DNA of 64,000 nucleotides from Phlegmacium glaucopus (lineage: Eukaryota; Basidiomycota; Agaricomycetes; Agaricales; Cortinariaceae). Shown in pieces: positions 1 to 64,000 of the stretch. Position numbers and translations under genes: made by a program. The notes beneath the pieces were generated by a model. That model saw only the letters and a program-made list of their open reading frames with translations. It searched no databases and was not told where the DNA came from. The number at the start of each line of letters is the position of its first letter. Positions within the stretch are counted from its first letter, which is position 1. The stretch covers positions 371,873-435,872 of the forward strand of contig MU130698.1 in the NCBI GenBank assembly GCA_015039465.1. Direction: 5' to 3'.

Positions 1-226
1 GTCATGATCGGCTCTGGAAGTATTGGGCCCCAACCGATTTTACCTATTGTGCTTACTCCACCGTCAAGTATCTTGGGCACCGATGTTGAGTCTAATGCAG
101 AATATAATGCCGAAAACAACCAGACCTCCACCACTGCGGCCCCTACAGCGGCCCCTACGGCTCACAGCGGTGCTAGATATAGACTGGAATTTGGTCACTT
201 TGTTGAACTCCTCCCCATGTGGATTG

Positions 227-632
227 TCCTGCTTGTTTCTTTCATCGCTGGTAGTTGAGTTTGCTTTCGTTCTTCTCGATCCTGGTGATCACCTTCCTCT
301 TATTCGGCCATCAAGCTATTTTTTCTACGTTCTTTACCATGAGATCGTCGACACTCTATCACATACACGACTGTGACTACATTATACACTCTATGAATAT
401 AACATGGCCGAAAGCATTGGTATGTCTAAAAGAAAGACGACATCTTCCAGGTAATCAAGCGGATGGGGGTATGGTTCCTTTGATCAAAGTAGCAACGCGC
501 ACATTCGTTTCGTAATCTGACTAGCGATGCTTGCCAAAATTTCTCCCGTCGACGTCTTCTCCAGTATTGCCCATAGCTATCATAGCTCTCCCCCAGTATG
601 ACAGGGTTCACATACAGTGAAGACTTGGTCGA
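227..632 (+). repeat. Diverged copy of the DUF4238-gene 5' flank
   Basis: This stretch aligns by eye with about 18528-18870, the promoter, leader and first codons of the DUF4238 gene. Shared blocks include ATTCGGCCATCAAGCTATTT, the ACACTCTATCACAT segment and the GTAATCAAGCGGATG segment. The copy ends around the equivalent of the start codon and no DUF4238 coding exon follows, so it is a truncated duplicate. The short reading frames inside it (4-258, 23-376, 255-515) have no family resemblance and are probably not genes. Confidence 0.7.
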
Positions 633-1562
633 AAAAGTCACTACAGTACGATTTGAGAATAATATATGCCACAGTATAGTCTGCTTATTCTATAGAAGCG
701 ATACCCCACTGCGGAGCCTAGGATATTAATTGCTTTTGGACATGTCACAAGCATCAGCAAACTCCGATTTTTGTCATAGTGAGTTATAGCAAAATGTAGT
801 AAGATATAGCTTGGGTCCCTATCTCTGTAGTGCTTTATGAATGATCAGCTGACATTGGTGGTAATTTACCCTGGGTTACACAGGGTAATTCTTGTCCCAG
901 CCTTCATTGAGCTTCATCTGTAATCCTCCCGTTCCCAACCCATTCCATGCATATTATTGATACCTACAATCTGAGTTCATCAGTGTAAGCATCAGCACCC
1001 CAGCTGGGTCCACCAGGCCCACCTACATTGAATGTTCTTTGTATGATGATAATGTCATATAGACCTGGACTGTACAATTCTGCATGAAGCTAAAAAATGA
1101 GCACAAAAAGAACTTAGAAGTACAGTAATTTAGACTAATTTGAATTTTATTTCAAACATAATTCAGGTGTTTTTTTCTGAACCCAACTCTTGCATGGCTT
1201 GGTGCCTACTAAGTAGATTAAATAAGCTGTCAGGGCTCCTTGTGGCCTATACCTTAGGTTCAATATGTGTTACTTCAATATTGTCTGTGCAAACTTTGTG
1301 TGTTGAATGAATGAAGGAAGCAATTGACATTTGATTGTCATCATTATGTGATTATAGAAAATCAGCCATTGCTGCAGACAATTGTGGTTGTCAATACTCT
1401 CTGGCATCTAGACTGGGGTAAAAAGATGTTTCATTTTAAGCCTCCCAGCTACTAGTTGTTACTGGTAATTTACAGTATCTCCACAAAAGTCATTTTGGTA
1501 ATGTTGAAGAAACAAGAGGGAAAGAAACAGGTGAAAATTGATATGTATTTTTATCCTTTGAC
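633..1562. other. No gene seen
   Basis: AT-rich sequence without a supportable reading frame, RNA gene or recognisable repeat. It ends at the target site of the solo LTR (TTGAC, 1558-1562). Confidence 0.6.
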
Positions 1563-1975
1563 TGTTAGGGGACACCCGACTTTAACCCAAACCTCAACTC
1601 TAGAATCATACACCCCACCTTTCCGACGACCTCCGACCTTCCGTCCAACTCTGCTTCCATCACCGGTTGACTCCGGAATCCCGTAGTTCTGCTCCGACTC
1701 CGGCCCTCCGATTCACTCCGTCTTTTATTTCTATTTTTCATATCGCACCACTTCTTATTTAATTAATTAATTATTATCGTATCATTCCTTTATTTATTTT
1801 ATATCTCCGTTATGTCCATATTAGTACTTAAACACCCCCAGCCTAGCAGGGATCCCCATCCTTTCCTCTTTGGATCCCCTGCTAGGTAAGTCACTTGTAG
1901 ATATCTTTTCTGAAATATTATTAACTTTGGATCCCCTGCTAGCTTGACTAAGTCAGCGTCGCAGTTGCCCTAACA
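1563..1975 (+). mobile_element. Solo LTR of a Ty3/gypsy element (413 bp)
   Basis: It starts TGTTAGGG and ends CCCTAACA, a short inverted repeat with TG..CA ends. It is flanked by a perfect 5-bp direct duplication, TTGAC at 1558-1562 and 1976-1980. A same-length copy (7844-8256) closes the gypsy fragment downstream; the two differ at about 23 positions by eye, nearly all transitions. Because this copy has its own target duplication and no internal domain follows it, it is a solo LTR left by LTR-LTR recombination, not the 5' LTR of the downstream element. Confidence 0.9.
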
Positions 1976-3784
1976 TTGACCTTCTCTGGAGTGTTGTGAC
2001 CCAAACAATCGAGTTTAAAGATATTTGTGAAATCTTTATGCAAGTCCAATGAACAACTTTCATGGGCCTCTGGTATGCACATGCCATGCCAGTGTCATGT
2101 GTACATAAGCAGTGACATCGACATAAGACTTAAACAAAGACAAGATGTCTATCACTGACGTCCCAAGGAGAGAGACAGCGAAAGGGTACAAAAGATGAGT
2201 CTGCACAGATTCACATTCGTCCCTTCGCTCACTGTCTCTCCCAGGTATGATTCCCAGGTTTCATACTTCCTCGTAGTTTCCCTTCACTCACAGTTTCTCA
2301 CAGAGACTGATTTTGTAGTACCAGAGACTAGTTTATTCAACACCCACCCACCCACCCACTTCCTTCATCAGAAAAAGTCCACCCGTCTGGCATGTCTGGC
2401 AGGTCTGGCAGGTTTACTGCCAGAAATCCTCATCATCCCATTTTTCCTCAGAATTTTTTTCATAGCCACAATTATATGATTTATATCATAAATGCTCAGA
2501 ATTTACATTTCATCAGACATTGGTCAGACAGGTAACCTTATTGCTATAAAATGCTTCCCTCCAGAAAACACCAAGTTTGTTCAAACTCCGACACATGTGA
2601 CTTTGTTGATTGATGTTCAACATTCTCCGCCTTGGTCTCTTTATCTCTTACCATCATCATCTACCTCTGCCCCGCCGCATCTCACTATCATGACACACAA
2701 AGTAGTGTCGTCATGTTAACCACAAGAGCCCACAACTAGTTAGAAAGTGACTGGTACGTCTCTCAGCCTTTATATCATATTTGAACTCATCATCCACCAC
2801 AACTTGAACACTCAAGGTACCATGCAATGGTAAGGTGACTACCCCTACCACCACCACGGCAACTGTGATCATGACAAACCACAACGGCAGTGACCGGGAC
2901 CAGGATGGTGATTAGGACGGCAACATCGTCCCCAAATCATGAGGTAAGCTGTTGCTGCCTCTTGGTTTTCTCACACCCCACCCTCACACTGCACCCTGTC
3001 CAGCACAACCTCACCTCGAGTGTGATGTACCACCTTTGTTGCTAAATTCTAATCCACACAGACAATTGCAACCAGGGCATCAACAACACAGACAACAACG
3101 CCAGCATGGGGATGATAAATCACAATCAGGTATGTAGTAAACGTTCCCATTTGTTGCTGCAAGTCAATGCCTCTTTAACTACTAACTCGAAATTCCTTTC
3201 CTCCTTGCAGATCATGCATGATGATGCTGCTCCTGTTCTGCTCTCCGACGCTGGCAGTGCTGTGATGGTAAGTAATTGGGCTCCCCTTAGATTCCAACAC
3301 CCAGCTCACCATTCTCTGTCCCGATTGTAGTTATATATGCCACATTATGACGGTATGTTATTAGCCATGTACCTTGTCAGTCGCACACATCTCCCTATGT
3401 AAATTGTAATCAATATCTACTGTGCTAGTATAATGCATTTATTTGACATCACCCAAAAACTGTCCTGAAAACTGTATTCCCGGTGATGAAATGACAAGCT
3501 GACAAGCTTATGACACACCTGGGTCAGAAAATATTAATGTTGCCAGAAAACTTTCCAGTGTCAGAATCCATTTCTGGAGTGTGAAAGTTTTATGGCGTTG
3601 GGAGTGTCATTATGTCGCCATACCAAATATGGCAGTCTGGTGACGTCTGGTTCGTCTGGCGCCAGACGAGCCAGACGGATGGAGGTTTGCTGATGTTCCT
3701 TCTATCATGTATCTTTGCTAGTACCAGCTGTACCTAGTTAGAGATATAAAAGACCTTAGACCGGTTTGGTGGCTCTTAGTGCTC
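1976..3784. other. No gene seen; GTCTGGC-rich flanks
   Basis: Short open frames only, none with recognisable family features. GTCTGGC/GCCAGAC runs at about 2388-2412 and 3640-3680 face each other, suggesting an old inverted-repeat element, but no target duplication was found. A few GT-AG-like spacings (for example around 3125-3210) do not join into a convincing protein. Confidence 0.45.
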
Positions 3785-4266
3785 ATTTTCTTTTGGTGGC
3801 AACACCCTTAAGTTGCATACACCCCTTGAGTGTTTGTTTGACTAAACTTCACTAAAGGGGATCGCCGTGATCGTTGGACTTCTGGAAAGAAAGGTTCTAG
3901 TTGTTGCGCAATTCCTGAAAGGTAGGAAGCAACTGATTTAGGGTTGATGTGGTGGGACATGTAGACAGTGAAGAAAGACAGGGTTTTGGGTGATGGATCT
4001 ACGGGCATACTGTGGATCTGGACAAATGTTAAATAAGAGTTTAATGTGGAATTGTATGATTTTAGAGTTGTCATGTCAATTGCTTGACCAAGGGCAATGG
4101 CTTGTTCTTGGAGGAGCTGGTCTCTAGACCAGGCAACATGCTGGGGCTGTCTAGATGGGATCGTGGAAGAGATCATACTGCTGACCCCACCAGGCCAGGG
4201 GGATGGAAAGTGAAGAATCTAAGAGCCAGTTCATGGAAGAGAGCTACTGAGAATTTAACTTGTGAC
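3785..4266 (-). pseudogene. Tyrosine-recombinase fragment of a DIRS-like retroelement
   Basis: Minus-strand remnant of the N-terminal SAM-like domain of a transposon-type tyrosine recombinase; recognisable strings are TLKSYNSTLNSYLTF, SPKTLSFFTVYMSHHI and SVASYLSGIAQQLEPFF. After a one-base frameshift near 3815 it runs on through a TLKGC..KGVATKRK segment to a stop near 3787. The C-terminal catalytic R-H-R-Y region is absent, so it cannot be active. Upstream on the minus strand the reading continues (with frame breaks) to the 8-bp site CTTGTGAC at 4259-4266 and resumes in the RNase H fragment at 10822-11314, so both are pieces of one element split by the hAT insertion. Confidence 0.7.
4259..4266. 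repeat. Target-site duplication CTTGTGAC (left)
   Basis: Eight-base direct repeat identical to 10822-10829, immediately outside the TIR that starts TAGTGTTTGGAAGTC at 4267. Eight-base duplications are the hAT hallmark. The site lies in the coding sequence of the tyrosine-recombinase retroelement, whose RNase H and recombinase parts it separates. Confidence 0.9.
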
Positions 4267-4399
4267 TAGTGTTTGGAAGTCCAGTTGCAGGACTGGAAAA
4301 AGACTGCAAAAAGACCAGACCAGCAGTCCGGTTTTTTGGTTTTTGAAAAGCAAAGACTGGAAAAAGACTGGTCTTCAGTCCTAGGACCGGTCTGAACCA

Positions 4400-5479
4400 A
4401 TGGTTTTGTAGCCCTTATTTTTCCCTTTCGAATGACATAAAGACCATATTTATTGGTCAAATATTCACTGAGAAAAAAATAAAACAGTAAAAATGTACAC
4501 AAAATAGTAGGAAACAAATAATATCATCATAAAATTGTCAATTCCTAACGGAATTTAACGTTCTTGGGCTTATTCTAAAGATATAGATCATATCTACATA
4601 TTTGTCTGATGTTATATATGAAGATATGACCAGTATCGTGCACCAATACTGATTGGTAGCATGAGAAGAAAACTTAAAAGTTGCCATCATGAAAATAAGC
4701 GGACTTTGAATTCACTTACCTATTTTGGAAGCAGCCCTGAATTGTGTTCCTGGTCAATAAAATCATTCATTCAACATTATCATCCTCATTGCTCATCATA
4801 TTCGCAATGTCTCACACTATGCTGTCTATCATTTACACTATCAACATGCTTCTAAACATCTACCATCTGTTTGTTCCTTGGCTAGCTATTCAACAAAGCG
4901 ATCAATCTACTATTTGCATCAGTCATCAGCTCGCATTTGATCGTATCTTTGGTCCATCATTTCAAGAACACCTCTTTATGGACGCATCAGCTACATCTCT
5001 CATTATGTAAAAGGCTTTGTCATTGTTGTGGCTATGGACCCACAAGTCTTCCCCTCAGCTATCTACCTTGCCATACCTTGCCCCTGGATCGCACTCAGTC
5101 CCCTATCCTCAATTATCTACCTCTTATCTTATCATTCACTGCCAAAACCATCATTCACATGGTACATGAAGCCTTCCCACCCTCTTTATGACAACTTAGG
5201 AAGTCCAGGAGGATCATGACTAAGCAGGAATTGCAGATGAATCAGCAGCAGAGGATTATTCTCACAGTGTGTCAAGTGCTATCAAGGCTGCGCAACATGG
5301 GATCATGGGCAAGTAGTATTTTATCGGGAACAAGGCTGCGCCTTTCAAGTGTTGACTCAGGACCTTTCACATTTTTGACATGACCACATGCCTATGGAGT
5401 TGATATATTTTTGCTATTGGACTATTGTTAAGTCTAAACAAGGGGATAACGTCGGAGTAACTCCAGATTGGATGGAATG
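4400..5479. other. Unassigned interior of the hAT element
   Basis: Only short frames, such as 4744-5010 with a hydrophobic N-terminus, and no recognised domain. No hAT transposase motifs (BED finger, RW-type core, dimerisation region) were found in any frame. Confidence 0.4.
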
Positions 5480-7843
5480 GTGATGTACCTGCAGTGGGAT
5501 CAGACCGCAAGTAGTAAAGTAGTTTGTGGGGTTAATGTAGATTTCCTCGATAGAGTTTTAGAAGAGTTCGCAATATTGAACCCCGTAAAAGTTGCTGGAG
5601 TAGCGGAATGGCCAATTCCGACAAACAAAAAGGAAGTCCAGTCATTTCTAGGCTTTACCAACTTTTACCGAAGGTTCATCCAAGACTTTTCTCATCACAC
5701 CCATCCCTTGTTTGATCTCACTAAAAGTGACGTTAAATGGAGATGGAATATGGAAGAGCAGTTGGCGTTTGATTCTCTCAAAAACCATCACTTCAACCCC
5801 GATTCTAGCCTCTCTGGACAACTCCAGGCCATTTCGCATCGAAGCAGACAGTTCCGACTTTGCAACCGGAGCCGTACTCTCCCAACAATCCCTCAATAAT
5901 GAGAAATGGCACCCAGTCGCGTTCCTGTCTAAATCCTTGTCTCCGGTCGAGTGGAACTACGAGATCCACGACAAAGAGATGCTAGCAATCATCCGAGCCC
6001 TAGAAGAGTGGAGACACTTCTTCGAAGGAGTGGAACACAACTGCGAGATCTGGACTGATCACAAGAACTTGGAATACTTCATGACAGCCAAAAAGCTCAA
6101 TTGGAGACAAGCCCGTTGGTCATTGTTCCTAGCCCGGTTTGATTTCCTCATGCACCACAGACCAGGCAAAAGCATGGGAAAACCGGATGCCTTGTCCAGA
6201 CGAGCGGATCATGGAACCGGAACTGGTGACAATGACAACATCACACTCCTAACTCCAGGCTTTTTCGCGATTCGGGCCTTAGAAGGACTGGAAGTCATAG
6301 GAGAAGAACGAGACATCTTGAAAGACATCCGGAAGGGCACCCGGGAAGGTGTAAAAGAAGAGGCCATAGCTAAAGTGGTAAAGGAGTTGAAAACCACTCA
6401 CACACAATCCGTCCGATGGGCAGAATGGTCTCATGACAACGACATCCTCTCCTTCCAAGGAAAAATCTACGTTCCGGACATGTTTGACTTGCAAAGACAG
6501 ATTGTATCCCTCTGCCATGACACCCTAATTGCTGGGCATCTGGGGAGATGGAAGACCCTTGAACTCGTATCCCGAAACTATTGGTGGCCACAGATGTCCC
6601 AATATATTGGAAAATATGCCTCAACCTGTGACCTGTGTCTTCAGACTAAGGCTCAAAGACACCACCCAGTCAGTGAACTCCATCCCCTCCCGATTCTGAA
6701 CGCTCCATGGGACACAATCAGTGTGGACTTCATAGTGGAACTTCCAGAGTCTTCAGGATACGACTCGGTAATGGTAGTAGTTGATTCGGTCACCAAACGA
6801 GCTCATTTTGCACCAACCCTTACTACCACCTCCGTGTCCGGAACTGCCAGCCTTTATATCCAACATGTCTGGAAACATCATGGACTACCCTGGACAGTGG
6901 TATCAGACAGAGGACCACAGTTCGTAGCGGAATTCACGTGTGAGCTCTACCGGATCCTTGGAATTAAGTTAGCAGCCACTACCGCCTATCATCCGCAAGG
7001 AGACGGCCAGATGGAACGAGTAAATCAGGAACTGGAACAGTATCTCTGACTCTTTACAAACCAGCGACAAACCAATTGGGCTGAACTCCTTCCCCTTGCG
7101 GAATTCCAGTACAATAATCATGTCCACTCCGCCACACAGCACCTACCTTTCCTCCTAGACTCCGGATGAATCCCCCGAATGGGTTTTGAACCGAACCAAC
7201 CGGAATCCCAAATGGAGTCCGTTAATGAATTCACAGAACAAATGCGGAACACCCTAGATGAAGTGAAAGCAGCACTGGTCAAGTCTAAAGACAACATGGC
7301 AAGATATTATAATCAGAAAAGGACTTTGGCACTGGAATACAAACTGGGAGACAAAGTATACCTGGATGCCAGCGACATACAAACAACGAGACCATCCAGG
7401 AAATTGTCCCATCGGCACCTAGGCCCCTTTCCGATTGAAGAACGAGTCGGCAACAACGCTTACCAACTCCAACTTCCCTTGTCCATGAAATGACTCCATC
7501 CGGTCTTCAACATGGTCAAACTGAACCCAGCCCCGATAGACCCGATCCCTGGAAGACACATTCTGACTCCTCCACTTCCGTAAATTATTGATGGAGAAGA
7601 GGAATGGGTCGTCAAGGAAATCCTCGACAGCAGAGTTATAAACAGGAGGTTCTGATACCTCGTGAAGTGGCAAGACTTTGGAATTGAACATAACACCTGG
7701 GAGCCTCAGGAAAACATACACGCCCCCAAATTAGTCACGGAATTCCACAAGGAGTACCCCAGAGCTCCTAAGCACATCAGGATGGCCAAATTCGAACAGT
7801 TTCCTTTCGTGCCGGGATGTCACCTACCGAAGGGGGGGATGGA
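5480..7843 (+). pseudogene. Chromovirus (Ty3/gypsy) pol remnant: RT end, RNase H, integrase, chromodomain
   Basis: The coding remnant begins in the C-terminal part of reverse transcriptase (PVKVAGVAEWP, SFLGFTNFYRRFIQDF), so gag, protease and most of RT are missing. A frameshift near 5790 leads into RNase H (PFRIEADSSDFATGAVL; YEIHDKEMLAIIRALEEW; PDALSR). Integrase follows, with a zinc-finger region (AGHLGRWKTLELVSRNYWWP.. CDLC), catalytic Asp in DTISVDFIVELP, second Asp in VVSDRGPQFVAEF and Glu in QMERVNQELEQYL. A C-terminal chromodomain (EEWVVKEILDSR.. YLVKWQ) marks a chromovirus. In-frame stops at 7047, 7167, 7491 and 7653 are TGA where relatives carry CGA; a TAA lies at 7581. A polypurine tract (about 7829-7843) abuts the 3' LTR. 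Inactive. Confidence 0.9.
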
Positions 7844-8256
7844 TGTTAGGGGACACCCGACTTTAACCCAAACCTCAACTTTAGAATCATACACCCCGCT
7901 TTTCCGACGACCTCCAACCTTCCATCCAACTCCACTTCTGTCACCGGTTTACCCCAGAACCCTGTAGTTCTGCTCCGACTCCGATCCTCCAATTCACTCC
8001 ATCTTTTATTTCTATTTTTCATATCACACCACTTCTTATTTAATTAATTAATTATTATCATATCATTCCTTTATTTATTTTATATCTCTGTTATGTCCAT
8101 ATTAGTACTTAAACACCCCCAGCCTAGCAGGGATCCCCATCCTTTCCTCTTTGGATCCCCTGCTAGGTAAGTCACTTGTAGATATCTTTTCTGAAATATT
8201 ATTAACTTTGGATCTCCTGCTAGCTTGACTAAGTCAGCGTTGCAGTTGCCCTAACA
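7844..8256 (+). mobile_element. 3' LTR of the truncated chromovirus (413 bp)
   Basis: TGTTAGGG..CCCTAACA, the same length as the solo LTR at 1563-1975 and directly preceded by a purine-rich priming tract (AGGGGGGGATGGA). Relative to that copy it has lost about ten CpG dinucleotides to TpG or CpA. No matching 5' LTR lies upstream; the element is 5'-truncated near 5480. Confidence 0.9.
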
Positions 8257-8261
8257 CAAAG

Positions 8262-8955
8262 TATGCAAAGTAGCTTAAAGAATGAGACTATTGACTTAGA
8301 ATGTTGCTACAAAGTTTATGGGATCAAAACTCTGGCCGTCTCTTGTTCACTATGCCTCCTACTTACTATGGATACTTAATACAAGAGTTGTAAACTAACC
8401 AGGTGCGGATATGCAAAACAGTAATGTAAAATTGAGCTAAAGTGAAGTCACATTGACCCAGTAGTTTGGTAACAAAGGAATAGGAGACAAAGTAAAAATA
8501 AAGGTGATGAGTAAGGAGGTCAGTTGAATGACCTCCTGTTTCGAAAGAATGATAAAATATATATATGGAAAGATGAAATAAAGTCAATGCAAAACAACAC
8601 GGACCATAATAAAACCAATGCAAAGGATGCACGGAGAGGTAAGGAATGCGTATGTGAACCGTGAAAGACCACGAGATTAGATAGTGGCTGTGCAAAGATG
8701 TGGCTGCAAAGGAGTGTATATGGCTAAGTCCACTGTGGCTAGTGAGAGCTGTAGATATGTTGAAGTATGAAGTGTGAAGAGGAATGAGGGTGCTTTGGAT
8801 AGTTATGAGGGTTGTAGAGGTGATGTGCGAGACCTGTGTGAAGAGTAGGTGATATTGTAGGACATGTGAATGATAGTGCAAGGGTTACTGACAACTGCGG
8901 CCGAGAGCGCAAGTGATAAAGGTAACCGCGAGGTATCTGTGAGTGTCTGCAAAGT
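8262..8955. other. Unassigned; long low-complexity minus frame
   Basis: Contains a 171-codon minus-strand open frame (8366-8881) rich in His, Ser, Tyr and Leu without recognisable domain. It lies between TE insertions inside the hAT element and is probably transposon-derived non-coding sequence. Confidence 0.35.
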
Positions 8956-9536
8956 TGTTAAATTGCAAAAATAACCTGTTTACAAACCTAAAGGTTATAT
9001 GGATTCTATTAATGGAACCGGAACAAGTAACAGAAAGGACTTTGGCCTCAGCATATGTGCTGGGCCACCCAGCTCCTACAATGTCCTGATTTCGGAACTG
9101 GAAGAGAACAGAAAGATGGAAGACCTCAGTGACTTAGAGGATGAACAAGAGGAGGAAACTAAGTTGATATTCGAACTGAGGAATACATACAAGTTCAGGT
9201 ACTTAAATAATAAAAGGAATAGCATCCAAAATATAAAAGATAAATATAAAGTGCTGTGTTCTGCTCCCGGAAAGTCCTGCATTCTTGGGTGAATAATCCA
9301 TAGCAGGTGTGCTGACTGATAATGGGAAAGTGATGACAAAGAAATAGTTGTTATGGCAAAGGTGTGGTAATGGGTTTGGAGTATCGTCGGAAGAGCTGGA
9401 ATGATATGGAGAAGTCTTGGAGTTGGACATAGGAGGAGTAGATCTGGAAACAAGGGAAGGCACTGGAACAGAGTATGGAGTACCGGAGACAACTCCAACA
9501 GAGCTGGACCAGAGTCACGTATAATGGAATGTAACA
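8956..9536 (-). mobile_element. LTR copy 1 of the TGTTACATT family (degraded)
   Basis: On the minus strand it starts TGTTACATTCC and shares the whole length of the copies at 10091-10664 and 35398-35977. The distal end is degraded and set here at TGTTA (8956). Flanking pentamers (AAAGT, ACTAT) do not match, so a solo-LTR origin cannot be shown for this copy. It contains fragments of a reading frame also present in the other copies (..SVSTPAMDYSP..). Confidence 0.65.
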
Positions 9537-10090
9537 ACTATGTACACTGCCTTCTTTTCTCCTCTCTCACACTTTGACACTTTACAGATTTTTTTATTGT
9601 TCCTTCTTCTTTTCCATTGTTCTTTTCTTCTCGTAGCTGTCCTCTCTTTATCTTTCTTCCTTTGACAGTGCATACTTCTTTCTTTTTATTGTTCTACATA
9701 GCCTCATCCTTAGGGTATAAATACTGCTCTTTTGTACCAGGATAGGTAGTTCCTTCCAATTCATTCTTACTCCAACAGTCATCTTCTCAGTGGAATTCCA
9801 GTGAATTCCTCCCTCTAAGTTCGCTTTTTCAGTCCTTTACTGTCAACCTACTGTCAACTGCTATAGTCTTACTGAAGACTCTTTCTCATTCATCCTCATC
9901 CTCCTCATCTCTATTCTCACCCCCTACCTCTGTGTGTTACAAGTCAAGGTTACACCTTCCCTAAATGAACAACAGGAAGACTCTTGACCTAAAGACTGGT
10001 CCACCTCTCTGGTTGGTGTTATATAACAACACAAACAACAATTTATACTGGTATTTGTCAAAAGTCCAGTCCTGGACAGTCTTGGACCAG
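9537..10090. other. Pyrimidine-rich stretch with a TATA-like box
   Basis: C/T-rich sequence with GGGTATAAATACTGC at about 9714-9728, resembling a transposon promoter, followed by short unassigned sequence. From about 10060 it shows the hAT subterminal CCAGTCCTGGACAG repeats. Confidence 0.4.
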
Positions 10091-10664
10091 TGTTAAGTTT
10101 GAGAACTCTATTCCGGAGTATCGGACGGAGTTTGATCGGAACAGAACCATGGAACAGAAAAGGACTATAGCCTCAGCATATATGCTGTGCTACCCTAAAC
10201 CTTCACATCCTAATTTCAGAGTAAGAACGGAACAGAGTGGAACCAGAAGTTGTGGGAACTTAGAAGAAGAATAGGAGGAGGAAACTAAGTTGATATTTGA
10301 ACTGAGGAAAACATACAAGTTTCGAGTACTTAAATAATAAAAAGAATAGCATCCAAAATATAAAAGATAAATATAAAGTGCTGCGTTCTGCTCCCGGAAA
10401 GTCCTGCATTCTTGGGGTGAATAATCCATAGCTGGTGTGCTGACTGATAGTGGGAAAGTGATGACAAAGAAATAGTTGTTATCGCAAAGGTGTGGTAATG
10501 GGTTTGGAGTATCCTCAGAAGAGTCGGAATGATATGGAGAAGTCTCGGAGTTGGACGTAGGAGGAGTAGAACCAGAAACAAGGGAGAGTACTGGAACGGA
10601 GTACAGACTACCAGAAACAACTCCAACGGAGTTGGACCGGAGTAACATATAACAGAATGTAACA
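10091..10664 (-). mobile_element. Solo LTR, TGTTACATT family copy 2 (574 bp)
   Basis: Minus-strand LTR with TGTTACATT..ACTTAACA ends and a perfect 5-bp target duplication, ACCAG at 10086-10090 and 10665-10669. It sits in the subterminal repeat zone of the hAT element, so it inserted after the hAT element did. Confidence 0.88.
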
Positions 10665-10821
10665 ACCAGGACTGGTCCAGGACTGCAAAAAACCGATGTG
10701 GACTGGTCCCAATCGGTCCAGTCCAGTCTTTTGACCTCCTAGAAGCTTAGTGGACCGGTTGCAGTCCTGGTCCTGTCCAAAAATACCAAAAAACCAGACT
10801 GGACCAGACTTCCAAACACTA

Positions 10822-11314
10822 CTTGTGACAAGGTGTCAGTGACAACATTCTTGGTGCCCGGGATGTAGAGGACACAGAGGCTGTAGTCATTGTGAAGGAT
10901 GATGTCTACCACATCCTTGAGAAGGTGGTTATAAGGAGGAAGGGACCAATATGATTGAAAAATGTTGACAGTGTTGGAATTGTCAGTGTAGATGATGATG
11001 TGTGAACCTTGAGGTGCTTTCTTTAGAACGTCAGTCAGGGCTGAGAGTACACACAGACTTTCGAAATAGAAGATGTATTTGGTAGGGACATTGACTGGAG
11101 TAGGGGCATAGAAACCTGTTTTGTTGGCTGGATACCAAAATCCAAGGCCATCTGGACATGTGTCACAGAAAATGGTGAAGTCAGCAACACTTGGGTCCCA
11201 ATGGATTGATTTTAGGAGATGTACACCTGCAGACGCTTCAAGGTGGTGGATAGCCCACATGAAGTCACCACGAATAGTGTTATTAACATAGATCCTCTGG
11301 CATCTAACAGTCAC
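10822..11314 (-). pseudogene. RNase H fragment of the DIRS-like retroelement
   Basis: The minus-strand frame encodes the RNase H-like region usual between RT and tyrosine recombinase in these elements: IHWDPSVADFTIFCDTCPDG with catalytic Asp, FESLCVLSALTDVL with the Glu position, IIIYTDNSNTVNIFQS with Asp, and the C-terminal GTKNVVTDTLSQV. It breaks exactly at the hAT target site within DTLSQ; the continuation lies at 4258 and below. Reverse transcriptase is not found beyond 11314, so the element is also truncated on that side. The open frame continuing to 10739 is hAT sequence. Confidence 0.75.
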
Positions 11315-11872
11315 AATTTACAAGTAACACTGTAACCATGATAGTAGTGTGATGATACTGTCCTCTTTCAATCAATTCAGCAGCCACCGTTGTGCATTAT
11401 GCACCTGCCAAAATTTTAGTTTCAGCACCCCTCAGAAATTGCCATGACACCTATCTTGTCCAACAGGTAGTATGTTGACTTTCACACATTTTAAGCAAAA
11501 ATTTTGTGTAGTGCTCATTCAGTGTTAGTTATTACAATCTGCAAAGAATGAATGTTAAATAGAACACTAAAACACTAGTGAAATTTTTTTAGCAATTTTT
11601 TGGCCCTTCATGTGCTCAAGTGAGCATTACCTCCTTTACATTTCAGTGATTCTGGATGCCCCATTACACATTACTGCCAAATTGATTGAAATGGGACATT
11701 ATAACAGGGAGGCTATATTCTGGTTCTATTAGAAGTGTGCCTTTCTTTCATTTTCTGTGTTCAAAATTCAAATTGAAGATAAATGAGATAGAGTACAAAT
11801 ATGTGTATACTTTGATGATTGTGCCACTTCAGTCTCTTCCTATTCTCTCCTTTGTATTGATGACTCCAAGCT
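11315..11872. other. No gene seen
   Basis: AT-rich spacer between the retroelement relic and the eroded 3' end of the NB-ARC/TPR gene. Confidence 0.55.
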
Positions 11873-14800
11873 TCAGCTGCTCTGCCTCATTCTGCCTGCC
11901 CTGAAGATGGTATGTCTTGCTAGATTTGCCATGCTGTTCAGGGTGTCTGTATGTCCTGCACCAAGCAGCCTCTTTATCACATCCATAACTTGAACCTCCA
12001 GTTTCTCTGCCTCATTCCACCTTCCCTGATGCCTGTATGTGCCTGCTAGATTTGCCATAATGTTGAGGGTGTCTGGATGTTCTGCACCAAGCAGCTTCTT
12101 TCTCATGTCCATAACTTGAACCTCCAGCTGCTCTGCTTCATTCCACCTTCCCTGATTCCAATATGTGTGCTAGATTTGCCATACTGGTGAGGCTGTCTGG
12201 ATGTTCTGCACCAAGCAGCTTCTTTGTCATATCCATAACTTGAACCTGCAGTTGCTCTGCCTCATTCCACCTTCCCTGATGCCTATATGTGCTTGCTAGA
12301 TTTGCCATACTGGTGAGGGTGCTTGGATGTTCTGCACCATGCAGCTTCTTTCTCATGTCCATAACTTGAACCTCTAGTTGCTCTGCCTCATTCCACCTTC
12401 CCTGATTCCAATATGTGTGTGCTAGATTTCCCATACTGGTGAGGCTGTCTGGATGTTCTGCACCAAGCAGCCTCTTTGTCACATCCATAACTTGAACCTC
12501 CAGTTGCTCTGCCTCATTCCACCTTCCCTGATTCCTGTATGTGCTTGCTAGATTTGCTATATTTGTGAGGCTGTCTGGATGTTCTGCACCCAGCAGCCTC
12601 TTTGTCACATCCATAACTTGAACCTGCAGTGCTTCTGCCTCATTCCATCTTCCCTGATACCTGTATGTGCTTGCTAGATTTGCCATACTGATGAGGGTGT
12701 CTGGATGTTCTGCACCAAGCAGCTTTTTTCTCATGTCCACAACTTGAACCTCCAGTTGCTCAGCCTCATTCCACCTTCCCTGATGCCTGTATGTACTTGC
12801 TATATTTCCCATAATGTTGAGGGTGCTTGGATGTTCTGCACTAAGCAGCCTCTTTCTCACATTCATAACTTGAACCTGCAGTTCCTCTGCCTCATTCCAT
12901 CTTCCCTGATTTCTGTATGTGCTTGCTAGATTTGCCATGCTGTTGAGGGTGTCTGGATGTCCTGCACCAAGCACCTTCTTCCTCATGTCCATAACCTGAA
13001 CCCTCAGCTCCTCTGCATTGCCCCAGTCCCCATTCTCCCACATTACTAGTGCAAAATTGTCCCATTTATCATCATAGTACTCCTTGATAAGTCCTATCTC
13101 CCTTCCATGTAATTCATTAGCCTTTACATGTGGGAACATCAACCGTCGCAGGGCATAATCCTGACTCTCAAACCTCCAAGGAATTGCACAGGACAAGATT
13201 ATGCTTCCCATCTCACACATTCTTTGCTGCTCAGACCTTAACATTCTCTCCCGGCTCCAGTAGTGCACCAGAGGATGAATAGACAACAATTTAGATGATT
13301 GTCCTCTTTTCATCAGGGAGAAAGAGAGAAGAACACTAACACCTTGTCCAAAGATGAAGTCATCCCAGTGACCATCATTGTCTAACTCAAGCAGAGTATG
13401 ATCCAGTAATGTGGCTGCCTGAGGTAATTTTCCAGCTCTTTCACTATCAACAATATGTTTCATGGTCTCCTCAGCAGCAGATTGGAATATCTCTTTAGAA
13501 ATGTTGCTATGATGAAAGAAAGCACTTATTTGAAGAATCAGGATTGCAGCCTGTGCTGCTTGTGCATCTCCAGCAGTGGAATGTCCACCAGCCCTCCTTT
13601 CTATCTCTTTGAAAGAAAGATCCCAAGTCCCATACACTGTTCTATCATACTTTGATGCTCCTGTGAATGTAGCATCTGACATAAGTGCATGACGATGTAC
13701 TGAGAATTGTCTCAGATATTTATCAATATCACATTTCCCAGCCTCAATGTAGGCCCCAGCATGATTAACAGCAAGAGGAATGCACCCAAGTTCAGTCACA
13801 ATCTTTTTGGCATCTTGTACATGCTCAGGCAATGGCTCCAAACAGCCAGCCTTAAGAAGTAGAGTTATAGCATCTGCCTCCTCCATTTCATGGATCTCAA
13901 TTTTGTTCTCAAATGATACAATCCTTCCCATGGATCCATTTCTGCTAGTAACCAGAATATTACCTCTGTCTCCTGGAGGGAAGAACTTGGCCACCACCTC
14001 TGGAGGAGGATCATCAGCATTATCAAACACAATCAACCATTCTTCTTGGAGAGATGATATCCACTGGAGGATAGACTCAACTGAGCCATCCATCCCAGGA
14101 CCTTGTGCAGCAGAAAGGGTAAATATGCTCTTGAGAGACATTCCAATGCTCTCCTGAGAGGAGGCATCAATCCAGAACACATATGAAAAACTAACAAGAA
14201 ATGAATCCAGTGTTGTGAATGGAAAGTAAGAATCCTTACTTGTCAGACATTTTTTCTATGAATTTGAGACAAATCTGTGTCTTTCCAATTCCTCCCAATC
14301 CCCAGAGGAGACATGAGCACCTTGACATCAGTCTACTATTACCATGATGAACAAAAATCTTTTGAAGTTTATCAAGTACATCTTGCCGTCCAGTAAAGAT
14401 TGGACTGGAGTTGGGTTTTTGAGTCACAAGGATATTCATCTGCCTTTCACCGCTATTGGCAGGCAGACTAATGTTCTGTATGTACAATTATTGCTGGATT
14501 ATACCCACAACCTACGAGAAAGACTCACGAAAGTGCCGCCAGTGATAAGGATATTCTGGGCATTCGCAAAGACACCCAAGACAGATTGTTGAGCCTGCTG
14601 ATCATCAGCGAAAGCTGAGAACACCTGGTGTAACCAACTCACGGAGGGATTTTGTTCGGATTCAGTGGATCTCAAGTTAGCTTGCATTACGGCATCAGAC
14701 GAGGAGGGCGAATTTCCTTCTGGACGGGCTACAGGTGTAACCGCCAAAGCGGAAACTGAAGTGGAGACTTGAAGTCCATGCGTAGTCTGATCGAAGATGA

Positions 14801-15196
14801 CGATTGAGTAATTATGGATGTGATGGGGTAAGTTGAACACTCACATGAACGCCAGTGTCTGGAACGCTTACAGGAGCAAGATCATCCAGTACCAGAGCAG
14901 AAGCCGAAGTAGAGACTGGGAGGTCATGTGCAATCTGATGGATGACGATGATTAAATACTTGAGGATACGATGCGCGAAGTTGAGCGCTCACAGTAACGC
15001 CAGCGACTTGAATAACTTGTGCGCTTGCAGCAGCAGCAGCGCTGGCGGGAACGGATGGCATGGAGTCAACAGTGCTCGTTATGATTGTCGATGTCGAATT
15101 TGCTGGTTTAGGGGTTGAACCCAGAGCATCGTCGATGGTCAGAGATGAAGGTTTTGGTTTCTTGGGCTTCACAAATTTGTTGAAAATGCGCTTCAT
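11873..15196 (-). CDS. NB-ARC / TPR-repeat NLR-type protein (3' repeats frameshifted)
   Basis: Five exons on the minus strand: 15196-14993, 14934-14845, 14786-14529, 14475-14240 and 14190 to a stop at 12138, all with GT-AG introns; the sum is 2841 nt (946 codons plus stop). The N-terminus is basic then Ser/Thr/Ala-rich, followed by a VFANAQNILITGG stretch common before fungal STAND ATPase domains. NB-ARC: Walker A GLGGIGKTQ, Walker B WLIVFDNADD, ILVTSRN, and GLPL-like LGCIPLAVNHAG. The C-terminus is a run of 42-residue TPR units (pattern MANLASTYR.QGRWNEAE). A two-base contraction in a GTGTGT run at about 12163 breaks the frame; about two more units continue to 11873 in shifted frames. The family acts as signal-transduction ATPases, often in fungal non-self recognition; function here is inferred. 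It may be a recent pseudogene, or the shift may be a sequencing slip. Confidence 0.85.
11880..13030 (-). repeat. Tandem 126-bp TPR-coding repeat array
   Basis: About ten direct units of 126 bp, each encoding one 42-residue TPR (core QGRWNEAEQLEVQVMD). Neighbouring units are nearly identical at DNA level, indicating recent unequal exchange. The unit nearest the 3' end of the gene is disordered (shifted frame near 11910). Confidence 0.9.
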
Positions 15197-16756
15197 ATTG
15201 TTGAATTATGAGAAGTGGGTGGTGAGTACTTGAGCGGTGATGGTGGTCGATAAGAAAGAAGCGCCAGATTACATAACCAGCATATCAACAATGGTTACCG
15301 GTTACAACTTGTACGCATCGTCTCCCATTTATATGGAGTCCAGAGGCAGCATACTCCAGCACTCACATCACTTATTCTGACCGGCAGTGCTTGGGCCAAT
15401 CTTCTATCAAGGTGCTTCCTCCTCATCTGTATTGCGACAACATCATGATCGCCAGTCAGAATGCCTTGGCCATCGGACGAAACTCGAGTTTTTCGCCTCC
15501 CCACCTCCGAGTGCAAACCCCTCTCTCCCTCAATGGTACATAAATTAATAAGAAAACAATCCTTGATTGAGTACCTCTGTTAAATTCGCAGCTTGCACGC
15601 GATGATCAAGAACTCCAAGAACTGTTCGCAAAAGGTCCGCGTTCTAGAAGTCCGACCAATAGACACCTATTCTTCGGTTACTTGGAATCTAAAGCAGATT
15701 TTGATTAACCAATGTAGTAGCTCTGCATGTCTGCTCGTTGGATTTTTCGAGGTCTAGTTAGACTCCAACTCATCTACTCAGATCGCCAAACAAGAAAAAA
15801 TGGAATATGTTGAAAAAGAATAGCGGCCCGTGGATATGATAACGAACATACCAATTTAAAAAAATTATTGGTTAACGACTCATTCAATCACAGAATGAAG
15901 ATTTTTATCTATAGTTATCTGGGTTTCCTTCTCCCAATGGCGAGCAGCCCCACTTTACCTTTTTTCCTCGCATCGCATCAAGTCCTTTTGTTCATATCAA
16001 GTCAAATACTATCTAGGTTGCATGGAATATGATTGGAGGTGCATTCGCAGCTACTGCTCCTGGTATACCGTCTTCCTTGGGTAGTGTTTCTTGATATGAT
16101 AATTCCATCTCGCAGCTTTGATCTGTAGGACCTGGGAGTCATCAGGAAAACGTCTGGATTGCGGCTTCTTTGAGGTCTTTGTGAAGACACAAAGATATCC
16201 AAGACTGAAAGACACTGCGTCTTTGCCAGGTAAGAACCATGGTCTCGAAAGGACACTGGTTGTCTTTGAAAGACCACACGATAGACATGGTAAGGATGTA
16301 TAACAAGATTTGAGAGTGTGTAGAAATACTTACATGCATCGTTGCTAGGGATCCCCGTGCATTGCTGTGGAGATTGCGATGTTGGCAATAAGTGGAGCAT
16401 ATGGTGGGCAGAGCGTCATCTGAGGGTCATCAGGCAGGCTTGTTAAGGAGTTAGACGAAGGATAGTAGGAGGTACGAAGCTTGTTAGAAGAAAACTTATC
16501 CTACACGATGAGAGGCAGCCTCCTTTACAACCCAAACCCATCCAGGTCGTCAGCACTCTGGCTGAGTGTCAGAGTCATGCCGGTGGACATATGGGTCGGC
16601 GTCGCGCTATTGACGAATTGTGGAGACTGGCAAGTACGAGATTTGTACAAAATACAAAAGGTTAGGCTTACTTCACCTGCAGAACATCACCGCTGCTCCC
16701 GAGCTGCTCCATGCCTTCAATGGCTGCAGGTCATAGGTCTATTTTAGGGAAGCATT
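15197..16756. other. No supportable gene
   Basis: Upstream region of the NB-ARC gene. Open frames at 15295-15516, 16002-16400 (-) and 16118-16303 (+) have no recognisable domain or consistent splice pattern. A promoter for the NB-ARC gene must lie here but no clear TATA was seen. Confidence 0.4.
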
Positions 16757-16757
16757 T

Positions 16758-17124
16758 ATGAGGTTTAATTACATGCCAGGGTTACTAAGCGAAACCCAAC
16801 AAGTCCTACGGCACGACAACAAACTTATCAACCATCCATACACGGATGCCCTGTCGAACCTCGAGCACCTCCTCCGTCCCACCTTCTCGAAATTTCCCCT
16901 TGCTTCCATCGAAAATGCCGCTAATGAAGGTTATTCGTTAAAGGTTTCCTTGGTCAGCGGAAAATGAAGCCTATTACGTCCTTCAACTTCGAATCTTTGA
17001 TGAAGAAAGGGCGCGTATGGTGGAAGGACGGAAGGGGTTTGAGGCCGCAAACCGGAACTCAAGTGTTCGAGTTCCGTTTGAGGAAACAGGGCGTCGATGT
17101 GGGTTACAGTATGGATCTGGATAG
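16758..17124 (+). CDS. Unrecognised, possibly decayed coding remnant
   Basis: Two protein-like stretches lie in different frames: 16758-16930 (contains HPYTDALSNLEHLLRP and KFPLASIENAANEG) and 16957-17124 (contains AYYVLQLRIFDEERARM and VRVPFEETGRRCG), ending at a TAG. Their composition looks like real protein, but no normal-length intron joins them and I cannot name a family. It may be a gene fragment with a frameshift. Confidence 0.3.
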
Positions 17125-18239
17125 AATTTGTACAATAACCTGGACGGCGATGAAGTGGGTTCGCGGGAGCCTGGCACGTGTTTCGTTCGTGCTAATGTAG
17201 TATATCAAAATTTCAAGGGTATTGTTGAATGATAGGGCTGTTTGGACGGAACACGGGAAGCCTGTTGATTTGTTACTGATAATAGACTCGGATTTGAAGG
17301 TGTCGAGACTCAGGGCTGGACACAGCGAGCCTGGGATCAAAAATCTAAATCAGTTGTTAGTTGTAAATTTGTTTGAGCGAAGAATGAATGCTTTACCATC
17401 AAGAACCTAGCAGAACACCAAATACAGATAACAACAACCACAGCCTTTGAAGAATGAGAATTATCAATAAAAAAAAACACTAAGAATGTTTATAAAAGCC
17501 TACTTTACAAGTTCGTCCAACAAGGGTGTGAGTACCGCTTTGCGAGCAGCGAAGGTGCATGGCTGGAAGAAAAAAAATGTTAGTGTAAGCCCGGGATGTA
17601 TAAAGAATAGACGAACCTGGTAGATGGGCACATGGGCATTCCATTCCATTCCTGCGCTTGCTCTCGTCGCTCGCTTTTCAGCGATGTGACATGGTTAGTC
17701 AATTTGCACGCGTTGTCATTGTTCTTGATATGTGAAAGGTTGCGCTCATGGGTCCATCACTGTATGTACAACTAAGAGAAGCCGGCTAGATAAAGGACGA
17801 TCTTAGTTAGTGTGGATTGGTCCAATAAAGAGGGACGAACCTGGGAGGTAATCCTTTCACAATATATAGCTTGACCAGAATTGAGTCTCTTCATGTAGTC
17901 GTCGTCGATGATGATGCTCGACAACGATAATTGAGATGCCATTTACGTGTCACGAGTCACGACATGGCAAGGAATCTGAGAGGGACAGTCGTCAGGTAAG
18001 AAACCAAAATCAAATAAAAAAGTACTTACCTTCAGTAACGATTATTCGAAACGAAGGCCAGGATTGGTTGCACTGTTGCACAATGCACATACGGTGACCG
18101 GTCGTCAGCAGCAGCATGGTGATTTTGAGTTGACTAGGCGCCAGCAACAACAACGGTGGATGGGAACGCCGTTACGCCGTTTTTATCGAAGTTACAGGTG
18201 CTACTGATGACCGAGGAGCGTCTCCGCCACTTCGTAGTA
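17125..18239. other. No gene seen
   Basis: Short frames without family features. Confidence 0.5.
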
Positions 18240-18363
18240 GTCAACGAAGTTTTGATGTTAGTATGTAAACTTGAAATTTTCACCAACGCGGCTCCCTCAC
18301 CTTTTCGACAGCGAGAATTATGCTGGACACTGTGTGTACGTGCATGGTGTCTAACAATACACG
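18240..18363 (+). pseudogene. Orphan fragment of a DUF4238 gene
   Basis: Aligns with about 20020-20135 inside the intact DUF4238 gene: GTCAACGAAGT.TTGATG, then CACCAACGCGGCTC and CGAGAATTATGCTGGA, with indels that break the frame. It is a relic of a second, otherwise lost copy just upstream of the intact gene. Confidence 0.75.
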
Positions 18364-18852
18364 CAATGGTAATTGCGAAATATTTCTATGCTGAGTACAA
18401 TCCATGTTTAGAATAGGGTCAACGGATGGTCGTTCTCAATTCGACATACACTGGCTTTGGTAATAACTCTGCGGTATTGCACGTCTCACAGATGCCTCCT
18501 AACCCTGCTATTCTCGCTCCTGGACCAGTTCTCTTGTTTGTTGTTTCGTTCTTCTTGATCCTTGTGATCGCCTTTCTCTGATTCGGCCATCAAGCTATTT
18601 TTTCTACGTTCTTTTTTACCATGAGATTGCCACCGACACTCTATCACATGCACGACTGTAATTATTCAGGACCACTCTATGAATATAACGCATTGGAAAA
18701 AGACCGCAGAACTCTTCATAATCTTCTAGGTAATCAAGCGGATGAAAGTAAGGTTCCTTTGATCAAAGCAGCAACGTGTCCATTCGTTTCGTAATCTGAC
18801 TACAAAGCGATGCTTGCCAAAAATTTTGTCTCACGTCTTCCCCAGTATTGTC

Positions 18853-20697
18853 ATGCCACCGGTACCAGTGAAGACGAAGGTTTCGACTACGAAAGACCAA
18901 TATCAACATTACATTCCAAGATTTATTTTGCGATATTTTCAGAGTGGCACACCTCCATCATTGTACGTAGCTCACTCACTGGCAAGATGATCGGCAAACA
19001 CTTATTGGTGGGTATACAGGACGAAACGACAACGAACGAAATCATTCCGCAAAGCCCATAAGACAGGCGTAGATACAGAAAGCATTTTCTACTACGATGT
19101 TACAATGGGAGTTCTCCAAATCCGCCCGGTCGCAAGGGTATACGGTAGAACCAACCTATACCGCGACATGTCAGACCTGTACGACGTCGACCACCTCGAA
19201 GCAAAATTTTCTCGATTAGAAAACGACGCTTCAGTTGTTATAAAATCCATTCACGCCTCTATACATTCCCACAAATTCACCACGACGAGGAAAGAGCTCG
19301 CGCTACTGCGAAAGTTCATCTTTCTGATGCACTATCGCAATGACGCGGTCTCTAACACGTATTTCCAGGAAGACCATCCAGAAAACGCTCCACTTGTCGA
19401 TTGGATACGAAAAGTGAAAAAAACTCGCGGTTTGGAAACGGACCATGACGTTTGGCTTCACGGGTTGAAATACTATCTGGAAACACCGCATCATACTATA
19501 GTTGCAACTGCGGAATGGGTTCGAGAGGAGGTTGGGGATCACAGATTTCAAGAAATGTTGAGGAGCCGCGTCGCATTGGATATGGAGGATTGGTATGCCA
19601 TCGACTATGAAACATTGGCTAATTACTTCTTCCTCGGTATTTGGGAGGCAGCGGACGACTCAGAATTCGTTTTGAGCGGAAACGGATTTGGCCTTTGGGA
19701 AGGCCTGATCGATGGCGATCCCGGGGCTCATAGGTTATATATCGTGAGCCCCAGGATCGCGATTGTCCTGCGTCGTACTCTACTTCATAATGCACATCCG
19801 AACGATCCTGCTATCTTATACAGCTGCCTGGCAGAGATACCAATCGCAGAAACCCACGTACAGTATGTTGACGAGAGTTCTGTTCTCTTTGTGGACGACG
19901 AGGACGTTGATCCTGAGCTCACGAAACGGGCTCGAATGTCATATAGGACATCGCAGAAAGCACAGGAAGACCGATTCACGCTAGGAATCACCAAACTCAC
20001 GCGCTCGCAAACATACACGGTCAACGAAGTCTTGATGCTAAACATAAATCTTCACCAACACGGCTCTCTCAGCTTTTCGACAGCAAGAATTATGCTGGAT
20101 ACCGTGTGTACGTACATGATGTCCAACAATACATTTCTCGGAAGAAAAAGGTCCCTTTTTCGCCCACTACTGCTTGAATTAACCGACATTCAAAAAGACT
20201 ATGTGGCCGCCTCTGCCTCTACCGCGATCTATACACCAACTGTGGACACAGACGCCGACGTTCAACTAAACATGCTACTCCGGTTCACTGTTATGAAAGC
20301 GATCGATTTTCCCTCAAATTACAACAGGGCCTATCTCATCTTCCACATGGCCACCGACGGTCCTTCACTACACAACGCCGTTTCATTCAACATTCGCAAA
20401 CTATGTTTCGACGCCACATCCAAGTTGAAGTCCTTCTTGGACCCCCCTTGCTTACCTTGTATATCTAATTTATCTTCTAATAGAATCACCGAAACGTTAG
20501 CGAGAGAAGAATCCGAGTTGTTTTTCGCACTTGTTGGGTACCAGGTAGAGAAATTGGATGTAGGACGATACACCAATGATTTGTTGGGGAATATTATATA
20601 TGAGGCGGCGATGATTGGGGTGACACATTGGTTGGCGGAGAACAGGTATGATATTTTGAGCGATCTTTTGTATCCATGGATGAAAATAGTTATTTAA
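18853..20697 (+). CDS. DUF4238 domain protein
   Basis: Two exons, 18853-18962 and 19020-20697, with a 57-nt intron (GTACGT..ACAG); 1788 nt, 595 residues. The ATG at 18853 was chosen because the first exon then encodes the family's N-terminal signature, QYQHYIPRFILRYFQSG, which a single-exon reading starting at 19105 would miss. Further family motifs are TESIFYYDV, RVYGRTNLYRD, LRKFIFLMHYRND, YFQEDHPENA, GFGLWEGLIDGDPG and IVSPRIAIVLR. DUF4238 proteins occur in bacteria and expand in Agaricomycetes; their role is unknown. The frame is intact. Its 5' flank has a copy at 227-632 and a coding fragment of a second copy lies at 18240-18363, so the locus has been duplicated before. Confidence 0.92.
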
Positions 20698-21138
20698 CTT
20701 GTATATAAATTAAACGATCTTGTCATTTATACAGTTGCTTGGCAGAACAGATTTGCCCCTATTGCTTTTGTCCTATCTGCGGAAAGAAGCTTACGACGAG
20801 TACAAACGACACCTCTTGCAAGATCGAGAAACAAACTATCCCATAGTCGAACATCCTACCTCCCATTCCCCCCGCTGAAGCCTCTTCACTGTTATCCGAA
20901 CCAGAGACCCCATCTGGACTCGTACATGCCACGCAGAGTCTTTTCCCACAAATTCAAACGTTCAAGTTCGGCGTACTATTCGCCCAGTAGATGATGAGGC
21001 TTTACATGGGAGAATTGTTCGATGAAGAAGAAAAACAGGGATTACAACCCTAAGTACCATCATATGAGCATTCAAGTACACGAGGAAACGGAAGAAAGTT
21101 CAGAATAACCAAAAAAGCTCTAAACAACATAACAAGCA
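20698..21138. other. Convergent 3' spacer
   Basis: Short region between the ends of two convergent genes; no additional feature. Confidence 0.6.
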
Positions 21139-24100
21139 TCAAACGTATCCTTCTCCATGCTCTAACCAATCCAAAGCAACCCTCGCTCTCTGAACAACAA
21201 ACCTATCCTCATCCAACCCAACAGTCGAATGACCCCCTGACCCATGCGGATGACGCATCGACCCACTCCCTCCCCAACTCCCAGGCCCACCCGTACCACC
21301 AGCAGCTCCACCACCACTCCCAGAATGTCTTCCAGGACTTCTCCCACCAACAACTCCACCTCCACCTCCACTGATGAAACTCGAACCACCCCAACCACCC
21401 CCACTACCTCCTCCATATCCATGAGGATGACCATGACCAGACCACTCACACAACCGTTTCAAAGTACCTACAATCCCAGCCTCCATCATTGCCTTCTTCC
21501 TCCTTGGGTTTCTAGTCACTAGCTCAAGTATACAAGACACCGCAGGGCCTCTAACTTCCGCTTTGGCTTCTGAGAGACAAACTTGGAGAGCGGAGAGGAG
21601 ATTGGGGTAGGAGAGGATCAAATCTTGTTGTTCGTGTGTTCCATTTGACATGTTAGCGAGCGCGGAGGCTGCCTGTAAGGATAGGTCAGTAAAGAGATAC
21701 AAAAAAGATTACATAAGAAAATGTAAAATACCTGTATAACAACATTGTCGTTCCCAGAGCTCAGCCCAACCGTAATACGACCCAGCACTTGTATCCCAAT
21801 CTCTCTAAACACCATTGCGATGCCATCTTCTGTTTCCGTCAGATTTCGCACTACATTGAATGCTTGCTCCTGTATATCCCCATCCGGATCACCCAATAAC
21901 CTGAAGGAGAGAGAGAATGTGAGCAAGAAGAGATTTGACAAGGAATATCAAGACGAGAAAGCGACAAATGAAAACGTACTCAACGAGATGGGGCCATCCT
22001 ACATAACTCATCACGTCCCTTTTCGTTTCCGTACTCGTCTTGCGCAATGCGTTCTTCACAGCCCAAAGGGCGCTTAACCGTAGAGAAGGATCCCCAGATT
22101 CCTTCATGATATAAATCAGTCGCGGCATCAATTTTTCTTCCAAGTATATCTGTAGCGAGGTATTTATCAGTTTTTTTTCGAGAGAAACAAGGGGCAAATG
22201 TGGGGAAAAAAAGAAAGGAATGGACTAACAGGTCTCAAAGGCGAAAAATCAGTCAAAACATTGCAAATCGCAGCAAGTGCAGCACCAATCACTCTCCTAT
22301 CCTCTCCTAAACCTTTCACCACCTTCAAGTTCTTCATTTCGGCATCACTATTCCCAACAACTTCCATCGCATCGAAATCTTCTTTCACCACATCCACGCC
22401 TTCCTTTCCTTTCGTATTTGCAATCGTATTCGCATTACCCGCACCAACACCAGCACCGGCACCAGTCACACCACCTTTCTCTCCCAAATCCCTCCCAAGA
22501 ACGATTTTCAAAATATCCATTCCTAACCCACTATCCACTATATTCGTTCTCAAAACTGATACAGCGCGTGCTAGGGCTCTGACACATTGACATGCGGCAT
22601 ATCGAGTGCCTACATGCTTCTTAACGCGTAGAGCACGTGAAATGCAAGGAAGAAGACGGAGATCGTCCGTTATCCTTCGTCGAATGTCGTCTGAGAAAAG
22701 TGATAGGGATGCGAGTGCGGTGAGAGCTGCCTAGTGGAGTGTGTTGAATGGATGAATCGATGGATAGTTTCTTTTGACCTACCTCGCGTAGACAAGAAAT
22801 ACTGTCGGGCTCATCTTCTTCCCACTCTGGAGGCGCCGGCTCAGGAGGACTGATTGATTGAATGAGGGCGCCCAGGTATTCTAAACATCCCCGGTCAAAA
22901 GCAGCAAGACAAAGAGCAGCATCATCGTTAACAAGATAATCTGTGACATTACAAGTTAATCCACCATGAAAAAGAGTAGAGGGAGAAGCGAAACCGTACG
23001 TAAAATGAAACAAGCTTTCGTCTTGGTTTGAGGTGTATCAACCACAGTCGTAGTCGTGTTGGTCGTACTTGAGGAAGGTAGTATAGCTAACATGCTATTC
23101 ACAACATTCATTACTGTCCGAGTACAGCTTTCGTCTAAGGGAGGCTGGCGGTGATGGTGAATGCTGGAATCGCGTCCGAAGCTATGGGAAGCAGTAGCAG
23201 AGGACTGAGTAGATGAAGAGGGTGAGGTAGGATGGATGGAGATGTGGGAAGGAGATGAGGAGGAGGAAGCGCGAACGATGTTGGTTACGCTATAGAGAGA
23301 TCAAAGACAGTGTTAGAGTCGAAATTAAGTAAGAAACGAAGGTTTTGACTGTAGAGCTTACCATAAGCATGCTGCCAATTGAACATCAACGGAACGCGAT
23401 TTTGTAAATCCAAGAATATTGACCAGCGCAGGGGGTTCTAGAGTGATCGGGAAGTAAATAACTTATAGGTACAGTAGATAAGGGAATAGTGTATCGTGGT
23501 CGATCCAATCGAGAAACCAGTAGGAATTCCAATTACATGAGTCGTGGAAAGAGAAAGAGCGTATTCGTTTCGAAATATTAAAGCCAGGAATGTTCTTTGG
23601 TTATGGGAAAACAAACAGGCATAGTTACCCACGAGTGAAAGTAAAACTCACGATCTCTTTCTAACGATGGTTTAGCAAGCACATTCGCAAGCGTTGGGTT
23701 TTCTTTGGCCAAAGCGGCCAGCGCAGATAATACAGCATCCACCAGCTAAATACGTTGGTCAATAAGTATTCAATGACTCAGCTTTATACGTCGGTGGTGG
23801 GACTGACGAACCTTACTATCACGTTCTCTCTCGCTATCACCTAGGAGAGCAACAAGTTGCCTTGCTACCCATGGCGATGTGGTGTTGGATGAAAGGGCTG
23901 AAGTTTTCTCCCATCCACGACGTGATTTGATTTCTGGTTGTCGTTCTACTTCCGGGAGCCAGTCAGTGACAGCTCGTCGATGGGCAGTCGTTCTAACAAT
24001 ACTCGAGAGCATTTGTGCAGTAGATGTTGCCACCGTGAGCATATTAGATGGAAGAAGCGTTGATGGAGTTGAAGGAGTTGGTAAGAGGAGCAGCGGAAGG

Positions 24101-24735
24101 TAGATATCGAGGGTTTCAACCTATGAATGTAATTAACGAGCTGAAAACATGAAGGATGGAGGGTCGAACTTGAAAGAGGTATTGGAGCGCTTGTTGAGCT
24201 TCATTTCGAACGATAGAATTGTCCTGTTTCAAACCCCACAACGAAGGACCGACAATGTCGGCGATAGAGGCAGCTAGCCCACGTAAGGCACGCGAGAAGG
24301 CCGCACGAAGAACTGGAGGGTCTGCTTTTGTGAAATGAGCAATTGCATAGAGAATGGCATGGTGTGTATTTTCTTGCAAAAGTGTACTCAATGCCTCTTC
24401 TGATCCTGTATAACGATGTGTAAATCGTGTAGTCATTAGACGATAAATGCAGAGACAGACCATAGGATAAAGAAGCAATAACGTGGGCTGCTTCAATACG
24501 CAAAGAGTCCTGAGATGCTTTCGACGATAATGATGATGATACAGTATCTGCGGGGTTGAGGCAGTCAATAAGACTGGCGACGTGCATGTGAGCAGAAAGT
24601 CAAAGTTGGACGAACGAGAGCTCACGTTGTCACAAAGAGCTCATCCCTGACAAGTTGGACTTTGGCAACTGGATTCCCAATGACTGTGTTCTTGTACTTT
24701 TTCAAACTGGCGACTGTAACGGTCGGGATGGTCAT
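21139..24735 (-). CDS. Armadillo-repeat protein, ARMC8 / Gid5 (Vid28) homologue
   Basis: Twelve exons on the minus strand: 24735-24626, 24573-24461, 24405-24170, 24120-23812, 23745-23652, 23437-23362, 23289-23000, 22940-22783, 22730-22230, 22149-21980, 21900-21732 and 21672-21139, with GT-AG introns; 2760 nt, 919 residues. The start fits the family: SLKKYKNTVIGNPVAKVQLV matches the conserved N-terminal region of ARMC8. Later armadillo segments include LVDAVLSALAALAKENP, LRLSALWAVKNALRK and LLGDPDGDIQEQAFNVVRNL. In yeast and animals this protein is a scaffold subunit of the GID/CTLH E3 ubiquitin ligase that binds substrate receptors; that role is inferred. Oddities are a Gly/Ser-rich insert of about 60 residues in the last exon, a Ser-rich insert in exon 7 and an Ala/Gly-rich loop in exon 9. 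Confidence 0.9.
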
Positions 24736-25821
24736 CTCATTGCGCCGCTCGACGACGAAGACGATAAGGAACGTTGCCAAAAATTTGTCCAATTTTTCGA
24801 CAATAATTTTGACTTTCGGTGCTTATCTGTGTCATATACGGGGAAATACACAGCCACTATTGTCACACAGTAACTCACCTCGGGTCACCATCTCACCGGA
24901 GCATCATTTGCTCTAAAGTTACATGATGTTATCGAGGTGTCATCATTTCATTGCCAGAAAAGAAACATACTTGGTGCCTGTTTCAAAATGGCGTGATCTG
25001 AGGAAGTCTGAGGACGGTTGGGCAATGAATTTTTCACTTTGTAGTCTATTCAAGTTTCCATGTTCCGCCACCCTTCAACTTGGTCTGAGCATCCTGGACC
25101 TAATGCTGCATTTAAAAAGTGGGACTATCAATATTTAAAACAGCTGTAAGTTTTTTGAACTATAACAAAATGCTGAGTTTGCGTCGAGATTTGGTCGAGA
25201 TAGCTCAACGGTATGATTTTCAAAGTTGCCCTTTTATGCCCTCGCTGCTGAGAACTGATGGATATTTGAACTAGATGTAGCTCATCATTCCATTTGTGCT
25301 TGCGGCGACGGCGTTCAAGATCACAAAGGCAAATGATGAGTTCGGCAATAAGATTGAGATTGACGATGTTGATATTAAATAAACCAGCCAGGAATTTACA
25401 TGGAACCCCTACCTTTTTATAACTCCCACTCACCTTTGCTCTCCTTTGCTTGGTGGTTGCTTAATTGACCTAACCAAGCGATCTGGGATCATCTGAAATA
25501 CCCTCTCAATTTGAAATCATGTGTGACAGGAGTTCGGCATCTCGGCTGATGGGAACCGTTTAACTAGTATCAAACCACTATCAAATCACTACAGAGGTCA
25601 TCCAGTTCTGGTACCAATTTGGTACGGATACCCCGGCAAAGGTACCGGCCAATAGTGTCCCAGTTTCAGGGAAGTATATATGGAAATTCACGGGGGCGGG
25701 AATGTAAAGTGTCCCGTTTGTTTCTTTATTGGGCGACTTTCCATAAGGCTAACTCGAATTTCCAACTCAAAAAGGTCTCTATAAGAACAACCCTTACTTT
25801 TTTAAGACTCGTTACGAAATC
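24736..25821. other. Divergent intergenic region
   Basis: Separates the divergent ARMC8-like and membrane-protein genes; it must hold both promoters. The 25128-25433 minus frame has no domain. No clear TATA box or repeat stands out. Confidence 0.5.
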
Positions 25822-27087
25822 ATGGCCTTTCCCCCACTCTTTACGCACTTCTTTGGAATAGTGCTCCAATCCATTTGCTTTGGTAAGAATCGTCTAACAA
25901 CAGGCATTTGGTTCAGACAACTGACTTTCATAGGTATCTATTGCGTGATATTCACCTTATACTTGCGAATCCAACTCAACAGACCGGAGCGATGGAAAGG
26001 TCTACTCCTCTACGCGCTGGCTCTGAATTTTATTCTGTGCACGGCGTACTTCATCATTGAAATAGTCCATGTCCAGTTTTTCATTGATGTAAGTCATATA
26101 CAACTCATATATCGTTCACATGTCTATGGGCTCCAAATAACCCCTGAGCGGCGTTCAGCTGACTTTCTTCCTAGATCGTCGTGCTGGGCGGGGATCCCTT
26201 CTTGTGGGGCAGTTCGGCCTGGCTGAACGTCTCAGCTGATGCACTATATATCGCCATCGACTTCATTTCACAAGCAATATTGGTGGGCGCCCCTTATTAC
26301 ATGGGATTCAGTCTCCACTCAATTTTTTTCACTTGTAAATGAAGTTCTACCGATGTTGGGTCATGTGGCGCCAACTATGGGTTTTGGTTGTCCCAGCCAT
26401 TATATCAATTGCGTTTTTAGGTGCTAATCTACCAAAATTTAAAAATGATTCTCCAGCTAACTTTACCTCTAGTTGTCTCATTGATGACCATCGGTGTCCT
26501 GATAAAAGCTCCAGGCTTCAATACAGAGGACGGCCCTCAAGTTCCCGATTGGTTCCTTGACGCAGTTGTGTCATTCTTCACCCTGTCATTGGTTGTCAAC
26601 GCTCTCCTCACTGGTCTCATCGTGTACAAAATCCTCAGCGTTTACCGCGACATCCGGGGATTCAAGTCTCCATTCGTCTTGGGACAAGGACCAAATAATC
26701 TTTCCCCCCTCATATCGATATTGATCGAATCAGGCATGATAACATTTATCACGCAACTCATACAGACCATAATGTATAAGATCAATCCTGAGGCATTCCA
26801 ATTAGTTGCTGGCTCTGTGGTGATGCTTTATGTAAGGATTTCGTTGTCGACTTTATTTCGTGTATTGATCGTATTCGTCTACTACACAGGGAATTTCGAC
26901 GACAGTTGTCCTTGTGCGTGTCGAGATGGGCTCTTCCACCAGTAAATTAAGGACAGCACATTCGTCGCGTGCCATACAATTTGCACCATTCGCATCGACC
27001 CATCAGACCACCATTATTGACGTTCCGGAAGGCGGTCAGACGGACTCGCATTCAGGTTCAGAGATGAAGCTTATGCGACATGTATAA
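25822..27087 (+). CDS. Seven-helix integral membrane protein (Agaricomycete family)
   Basis: Six exons: 25822-25882, 25934-26088, 26175-26282, 26345-26420, 26473-26831 and 26890-27087; GT-AG introns; 957 nt, 318 residues. Hydrophobic helices are visible in order: FGIVLQSICFG, YCVIFTLYLRI, LNFILCTAYFIIEIV, ALYIAIDFISQAIL, LWVLVVPAIISIAFL, FFTLSLVVNALLTGLIVY, and MITFITQLIQTIMY with a final GSVVMLYG segment. The conserved IYRCW-type motif of the family appears as LFYRCWVMWRQLW. The C-terminal tail is hydrophilic. The family is abundant in mushroom genomes and resembles orphan receptors, but its function is unknown. A decayed paralogue lies at 54732-55556. The last intron acceptors were chosen to keep the frame. 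Confidence 0.85.
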
Positions 27088-27502
27088 TATTGATGCTGGT
27101 GGACTTAGGCCCCACCTGCATCCGGATATATACCCAGTAAAAATACTTGGTTACCTAACATTTCCAGTTGTAACTCAATCCACTCTTTTCATGCGACGAT
27201 CCTAGTTGTCCCGCTTCTGAGGATCTACCACCCTTGGTCCATCTCCGTCGTATTGATTGATCCTCCTAGGGATCTTGTCAGCGGCTTCTCTGGGTGAGCA
27301 ATCCACGATTGAACGTTGAACTATGGTTTTTATTCTCTTGTTGACAGCTACCTCATAGGCGTATATTGGCCGCCAATGAATTACTACCTTTGCGTTTCCC
27401 CATTCCTATTCAATTTGCATGGTCTATCTATTTTACATTCACCTCAACTCGATCGTGACTCCCAAGCCCTGCTATCGTTTTTTATATCCCCCTTAAATAT
27501 CT
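27088..27502. other. Convergent 3' spacer
   Basis: No additional feature seen between the membrane-protein gene and the GST gene. Confidence 0.6.
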
Positions 27503-28308
27503 TTAGTTGATAGTCTGATACTTCCCCAAAGCACGTAAGAGATTGTCCCATCTACCCTCATTCCAGGAGGCGATATCCTTCCACTCCTCACTGTCTTCAC
27601 CCCATACAATCTTAAACCATATCAAATAGCCTGAAAGGAAAAAATCAGCCCAAGAGATCGTATCGCCCATAACAAAAGGTCCTTTTGGATCAGTCTTCGC
27701 CAAGCATTCATCGACTTTGTTCATGCCTTCTTGAAATTTGGCCCACTGCTCTATCCGCTCCCTACCAACTGGAACTACTTCCTCAAGGGGTTTTCCAAGG
27801 AAATGTTCCCTGGTTCGGCGGTAGTACTCCTCGCTACGCCGTGTTCCGAGCTTGGGAAAGATTGCGGTGATGATGAAGGGTCGTACAGGGGCAAGGCTCT
27901 CCCAAAATGCAAATTGGAAAGCATGTTGAAGAGACTCAGTTTGATATGGAAAAACACTTGGAGTGTCTGGGTAAGTTTTCTCTAGATATTCCGCGATGAG
28001 GAGTGAATCGGCGAGGTAGGTGCCAGTCGAGGGGTCATGAATTGCGGGAAGAGTGTAGTGGGGATTTCCGTTTGGCTTTTTGCCAGTAGGATTGATGCCA
28101 AGTGTCTTGCAGTGTGGTTCGATGTCAGGGTATTCAATCCATTCTGTACGATATGGAATGCCTTTGTAATTTAAGGTGAATCTGTGTTTTAACCGTTGAA
28201 GACCTGATTATTATTAGGAGGTAATGATGGTAGTAACCTAGCTTTCCAAGTGTTAGGCGACCAAGCTTTACCAGGCACCAGAGATGGGATATCATAAAAT
28301 ATGATCAT
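27503..28308 (-). CDS. Glutathione S-transferase-like protein
   Basis: Two exons, 28308-28238 and 28181-27503; 750 nt, 249 residues. The ATG at 28308 gives the usual start MIIFYDIPS..PGKAWSPNTWK of the fungal Ure2p/UstS-like GST class; the acceptor ACACAG before 28181 restores RFTLNYKGIPYRTEW. The thioredoxin-like N-domain contains NPHYTLPAIHDPSTG and YLADSLLIAEYLEKTYP, where cis-Pro and Asp-Ser normally contact glutathione. The all-helical C-domain contains FVMGDTISWADFFLSGYLIW. The class conjugates glutathione to electrophiles, probably in the cytosol; the substrate cannot be told. Length is normal and the frame intact. It is convergent with the membrane-protein gene. Confidence 0.9.
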
Positions 28309-28524
28309 AGTGGTTACTGTGAAAATTGCCGTGATCCGAATGTTGTCACTTGTCACCTTACAGATGGTGAGAATAATATCGTCAGAGAACAGAAAGTCTG
28401 GTTACATTATTTCATAAATAAGTAGAGAAGAGGGGCACAACAACCATAATAAGTCTACCAAAAAAAGCGAGAAACAATTCGAACGAAATGGGGAGGGGAT
28501 GAGACTACTACGGTATGAGTTACA

Positions 28525-30240
28525 TTAAATCTGGAATACGGCGATGTCATCAATGAAGGTCCAGGCAGGAGCAACCCCGCCATGGAAAGCAAGAACATCA
28601 TTACCAGCCCCAACAACATTAAAAGAAAAGTATTCGTAGTTCGAGAATCCGGGATGTATAGTGGAGACGATTTCACCGTTCCAGAGGATATCCACGAAAG
28701 CGGGGGCTTCGAAGGATGGTCCGCTGAAAGCACTGGCTTGGAAGAATGTGATAGTATAGCTTTGGCCAGCAACTGTCGCGAGAGGTTGTGCCGGTGTGAG
28801 GGTTCCAGATAAAGTATCAGCTCCAGTCGCAGAGCCAAGGAGGCCAACTCCGTTGCCGGTATGGGCGTACGGAGCGAAGAAGAAGATACTCGCGTCGAGG
28901 AACCCTCCAGCTGGGCTTGTACCGATCCAGTTGGAGTAAGAATCACTGAAGCAGAAGGTGTCGCATATATTAAAACCTTCGAATCCTCCATCGACGACGT
29001 AGTTAATTCGTTTGTATCCTCGTGAGAAAGTGACTGCTAAGTCTCCTTGGCCAGTGTTGACAGCAGTGCTTTCATCTGCAACGATGAAGTACTAAGGGCA
29101 TATCAGGATCTATGTACTGATGTGGAAAAGATACGTGACAAACCATGCTACAAGTATAAGTGGTAGGAATTCCGTCGACCAAAGCACGCCAGATGTTGAA
29201 ATATTGGCAAGCACCACCGACTGGATCCGCTCCGCGAGTATTGCATTGCTCGGCACAGGCATTGACGTCGTACCTGTCAAGGAAGACAAAACCCATATAC
29301 TAGCAATACCAACAATATCAACAATACATAGTATAACAAAGGGTAATGAAGCTTACTCCTGGCGCATTGTTGGCTCCATTAGTCGGACCAAAGACAAGCT
29401 CGTAACCGGAAGGATCGGCTGGGTCAACAAGAGTCTTGGCGGAATAACCACTGCTCTGCTGTATGAAGGTCAAAGGAGCCGGAAGCGGTTCGGATTGTTG
29501 ACCGCCAAAGTTGGTTTTCTCCGCAGCAGTGTGAATATCAGCATAGAGCACGCATTTCAAATTGGATTGCTCGTTAAAGACAAAATCGAGGAGTTCGTTA
29601 TTGAATTCATAATATATATTGGCGAAGACTATATATAACCAATAATTAGTTCGCGATATCTCATTCGTGAATGAATGTATGGCACTTACCACAGGTCTCG
29701 GTTTGGTCACAGTTGTTGAGACAATCATCAACATCATAAGTCGCGTTCGAGACTAAACTGTATGTCAGATACGCCGTTCCTTCAATGGCCGCATCACGGT
29801 CATCAGGACCCGTGCCCGTTCCAGAGAACACGAGATCGTAATCAGCTACAGATCGTCGTGAAAAGCCTGTCGAACGCTTGGAAACGCTCCTTCGAGATGA
29901 GCCATCACCGCCTGAGCCAGCTGCTGTAAGTGAGCCATCAACGGCTGTAACGCTGGTATCGGGAACAGGTTGATCGGGAGGGGCATCGGCGGTTGCTCCA
30001 GACTTTTGGTCAACGTTATTGACAGTCGCGACAATAGTATCGGTGTCGGTCGTTGATCCAGTGAGATCCGACGAGCTGGATGAAGCGTCCCATTGTCCTT
30101 GAGACGCGGGAGGTACGACTGTAGTCACGGCGGCTGAATATAACGAAAGAGGTCTTGTCAACCATTTGAGCAAGAAAGAAAGGTCAGATACCTGAGACCG
30201 CAACTACAAGTAAAAGGCTCGATAACAGTCGTGTAAACAT
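28525..30240 (-). CDS. Fruit-body-specific protein A homologue, secreted
   Basis: Five exons on the minus strand: 30240-30192, 30133-29690, 29628-29357, 29299-29144 and 29091-28525; 1488 nt, 495 residues. Exon 1 is a signal peptide (MFTRLLSSLLLVVAVSA). A Ser/Thr/Asp-rich linker ends in dibasic sites (SRRSVSKRSTGFSRRSV), possible Kex2 cleavage points. The conserved body starts ADYDLVFSGTGTGPDDRDAA, then Cys-containing DDCLNNCDQTETCVF, GFVFLDRYDVNACAEQCNTR and a C-terminal beta-rich domain (SYTITFFQASAF, PAWTFIDDIAVFQI). This matches the family known in mushrooms as fruit-body-specific protein A, linked by name to fruiting-stage expression; the molecular role is unknown. The frame is intact and splice sites are canonical. 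Confidence 0.9.
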
Positions 30241-33200
30241 ATAGGCCGAGAGAAGAGTGAAAGCTAGTCGGGGTGGTAAAGGCTTTATCCTGGAGAGAAG
30301 TTGGTCATAAATGACGGTTCTTATAGGCCGCTTGCGTGGCAGCGTGATTTCAGATCCTGGGATTAACGAAGTCCTTTCTACCTTCCATTCCTTACTTCGG
30401 CAATGTTAGAAAGTGGCGGGTGGCAGGTAGGTACAGACAAATGAGCTGATCGGACATAGAAGGACTTGAATCCCTCAATTTTGACCATCACGTTCCTCGA
30501 TGAGAATAGCCTTCTAGACCTAGGTTAATTCCAAAGGTAAATATGAAAAGCGGAAGTGAGAGGGTCCTGCACGCAATGGTTCTTTAAACGGGGCTTGGAT
30601 AACCAAATCTGAAGCCAACGTTCCATATACCGTACTACGTGTACGGATTCCAGAGTTAGATAGCGAAGACCCCTGTTTTCACACGCTGGCGTTATGGATT
30701 GGCATGAGTTCCGGCACAAAGCAACCACAACGTCGGGGAATGTGAATCAACCACCCCCGACTTGAAATTTCCAGATGGATTTCTAGATATTGATCAGAAA
30801 AAAAAGGTATTTTTATGATTGACGTGAGTGACATGTGGGGAAATGTTACATCCTAGAATAGTTGTCTCATCCGCTTTCCATCGTGAATCGAGGCCCTTAG
30901 TGGATCCAGATGGTCAATGCGCTAACTTGATGTTGCAACTGCTGAAATCCGAACCCCTGGTATGAACATGAGGAGTGACTAGTGACTCTTCATTCTCGAC
31001 GCTCGTCAACTTCTCCGAAGACAGAAGTTAATATGACAGACAAGATAAAGGCTTTCAAACGTTGGTCAATTACAATTGCAAGACGAGAGTAGAACAAGGC
31101 AAAAGTCAACATTCCCACGGTGTAATAAGCATGGTTCGGCTGCTCCCGCGATTTGTACTGCACCTCATTAATTATCACGCTCTGTTGCATTACAGTACAA
31201 AGTGCAGCCACGCGGCTCTCAGAAAGCAGTCCCACTACGCTCACATCTAACTGATTTTCCAAGTATTCCGAGTAGTACCCGTACTACTCTGTCATGTCCC
31301 AACCGGCATTCAAAAAGACGCAAGGAATAATTAAACATATACCCAAATGGAAGCGAAGACATCGGATTGTCTTACCAGCGAAGCTGGCTCCAAGAAGGTC
31401 CGTGATTATATTTATGTCAATTTCAATGATCAATCTGATGGATTATTGAAGTGTATATCGCTCAGGTGCGATATTCGACATGAAGGTGGCTGCTAATAAG
31501 TTGCTCCCGTCTGTGTCTAGACTGCCGGATATGGTATTACTTAGGGCATCTAATCCCGTCTACGACAAACAGCCAAAGCACGAGCGCAGAATAATACTAA
31601 AATACTCTTTGACAGAATCACCAATATCGGAAGAGTTATTCCTATTTGAGCTCGATTTCGTGTTTAATTTTGACTAATATTAATAATAAGCTGTATGTCG
31701 GAGAAAGGGAGTTGAAGAGTGCCGCGCTCTTATAACTAACAATGCAATGGGGCAACAAATCGCTGAAAATTATAAAACTTGAGAGGTGTCCAACCTTGTC
31801 TAACACGGAGATCAATATATAAGTGATAAATCGATAAAGTCCGAACAGCTGGCAGTACTTAAAATAGCCAGCTATGATTGGCATGTCACTACCTCCCGAC
31901 TATCCCATCCTGTATATTGACGGGAGGCAGAACACTGGCAGAACCTTCTCAATTGCTCACTTCCACGCTCTTCGGAATTATTATTAATTATCAATTTGAT
32001 CGAAAGTGTCTTCCTTTATATCCGTGGCGAACACTGGCGAACAGCGGCTCAAAAGAAAATCCGTGGTCCCGTGCGCTCTGGAAAGGTGAATAATCTGACA
32101 AGTAAACATGCAGAGAGACTGCGTGTGCGTCGGGAGAAAATGTCTCAATATTGTCTCAGATATTGTTCTTGACATGAATCAGGTCCCGACATGAAGACAG
32201 TGCGGTCAATATATGCCGCCGATACATTATTTGGCTTTTCTTTCCCAGGTTTGAAGCTGATATGCCAGTGGTGATATCTTTTAGAGTCTATATGGAAAGG
32301 ACCGTGGTCGACGGGACCGGTATAGGGTATCAAGCTCATGATGGAAATGGAGAGTCCTACGTTGAAAATCCTAGGCCCAGACCATCGCTGTAATTTACTT
32401 TTGAGTGGTCCCATTGGGCGGATAAATCTTCATTTCAGAAAGAAAAACTGACTTAATACCCCTGATGAAGCGCCTGGCGCCTTTATCTTATTTTCCTGGG
32501 TCTGAGACGGACATCAATTACAAATACGAGGTATATTACTCACGAACAGATTCTAGTTCAATTGAGGACGGCTAATGAGTCACTTCCAGAGACATCCGAC
32601 AAGGGTCATAGGCAAAGACCCTATCCCAGAAATTTCGGGAAGCCATATCTAAGGGAATACGGATATTAGTGGACTATTTCACAACTAAAGTGAATGCAAC
32701 TTACGGCTCTGCCCAGCTCCCGCGCAGACCTTTAACTTCGCTGGCCCAACCCGAGGCAGACGCTTTCTAAGAGCTCAAATCGTAGATAACAACCGCGGTT
32801 ACCCTGCCATGTGGAATATCAACAACGTAGATGCCAAGGATTTGCTAACGAATGCGTACCAGGTTAAATTGGGATAGTCGAAAGTTTCACTATTGAGACG
32901 AGACCTATGCAGGAGACAGCACATGTCGTATCATGTGTCTTTCAGACTACATTGAGAATCGAAGAATTGTTGTACTGCTCATGCACTGTTGATTAGTATA
33001 GACGCGGGATAAAATGGCGCAATCAAATCAGTTCGGACCATGTTGCGAGTTGTGACAGAGGGGCAAAGTGAAAATTGGTTTCGTAGAAGCTAACTTGGGG
33101 AGAATGAGGCAAAGAAATGAGCCCTAGAAGCGTAGTTATGTCAAAGTTCCGCAGGAAATGATGCCCTCCTATGAGCCCACTCTGAAGAAGTGATATCCGC

Positions 33201-33765
33201 ACTGGACACAGGGCTCTAACGTCGAAGCCTTGAGAGTCGGTTAGTAAACAAAAGCGACACGTGGAACAGTGGAATTCGTGACCTTGTCATCACGTGATTA
33301 TACCTTGTGATTAATACTGATTATCTCCTTATGACTATCTCTAATATGATTGTCGATTAGACCGGTAACCGAGGGTAACCGACGGTATAAGAAGGAAATT
33401 CTGCGTTGATTGTCGATTATGGTTATCTATGTAGTCGAACGTTATGTTAACAAAGGAAGAACTGAACTGGGAGATCAGCGAGAGTGAAGGGAAAGATGTG
33501 GGCAGTGGTTTGTATGTTATTGAAGGAGGAAGAAATGATCCAGGAGATCAGTGAGAGTGAAAGGGAAAATGTGGGCATAGTTTGGGCAAAAACCCAAAGG
33601 GTTTTTAGACCGAAACAAGGGTCCTGATCTATGGAAAAACAAATCTAAGATGAGCTGTGATTCCCATATATAAGGAGCCCAGTGACGCAGCAAGCAAAGA
33701 CTTAGATACCCATAATTTAGGAGATGGGCAGAAAAAAGAAATGACTCAGCTGGGTTAATCAACAG
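30241..33765. other. Long gene-poor stretch
   Basis: 3.5 kb without a supportable gene. All open frames are under about 90 codons with no domain or splice pattern. An imperfect duplication of about 50 bp (GAGATCAG.GAGAGTGAA.GGGAAA.ATGTGGGCA) occurs at about 33470-33510 and 33542-33580. Confidence 0.55.
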
Positions 33766-33943
33766 GCATGCATAGGGCAAAAAGAGGGGGCTCTGTAGCA
33801 TGCATGGGGCAAAAAGAGGACTCTGTGGCATGCATAGAGCAAAAAGAGGGGGCTCTGTAGCATGCATGGGGCAAAAAGAGGGGGCTCTGTAGCATGCAAG
33901 GGGCAAAAAGAGGGGACTCTGTAGCATGCATGGGGCAAGAGAG
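33766..33943. repeat. Minisatellite, about six 30-32 bp units
   Basis: Direct tandem units of the form GCATGCATGGGGCAAAAAGAG followed by GGGGCTCTGTA, varying by one or two bases and short indels. No spacers separate them, so this is not a CRISPR array. The minus-strand frames across it are Cys/His/Pro-rich repeats of no coding support. Confidence 0.85.
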
Positions 33944-34590
33944 TTGGAGATGCCACAAGTACTAGGCAAGGGCAAAGCAACAAGTAGGTGCAACAGATAG
34001 GAGGTAATGGGCAGGACACTGGCAGAGGGATGAAATTTGTTAAATTTGATGTCAAATGAAAACGGGGAGAGAGAAAGTGATTCTTAGCATTGTTTGATTT
34101 ATTTCTCTGTAAATCCTTCTAAGACTGGGTGTATATGAAAAGAATGAGCTGCTCAGATGACGAGCAGGGAAATCCGGTCCAATGTTGAAGGTTGTGGCCA
34201 TGAACCAGAGAAGCTGGTCACATGTCACAATCCTTATCTCCACATAGACCAAATTCTATGTTCACGCTTGTTCCTCGCGTTCGCTTAGAATAAAAGTGCT
34301 GGGTATGGAACTAAATTGGGTCGGTATAATACGGAGCCGCCCCATGGCTCCACCGTATTGTAGAAAACCATTGTATAATTTGTATTATATGTTCTATAGT
34401 ATCTATACAGTACGCCGCAGGCACTGATTTTTTTCGTATTAAATGTATTATACATAAATTAACATGTTCAATACACCTGTATCAATGGTACCAATGGTAT
34501 CAAACTGTTTGGGTGCTGTACAATTCTGTACTAGCAAGCTACTAGTATTTCTCGAGAATGTGGCAGTACCATGGTAATAGTTGACTCACC
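33944..34590. other. AT-rich, no gene seen
   Basis: Contains GTGCTGGGTATGGAACT at about 34299, an inverted match of ATACCCAGCAC at about 36635; no target duplication supports a larger element. Confidence 0.45.
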
Positions 34591-34598
34591 TTTGGTGC

Positions 34599-35208
34599 TA
34601 GTGATGCCAAAGTTCAGTTCAGTTCAGTTCAGTTCAGCAGCATTTTTGCTGAACTGAGAACTGAACTGACTAAGTTTTTCCCTGAACTGAACTGAACTGT
34701 TAAAGAACCGGTTCGAACTGAACTGAACTGAAGAACTGTTATAAATTCTATATTTTACTTATTATTGGAAATTTTATGGTCCAAGGACCATCCTTAGGCC
34801 TTAGGCACTTAATTTCTACTCATGTATGATCTCAGGACCCCTTGAGAATATATAACACCACTGATTTGTATTTATGTTCCAAAATGGATAATGCTAATAT
34901 ATAACATAATCACATCATATACCAAGTCTGGCCATTATCTCCTTGCTCAATCATTGTTTTACTCCCAAAAGGACTTCCAAATCATTTGTACATCACTAAA
35001 GAACTAATTTCCAGGAAACATAAATCAATATATAGGAATTTCTCATCCTTCCAGGACCTATCAGTTCAGCAGTTCAGTTCAGTTCGAACTGGATGAACTG
35101 CCAATTCTCCAGATGCCTGAACTGAACTGAACTTTTCAGTTCAGTTCAGTTCAGTTCAGTCAGTTCAGGTTCAGTGAGTCAGTTCAGAACTGAACTTTGG
35201 CATCACTA
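34599..35208. mobile_element. hAT-type MITE with TTCAG-repeat arms (610 bp)
   Basis: Ends are TAGTGATGCCAAAGTTCAG and its exact inverse CTGAACTTTGGCATCACTA. Exact 8-bp direct duplications TTTGGTGC lie at 34591-34598 and 35209-35216. Both arms are built of GTTCA/TGAAC pentamer repeats around a unique AT-rich centre. There is no coding capacity. A single related end occurs at 50220-50330. It lies in an older open frame (see 35217-36032). Confidence 0.93.
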
Positions 35209-35216
35209 TTTGGTGC

Positions 35217-36032
35217 TATACCCGCATCAGACATGTTGTCCCTGGGATTTTCCTCATAGATATTAAGATCTCGCCAGTAGACAGTCCATGATGTGGCTTC
35301 AATCTCACTGTGGCTCTCACTGAAAAATTTCGACATCACAGCTTCAACTTCAGGTATGCCAAAATCCGGCTCCAATAGATACCGGTTTGTGGCCTCTTGT
35401 TACATTCCGTCACACGTTACTCCGGTCCGACTCCGACAGAGTTGTTTCTGGTAGTCCGTACTCCATTCCAGTACTTTCCCTTGTCTCTGACTCTACTCCT
35501 CCTACATCCGACTCCGAGACTTCTCCATATCACTCCGACTCTTCCGACGATATCCCAAACACCTTACCACACCTTCATCATAACAACTATTCCTTTGTCA
35601 TCACTTTCCCACTATCAGTCAGCACACCAGCCATGGATTATTCACCCAAGAATGCAGGACCTTTTCCGAGAGCAGAACGCAGCACTTATATTTATATTCT
35701 ATATTTCGGTTGCAATTCCTTTTATATTTAAAGTACTCAAACTTGTATGTTTTCCCGCAGTTCGAATATCAACTTTGTTTCCTCCTCTTGTTCGTCCTCT
35801 AAGTCACTGAGGTCTTCCGTCTTATTACTTCTTCTTCCGTTCCAAAATCAGGACACCTTAGGAGCTGGGCGGCACAGCACACACGCTGAGGCCAACATCC
35901 TTTCCGCTTACTGTTCCGGTTCTGTTCCGTCCGCTCCAGAGTAACTCCGACGTGACTTCCTTGTTTTAAACTTAACACCTCTTCAAGGGAGTGACGGTCA
36001 GCCACTGTTGTCATATTGGTGCCCAGTAACAA
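35217..36032 (-). pseudogene. Unidentified exon interrupted by a solo LTR and abutting a MITE
   Basis: On the minus strand, reading 36032-35978 and then 35397-35217 (leaving out the LTR and one copy of its duplication) gives one uninterrupted frame: MTTVADRHSLEEATNR.. PDFGIPEVEAVMSKFF.. WTVYWRDLNIYEENP.. MSDAGIAPK. It ends at AAG/GTGAGT, a good splice donor, which overlaps the MITE target site. I do not recognise the protein. That the frame stays open across both insertions suggests a genuine former exon, of host or transposon origin. Confidence 0.5.
35398..35977 (+). mobile_element. Solo LTR, TGTTACATT family copy 3 (580 bp)
   Basis: TGTTACATTCC..AACTTAACA with a perfect 5-bp duplication CCTCT at 35393-35397 and 35978-35982. 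Frames inside (35387-35731 and 35397-35810) are shared with the copies at 8956-9536 and 10091-10664 and include MDYSP.., which looks like the start of a retroelement Gag; they are LTR sequence, not independent genes. Confidence 0.9.
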
Positions 36033-36161
36033 TGATACTGCCAGAAGGATAAGTCAGATGTTGATATATCAGCCTTGAAGCTTGAAGCTTGACCTCGGAC
36101 GGGGATGTGCATCGTATGCAAATGTTTACATAATATTTTGAGTTCTTTACGGAGTTCTATA

Positions 36162-36543
36162 TAGTGTTGTTGAGGCTGGCTTGAGCACTTTTAGTATTTT
36201 GCAAATAACATGACACCATGTACTCTAATTGCTTATTGTTGGGAGACGACCCCCCAGCTTATAGGGTTCTTGATATGTGTAAATATTTATAGACATTTAT
36301 GTGATTTATTGGAATTGATATGTTCATCAAGCCATTTGGTCAAGTGGCCAGCTTGAAGCCACTTGACAAATGGCTTGATGGCAATATAAATTCCAATAAA
36401 TCACATAAATTTCTATAAATATTTACACATATCAAGGACCCCATAAGCTGGGGGGTCATTTCCCAACAATAAGCAATTATAGTACATGGTGTCATGTTAT
36501 TTGCAAAATATTAAAAGTGCTCAAGACAGCTTCAACAACACTA
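36162..36543. mobile_element. Fold-back hAT-type MITE (382 bp)
   Basis: An almost complete palindrome: arms of about 185 bp around an 11-nt spacer (CCAGCTTGAAG). Ends are TAGTGTTGTTGA.. and ..TCAACAACACTA. The exact 8-bp duplication GTTCTATA lies at 36154-36161 and 36544-36551. A transcript would fold into a long hairpin. No protein is encoded. Confidence 0.93.
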
Positions 36544-36551
36544 GTTCTATA

Positions 36552-37672
36552 CCTGCAATTATGACCCTCCGTGGTATTGAAGGTATAATACGGTATAATA
36601 CATGTATTATATGTCTATGTATAAAACATCTGAGTTCGATACCCAGCACTAATTATGGTCACCAGGCAGTGGATAGTATCGCAATATCATTGGACCTTCA
36701 AACTACCTTCAATACACTTTAAGATCATTCTTAGATACCTGGTCTGCTCTGGTCCGATACCCTCCAATATCTTTGTGAACTCCTAGCCCCTACATAAAAG
36801 AGGCTGGTATAGCTACGAACAACCCAACCACCTGTCCCTGTTACTCCCGCCACCGGTCAATTTTGTTCCCTTCATTGTTCAACGATGCTTGTCGAAGGAT
36901 CAATATATCATGATGAGCCTTCCAGCTTCCAAGCTCTCGGTTCTTTAACCTGAGTCCTTCATTCTACCAAAACGCTATACAAAAAATACTTTTCTATGAT
37001 TGTTTCCTGCATTTTCTTGTGTTCTCCCAGGCAGTAAATATTGGCATGATTACCCTAACCTGACAATGCGCCAGATTTTATTAAGTACAGTGTGTATGCT
37101 AATTGGTGTTTCATTCAATATATTAAATTTTGACTGTTCGTACTTGGTAGGGTAGTATTGCTTTATGAAGCGTTATTTTCACTGATGGAGCTATATTTTA
37201 TTTACAGCTTGTCAACTCACATACAGAGCATAATATGATAAAAAAAGGGTTAATGAAAAGATGAGAGTCTGATTAATATCTGAATTAGCTGAAATGAAAA
37301 GTGTAGATCGTTACCAGCTTTAAAGGAGGCACTTTGTTGGCCACTAGTTCAAGTTCTACATAACCTGGCCAGTGTTATGATTAATTACTATTTCTCAAGG
37401 AAGTTTGCAAACTCCAGGCCGTAAAGCATTCCCGAATCCTGGCTGTCAACCAACTCACACCTGTACTGGAGATGCGGTTGGCATTGTGCCGCTACTCTCC
37501 GATTATCAATGTCACTTGAATGTGAGTTCATTGGCATCCGTCCCTTAGACTATTCCGAGTCTACTCTACAGCTTTTATATATGTTCAAATGTTGAGCTTA
37601 TGACCCTTGAACTAGATAACATCTAAACCATCAAGCCACAAATCACGCATATGTCTTTTTGTAAAACGCAAA
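36552..37672. other. No gene seen
   Basis: AT-rich spacer with short palindromic TATTATAC/GTATAATAC runs near 36585-36615; no supportable frame. Confidence 0.5.
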
Positions 37673-38745
37673 CTATACCCTACTATACCGCACACGTTTT
37701 GAGGCCTTGACAACGGAATGCATCAAGGGCCCATTCCTGGGACTGCATTTGATGCCCGCTTTTTTGATACGAAAGTCGAAATCGACCTGCTCCAGAGAGG
37801 GATATTTTTCGGAAGCTGAAATCTGGTTTACTAATGTGGACCGGCCAGCTTCGGGCAAAAAGATGTCCTTCGAACACTGACCCCCGTAACCCGAGTGAAA
37901 CTGCCAGGAAATTGAAATTTCCATGGCCTTGATACCAGTAGGAGCAGAAGGAAGATTGAAAAAATGGTGCAGATAAGTGGGCAGAGAGACCGCAGACGTA
38001 ACAAGTACGAAGTGAACTTTCAGGGATCGCAAGGCAGGTAATCGCGCTAAATTGATCAATTCCTCATTATCCGCCACCGGGAAAGCTGGCGAGATTTATC
38101 TTGAGGATGCACTGCAGCTTGGGACATATTTTAAATGGATACTTACTGTCAAGGATATAGCAGATATCAAGATGTGTCAGGGTTTGAGCCCACTTCTTCA
38201 CCATTGTCGCCCTTGTCCCACAGACTTTGAAACCCACTCTCAGAAGCCGGAGTCTTTTGAGTCGCGAAAGACATTCTGAGAGCGGTGGTATATCACTCTT
38301 GAGAAGTGCACGTGTACTGTTGTCGTCGATCTCTAAATAATCCAAATAAAGCAAGTCATCATCCTGGGGAGATGACATGGAATCGTGGGCTGGAATTTAG
38401 AAGTCAATAAAAGGGAAGTAGGTTGAGCCTAATATATGATCAATTACAGAGATTTTTCATCCGCTGGAGATGAAGGACTTGTAAATTAGGGCACGTGGTG
38501 ATAATCGTAATCGGGAAATGTTTGATAGTCCGAAGTTTCAAAGCTGTAAGAAATGGGGATCTGCACAAATTTTGAATGGCAGAGATGAAATCTTGTGCGA
38601 TTTCTGGATATTTGATTCGGCTATCTGCGATCGATGGTCCAAAGCTGAAATTTTGGATCCTGGGGAGTTGGCTGAGAACTTTGTAAAAGATAGCTCCATC
38701 ATCTAGATTCCCAAATTGCTCCCATTCGTAATAGTAATCAAAGGT
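37673..38745 (-). CDS. F-box/LRR-like protein, C-terminal part
   Basis: At least three exons on the minus strand: about 38740-38448, 38389-38147 and 38085-37673, joined by GT-AG introns that keep one frame. Leucine-rich segments are AIFYKVLSQLPRIQNFSFG, FLTALKLRTIKHFPITI, NLQVLHLQRMKNL, LSRLKRLRLLRVGF and LARLPALRSLKVHF, the spacing seen in the LRR-like half of Agaricomycete F-box proteins, which recruit substrates to SCF ubiquitin ligases. The F-box itself and a start codon are not found: in the useful frame a TGA lies just upstream of FDYYYEWEQFGNLDDG. It is therefore probably 5'-truncated. Confidence 0.6.
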
Positions 38746-39099
38746 TCACACTGTTGAGGAGAAGAAGTTGTTGTTATTATTAAGGATGTGGAGTAAACCT
38801 CTGAGTCGTTTGCTGTGTATTTTATGACGTTGAGCTTGATGCCTCGTTTTATGGTATGTCAATACAATAGTTGAAAACATGAACAGAGTTGCAAGGAAGG
38901 AAAATAGATGAGATACAAGGCAGTAGGCAGACAGAGCTTTGAGTGGGGAAATCTTTGTGTCTGCTGTTGGGCTGGGGGTGTAGATTTCATTGGTAGTTAG
39001 AACTGCGTAATACTCAAATCATATTTCATTGATTATGAGATTGTGAATTTCGTTTGGAAAGCTGATTTTTCGGTCTTGCATGGAGGTTGTTGTGACAGT
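38746..39099. other. No gene seen
   Basis: Spacer up to the target site of the next MITE. Confidence 0.5.
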
Positions 39100-39107
39100 A
39101 CCACAAC

Positions 39108-39632
39108 AGGACCCTGTTGAATGTCTGATCCAAAAGTGCCAAATTTTAGCACTTATGTACACGCCATTTTTCAGCAGTTCTGTCCGCACTTCGGATCCGA
39201 CCTACCTTTTAGACCCATTTCCGTCTGCAGTACTGATCAGACATCTCTGGCTCATCGGACATAAAATTTAGGCCAAAATGTACGCATAAAACGGAAATGG
39301 ACTAAAAAAACGACTGTAATCAGGTCAGAGTAGGTTCTCCTGGTCCTTGCTATCACTTTCCAGAAACAAGGGGCGCCCACTGAGAGGTCTGGTTTGGGTA
39401 GTTACATGGGTGAGATAGGTGGTGAAATTTATATAGAGAAATTTTTGAGGCCGGTCAACAGCTACAAACATATGCAAATGGGATCGACTGGCCATTTATG
39501 GACCTGGACCTCTGGCCAAATTTCTCGCTTTCCGTCCGCACAAGGATCGGACACACGCTGATTTTGGGACCCATTTCCGTCCGCATACGGATCAGACATT
39601 CGACAGCATATACTAGCATATACCAGGGTCCT
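39108..39632. mobile_element. hAT-type non-autonomous element (525 bp)
   Basis: Short TIR AGGACCCTG..CAGGGTCCT and an exact 8-bp duplication ACCACAAC at 39100-39107 and 39633-39640. Internal GACCCATTTCCGTC and GATCAGACAT motifs are repeated. No coding capacity. Its right duplication directly abuts the start of the inverted duplication at 39641. Confidence 0.85.
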
Positions 39633-39640
39633 ACCACAAC

Positions 39641-40834
39641 AAGGTGCGTTCACAGCATTACATTCGTTGGGGACTGCGCTAATTATCGGGATGACACTTC
39701 CACAACTTCCTTACGATGCGTATCTGGCGACGTGCGTTCTTGTATTATATGAACAACCCTTGTTCATTGACGTTCATCTTCCCATAGTGAGTGGCCGAAA
39801 TATATATTTAACCAGTAGCTCGGTGAGTGGTGTCATCATTTAACATTCAATATTGTTTTCTGAAGTACCAACTGTTGCTAACGGAAGATGATATTGGTAG
39901 TTGGCAGCTTTAGTACGGCTCTCTTTCTTTTTGGGATGTTCTGTGGATTATACTTATCTTGGTTGCGACACAGGCAGTTTTATCTGTACGTTATATTACT
40001 TGCCGAGCTTCAGTCATGACTCATGATTTAAGTCGCAACGTGAAGTATACAGTGTCAAGGGGTTAGTAGACTCGGAGGTCTGTTGACTACCTTAGGTTCT
40101 TGCTAACCTTTTCCTGCAGCGCTGGTCTCAAAGATTTACCCTCCCTCGCCAGAATAAAGGTAATGGATCCTCTATGCGCCATAATATTCCATACCAATCT
40201 TCATAAGCACGAAGCCATTGCTGCCAATGTCCTCGCAGCTACCATTGATTTGATAATTGCAGCCCTGCACCCTCTTACACTTGTCGCATACCGGATTCCG
40301 ACAGTAAAGTTACTTCTTTCAATCTATAACCTCCAAAGCTCATATTGGACGATCTTCACATTTACTTAGATCAAACACCATCATCAACAAACTTGTATAT
40401 ATTTCCCTTCCCTGTTTCGTTCTTTCCTCTAGGGTATAACTCAAAATTTGTTTGTAGATTATATTCTCGGTTAATACGGGGTTAATCACTAGGTGAGCCG
40501 AAATATTCACTATTTAAACAACAACTAGGCTCACTGAATATACGACACCTACCTACATGTAGCCTTTGTGCCCTGGCTTCTATGATTTCTGTGTGTACTT
40601 TCCTTTCATCCCCAAACTGGAGCGCCTTGGCCTAGACACTTTCGTAGATTCTCGTTGTAGGCAACACCCTCACCTATGTTGCAGACTCGCATCCTTCGTT
40701 TGTCTTGGTCGTTGTAAGTACTCTAACTGTATACATTGGACTCATCAATCATCGCTTACCAACTTTCTAGTGTACACCAACTCACTGCTCTCCACAGTTA
40801 ACCTTCGTGAGGTAATGCGATGCAGAAGTCACAG
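39641..40834 (+). pseudogene. Broken left copy of a DUF6534-like membrane-protein gene
   Basis: Inverted duplicate of 50961-52150 at high identity, including introns. The coding order is the same (FLTMRIWRRAF; DLPSLARIK / HEAIAANVLAATIDLIIAA; a final VYTNSLLSTVNLREVM). A 5-bp loss (ACGCT) in the exon that reads IIAATLCTLLHLSR in the right copy shifts the frame, and the exon before VYTNSLL is also altered. The 5' exons found near 52440-52680 in the right copy are absent. It is therefore a pseudogene. Confidence 0.75.
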
Positions 40835-41180
40835 ATACCCATGAGTTGATAACATATTTTGTTGTGAGTAATACACATTTAATAATGTTGTAGATCTTGT
40901 CCAGCAAGGTATCTCAGAAAAAGTTGCCCTCGTCATCAGCTACTTGGTCTCGTTTATCACTGGTTTTGTCCTGGGTTGCATTTGTTCTTGGCATTTGGCA
41001 CTGGCGGTTGTCTGATGAACAAATTTGTTTATTCATATATCGTCAATGTCGTTCTGTCAATCTCAATCGAATCCCCCTCACGTTCCCTAAGCTTCAAGGT
41101 CATCCTTTGACATTCTGGCTTGTTCCTGCTTGATTCCTAAGCTCCGACACATCCCTCTCCAGATCATATCTTTCTGTCTG

Positions 41181-41188
41181 TATAAAAG
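41181..41188 (+). promoter_or_regulatory. TATA-like box of the CACTA transposase
   Basis: TATAAAAG about 50 bp upstream of the transposase ATG at 41233. Confidence 0.5.
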
Positions 41189-41232
41189 GTCCATTGAGCT
41201 ATGCTATCTGATTCCCTCAGCTATTCTTCTAC

Positions 41233-44200
41233 ATGGCAGGCCGGATTCCTTGCACATGCGGCTGTGGGCAAGAAGTGACATATGCCACAAAACAAAACCA
41301 TTTAAATGCCCGCGGGAAGACTTCACTTTGAGCCAGAGTGGTGACAGAGACCGAATCATTGAAGAGAAACACCTGGCAGCAACAGGAGCCAACCCCACTT
41401 GTGCAGAGGGGATCCAAAAAGCAGGCTTCCTCCAATCTTGACCGGGATGGCAGCCGCAAATGACTCAAGGCAGCTCCACTTGAGGAGAATCAATCGCCTG
41501 AAATTACCCCTAGTTCTCAAGTGGACACAGACCTGATAGAGGATTTGCTCCCTCCAGTAATGGCAGATACAGATCAGCAGATCAGGTTTGTAGAGAGATC
41601 TGGGGGCGTGATTGAGATGCGCTGGACAACTAGTAGACGAGACAGCTGTTCTTATTCTGATGGCAAAGGCGGTAACAATGATGACAGAGACAAGGAGGAG
41701 GACAAGGAAGATGAAGACAAAGACAAGGACAAGGAAGACAAGGACAAGGAAGACAAGGACAAGGAAGATGAGGATGAGGAAGACAAGGACAAGGAAGACA
41801 AGGACAAGGAAGACAAGGACAAGGACAAGGACAAGCCTCCTTTCTATGACTCTGAAATACTGGGTATTTCTACTTGGGACTTGCTTGGCGAAGACTTCGA
41901 GCGTGAAGCTACAGCTTTAGGTTGTACTCCTCGTATGAATTACCTACCCAGCTAACAACACTTTAGATGGACAGTCTCTGGGAGAATTTGACCTCAGCCT
42001 ACTTCGTAGATATACGCTTAAAGTGGAGGATCACCTGTCGGATCGTACCTTCAGCCGACTTCCCAAGGCTTTTCCAAACTCGAGTCAGGACAGCCTAAAA
42101 ATGATCAAGAAGCGCGTTCAATCTCTTGCTGGATTTCAGCCTGTACGTTACAGCTGTTGTATCAACAGCTGTGTTTGCTTCGTTGGACCGTATGAGGACC
42201 TAACCAAATGCCCCAACTGCAAGGAAGCACGATTCAAGGCCAATCAAAAGCCACGCAAATATTTTGACTATGTCCCTGTCATACCTCAGTTGCAAGCTAT
42301 GTCGGCAAACTCTATACATGCAAAGAAGATGCGCTATCGAGCAAATCATGTACATGAACCTGGAGTTATCAAGGACATTTTTGATGGCTCTCATTATCAG
42401 TCTTTACTCAACACCATTGTCCCCGCTGGTGATGCCAATTCCTTTTTCTACTTTTCCGATGAACGTGACATTGCCCTTGGTCTTTCAATGGACGGTTTTG
42501 CTCCATTCAAGAAGCGCAATAAGATGTGCTGGCCCATCATCCTTTTCAACTACAATCTCCCTCCTGAAATATTTTTCCAAAAGAAATATTGCATTCACGT
42601 TGCCACAGTCCCAGGCCCAAAAAAGCCTTGGGATTGGGACTCGTTTTGTTGGCCACTTGTTTAAGAACTGATTCAACTAGAGTTGGGTATCAAGGCTTTT
42701 GACGCGATTAGCCTGGCATTATTTTTACTTCACGCCTATCTCATCCTGGGATTTGGTGATATTCCTGCTATGGCTCTGATCATGCGCACGAAGGGGCAAA
42801 ATGGTATCAGGCCTTGTTGAATATGTGACATCAAAGGCATTCACTTCAATTCTCACACAAACTATGTCCCCCTCCGATGAGACAAGGTTCCTGGAGCTAC
42901 ACCTCCTCGATATGACCCATCTAATCTTCCCATCCGCACCCATGAGAAACTAATGAAACAAGCACACAATATTGAAATGGCGCCCAACAATGTCACACAT
43001 GAATGGCTCGCTAAAGAATATGGCATTAAGGGCATACCGGTGCGAAGTTCCATATCTTCAATTTCCTTCCCTTCCTCATTCCCATTCAATTTCATGCATC
43101 TTATCTGGGAGAATTTAATTCCCAATCTCATCGAGTTCTGGACTGGCAAGTTCAAAGACTTGGATCACCAAGGCGAAGGCTACTTTATTGAGCCCCATAT
43201 CTGGAATGAAATCGGAGCATCTACAGCTGCATGCAGGGTGACAATTCCAGCAGCTTTTGGGGCTCCAGTACCTAGCATTGCAACAAACCGGTCTCAAATG
43301 AGCGCCGATATGTATGCCAATTGGACGCTGTATATTGCTCCAATTGTGTTACACAGAAGGTTTAAAAGTCCTCAATACTACCAACACTTCATGCGGCTTG
43401 TTGAACTTCTCAAGCTTTGTTTAGCATTCAAGATATCAGAAGCAATGTTGGATCAAATTGACAAGGGTTTCCGGTCGTGGGTGGAGGAATATGAAAAGTG
43501 AGTCCTCTTCTTTCCTCTTGTGTATCACACTCAAATTGATATAGGCAGTACTATAAACATGATCCCACCCGGCTTTCTGCCTGTCCTTTGACCATCCATG
43601 CCCTTCTTCATATTGCATGGGGTATCAGGGTAGCCAGTCCTGTCTGGACCTACTGGGCATACGCCATGGAACAACATTGCAACACTTTGCTCCAATCAAT
43701 CAGAAGCAGACACCACCCATACACATCTATTACTTTGTTTGTCACTGCAACTGCACAGCTCAATCAAATCCGACTATTATATGATCTACATGAAGCCCTA
43801 CGCCTGGATCCCGACGAAAAGGAAAGCACCAAACTTGTGCATATTTTGTGTAGGTTCTGTTAATCACCTGTTACTGATCACTCATTCAAAATTTAAACAG
43901 ATCCGCAGTACATGCTTGCTGCCCCCCGACGATGTGAAACCTTACCCCTAGCAATACGAAACAAAGTTCTGGCTTGTTTAGCAACACGCTTCAATGTCCA
44001 TAAGAGCGTCGTTCAATCAGTCATCAAACTGGATCAGCCAATTGTGCAGTACGGCAGAGTCAGCCGTCTTGAAGGAGGTGATCTTATGATTGGTCGTCAC
44101 TTTGTCAAACAGGCTGAGGACAGCCGGGATGCATCTTTTGTTCGAGTAAGTCTTGCCTTCTTTCCACATATGCAATTTCTGAGTATCTCTTCTCCAGTAT

Positions 44201-44527
44201 ACCCAACTTGTAGATCGACATGCTCGCTGCCCTAGACAAACACCAGACTTTGAGTTGCAAAATTTCTTTGGCCAACTAAACCATATCCTTCTCTTAGAGT
44301 TACCGTCAGCACAATGACTAAACCTAGATAAGCCAACAACGGTCATTGTAGCGTTAATTCGAGAAGTCAAAGCAACATTAAGGAATGGCATCTACTACTA
44401 CAAAGATTTTGGTGTTGATGAGGTTGTTGATCTGAGTACGCTACAGTGTGTTGTCGGAAGGATACAGGACAGAGACGAGTGGGCTATCATTGATTGGAGC
44501 AATAATGTGGACATTCAGGTGGACTGA
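41233..44527 (+). pseudogene. CACTA/tnp2-like transposase, decayed
   Basis: The reading starts MAGRIPCTCGCGQEVTYATK (Cys-rich N-terminus), passes an acidic KD/KE repeat (41690-41836), then the tnp2-type core: YSCCINSCVCFVGPYEDLTKC zinc-ribbon-like motif, FFYFSDERDIALGLSMDGF, KKYCIHVATVPGPKKPWDWD, PFNFMHLIWENLIPNLIEFW and WTLYIAP. A later exon contains RCPRQTPDFELQNFFGQ. In-frame stops lie at 41329, 41461, 42662 and 42818, several of them TGA where CGA is expected; frames also shift around introns near 43501 and 43850. Terminal repeats were not located. The superfamily is assigned from transposase resemblance to the tnp2 family (PF02992), not from termini. Confidence 0.8.
41690..41836 (+). repeat. 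Acidic/basic tandem repeat within the transposase ORF
   Basis: GACAAGGA-based units encode alternating Asp-Lys-Glu. The antisense poly-Ser/Leu frame is a shadow. Confidence 0.85.
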
Positions 44528-45346
44528 AGCTACTAAATGTCTTTGTTTATTTTTCAAGGCAAAATAATGGATTTTTTTGCATAGCCTGAACCTTGGCTTC
44601 CACCGCAAGATGTCGAGCATGGCACCTGAACCTCCCTTTCCACATGGCCTCCTCCAAAAATACACTCATTACCATTCAAAGGCAGTTATTTAAAATTCAA
44701 CATCAACTAGCCACACCCTATGAACACTATATTAACAACCGGCACCACTTTCAAGAGGCAACCTCATGAACATACCTTTTACTTCCTACCCATTAAATTT
44801 ACTATGTTTTTTTTAGCTTTCTACACTCGTTCGACTTATCAAGTATCCATGAGACTATCATTTGCAACCTCTCACAGGCTCTGATTGACACCAATGATCC
44901 TAATGCCATCTGCCACCTCATTCTCTTCTGGAATGGTTCCAGTCGTCACTGCATTGAAGGAATGGACCGTATGATTTCCTGATGAGCCTCCAGTTGAACA
45001 AGCTTTATTCCAATGTACATGTAAATACTTGACTGCAACCAATCAACAAGACCACGCAACACATCCCTTCCACATTCATGCAGCTCCTCGCCACCTCCAG
45101 ACTTCATTCTCTCACATACACCATGACCTCAACCCGAGTGTTTATTCCACGGTTCCATCGCTCGTTCATTCCCCATGACTCCCTTCATTTTCACAGGAAC
45201 ATCCTCAACTCAACTCACGCACCACTCTCGACCATCCCAGCAAACAGATCTTTACTGAGCTCATTCAAACCGTTGGACGTCCGATCGCGACTCAACATGT
45301 CACCATACAATCTCAAAAGTCTTGTGTTCAGCCGTGGCGTTCGTTG
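44528..45346. other. No gene seen; possible transposon 3' flank
   Basis: Probably includes the 3' end of the CACTA-type element; no terminal repeat or independent gene identified. The frame 45078-45437 crosses into the hAT element and is not supported. Confidence 0.4.
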
Positions 45347-45573
45347 TTTAAAACTAGGGACTAACACAGACCGACAAGATCCGGTTGCTACCCGTGACCA
45401 TTTTATCCGGATACTATTTATGGGTATCCATACCTAAATATAGCAAACCAGGGATATCCAGATAAGCTAGTACTAAATATAGATCAATTTTCAATTTCCG
45501 CTGTCACGCGTGATTCTGCAGTCTTATCAATTGCTGTGCGTGGTTTTGGGACTTTGCTTCCTTTCCCCCCTGC

Positions 45574-46784
45574 TTGTCAGATGTTATGCCTCCCAGGGCT
45601 GCTCCCAAGGCTGCTAGGGCTGCTCCTAAGTCTTGTAAGGCTGGAAAATCTGCTACTGTAGTGCCTGCAGCTTCTGTAGCCCTTACTGATCATGCTGATC
45701 ATGTACCACTGAACCCACCTGTTACTCCACCCCCACGGCCACAGGTCTGGGCACATCAGCTCTAGTTTGAGACCCCAGGAGAGCGCTTTCCTTCAGTATC
45801 CCCAGGCTCAAGTGATTCAGATGTAGGAATGCTTGTTACTGAGGATGTTTTTGCTCCTCCAGTCCTTATCTCACCCATCAAGCGACGCCAGAGGCAAGCT
45901 GCTCCCACAATCAATCGGCTCACTGATCTGGAGGTCTGGGAGATGAGTGATGAAGAGATTGTTGGTATGTATATTTGATAAACTTTATTACTAAATATAA
46001 ATAAATGAATTCTTTAAGATGCAGCACAAATGTCGTGGAGATCTGAAGTATATGACCACTACGACATTGGTCTGCGACGTGATTTTACTCCAACACGTGA
46101 ACCCCTTTCTCTGGCCCTGGTGTTCACCTGCAAAACCCATCCCCATCATCATCCATCTGTCCAAACTCGCTCACGGGGAAAAACAGGTGATGGAACAAGC
46201 AATCTGCAGAAGGACATTGATATGTGTTTGAGGAAGCAAGGCCATGAACGTGTAAAACCAGAATCGGGGACTATTCCTTACTCTGAGCCAGCTCACCGTG
46301 CGCTTATTGCGCTGTGCAAAAAATGCTCGTCCAATCAACTCTGTCCTTGACGATGACTATAAGCTTGAGGTTGAAATGCTACGGCCTGGGACTAAGATTC
46401 CACATCCAATGACAGTTCAACGGGATTTGCTTTATATCTATGAGCAGGCTTCAATTGCGGTGAAGAATTATTTTTTGGTGTGTTATTTTTATTGTAAAAT
46501 TAAAAATTTGCTTATACATTGAATACAGCAACTGAATAGTACTATTCACCTTGCTCTTGATGGATGGACTTCCCCACTCATTTCCTCATACCTTGGTCTT
46601 GTGGTTGTCTGGTTTGACCAGGGAGTAATTCACCGAGCAATTCTAGAATTCATTCGGTGTGTTATGATTTATAAAATATCATGATTTCCTTCATTCCTCA
46701 CTTCTTTTTATAGCTTAACCCAAAAACATGATGGACGGTATCTGGCCACTGTTACAGCTGATTGCTTGAAACATACGAACACGG
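45574..46784 (+). pseudogene. hAT transposase, N-terminal exons
   Basis: Normal-strand part of the gene. A Pro/Ala-rich start (MPPRAAPKAARAAPKS) is followed by an intron at about 45965-46018, then a BED-finger-like region (SEVYDHYDIGLRRDF, LALVFTCKTHPHHH), RPGTKIPHPMTVQRDLLYIY, and after further introns HLALDGWTSPLISSYLGLVVVWF and HDGRYLATVTADCLKHTN. It carries an early TAG at 45763 and a frame break near 46320. The continuation is not found downstream in any normal frame but in the plain reversal of 46785-48422. The family product catalyses cut-and-paste transposition; this copy is probably inactive. Confidence 0.85.
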
Positions 46785-48422
46785 TAAGAACTTTCCGATC
46801 CAGCTGACAAAACATCAACTATGGTTATAAAGTATATAGGAGGACGAAGATATTACTCCACACTCCCCTGTTATGAAAGACGTTTTATACGGACTTACCT
46901 CAGTTCTCCTATAAACGACCTCGGTCTTCTACACCCTCGTCGGGTAAAACTGAAAAGGATCTTAGATCTCATTCTTATATAAACTTAAATACCGAATCTT
47001 TAATATGATGGAACCAACAGAAGAAATACTGACCTTAGACCCTGACACGTCTACGTATTCTAAAACTGGTAGCCAAATGATGGTCGAAAAACTAGAGGAA
47101 ATTGGTAAGACTACTTTGTGTCAGAAAGTCGGTGACTTCGAAGACTAGTCCCATGTATTGAACAAATCTCTACAATCGTTAATTTAATCTATTCTTTCTT
47201 TTTTATTTAACGTGGTTCACGCTATTGTATCTAAAGTGTTAGGGTACAATTCAGGTATATGAACAATTAATTGTTTTGAGGTCGTACTCGTCGTTAGGTC
47301 TACTGACGTCCACAAAGTGGTCTTCTCCTATACAGTCTCTACAGTAGGAGTCACAAGACCTGAACTAGGGTTTGTTGTCGGACATTTGAGAGGACTTCTA
47401 TCTTATTGTATCCTACCCGTAGGTGTTATTCCCCTTGGAGACGAACTCTCTTTTCTTTTCAATCTAGAAATTTTTCGATAGGTTTTTTAATCTTCTTTAA
47501 CTATTATTTATTTTCCTACATTTACGGAAATTCTGGAGTACTTGTAGTAGACGATTAACGGTGACAAGAAGACTTTCCGCCATACCGACGTTGAACAACG
47601 GTCTTTGTGGACAATATCGGAGTTATTGTAAAAATTTCACGTTTACACGTCGTTCCGTTAGTTTCAGTCTCAAGGTAGTTCACCCCTGTACCGCTAGTTC
47701 TCGTGTAAAACGTCAACATTCGAGTCCTAGGACCAGTTATTCGAGGACCTTAGAAAGTAAATCACACCTACTCAGTACTTATGTTGCACGTTCAGGTCTT
47801 TGGATCTCTTCTAAATCTTGTTGTGACCTTTATAAAATTTTACTGATATGGCTCCCTTTCTCGAAGTCTCGGTAGGCGGAAAGACGTAGTCTGTAGTGAT
47901 GTGGAAATCGGAGGTAAAGTATATGACGTTATAGAGCTTCTCTGAACTGTTGACGTAGTAGTACCCGATCGACTGGTAGTAGGAGGACTCATAAAAGGAG
48001 ACTCAACTAATTTTGAACGAGTCAGCGTCGTTTTAATAGTAGTAGTAGTAGTAGATCAGGGAGGGGTCCTAGGTTTTGGTGGAGGTGGAGTGACCACACT
48101 AATAGACGACCTTAACACTGTCTAAAGAAGTGAAAACCCAAAAACTTTTTCTTTCTTTACTTCTAGATCTATCTTTATTAATCAGTTGACGAATTATTAT
48201 TATTTAGAACAATGAAAACGTTGTTCTAATTCATATACCCAGTTTGTAGCGTCAGCACGTAGGTATGGGACCTTACATCCTTATATCAGTCCATCGTTGA
48301 GACGCTCAAACAACGTCAATGATCACAATAGGTACGTATATGGTTCATCGATATTTTTATTGTTATATTCATATAAAATCTTCTGTTGTAATAAAAGAAA
48401 TGGACAACTAGTTCTGGTCTGA
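46785..48422. other. Segment stored reversed without complementing (assembly error)
   Basis: Read from 48422 down to about 46785 with the printed letters unchanged, this stretch encodes hAT transposase core: MDNTSNCNKLAELLP then HILNLVAK (48238 to 48215), VMSDAERRMALKLFPS, HVPT(stop)WNSDFDCL (around 47680), LSEEQWQLADDVHEVL, AEVPLIVDAHPMLF, KLQWLKDC (around 47140) and RPSLSRMA (near 46790). Introns in that direction begin GT and end AG. Neither the printed strand nor its complement gives any such protein. DNA cannot be reversed without complement, so this is a data artefact. The left junction lies at about 46780-46790; the right border is the N gap. Confidence 0.93.
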
Positions 48423-48782
48423 NNNNNNNNNNNNNNNNNNNNNNNNNNNNNNNNNNNNNNNNNNNNNNNNNNNNNNNNNNNNNNNNNNNNNNNNNNNNNN
48501 NNNNNNNNNNNNNNNNNNNNNNNNNNNNNNNNNNNNNNNNNNNNNNNNNNNNNNNNNNNNNNNNNNNNNNNNNNNNNNNNNNNNNNNNNNNNNNNNNNNN
48601 NNNNNNNNNNNNNNNNNNNNNNNNNNNNNNNNNNNNNNNNNNNNNNNNNNNNNNNNNNNNNNNNNNNNNNNNNNNNNNNNNNNNNNNNNNNNNNNNNNNN
48701 NNNNNNNNNNNNNNNNNNNNNNNNNNNNNNNNNNNNNNNNNNNNNNNNNNNNNNNNNNNNNNNNNNNNNNNNNNNNNNNNNN
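48423..48782. other. Assembly gap (360 N)
   Basis: Run of N inside the hAT element. Reading frames reported across it are artefacts. Confidence 1.
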
Positions 48783-48964
48783 TCGTGCTGATCCAAACCA
48801 TATCCGAACCGTATTTGGCAAAATCTGTGGTTCAGTTACGGATTTGGTCCGGATCTATCCGTGTTAGTCCCTATTTAAAACATATGAATGGAGTACACAT
48901 ACTTACAGTAAACCAGCCCCATCTAGGATCGTCCATTGGTTCTTGATAGTTTTTTTAGCAGCGT

Positions 48965-49324
48965 ATGATTAATCGCAGAACATTAACATTTACCATCGCC
49001 TTTGCGGCGTCTTTTCTTCTATATCAATACTTGATGCCAGTAGTCACAGCGTTCTACGCTTTTCTGACTGCTATCCGCTACCTCAATGCCAAGTTAGCGG
49101 CAGCAGATCGATTTCTGGCCATAGCTACAGAAGAGCCAGCTGTAAGTTTCAATCTATTCCATAGTGATTTGAGCTAATATCTTCATCAGCGATGCAAACT
49201 TCTCTACAATTTCGCGTTCCTCGCTGCGCTAACCCTCATCTACTTGCTCAGACTATATTTTGCAATGTTAGCGCTACTCACGTGCACCCTCATTTATCTG
49301 CGATACATTTATTTTAGTTTGTAA
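48965..49324 (+). CDS. Small multi-pass membrane protein, 103 residues
   Basis: Two exons, 48965-49141 and 49190-49324, with a 48-nt GTAAGT..CAG intron; 59 codons plus 44 codons and a TAA. Hydrophobic segments are LTFTIAFAASFLLYQYLM, VVTAFYAFLTAIRYL, and in exon 2 FAFLAALTLIYLLRLYFAML running into LALLTCTLIYLRYIYF. The splice sites, open frame and hydrophobic pattern support a real gene, but I recognise no family. It begins about 90 bp to the right of the hAT element, whose insertion may have displaced its promoter. Confidence 0.55.
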
Positions 49325-50219
49325 CTACCCTAGAAGTAGTAAAATCCTTTCTTGATATAAGAGTTTCACTCTTATGTTTCTTGTTGTAAATGTCTAAAAT
49401 AAATATCAAATCCTACGAAAAATATGGATATATCTACTGTAGACTGCCTACACAGTGTTGAGAACATTGGTGACATCAAGAGTTGTAAATTCCTTTGAAA
49501 ATTTATGACATTTCAGGTTGGAATTTTTTCAAAAGTTTTTGTTACATATTTGTCCATAAAAGTCTACATTAATCGGCAGAATTTCCCCCAATGCCAAAAG
49601 TGGTAAATTACCACAGTCCCGAAAAACGACACTTTCTGTCAGAATTATCCCATTCCACCCTTTGGGGTTGCCTTTTCCCACACTCCTGGTCTCACAGTGC
49701 TCCTGCCACGAGGTAGCTAAGTCCAAGGTGCTTGTTTTGCAGCAACTATAATGTTGTGCTGTCTCCCTTCCTCTCGTTACCCCACACCTGTCTAGTTCCA
49801 ACCTTATAATTATGTTTTCAGTCCATATTACCTCTGTTTTGTTTGCTTTATCCTTGATACCCATTCCTTGCCTTTCAGGCCCTTTCTCCGTACCTGCACT
49901 CTACCGCATCTAGTTCCAAATTTAATCCTACTTTTAATGTGTACCTTGTGGCATGATAAATTTCAAGTGAACAATGAACCTCTAAGAGATGAACATTAAG
50001 TTTTTTTCTTCCATAATTCATGTATAGAAATACAGTATAATGCAGAGTTGTGCACCATTTTTCAAGGCATGTTTTTACCAACGTTCCGAACAGTTCACTG
50101 TGCATAATTTGATCCATTTGATCCAAAGCATACAATTATGTATATTTGTGCATAATAGTAAAACTTTGTGCTATTTTCAGGCAATTTTTCGCATAATGGT
50201 GGATTGAAGGATTTCCTGA
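49325..50219. other. No gene seen
   Basis: Short minus-strand frames (49529-49864, 49875-50135) without family features. Confidence 0.45.
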
Positions 50220-50330
50220 TGTCTGTTCTGGTTCTGGTTCTGGTTCTGGTTTTCCTAAGTGGTTCTGGTTCTGGTTCTGAGAAAATGGGTCCCGAACCGA
50301 ACTGAACTGAACTTCGGCATCCCTAGCACT
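50220..50330. mobile_element. Single end related to the TTCAG hAT-type MITE
   Basis: GTTCTG minisatellite repeats (50225-50280) followed by CTGAACTGAACTTCGGCATCCCTA, which matches the terminus of the MITE at 34599-35208 with two or three changes. No opposite end was found to the left within 1.3 kb. Confidence 0.6.
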
Positions 50331-50827
50331 GTAACCAACACCATCCAATCCTCAGCTTAACAGCACCCTGCAGTTTACTTAAGGTATAACCTCATTATGA
50401 ATAGATTTCACATGCAATTATGCAGTGAGTACGTACTACGTATATATACTACACTAAAAACATTCTATAGCCGACCGAGCTTGGACCGAGCGTACCATCT
50501 TAAGGATGAGTACTCTGAGTACTCGACGTGAGTCCTCGACTCCATTTATATATTACATGAATTTCGACCCCAATGAGCGCAGACATTACCATTGCTTGAT
50601 GATAATTGGCAATTGCAACTGGAAGCGCAACATATCTATGTATTCATTCATCAAAGGTCTCTCTAGGCATCTGAATATCAGTAGAAAGTATGTCAGAAAT
50701 CGGTTATCGCGAAATCAAACAAGGGTGACAAATACTGACCCCCTGACAGTTCTCCATGAAGTTTCTGGTCATTATGGGAATGATATTTTGAGGTGTTGGT
50801 ATCAATTTTGAAAGATATACCTTCACT

Positions 50828-52820
50828 CTAGAAAATTCGTGAAGAATCAGCAAGACGCGGAACACCGAGAACGGGTACATGTATGTAATTTACCTGCGTT
50901 GATTCCATCTTGGCCACGTCTCGTACTGAGAACGACATCGGGTCCAACGATGAGATTTCACTGTGACTTCCGCATCGCATCACCTCACGAAGGTTAAGTG
51001 TGGAGAGCAGTGAGTTGGTGTACACTAGAAAGTTGGTAAGCGATGATTGATGAGTCCGATGTAGACAGTTAGAGTACTTACGGCGACCAAGACAAACGAA
51101 GAATGCGACATAAATGAAGGTGTTGCCTGCAACGAGAATCTACGAAAGTGTCTCGGCCAAGGCGCTCCAGTTCGGGGATGAAAGGAAAGTACACACAGAA
51201 ATCATAGAAGCCAGGGCACAAAGGCTATATGTAGGTAGATGTCGTATATTCAGTGAGCCTAGTTGTCGTTTAAATCGTGAATATTTCTGCTCACCTGGTG
51301 ATTAACCCCGTATTAACCGAGAATATAATCTACAAACAAATTTTGAGTTGATAACCTAGAGGAGAGAACAGAACAGGGAAGGGAAATATATACAAGTTTG
51401 TTGATGATGGTGTTTGATCTAAGTAAATATGAAGATCGTCCAATATGAGCTTTGGAGGTTATAGGTTGAAAGAAGTAACTTCACTGTCGGAATCCGGTAC
51501 GCGACAAGTGTAAGAGCGTGCAGAGCGTGGCTGCGATTATCAAATCAATGGCAGCTGCGAGGACGTTGGTGGCAATGGCTTCGTGCTTATGGAGGTAGTA
51601 TTGGTATGGAATATTATGGCGCATAGAGGATCCATTACCTTTATTCTGGCGAGGGAGGGTAAATCTTTGAGACCAGCGCTGCAGGAGAAGGTTAGTAAGA
51701 ATTTAAGGTAGTCGACAGACCTCCGAGTCTACTAACCCCTTGACAGTGTATACTTCACGTTACGAGTTAAGTCATGACTGAAGCTCGGCATGTAATATAA
51801 CGTACAGATAAAACTGCCTGTGTCGCAACCAAGATAAGTATAATCCACAGAACATCCCAAAAAGAAAGAGAGCCGTACTAAAGCTGCCAACTACCAATAC
51901 CATCTTCCGTTAGCAATAGTTGGTACGTCAGAAAACAACATTGAATGTTAAATGATGACACCACTCACCGAGCTACTGGTTAAATATATATTTCGGCCAC
52001 GCACTATAGGAAGATGAACGTCAATGAACAAGGGTTGTTCATATAATACGAGAACGCACGTCGCCAGATACGCATCGTAAGGAAGCTGTGGAAGTGTCAT
52101 CCTGATAATTAGCGCAGTCCCCAACGAATGTAATGGTGTGAACGCACCTTTGTACTACGAACGCCGTCATACCCTGCACAGAGAAATCAATGATTTGCAT
52201 TCCTGATCAAATGTAGATTGTTACTGACAGTACAAACGACTGCGGTCTGTATGATAGTGAGTAAACAAAATGAAAATGGTCACTGGAGAAACCCCACCCC
52301 TAAGCTCCTACGTACGGAAGATGGAATCAATATTCAACTTTGCTCCAATGAATATCACAGAACCCTCACCAGACAACTAATGGTGGTTCTGCATTTCCCC
52401 AGTATGTGACAGTGTACGTGTAAGCTATAATAGTCACATCAATCAATGCCGCCCAAGGAGTGTTGTGGTCAGGGAGATACACACACCTACGTGTGTCACC
52501 GAAACTTGATTGAGGGTATCAAGAACCATAACAGCGATGACCTAGACATAAGTCAACATCATAATGATAGACATGAATCGATCTCCTTACTGTAAGCTTA
52601 GTAAACCAAGAGTCAGTCTGATTTTTAAAATAGTACAAAGTCTGAGTGCAAGAAGCTGGAGAATGGGATAAGGTTGTATCCATGATTTAGCACGGCAGTA
52701 TATGTACCTCCATATAAGCTACGACATCGATTAGAACCATCGGTGAAAACGAGCAGATGAGAAACGTACATTGCTGCGATAACCATGCCGATGAAAGCTG
52801 CACCATAGCTATAATAACCA
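50828..52820 (-). CDS. DUF6534-like membrane protein (right copy)
   Basis: Multi-exon minus-strand gene; only exon cores are resolved. In order: YSYGAAFIGMVIAA (about 52815-52772), LYYFKNQTDSWFTKLT (ending near 52590), VIAVMVLDTLNQVSVTH, MTAFVVQ / SFLTMRIWRRAF, HEAIATNVLAAAIDLIIAAT running into LCTLLHLSRTGFR, IIFSVNTGLITSLCALASM, TFIYVAFFVCLGR and VYTNSLLSTLNLREVM, then a hydrophilic tail stopping at 50828. This order and the YTNSLL..LN ending fit the DUF6534 family of seven-helix proteins expanded in Agaricomycetes; function unknown. The start codon and the exon in the GRNIYL / tryptophan-rich region (about 51840-52000) are not settled, so integrity is likely but not proven. Confidence 0.6.
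50961..52150 (-). repeat. Right arm of the inverted duplication
   Basis: Matches 39641-40834 in opposite orientation at high identity through exons and introns alike. The two arms enclose about 10 kb of transposons and one small gene. Confidence 0.85.
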
Positions 52821-54731
52821 ATATCATCGATACGTATGCATTGTCAAGGATGAAAGTGACTGACGTGTTATCCAAATGTGCCGACATTGCAGAAGATTGT
52901 GAGGAATGAGCGCTGAGTTCGCAAGTACCTTAGATATTGTGGATTTCAATATCGAAGCCTTTATAAAATTTAGACCGTGATAATTCACGAATTGTGGGTC
53001 GGCGTCGAATGACTGGATTACCTTCAGGGTGGGTAAAAAGAACGTCATGTTGACCTTTGAAGGATCCTGGATAACTCTCTAACCAAAAAGGATTCTTCAA
53101 GTTTCAGGTTTCAAGTTATGAATAGGACAATGTTCATTGTTCGCTCTAACTCTATGGGGAACCCCACAGCAAATACAAGGATAATGGTTGAGGCGGAGTT
53201 GAGTTGCTGTCGCCTCTTGCCGTTAGGTCGGCAATCAAATGAATACGTTGTCTGCCAGCGGGAAATTTGAATAGTGAGTCAAGTTATTGATTGTCCATGG
53301 CCATTGGCCACGGGTCAAGATAAATGATCTCTGAAAAGGAATGGTCTATCATCATGTTTTGTTTTCAGGTATAACACCCTCGGTGTATGAAGCCGAATCA
53401 TCGTTCAAGCTCCAGGCTTAAACCTTCTCGAGATGATACCAATCCGACCCGAAGTCTCGAACTCGGATGAGCTTGAATGTCGATATACGAGCATTCCATA
53501 CCATAAACTCAGGTTCTGCCTGATATATGGAACATGTTATATCGATGTGTTATTAATAAATGTCCGATGGGTCGGTTGACTTGATTTGATGATCTGCTCT
53601 TGCTGTAAGTCTATAGTTAGACAGTTTGAATGGCTGATCATGCGCACGTTAAACTTAGAGTAGTACAACTTCAAATTCCGACTCCGCCTAAGGCTGTTCA
53701 TTCAATCCATTATCTATCTGACAGTATCTGACGCTACCACATGCTGTCAGGGCTATCCGATTCTCCACTGGCAGTTTATTGACCTTCGCCATTTAGGGCG
53801 GACGTAGTTGTCGTTGGGGTCGAAATCGCTAGATATGGACAGAGGTCGGGGCTTTCAACGCCCATACATACTTGCTTCCAAGTCCAACGTGGGGATCAAT
53901 CAGTGATGGCGCGGGGAGGACGGAGAGTTGTGTATCTAGAGAGGGTGCAATATGCTTTATTAGAATGATGTCTATGCTATAAAGCTGCTGGACGCCACTC
54001 GTGCCTAAACCAGACTGAAGATCACTGAGAAAGTCAACATGAGAGCGCCCAACGACGAAACCAGGATCAGTAATCAACGGACACTGCTTCGGGGTCTATC
54101 TCCTTGGAACTGAGGCCCCGAAAGAGAAAGCAGGAGAACTCGACTCCGACGCCGTTCAAAAAGCATTGGTGCTGGGGGGAATTATGGGATGCCATACATA
54201 GGAGTTGTACCTCGCAAAAGTGCCATTTGGCCTTTGAAATTTGACATCGGTGCATCAGCCTAGCCCCAGGTCTCGCCTGGTTATGGAACTAAGTATCAGT
54301 TAAGTTGGTATAAATTAAGGACTTGAGTGATGCAGAGCAAAGGCCAAATGTATCATCATAGTAATGAAACAATCTAAGGATACCCAATCCCGGAGATGTC
54401 CATCTCTACATCAACATGTCACGCGTCAGTACGCGTCAGTCCTGGCGCTCTCCTCCTGTCCCCGTCTCACTGGCTGTCGCAAACGGGATCTTTGTTACCT
54501 ACAAAGATCGACAGCAACGTTACTGACTTCTCCTCCGAACCTGAAGATCTTGACGCTCCATCCAGGACCAGAATGATGGGCTTTGCCTGGCAGATTTACA
54601 TTTCGACAAGGGAAGCTAGTCAGACAAAAATCATATATTTTTCGTGAGTTTTATAAATTCTTTTCCCATGCCCTATCTGATCGTCCGCGAACGTCAGGTT
54701 TTATGTCAGGCGTGCAAGGTCAGATACCCAG
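52821..54731. other. No supportable gene
   Basis: Minus frames 52824-53048, 53829-54077 and 54067-54255 and plus frames 54364-54647 show no domain. The 5' end and promoter of the DUF6534-like gene should lie in its left part. Confidence 0.45.
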
Positions 54732-55556
54732 ATGATGTGCGCCACTAAAGCAGACGCGATATCATGTGAATATTCACTACTCCTCCTTGTGCTTATTGAA
54801 ACCATATTAAGCGGTTTCTGTGACTTCATCCCTCAATCTATCCTAATGCGCATAAACCACGGCTTATATCCATTTTATTCATCGAAACCTTCAAAGATAT
54901 ACCGTTGCTGGATTTTGTGTGGTCGCAACATCCGTGTCGTTATTATTCCTTCAATCTTATCATTGGCATACTTAGGTCAGCCAACCTACCTTCATTCGTT
55001 AGTTGATTTCAACTTATTGCCTGTAGCTACGTTAGTCATCTGTTTCGAGTTATTACGTTTTGTCGGACCAATGTACAAATACCAACGTCTGGAAGTATAC
55101 GATCAACCGACAAATCTAGCTATTCCCTTGGCAGTGAATGTTATTGTAACAGTGAAGGATCATCACGCAGTTCCGGGAAGTTAAGCCCATCGTGTACGAC
55201 CGACAATGGCGGGAGCAAATTGCAGTTTATCATGGTCAAGTACTTGTTGAATGGGGCATGGCAACGTTTGTCGTTCAATTGGTTCAGGTCGTGCTTACCA
55301 TTGTGCTGAAGGAGCCTGGCTCTGTTTCCTTGACCATTGGTATCAATCAAATGTTTAATGTGATTTGAAGATCGGTACATTGCTTATTCTGATAGCATCG
55401 CCTCTTGGGATTGATATCTATAATTATTCTTGTGTGAGACATAATGGGATTATCTTTCGCTTTGCGTCTAACCATCCGAATTCAATTGCAGAAACGGGAG
55501 GTATCAGTATTGTCCACCAAGAAAGCAGACACGATAAAATTGGCGTTCAAATATAA
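54732..55556 (+). pseudogene. Decayed paralogue of the seven-helix membrane protein
   Basis: Family segments are recognisable in order: CDFIPQSIL, IYRCWILCGRNIRVVIIPSI running into LSLAYL, PLAVNVIVT, FREVKPIVYDRQWREQI, ATFVVQLVQVVLTIVLK, FASNHPNSIAETGGI and the end HDKIGVQI. The first two helices are missing, a donor is altered (ATGCGC at about 54846 where GTGCGC is expected), a frameshift sits near 55170 and a TGA near 55438. It belongs to the same broad family as the intact gene at 25822-27087 but is a different subgroup. Confidence 0.65.
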
Positions 55557-57369
55557 GGATTTTTATATTGTAGAAAGATGAAATATAACATGAGAGGTTG
55601 ATTGAGTTTTGCTTCTCGATAGAAATAGCAAATGCCCTGTAATCTTAGAGATATGTTTGAGGCTTAGGAAGTATGATTGCTTGCGATACTGAAAGGTACA
55701 ATCTGGTCTATATAAACGTACTAACGGAGCTGGGAGTGGTAGCGACGAGGCGGAATCCGAGAATTGAATATTTGATCCTGTGCAGCGTTTTCTAAGATTC
55801 CAACTACGTCAAACCGGGGTTGAGCGGAGGAATTGCTACGGAATAACCGCAGCAATACCTCTGCTCGTTAGTCCGAATATATAAAGTTAGAAATGTACCT
55901 GACAGAATGTCAGTATAATGGCCCGATACCTTGGTTAATCCCCTCGAAGCTCATGAAGGACTAAGGAGCAGAGGAAATCGCCAGGAGTGGGAGGGTGGGT
56001 TGAAAAGAGCCAATATGAAGAAGAAAGTCTTGTAATAAAAGAATAAAAGAATAAATAAACAGAAATGCAAACGAACGATAAAGCTTGTTGGTGGTTAAAG
56101 AGAAGGGGCGAGGGATCACATGATCCCAACGCGTTTACATTTCTACTAAGCAAAACATCAGTACATTAAACTCGTTCCTCGATCATCTACCTCCACATTC
56201 TAGCACCAATGGATTTGAGGAAACATAATGCGAAATCAGTAACTGGCGATTGGGCGCCGCTTTTTGGAATCCGCCTCTGTCGGCTACTTACGGCTTTGAG
56301 AGTGCACATCACTTCTTGTCAACTTCTTGTCATATCCTAGAATTATTCTTATGGTTATTTGAAGGAAATATGTGTACTAGGCAAACAGTCGTTTTAATCC
56401 GTTTTGGACCCGTACCGTACCGTCGAGGATTTTAAGATGATGAAAATACTGGAAGGACCAGGCGCAACCAGGCAGCATTACGAGCCGTAAAATTGACGAA
56501 CATATATTTCCGTAATATGGACAGTGCCCAGCCCTTCTTGTTCTCCTATACCTCGTCATCCGTCTCATCGTCTCAGGGCAGTGCCGTGGACGCGCTTGCA
56601 AGCTGTCAACGGAAACGCACTCTCAGCAACTTTAGCATTTAAGAACCCGATGTACGGGCAGATAATGCATGAACCCCAAATCTGTCATGCATTATAGGAA
56701 TTTAAACTTTGAAGAGGCTCAGAGCAGTGAGCACTGCCTGTCACTTATCAGACTTGTGCCGACATTGCGGGTACCCGTGGCATGCCAGTGCTAAATTCGA
56801 CTCGATGCAAGTTCGCAGACCTGGCAACACACACATAAATATCTCTTCTCAGAATAAGTTAAAACGAGAGATGATTATCATGTTCAAGTTGTATATAGAA
56901 GCACCGACGCCGGTGGGTTCAACTTGATCGGACTGTCATAATTCATTGGCACTCAGCGGCATTCGCACTCAAAAGAAGAACTGACACAGACCCAGAAACG
57001 AAATATCCAAAAGCGCATAGTATTTCTCAGATAGTTGTAAAATCATCACACAGTAAATGTTTTAGTTCAGATTAATTAATACGTTGTGATAGTGACAATG
57101 GGAACTAGATTATAGATACGATTGCTAGACACTCATTACGGGCATCGCCGGCGAAAAGGGCACCCAAGTAGCGCGCACATGTGCAAACAATAGCATTATT
57201 CATATTAAGTACACACGCGGTCGGCCGCTCCAACGTGAACAATTTTTCCACTGTCGAAACCTCATCTTTTGCCTCATCTACAAGAAAAAAATGTATCCAA
57301 CGCAGTGTCCAACAAGTCCGCTCAACGGATTACATACATACTATGGGTTAAACAGAATACCTACAAACG
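55557..57369. other. No gene seen
   Basis: Short frames only. Confidence 0.5.
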
Positions 57370-57702
57370 GTGCGGTGGGAACTCGCTTCGAATCTCAATA
57401 ATTATTGGATGAGGCAGAGGATTCTTGAAGGTAATCAACCGACCTTCCAATACCTAGCTGGTGAGTACTACGTCTATGCTGACTTTTGCGTCGCAATTGA
57501 TCAGAACAATCTATCTATCGTAGCCAGCTTATTCTCCCTCGTCGTGGCCAACTCTACTGAGGCTACGATTGAGAACGTCGAAAAAAGTAAATGCAAGAGG
57601 CAGCGGTGTTATAACTCCAGGACGGGTATATCCAACCCATGCTGCAAAGGCTCCACATGCAATTATGGAGTTGGGTTTGTTTCCTTTTGCACTTCAGGTT
57701 GA
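57370..57702 (+). pseudogene. Six-cysteine secreted peptide, first copy (start region lost)
   Basis: The C-terminal half (KSKCKRQRCYNSRTGISNPC.. ending FCTSG) has the same six-Cys spacing as 60581-60775. Compared with that copy, about 30 bp including the ATG and the beginning of the signal peptide are missing after GATCAGAACAA. The open frame does reach an ATG at 57370, but only through what is leader and 5'UTR-intron sequence in the second copy, so secretion is doubtful. Confidence 0.6.
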
Positions 57703-58870
57703 GGTCAGTCATCATCAAGTCTCATTGAATATTTCCGGTGGGAAAGGGCATGCTAAAGTTGCAAATCACGCGTCTTCCAAAGCTTTCAAAATTGGGTTAT
57801 TCCAATAGTTCCAATAGTTTGAGATATAAAACAGTGTTTAGACTCTGACATCCAGAAATAGAGCATTTGAAATTTTGTATGACAGTGTTTTTTAAAAGGT
57901 TTTAATTCCATCTGAGGTGTCGGACTACGAATACTTGTCTCTAACTAGTAGTGATGTCAGTTAGACGCCGGTCCTCATCGCGCTCGGAACAATCATTCCA
58001 CTGTAGACTATGGACAACAGGTGGCTTTCCTTAGGGTAGGTAACAGTATATACATACTTAGAAGGACAGCAGGTTTTTTCTTTGTATATTTCCCAGAAAA
58101 TGGACGACTACTTTTCTGGCCCATAGAATATTATATATACAACCCTGCATCCATTGTATATGCATGCGTTGGTAGAAAATCTATTATGTTATTGGTAGTC
58201 TGTTGTGGCAGCACCTGAATATCGTGCCGATGGCTTTCAAAAAGAAGGATACAAGAGAGGGTGCTTCGAAGGGTGCACACACGGGTTCGCTGTCCGTGGT
58301 GATATGAATGATGCGAAAGTCAAACCTGGCAAGGAGGGTGCATTCAAATCTACGACTGTAAGTGGCTACAATCGTGAACAGAAAATAGGATAATCAGCCG
58401 CTCACCAGTGATATAAGCAAACTGGACGAAAGAGAACAGCTTCGCCTCCCACCTTCATCGAAGCGTTCCTCCTAGAGCTGTTTACCTGCTTGAATAGGTC
58501 GCCGCAGCTTAGAAATGACATCGAGTAAAAGCACCAGTTCAACTCAACAGCTTGGGCATTGTTCATTCACCGCCAGCCACAAGTTCACAACAATAGCAAT
58601 CGCTGGTACCAGCAGGCGTCTCGTCAAACGGGAGACCAATCATTGGCGCACGAAGTGGCTGATAATTTCGAAATGACCGAAAGGGAGGCGATGATCGAGG
58701 CTCCTGATTCGATGGAGAAATATAATCACATTTTCCGGGAAAGGGGGAGTCTAGGTCGGAGAAAAATATTAATCACGAAGGCACAGGAAAGACCAGAAGA
58801 GAGGGATAAAGATTTCAGGGCACATTTTCCTAGTCTCATTCGTCGGCCTCCATTCTAGCTTCCAAAATCC
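57440..58870 (+). repeat. Tandem duplication, unit 1
   Basis: Direct repeat of about 60490-61790. Shared stretches include GTGAGTACTA near the 5'UTR intron, the peptide coding region, GACGCCGGTCCTC, GCCGATGGCTTTCA-type sequence, and the block from ATAGGTCGCCGCAGCTT to CAATAGCAATCGCTGG. Divergence and many indels indicate an old event. Confidence 0.75.
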
Positions 58871-60432
58871 AGCCTGCCGACCGGTTCAAAATTGCATCAT
58901 GTCTGAGAAGTACTCCAACGCGAAGCACGAGTTCAAGTAAAACAATCAATGTCCCAACCAAATATCTTCCGTTAGTTCCTCTAGTGATTTCCTTAACTCC
59001 TTGGAATATATGTTCTATTTCCATGCCAGCAGCGAGCTGCGATACCGACACTCGCAGACACTAGACTAGCGTTACCGAGATGGTTCTATTATTCTTCATT
59101 GGGATGGCATCAGCACTTGTGGTTTTTAGAGGCATGTTGTAGCTTGTAAGCGTTTTTGGGAAGGCATTCTGCGAAGTCGATCTTGCTGAGGTGTTCAGGA
59201 GAGGTGAGTGAAGAATAGAAATTTTAAAGGAATGGAACACGTGTTAGGCTCGGCACAAGCCCCGTTTTCCGAATTCACAGTCCGATGATTATTTGTACAC
59301 CTTTGCAGGCCATCCTGCGAAGGTATCCGGTTCCCGGACCGGAGCAAGGGCTTGCACACGTGTGATATTTGGCGCCTTCTGATATTTAGTAACCATCAAA
59401 TGTTGTTAAACGCTTATTATATGGCAGCGATGTCCGGCGTGATAGTGTAAAAGTCTTTGTATGATTAGCGCTAATCAGCGAAGTATTGCCATTTCGGATT
59501 TAAGCCACGCGCCTCGTGTGCGTATTGCGCTTTGCATGATTTTTGGTGAAATGTGAAAGGGTGGTGTCGCCGTTTAGGAATTTTATGCGTGTGCTGCTTG
59601 CTGTGCGTGTTTCGTTTGTGTGATTTTCCGCTTGAGTTACCCTTTTCTAATATCACACTAATCTTTTTCTTTACACAGATCGGTCCGTTCTCCGACAAAT
59701 TTTCTTTAGCTCCTTGGAACAGGCGATTCTTTCTGGACTCCCACGTCTGCAATGATACGATACCCGCAGGCACCAGAGGAGAATACTAGCGTTACCAGGA
59801 TGATTCTTTGAGTCGGCCTAGCAGCAAAATGTCGAAATAGTTTCCTGTTTCGAGGAAAACCATACGATTCACAGATTATTAATAGGAAATCACTAACTTC
59901 AAGTTCGGAGTCCGGACCGGTTTCTCAAAATGGTCTAGTTCCAGCCTTTTAGGGAAGGTGTAACCCGTGGCAATTTATTTTGACGTTTTGCTGATCCTAT
60001 TCTTTCTTTCTTTCTTTTTGCTTTTTGTCAATGTAGGTCTTTTGGAGTGGTACTCAATACACTTACTAGCTTGATTGGCGGACAGTATTACTAAGGCCTC
60101 TATCATCGCCTGTTCTCTCCGCACCCCCATGTACTGCTGAGGTTATTCTTGTATTGGTTTGGCCTGTAAGCATGTTGGGAATTATGTGGCATATGCACCA
60201 TTAGCAGATGCGTTATAAGAGAGTCAAATACAATTTGTTCGTGAGTGACACGACCGCGACCGATTGTTAGGAGTCAGCGAAGGATAGAAGTTCTTCACGA
60301 ACCGGTCGCCGGTCTAGTTTCTAAACTTACAGTCTCTACAAACCACAAAATCAGCAATATTTGTTCGTTTTAGGCCTGCGACACGGTTAAACAGTTTCTT
60401 TCTTGATTAGGAAGCCCTTGAGAGCTAAAACT
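58871..60432. other. No gene seen
   Basis: Spacer between the two duplicated units; frames 59471-59773 (-) and 59553-59789 (+) overlap and lack features. Confidence 0.5.
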
Positions 60433-60440
60433 ATATAAAA
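60433..60440 (+). promoter_or_regulatory. TATA box of the cysteine-rich peptide gene
   Basis: TATATAAA about 148 bp upstream of the ATG. A likely 5'UTR intron follows (GTGAGT at about 60494 to CGTAG at about 60550). Confidence 0.6.
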
Positions 60441-60489
60441 GCCTGATACAGCACTTGAAGGTACCCAACAACCAACTCCCAATACCTAA

Positions 60490-61790
60490 ACCGGTGAGTA
60501 CTATAGACCTCCTCCTCAACTTGATGATCAATGCTGACTTCGCTTCGTAGTGATCAGAACAAGCAAACAAGCCTAGAACCATGCAATTCTTTGCCTTCGC
60601 TATGGTAGCCAGTGTCTTCGCCTTCGTCGTAGCCACCCCCAGACCTCAGCTCTTCGAAAGAACCGTGTGCTCGGAACAGTGGTGTTATAACTCAAAGACC
60701 GGTGCATCAAACCCATGCGAGTGCCCAGGCTCCACTTGCCAGCACACAGTGGCATATCTCTACAGTTGCACTTAAGCCTGAGGTCAGTCTTAATCAACTT
60801 TATCAGGAAAAAATTGCCTGATGGATAGGCATATGTAGACGAGGCAGAAGAATTAGAACCATCTATTTTGTAGCCTGTAGCATCTTCCAAGGCTTTCAAA
60901 GTGACGGTTGTGCTATACCCAATAGTACCAATAGTTCCAAGACAAAGAATTATGTAAAGAGTGATTAGACTTTAAATTGAGTGTGTGGAACTTTGTGATG
61001 ATAGTTAGACGTTAGACGCCGGTCCTCGTACACGCCGGTCCTCGTACACACATAGTCAACTGCCGTGTACATCCATTCGTTGGTAAAAAATGAAAATCTA
61101 ATTCCATATTTCGTAGTCTATTTTGGCAGGTACTTGGGTATCACGGCGATGGCTTTCAGAAAGAGCGACTGTAAGTGGCTAGCAAGAGCGAACGGGAAGA
61201 GTTACGGAGTGTCTAGACAATAGTATAGTCAGCCGCTCACCTGTGATGAAAGGAGAAGTGAAGTATCTCAAAATCTTCATGTTGTGGAACACTGACTCCT
61301 AAGGCTAAATTATTTTTCACATTGCGCAGTAAACAATAGTCAGAGTCAGCCTCTCCTGGATCTTCGCCAAGGAGATCCTTCTGCTAGCCCGCCTAGAGCA
61401 GCTAACTGGCTTGTATAGGTAGCCGCAGCTTTATAATTGACATCTATTAGAAGCATGAGTCCAACTCAACAGCCTCCAGCATTGTTCATTCACCGTCAGC
61501 CACAACAATAGCGATTGCTGGCGCTAGCAGGAAATCCAAGCGTCTCGTCGAACGGGAGGTCAATTATTGGCGTACGGGTGACTGGTCAATGGCGGCGCTT
61601 AAAGCCATTGATTCGATGGAAATATAAGCATATTTTCCAGGAAAGCGGGAGTCTAGGTCGGAGATAGATATTCATCACTAAGACACAGGAAAGATCAGAC
61701 AAGAGCGGGATAAATGTGCACGCGCTGTTCCTACTCTCATTCGTCGCCGGTCGGCTTACATTCTGGCATCCAAAATCGCAGGTTCTCCCC
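60490..61790 (+). repeat. Tandem duplication, unit 2
   Basis: Second unit of the direct duplication described at 57440-58870, carrying the intact peptide gene. Confidence 0.75.
60581..60775 (+). CDS. Small secreted cysteine-rich protein, 64 residues
   Basis: Single coding exon. A signal peptide MQFFAFAMVASVFAFVVATP is followed by a mature chain of about 44 residues with six cysteines spaced C-x4-C-x10-C-x-C-x4-C-x9-C, enough for three disulfides. A TATA box and a spliced 5'UTR are visible. Similar six-Cys secreted peptides in basidiomycetes include candidate effectors and defensin-like peptides, but this one matches no family I can name; any role in interaction or defence is inference. A degraded tandem paralogue at 57370-57702 keeps the cysteine spacing while other residues changed. 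Confidence 0.8.
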   Translation: MQFFAFAMVASVFAFVVATPRPQLFERTVCSEQWCYNSKTGASNPCECPGSTCQHTVAYLYSCT

Positions 61791-62063
61791 TATTATAAAT
61801 ATCATCTCAAATGATTACAGCCTTCCATATGAATTCACAAATTCAATATCCTTAACACCTGAGTGAAAATAGTACACTTACTGAGTGACATGAACAGTGA
61901 TTGAATCATAGACTCATCTTGCTTTCATTACCAGTTCTTCCCTCTTTCCCAGTGAATACTGCGGTAGCCTTTGTAGGATCTCCCAACCACATACGGGGTA
62001 CGCCGTGTCACGACCATAATCTTGGAGACACTGGCGGGATAAGTGACACATGCCACGTGGATC
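61791..62063. other. No gene seen
   Basis: Short spacer before the inverted repeat. Confidence 0.5.
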
Positions 62064-62492
62064 TTACAGCTAAATGCAAAACCCTAGACAGTTCTTGATT
62101 TTTGGTTGTGCGCCCGTGTTTGTGTAAACATCTGCTTTTGGTAGCAATGACGCAAGCTGTGAAGTCAGGTCACTAGAAAAGAACCCTTCGAGCTCCCTCC
62201 ATCGCTTGTACACCGTGCATTGAGTTGAATCCACCGTTACTACTCTTGCAGCTTCTGCGCTTTTGGAATATAGCGACAGTTGCCCATAACAGCCTCAACT
62301 ACAAGAGTCTCTGTTACTGGTGGAGCAGCACCCCCACCAATGCTCCACAGACACCCCGACTCATTGCCAAAAAGAGTGGCACTGCGACGTCGCAAAGCAA
62401 TGACTTCCTGACCGAAAGCAGTTGTTTATATAAACACGGGCACACAAGCAAAAATTTCAAAAAACTGTCTAGGGTTTTGCATTTAGCTGTAA
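62064..62492. repeat. Inverted-repeat element, arms about 85 bp
   Basis: Left arm TTACAGCTAAATGCAAAACC.. (from 62064) and right arm ..GGTTTTGCATTTAGCTGTAA (to 62492) match over about 85 bp with small differences, including the CCCGTGTTT and CTGCTTT segments. About 250 bp lie between. No direct duplication was found, so class assignment is open; a MITE is likely. Confidence 0.7.
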
Positions 62493-63406
62493 AGGGTTCA
62501 AGTTTGCCAATAAGAACTGCGAATGCTTGGCCGAACTCCATACTCTACTGGTTTTCCCTTTAGGCGACTTGCCCAGCTTTGGCATCATCAATTGCCTTGC
62601 AATTGCCATTACCTATCTGCCGAGTCCCCAGCCTGTCATCTGATGGTAGATTAGGGTGTAGGAAAATTGAGCATGCTCATGTTTATTACCTTCGATATTT
62701 GATGATGGATATATGTAGCGTGTATTAAATGTTGAACGTTGAACGTTGAAATCACCTGTCGGTATCCAGAATGGGAGAAAGGGTGGGAATTTTAATCGTG
62801 GGATGATCGTTAGCTAAGCGCCGTGTGACAGCACCCACCAGACGATCTCCCAGACAAACCTTTCATGGCTGCCTTTGCATCTGCCTCGAAACGAAAAACT
62901 ACCGATGACGAGGAAGATTAAACCTCTCAAGCAAACATAGAAGAAACCAAAACATTCGAATACCCAGAAGACTTAGATATCTGGGTACGACACCTTTCAT
63001 TCTAATTGGTATTTGAACCGACAAAGTGATAAGCATTTTATACGCTTTTTGTATTAGATCAAGAGCAATTTGCATGTTACCAACCCCGGGATAGCTTATC
63101 ACACCTTCTGCCGCTCCATCAAGGACGGTCATGAATCGAAGTCTTGCTCTGAAAGGCGGGAAACAACAATCGAAAACTTGGGGACGAAGACCTGGTAGGC
63201 CTTTTCTGATCTTACTTCAATAAATGTTGAATAGTCAATTTACAGGAAACATTGGTGTCCTCCGGTGTGACGGCTCAGCTTCGAACTTTGTTCGGAATCG
63301 ATATCGATAAAGGGAGCCAGAAGATGAGGAGCAACACTGAAAAACAATCACTTCCGAAGAAACCTGCGGATGCGGTTCCGTCAACGACAGCTTTCCAAAG
63401 CTGTCC
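62493..63406. other. No supportable gene
   Basis: A short plus-strand start MAAFASASKRKTTDDEED at 62864 meets a stop, and later plus-strand stretches (about 63110-63350) look protein-like but do not join clearly. Confidence 0.4.
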
Positions 63407-63670
63407 CTAAAATGTTAAAGAACAAGATAATTGGTATAACCCAATATTCGAGATAAAAAGTCCAATCATACTGACTTCGTCTTTATTCATCACACAAAAA
63501 CCCCCCTCACTCGAACGATAAGCAAACCTCTCAACATCGATCCACCCTTTTAACGGATCATGCCCACTTATACGCAACCGTAGTATCTCCATGCCTTTGT
63601 CGTTGATGGCAGGAGGCGCGAGTTTACACTTTACATGGAAAATTTCCAAGCTCTCTTTGATGAGAGACAT
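63407..63670 (-). pseudogene. Fragment resembling the C-terminal region of a fungal Chk1-type kinase
   Basis: The minus frame starts SLIKESLEIFHVKCKLAPP and contains EILRLRISGHDPLKGWID, VERFAYRSSEGGFCVMNKDE. This resembles my recollection of the C-terminal regulatory part of Agaricomycete Chk1-like kinases (..KGW..VE.F.YR..EG.FCVM..DE). No kinase domain is seen in the 330 bp upstream on this strand before the window edge. Identification is tentative. Confidence 0.35.
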
Positions 63671-64000
63671 CAGTCAGATGAGGGTATGTAGCGGTTTTCG
63701 GATTGCGTTTTGTGAAATAATAAAGCAGGGGATGGTAGGAAGAAGGGCAAGGTTTGACATACGAAAAGCATGAGAGATTGCGTGAGTTGAGATTGGTGAG
63801 TATATAACTTCATCTTGGTCTTCGTCCATTTTACTTAATTATAAGACCTTGCAGGCTGCGGCGCGCTGTTCGGGTATATTAAAATAATTGCTGTGAAAAC
63901 CTTGGAAGGAAAGAATAAGCGATGGGTTCATTTGTCGGAAAGATAGGGAAGAGATCAGCAGGGATCAAACAAGAGAGGGATGAAAGAAAAACATCTGAGC
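63671..64000. other. Window edge, no gene seen
   Basis: No supportable feature. Confidence 0.4.

What the first reader, a model, noticed from the sequence alone, without database searches (positions are those of the whole stretch)
46785..48422. A 1.6 kb block is written backwards without complementing
No frame of either strand gives protein here, yet the same letters read right to left encode the missing middle of the hAT transposase whose first exons end at 46784: HILNLVAK at 48238-48215, WNSDFDCL at 47676-47653, KLQWLKDC near 47140, RPSLSRMA near 46790, with introns that begin GT and end AG in that direction. Polarity reversal without complement is chemically impossible in a duplex, so this is a scaffold or gap-filling error next to the 360-N gap. 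Six-frame searches, mapping and repeat masking all miss it, and other patched gaps in the same assembly could be affected.
Basis: seen in the sequence. Interest (0 to 1): 0.9.

Follow-up and report, generated by a model that had tools for sequence, protein, structure and literature searches.

The report
Gap patch written backwards in assembly

Summary
Read right to left it is 96.8% and 98.5% identical over about 1,650 nt to two normal copies in the same genome. Block plus the adjoining 360 Ns is 2,010 nt; the same interval is 2,096 nt in an intact copy.

It is not unique. Plain-reversed blocks also lie at C144 (two, about 7.4 kb), C220, C198 and C237. An alignment-free polarity scan finds reversed sequence at 16 of 30 sampled loci that carry an isolated run of exactly 25 As. 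Such runs occur 157 times on the + strand and once on the - strand; 24-A runs occur 0 and 1 times. They look like printed gap placeholders.

The genome is Phlegmacium (Cortinarius) glaucopus. A JGI paper naming this species says hybrid assemblies were ALLPATHS-LG patched with PBJelly. Best explanation: the gap filler wrote about half of its flank extensions with half a reverse-complement. It is an artefact, not biology, but systematic and detectable without reads.

The parts
45347..45354 (.). Left target-site duplication TTTAAAAC
   Evidence: Sequence; located
45355..48873 (+). hAT transposon with terminal repeats TAGGGACTAACAC / GTGTTAGTCCCTA
   Evidence: Inverted repeat found; ends located; family copies
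45355..46772 (+). 5' part of the element in normal polarity (first transposase exons)
   Evidence: 96.1% to the C229 copy, ending at its position 1810
46773..48422 (.). Plain-reversed block: middle of the transposase gene printed right to left in place (C229 copy positions 1811-3460)
   Evidence: 96.8% over 1,652 columns to the reversed C229 copy, 98.5% over 1,649 to the C198 copy; polarity score and dinucleotides
48423..48782 (.). 360 Ns, remainder of the gap; about 446 nt in the C229 copy, with the end of the transposase gene
48783..48873 (+). 3' end of the element in normal polarity with the terminal repeat
   Evidence: 96.7% over 91 nt to the C229 copy
48874..48881 (.). Right target-site duplication TTTAAAAC
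   Evidence: Sequence; located

Best explanation
It is an assembly artefact. A short-read scaffold had a gap of about 2,010 Ns (now 46773-48782) inside a repetitive hAT element. A long-read gap filler extended the left flank 1,650 nt into that gap and left 360 Ns. When the extension was written out, one half of the reverse-complement operation was lost (reversed only, or complemented only; both print the same string), so a correct consensus stands in the correct place in impossible polarity. The same step did this at many gaps. Where extensions over-filled the estimated gap it left a 25-base placeholder, printed here as A25. Shown: the reversal, its breakpoints, the gap arithmetic, the other blocks, the A25 asymmetry. 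Inferred: that the filler was PBJelly or a PBJelly-like step, that a strand bug is the cause, and that A25 stands for 25 Ns.
For: In-place reversal bounded by normal flank and N gap; 1,650 + 360 = 2,010 nt against 2,096 nt in C229. C144: two adjacent reversed blocks separated by exactly 25 As, normal polarity on both sides, and the same DNA in normal polarity on C161 at 99.2% over 5,135 and 96.9% over 1,848 columns. C220: 191 nt reversed in place plus A25 where the true interval is 181 nt, i.e. over-filled. Isolated A25: 157 on + and 1 on -; A24: 0 and 1; A26: 72 and 1. Reversed sequence at 16 of 30 A25 loci. Plain-reversed reading restores ankyrin, TPR and reverse-transcriptase domains at three A25 loci, while printed ORFs there reach no curated cut-off. 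PBJelly gaps, flank extension and over-filling are described in PMC3504050 (passages); JGI hybrid assemblies were patched with PBJelly in a paper that names Cortinarius glaucopus (PMC7550596, passages).
Against: No reads or assembly log were seen. I could not read which genomes of PMC7550596 were hybrid. Placeholders are printed as A while the window's 360 Ns are N, which is unexplained. 14 of 30 A25 loci show no reversed segment (short ones are missed: the known 191-nt block in L005 was not called). Two of 11 scanned loci without an A-run were also called, L006 weakly and L035. Two reversed copies read at an edge (C220:83745, C226:183617) show no placeholder or N in the parts read.
Confidence: 0.9

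Rival explanations
1. The same artefact arose elsewhere: in the primary assembler, another gap closer or a later format conversion, not in long-read gap filling.
For: No log ties this assembly to a given tool. A25 in place of N suggests some conversion step that lost N.
Against: A residual gap (window), one-sided over-fill (C220) and two-sided over-fill (C144) are outcomes described for PBJelly. Blocks of over 5 kb (C144) suit long reads. The JGI paper naming the species used PBJelly on hybrid assemblies.
Confidence: 0.08
2. The block is an ordinary inversion or a rearranged hAT fragment in the real genome.
For: Inversions inside transposons are common (general knowledge).
Against: An inversion would match as reverse complement; both strands of the printed block fail against normal copies and only the uncomplemented reversal matches.
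Confidence: 0.01
3. The DNA really exists in this polarity, made by a polymerase that copied in parallel or exchanged A with T and C with G ('swinger' polymerisation), and then spread.
For: A line of papers proposes systematic nucleotide exchange (search listing and abstract starts only). C144 and the window hold the same element in reversed polarity.
Against: Unrelated sequences are affected (hAT, ankyrin, TPR, copia-like); what they share is gap placeholders. C144's reversed DNA includes flanks outside the element and is 99% identical to normal C161. Known polymerases make antiparallel strands (established knowledge).
Confidence: 0.01

Closest known systems
PBJelly flank-extended and 'over-filled' gaps (English et al. 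2012, PMC3504050, passages read)
   Same: New sequence extends a flank into an N gap; the gap shrinks or is over-filled without being joined; 25 is the tool's minimum gap length
   Different: The passages read do not mention extensions in wrong polarity, or placeholders printed as A
hAT transposons of Agaricomycetes (9 homologues, among them P0001 of Phlegmacium glaucopus and P0007, a hAT family dimerization protein of Rhizoctonia solani)
   Same: Terminal inverted repeats, 8-bp target duplication, homologous transposase
   Different: The middle is printed backwards, part is missing in the N gap, and one codon before WNSDFDCL reads as a stop
'Swinger' sequences (systematic nucleotide exchange; search listing)
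   Same: A plain reversal equals an A-T plus C-G exchange on the other strand, so such patches would score as swinger DNA
   Different: Here the sequence is tied to assembly gaps, which points to a file-writing error

Membership tests
Non-complemented reversal (assembly artefact) | Plain reversal aligns to normal copies | tested here: met
   93-98% over about 1,460-1,638 nt in five copies
Non-complemented reversal (assembly artefact) | Block bounded by a gap or placeholder | tested here: met
   360 Ns (window), A25 at C144 and C220, A26 at C198
Non-complemented reversal (assembly artefact) | Raw reads absent in the printed polarity | not testable with these tools
   No reads held
PBJelly-type gap extension | Extension leaves a reduced or over-filled gap | tested here: met
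   Window reduced; C220 over-filled by 10 nt; C144 extended from both sides; definitions
PBJelly-type gap extension | Tool recorded as used for this assembly | tested here: inconclusive
   Paper names the species and the tool for hybrid assemblies, but the table of hybrids was not read
hAT transposon | Terminal inverted repeats and 8-bp target duplication | tested here: met
hAT transposon | Transposase homologous to hAT proteins | tested here: met
   9 proteins, one named hAT family dimerization protein, with Dimer_Tnp_hAT
hAT transposon | C-terminal dimerisation domain in this copy | not testable with these tools
   It would fall in the N gap; no Pfam hit in the part present
Ordinary inversion | Reverse complement of the block aligns to normal copies | tested here: not met
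   searches both strands; the block matches only itself and two reversed loci

The most novel reading that the evidence does not exclude
A strand-handling fault in a long-read gap filler (PBJelly or the pipeline around it) wrote about half of all unjoined flank extensions in impossible polarity, so an unknown number of other deposited hybrid assemblies carry plain-reversed transposon and gene sequence. Strand-asymmetric 25-base placeholders and inverted CG/GC and TA/AT ratios would find it without reads.
Probability: 0.45. Interest if true: 0.65.

Novelty: not a real feature. Interest (0 to 1): 0.5.

Why it matters
It is not biology, but it is a systematic and nearly invisible error in a public reference genome. 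Read mapping, repeat masking, six-frame search and gene calling cannot recognise sequence printed in impossible polarity. In the 30 sampled placeholder loci the segmentation marks about 19.7 kb within 1.5 kb of the placeholder. Scaled to roughly 300 placeholders this is of the order of 200 kb, before blocks beside N gaps are counted (my extrapolation). For one LTR-like family the first look listed 132 candidates for the reversed probe (1,844 nt) and 841 for a shorter normal probe (1,073 nt). Likely consequences: transposon copies undercounted, genes at gaps lost, possible spurious orphan genes (the one ORF I tested had no database match), and false material for 'swinger' claims. The polarity test needs no reads and could screen other assemblies.

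Tried and rejected
Ordinary inversion: rejected, both strands of the printed block fail. Real parallel-polarity DNA: rejected, because unrelated sequences are affected and they share gap placeholders. Open-frame length as a polarity test: dropped, the longest stop-free run is longer in the printed polarity. Pfam on the reversed hAT peptides: no hit, so protein homology rests. Leakage into protein databases: one printed 208-aa ORF from the reversed block at L054 has no match at E 0.001, so no leakage was shown. Literature on a plain-reversal bug: searches listed one and two unrelated papers, none; the passages read do not mention it. Only open-licence papers are held, so this does not show that it is unreported. 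Looking for the assembly by its numbers gave no paper about this genome. Recalled, not from a call: what PBJelly prints in an over-filled gap and how its code handles strands.

Full report
CHECK OF THE OBSERVATION. The reversed string of 46785-48422 matches normal DNA of the same genome at 15 places, five of them over about 1,460-1,638 nt at 93-98% identity. The printed element, searched on both strands, gives 42 matches. Normal copies are matched only outside the block; inside it the matches are the window itself, C144 (93%) and C220 (99% over 191 nt), which turned out to be reversed as well.

ANATOMY. The element is a hAT transposon at 45355-48873 with terminal repeats TAGGGACTAACAC / GTGTTAGTCCCTA and the 8-bp target duplication TTTAAAAC on both sides. 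Against the C229 copy, the left part ends at copy position 1810, the block is positions 1811-3460 read backwards, and the right part begins at 3907. So the block is reversed in place, and about 446 nt are missing where 360 Ns are printed. Block plus Ns is 2,010 nt; the interval in C229 is 2,096 nt. The reversed-block protein has 9 homologues at E 0.001: the best, at 93% identity over 56% of the query, is a hypothetical protein of Phlegmacium glaucopus, and one from Rhizoctonia solani is named a hAT family dimerization protein and carries that Pfam domain (P0007). Pfam gave nothing for the block's own peptides.

POLARITY WITHOUT ALIGNMENT. CG/GC is 5.15 in the block, 0.78 in the rest of the window and 0.46 in the forward part of the same element; TA/AT is 1.35, 0.76 and 0.72. 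A strand-symmetric 6-mer ratio gives -0.19 per nt for the block, and -0.143 when no hAT copy is in the training set; the minimum over 283 same-length windows elsewhere, which were in the training set, is +0.039. Of 531 held-out 500-nt windows, 6.0% are negative, the lowest -0.083. A two-state segmentation of the window, each part scored with that part left out of training, finds one reversed segment, 46819-48965; the Ns give no signal.

OTHER LOCI. C144 carries two adjacent blocks reversed in place, 194608-196452 and from 196478 to about 202047, separated by exactly 25 As, with normal polarity on both sides. The 19.5-kb contig C161 holds the same DNA in normal polarity, 99.2% over 5,135 and 96.9% over 1,848 columns, including DNA outside the element, so this is not a spread transposon copy. 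C220:93741-93931 is 191 nt reversed in place beside an A25; the true interval is 181 nt. C198 carries a reversed stretch of about 508 nt, 99% identical when read backwards to another stretch of C198, next to an A26 run. A probe made of the reversed LTR-like repeat of C144 lists 48 matches (132 first-look candidates, 40 scored). I compared 41 of the 48 with the 171 A25/A26 places that the tool listed, leaving out seven small secondary pieces. Five of 41 lie within 100 nt of a placeholder; one of the five is the probe's own place and two share a placeholder. A sixth (C86) lies 148 nt away with secondary pieces filling the interval. The A25 list was cut at C184 (99 of 157 used), so the count is a lower bound, and most of the 41 have no listed placeholder nearby. 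Edges of four more were read in part. C237 has an A25 94 nt before the matched part; C118 reaches the contig end; C220:83745 and C226:183617 show no run of As or Ns in the parts read, and at C220 reversed polarity continues to at least 86400. The normal-polarity probe of the family, which was shorter, had 841 first-look candidates.

THE PLACEHOLDER. Isolated runs of exactly 25 As: 157 on the + strand and 1 on the - strand. Exactly 24: 0 and 1. Exactly 26: 72 and 1, as expected if a neighbouring base happens to be A. Allowing for such neighbours there are roughly 300 placeholders (my estimate, assuming 28% A and independence). The first 30 of the 157 places in contig order were fetched with 1.5 kb on each side. 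16 of 30 exceed the largest reversed-segment score of 18 control chunks of the window. The segmentation also of 30, with one locus exchanged (L073 in, L057 out). Controls: no segment in 22 chunks of the same length that I counted off in the rest of the window and C161 (Fisher p 2.8e-5). Adding 11 scanned loci without an A-run, of which two were called (L006 weakly, L035), gives 2 of 33 (p 4.5e-5); some of those loci were in the training set. The segmentation missed the known 191-nt block of C220 (L005), so short blocks are undercounted, and 14 of 30 loci show nothing.

PROTEINS RESTORED. Ten plain-reversed peptides were given to Pfam, two from the window and eight from seven A25 loci. Three hit: L054 ankyrin repeats (6.8e-48), L079 TPR (7.3e-58), L082 RVT_2 (6.5e-46). 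The other seven, both window peptides included, had none. As a control, the ten longest printed ORFs of the window block, L054, L079 and L082 reach no curated cut-off; the best is E 0.00046.

ORIGIN. A window protein (19105-20694) is 97% identical to a Phlegmacium glaucopus record on a contig of 697,528 bp, the length of the window's contig C240. Miyauchi et al. 2020 (PMC7550596, passages read) name Cortinarius glaucopus and state that JGI hybrid assemblies were made with ALLPATHS-LG and patched with PBJelly. That the two names are one species is recalled. I did not see which genomes were hybrid. The PBJelly paper (PMC3504050, passages read) defines a gap as 25 or more Ns, describes flank extensions that only shrink a gap, and defines over-filled gaps. 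PMC9635638 (passages) describes over-filling as a cause of genome inflation. None of the passages read mentions reversed extensions.

MECHANISM. Shown: in-place plain reversals at gap edges, in the three outcomes of a flank-extending filler (residual gap, one-sided over-fill, two-sided over-fill). Inferred: for extensions handled on the minus strand the reverse-complement was half done, which would explain why about half of the sampled loci are affected. Complement-only of the minus-strand consensus and reversal-only of the plus-strand consensus print the same letters and cannot be told apart here. Unexplained: why placeholders are printed as A while the window's 360 Ns stayed N.

VERDICT. The thing is an artefact and not a feature of the organism, but it is systematic, sits in a public genome, and can be found without reads by mirrored dinucleotides and placeholder asymmetry.

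Noticed in passing
Genome G000, + strand, places: Isolated runs of exactly 25 As: 157 on the + strand against 1 on the - strand; 26 As: 72 against 1. They behave as printed gap placeholders.
   Followed up: partly
C144:194608-202047 and C161:1-10160: C161 is a near-identical (97-99%) second version of a C144 region, in normal polarity where C144 is reversed; it may be an uncollapsed haplotype or a duplicate contig.
   Followed up: partly
C220, about 83609 to at least 86400 (L083, L084, L204): A second, longer reversed stretch on C220 with no placeholder or Ns in the parts read.
   Followed up: partly
L035:736-1129 and L006:3524-4064: Reversed-polarity calls without an A-run or Ns in the locus; L035 is repeat-rich and may be a false call or a fully closed gap.
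   Followed up: no
window 47677-47679, read right to left: The codon before WNSDFDCL reads TGA where the homologue P0001 has arginine, so this copy is probably inactive.
   Followed up: no
window 12138-14180 (-) and 5712-7049 (+): A 680-aa ORF with repeated TPR-like units and an ORF resembling a Gypsy polyprotein fragment (names from the look of the translation, not searched).
   Followed up: no
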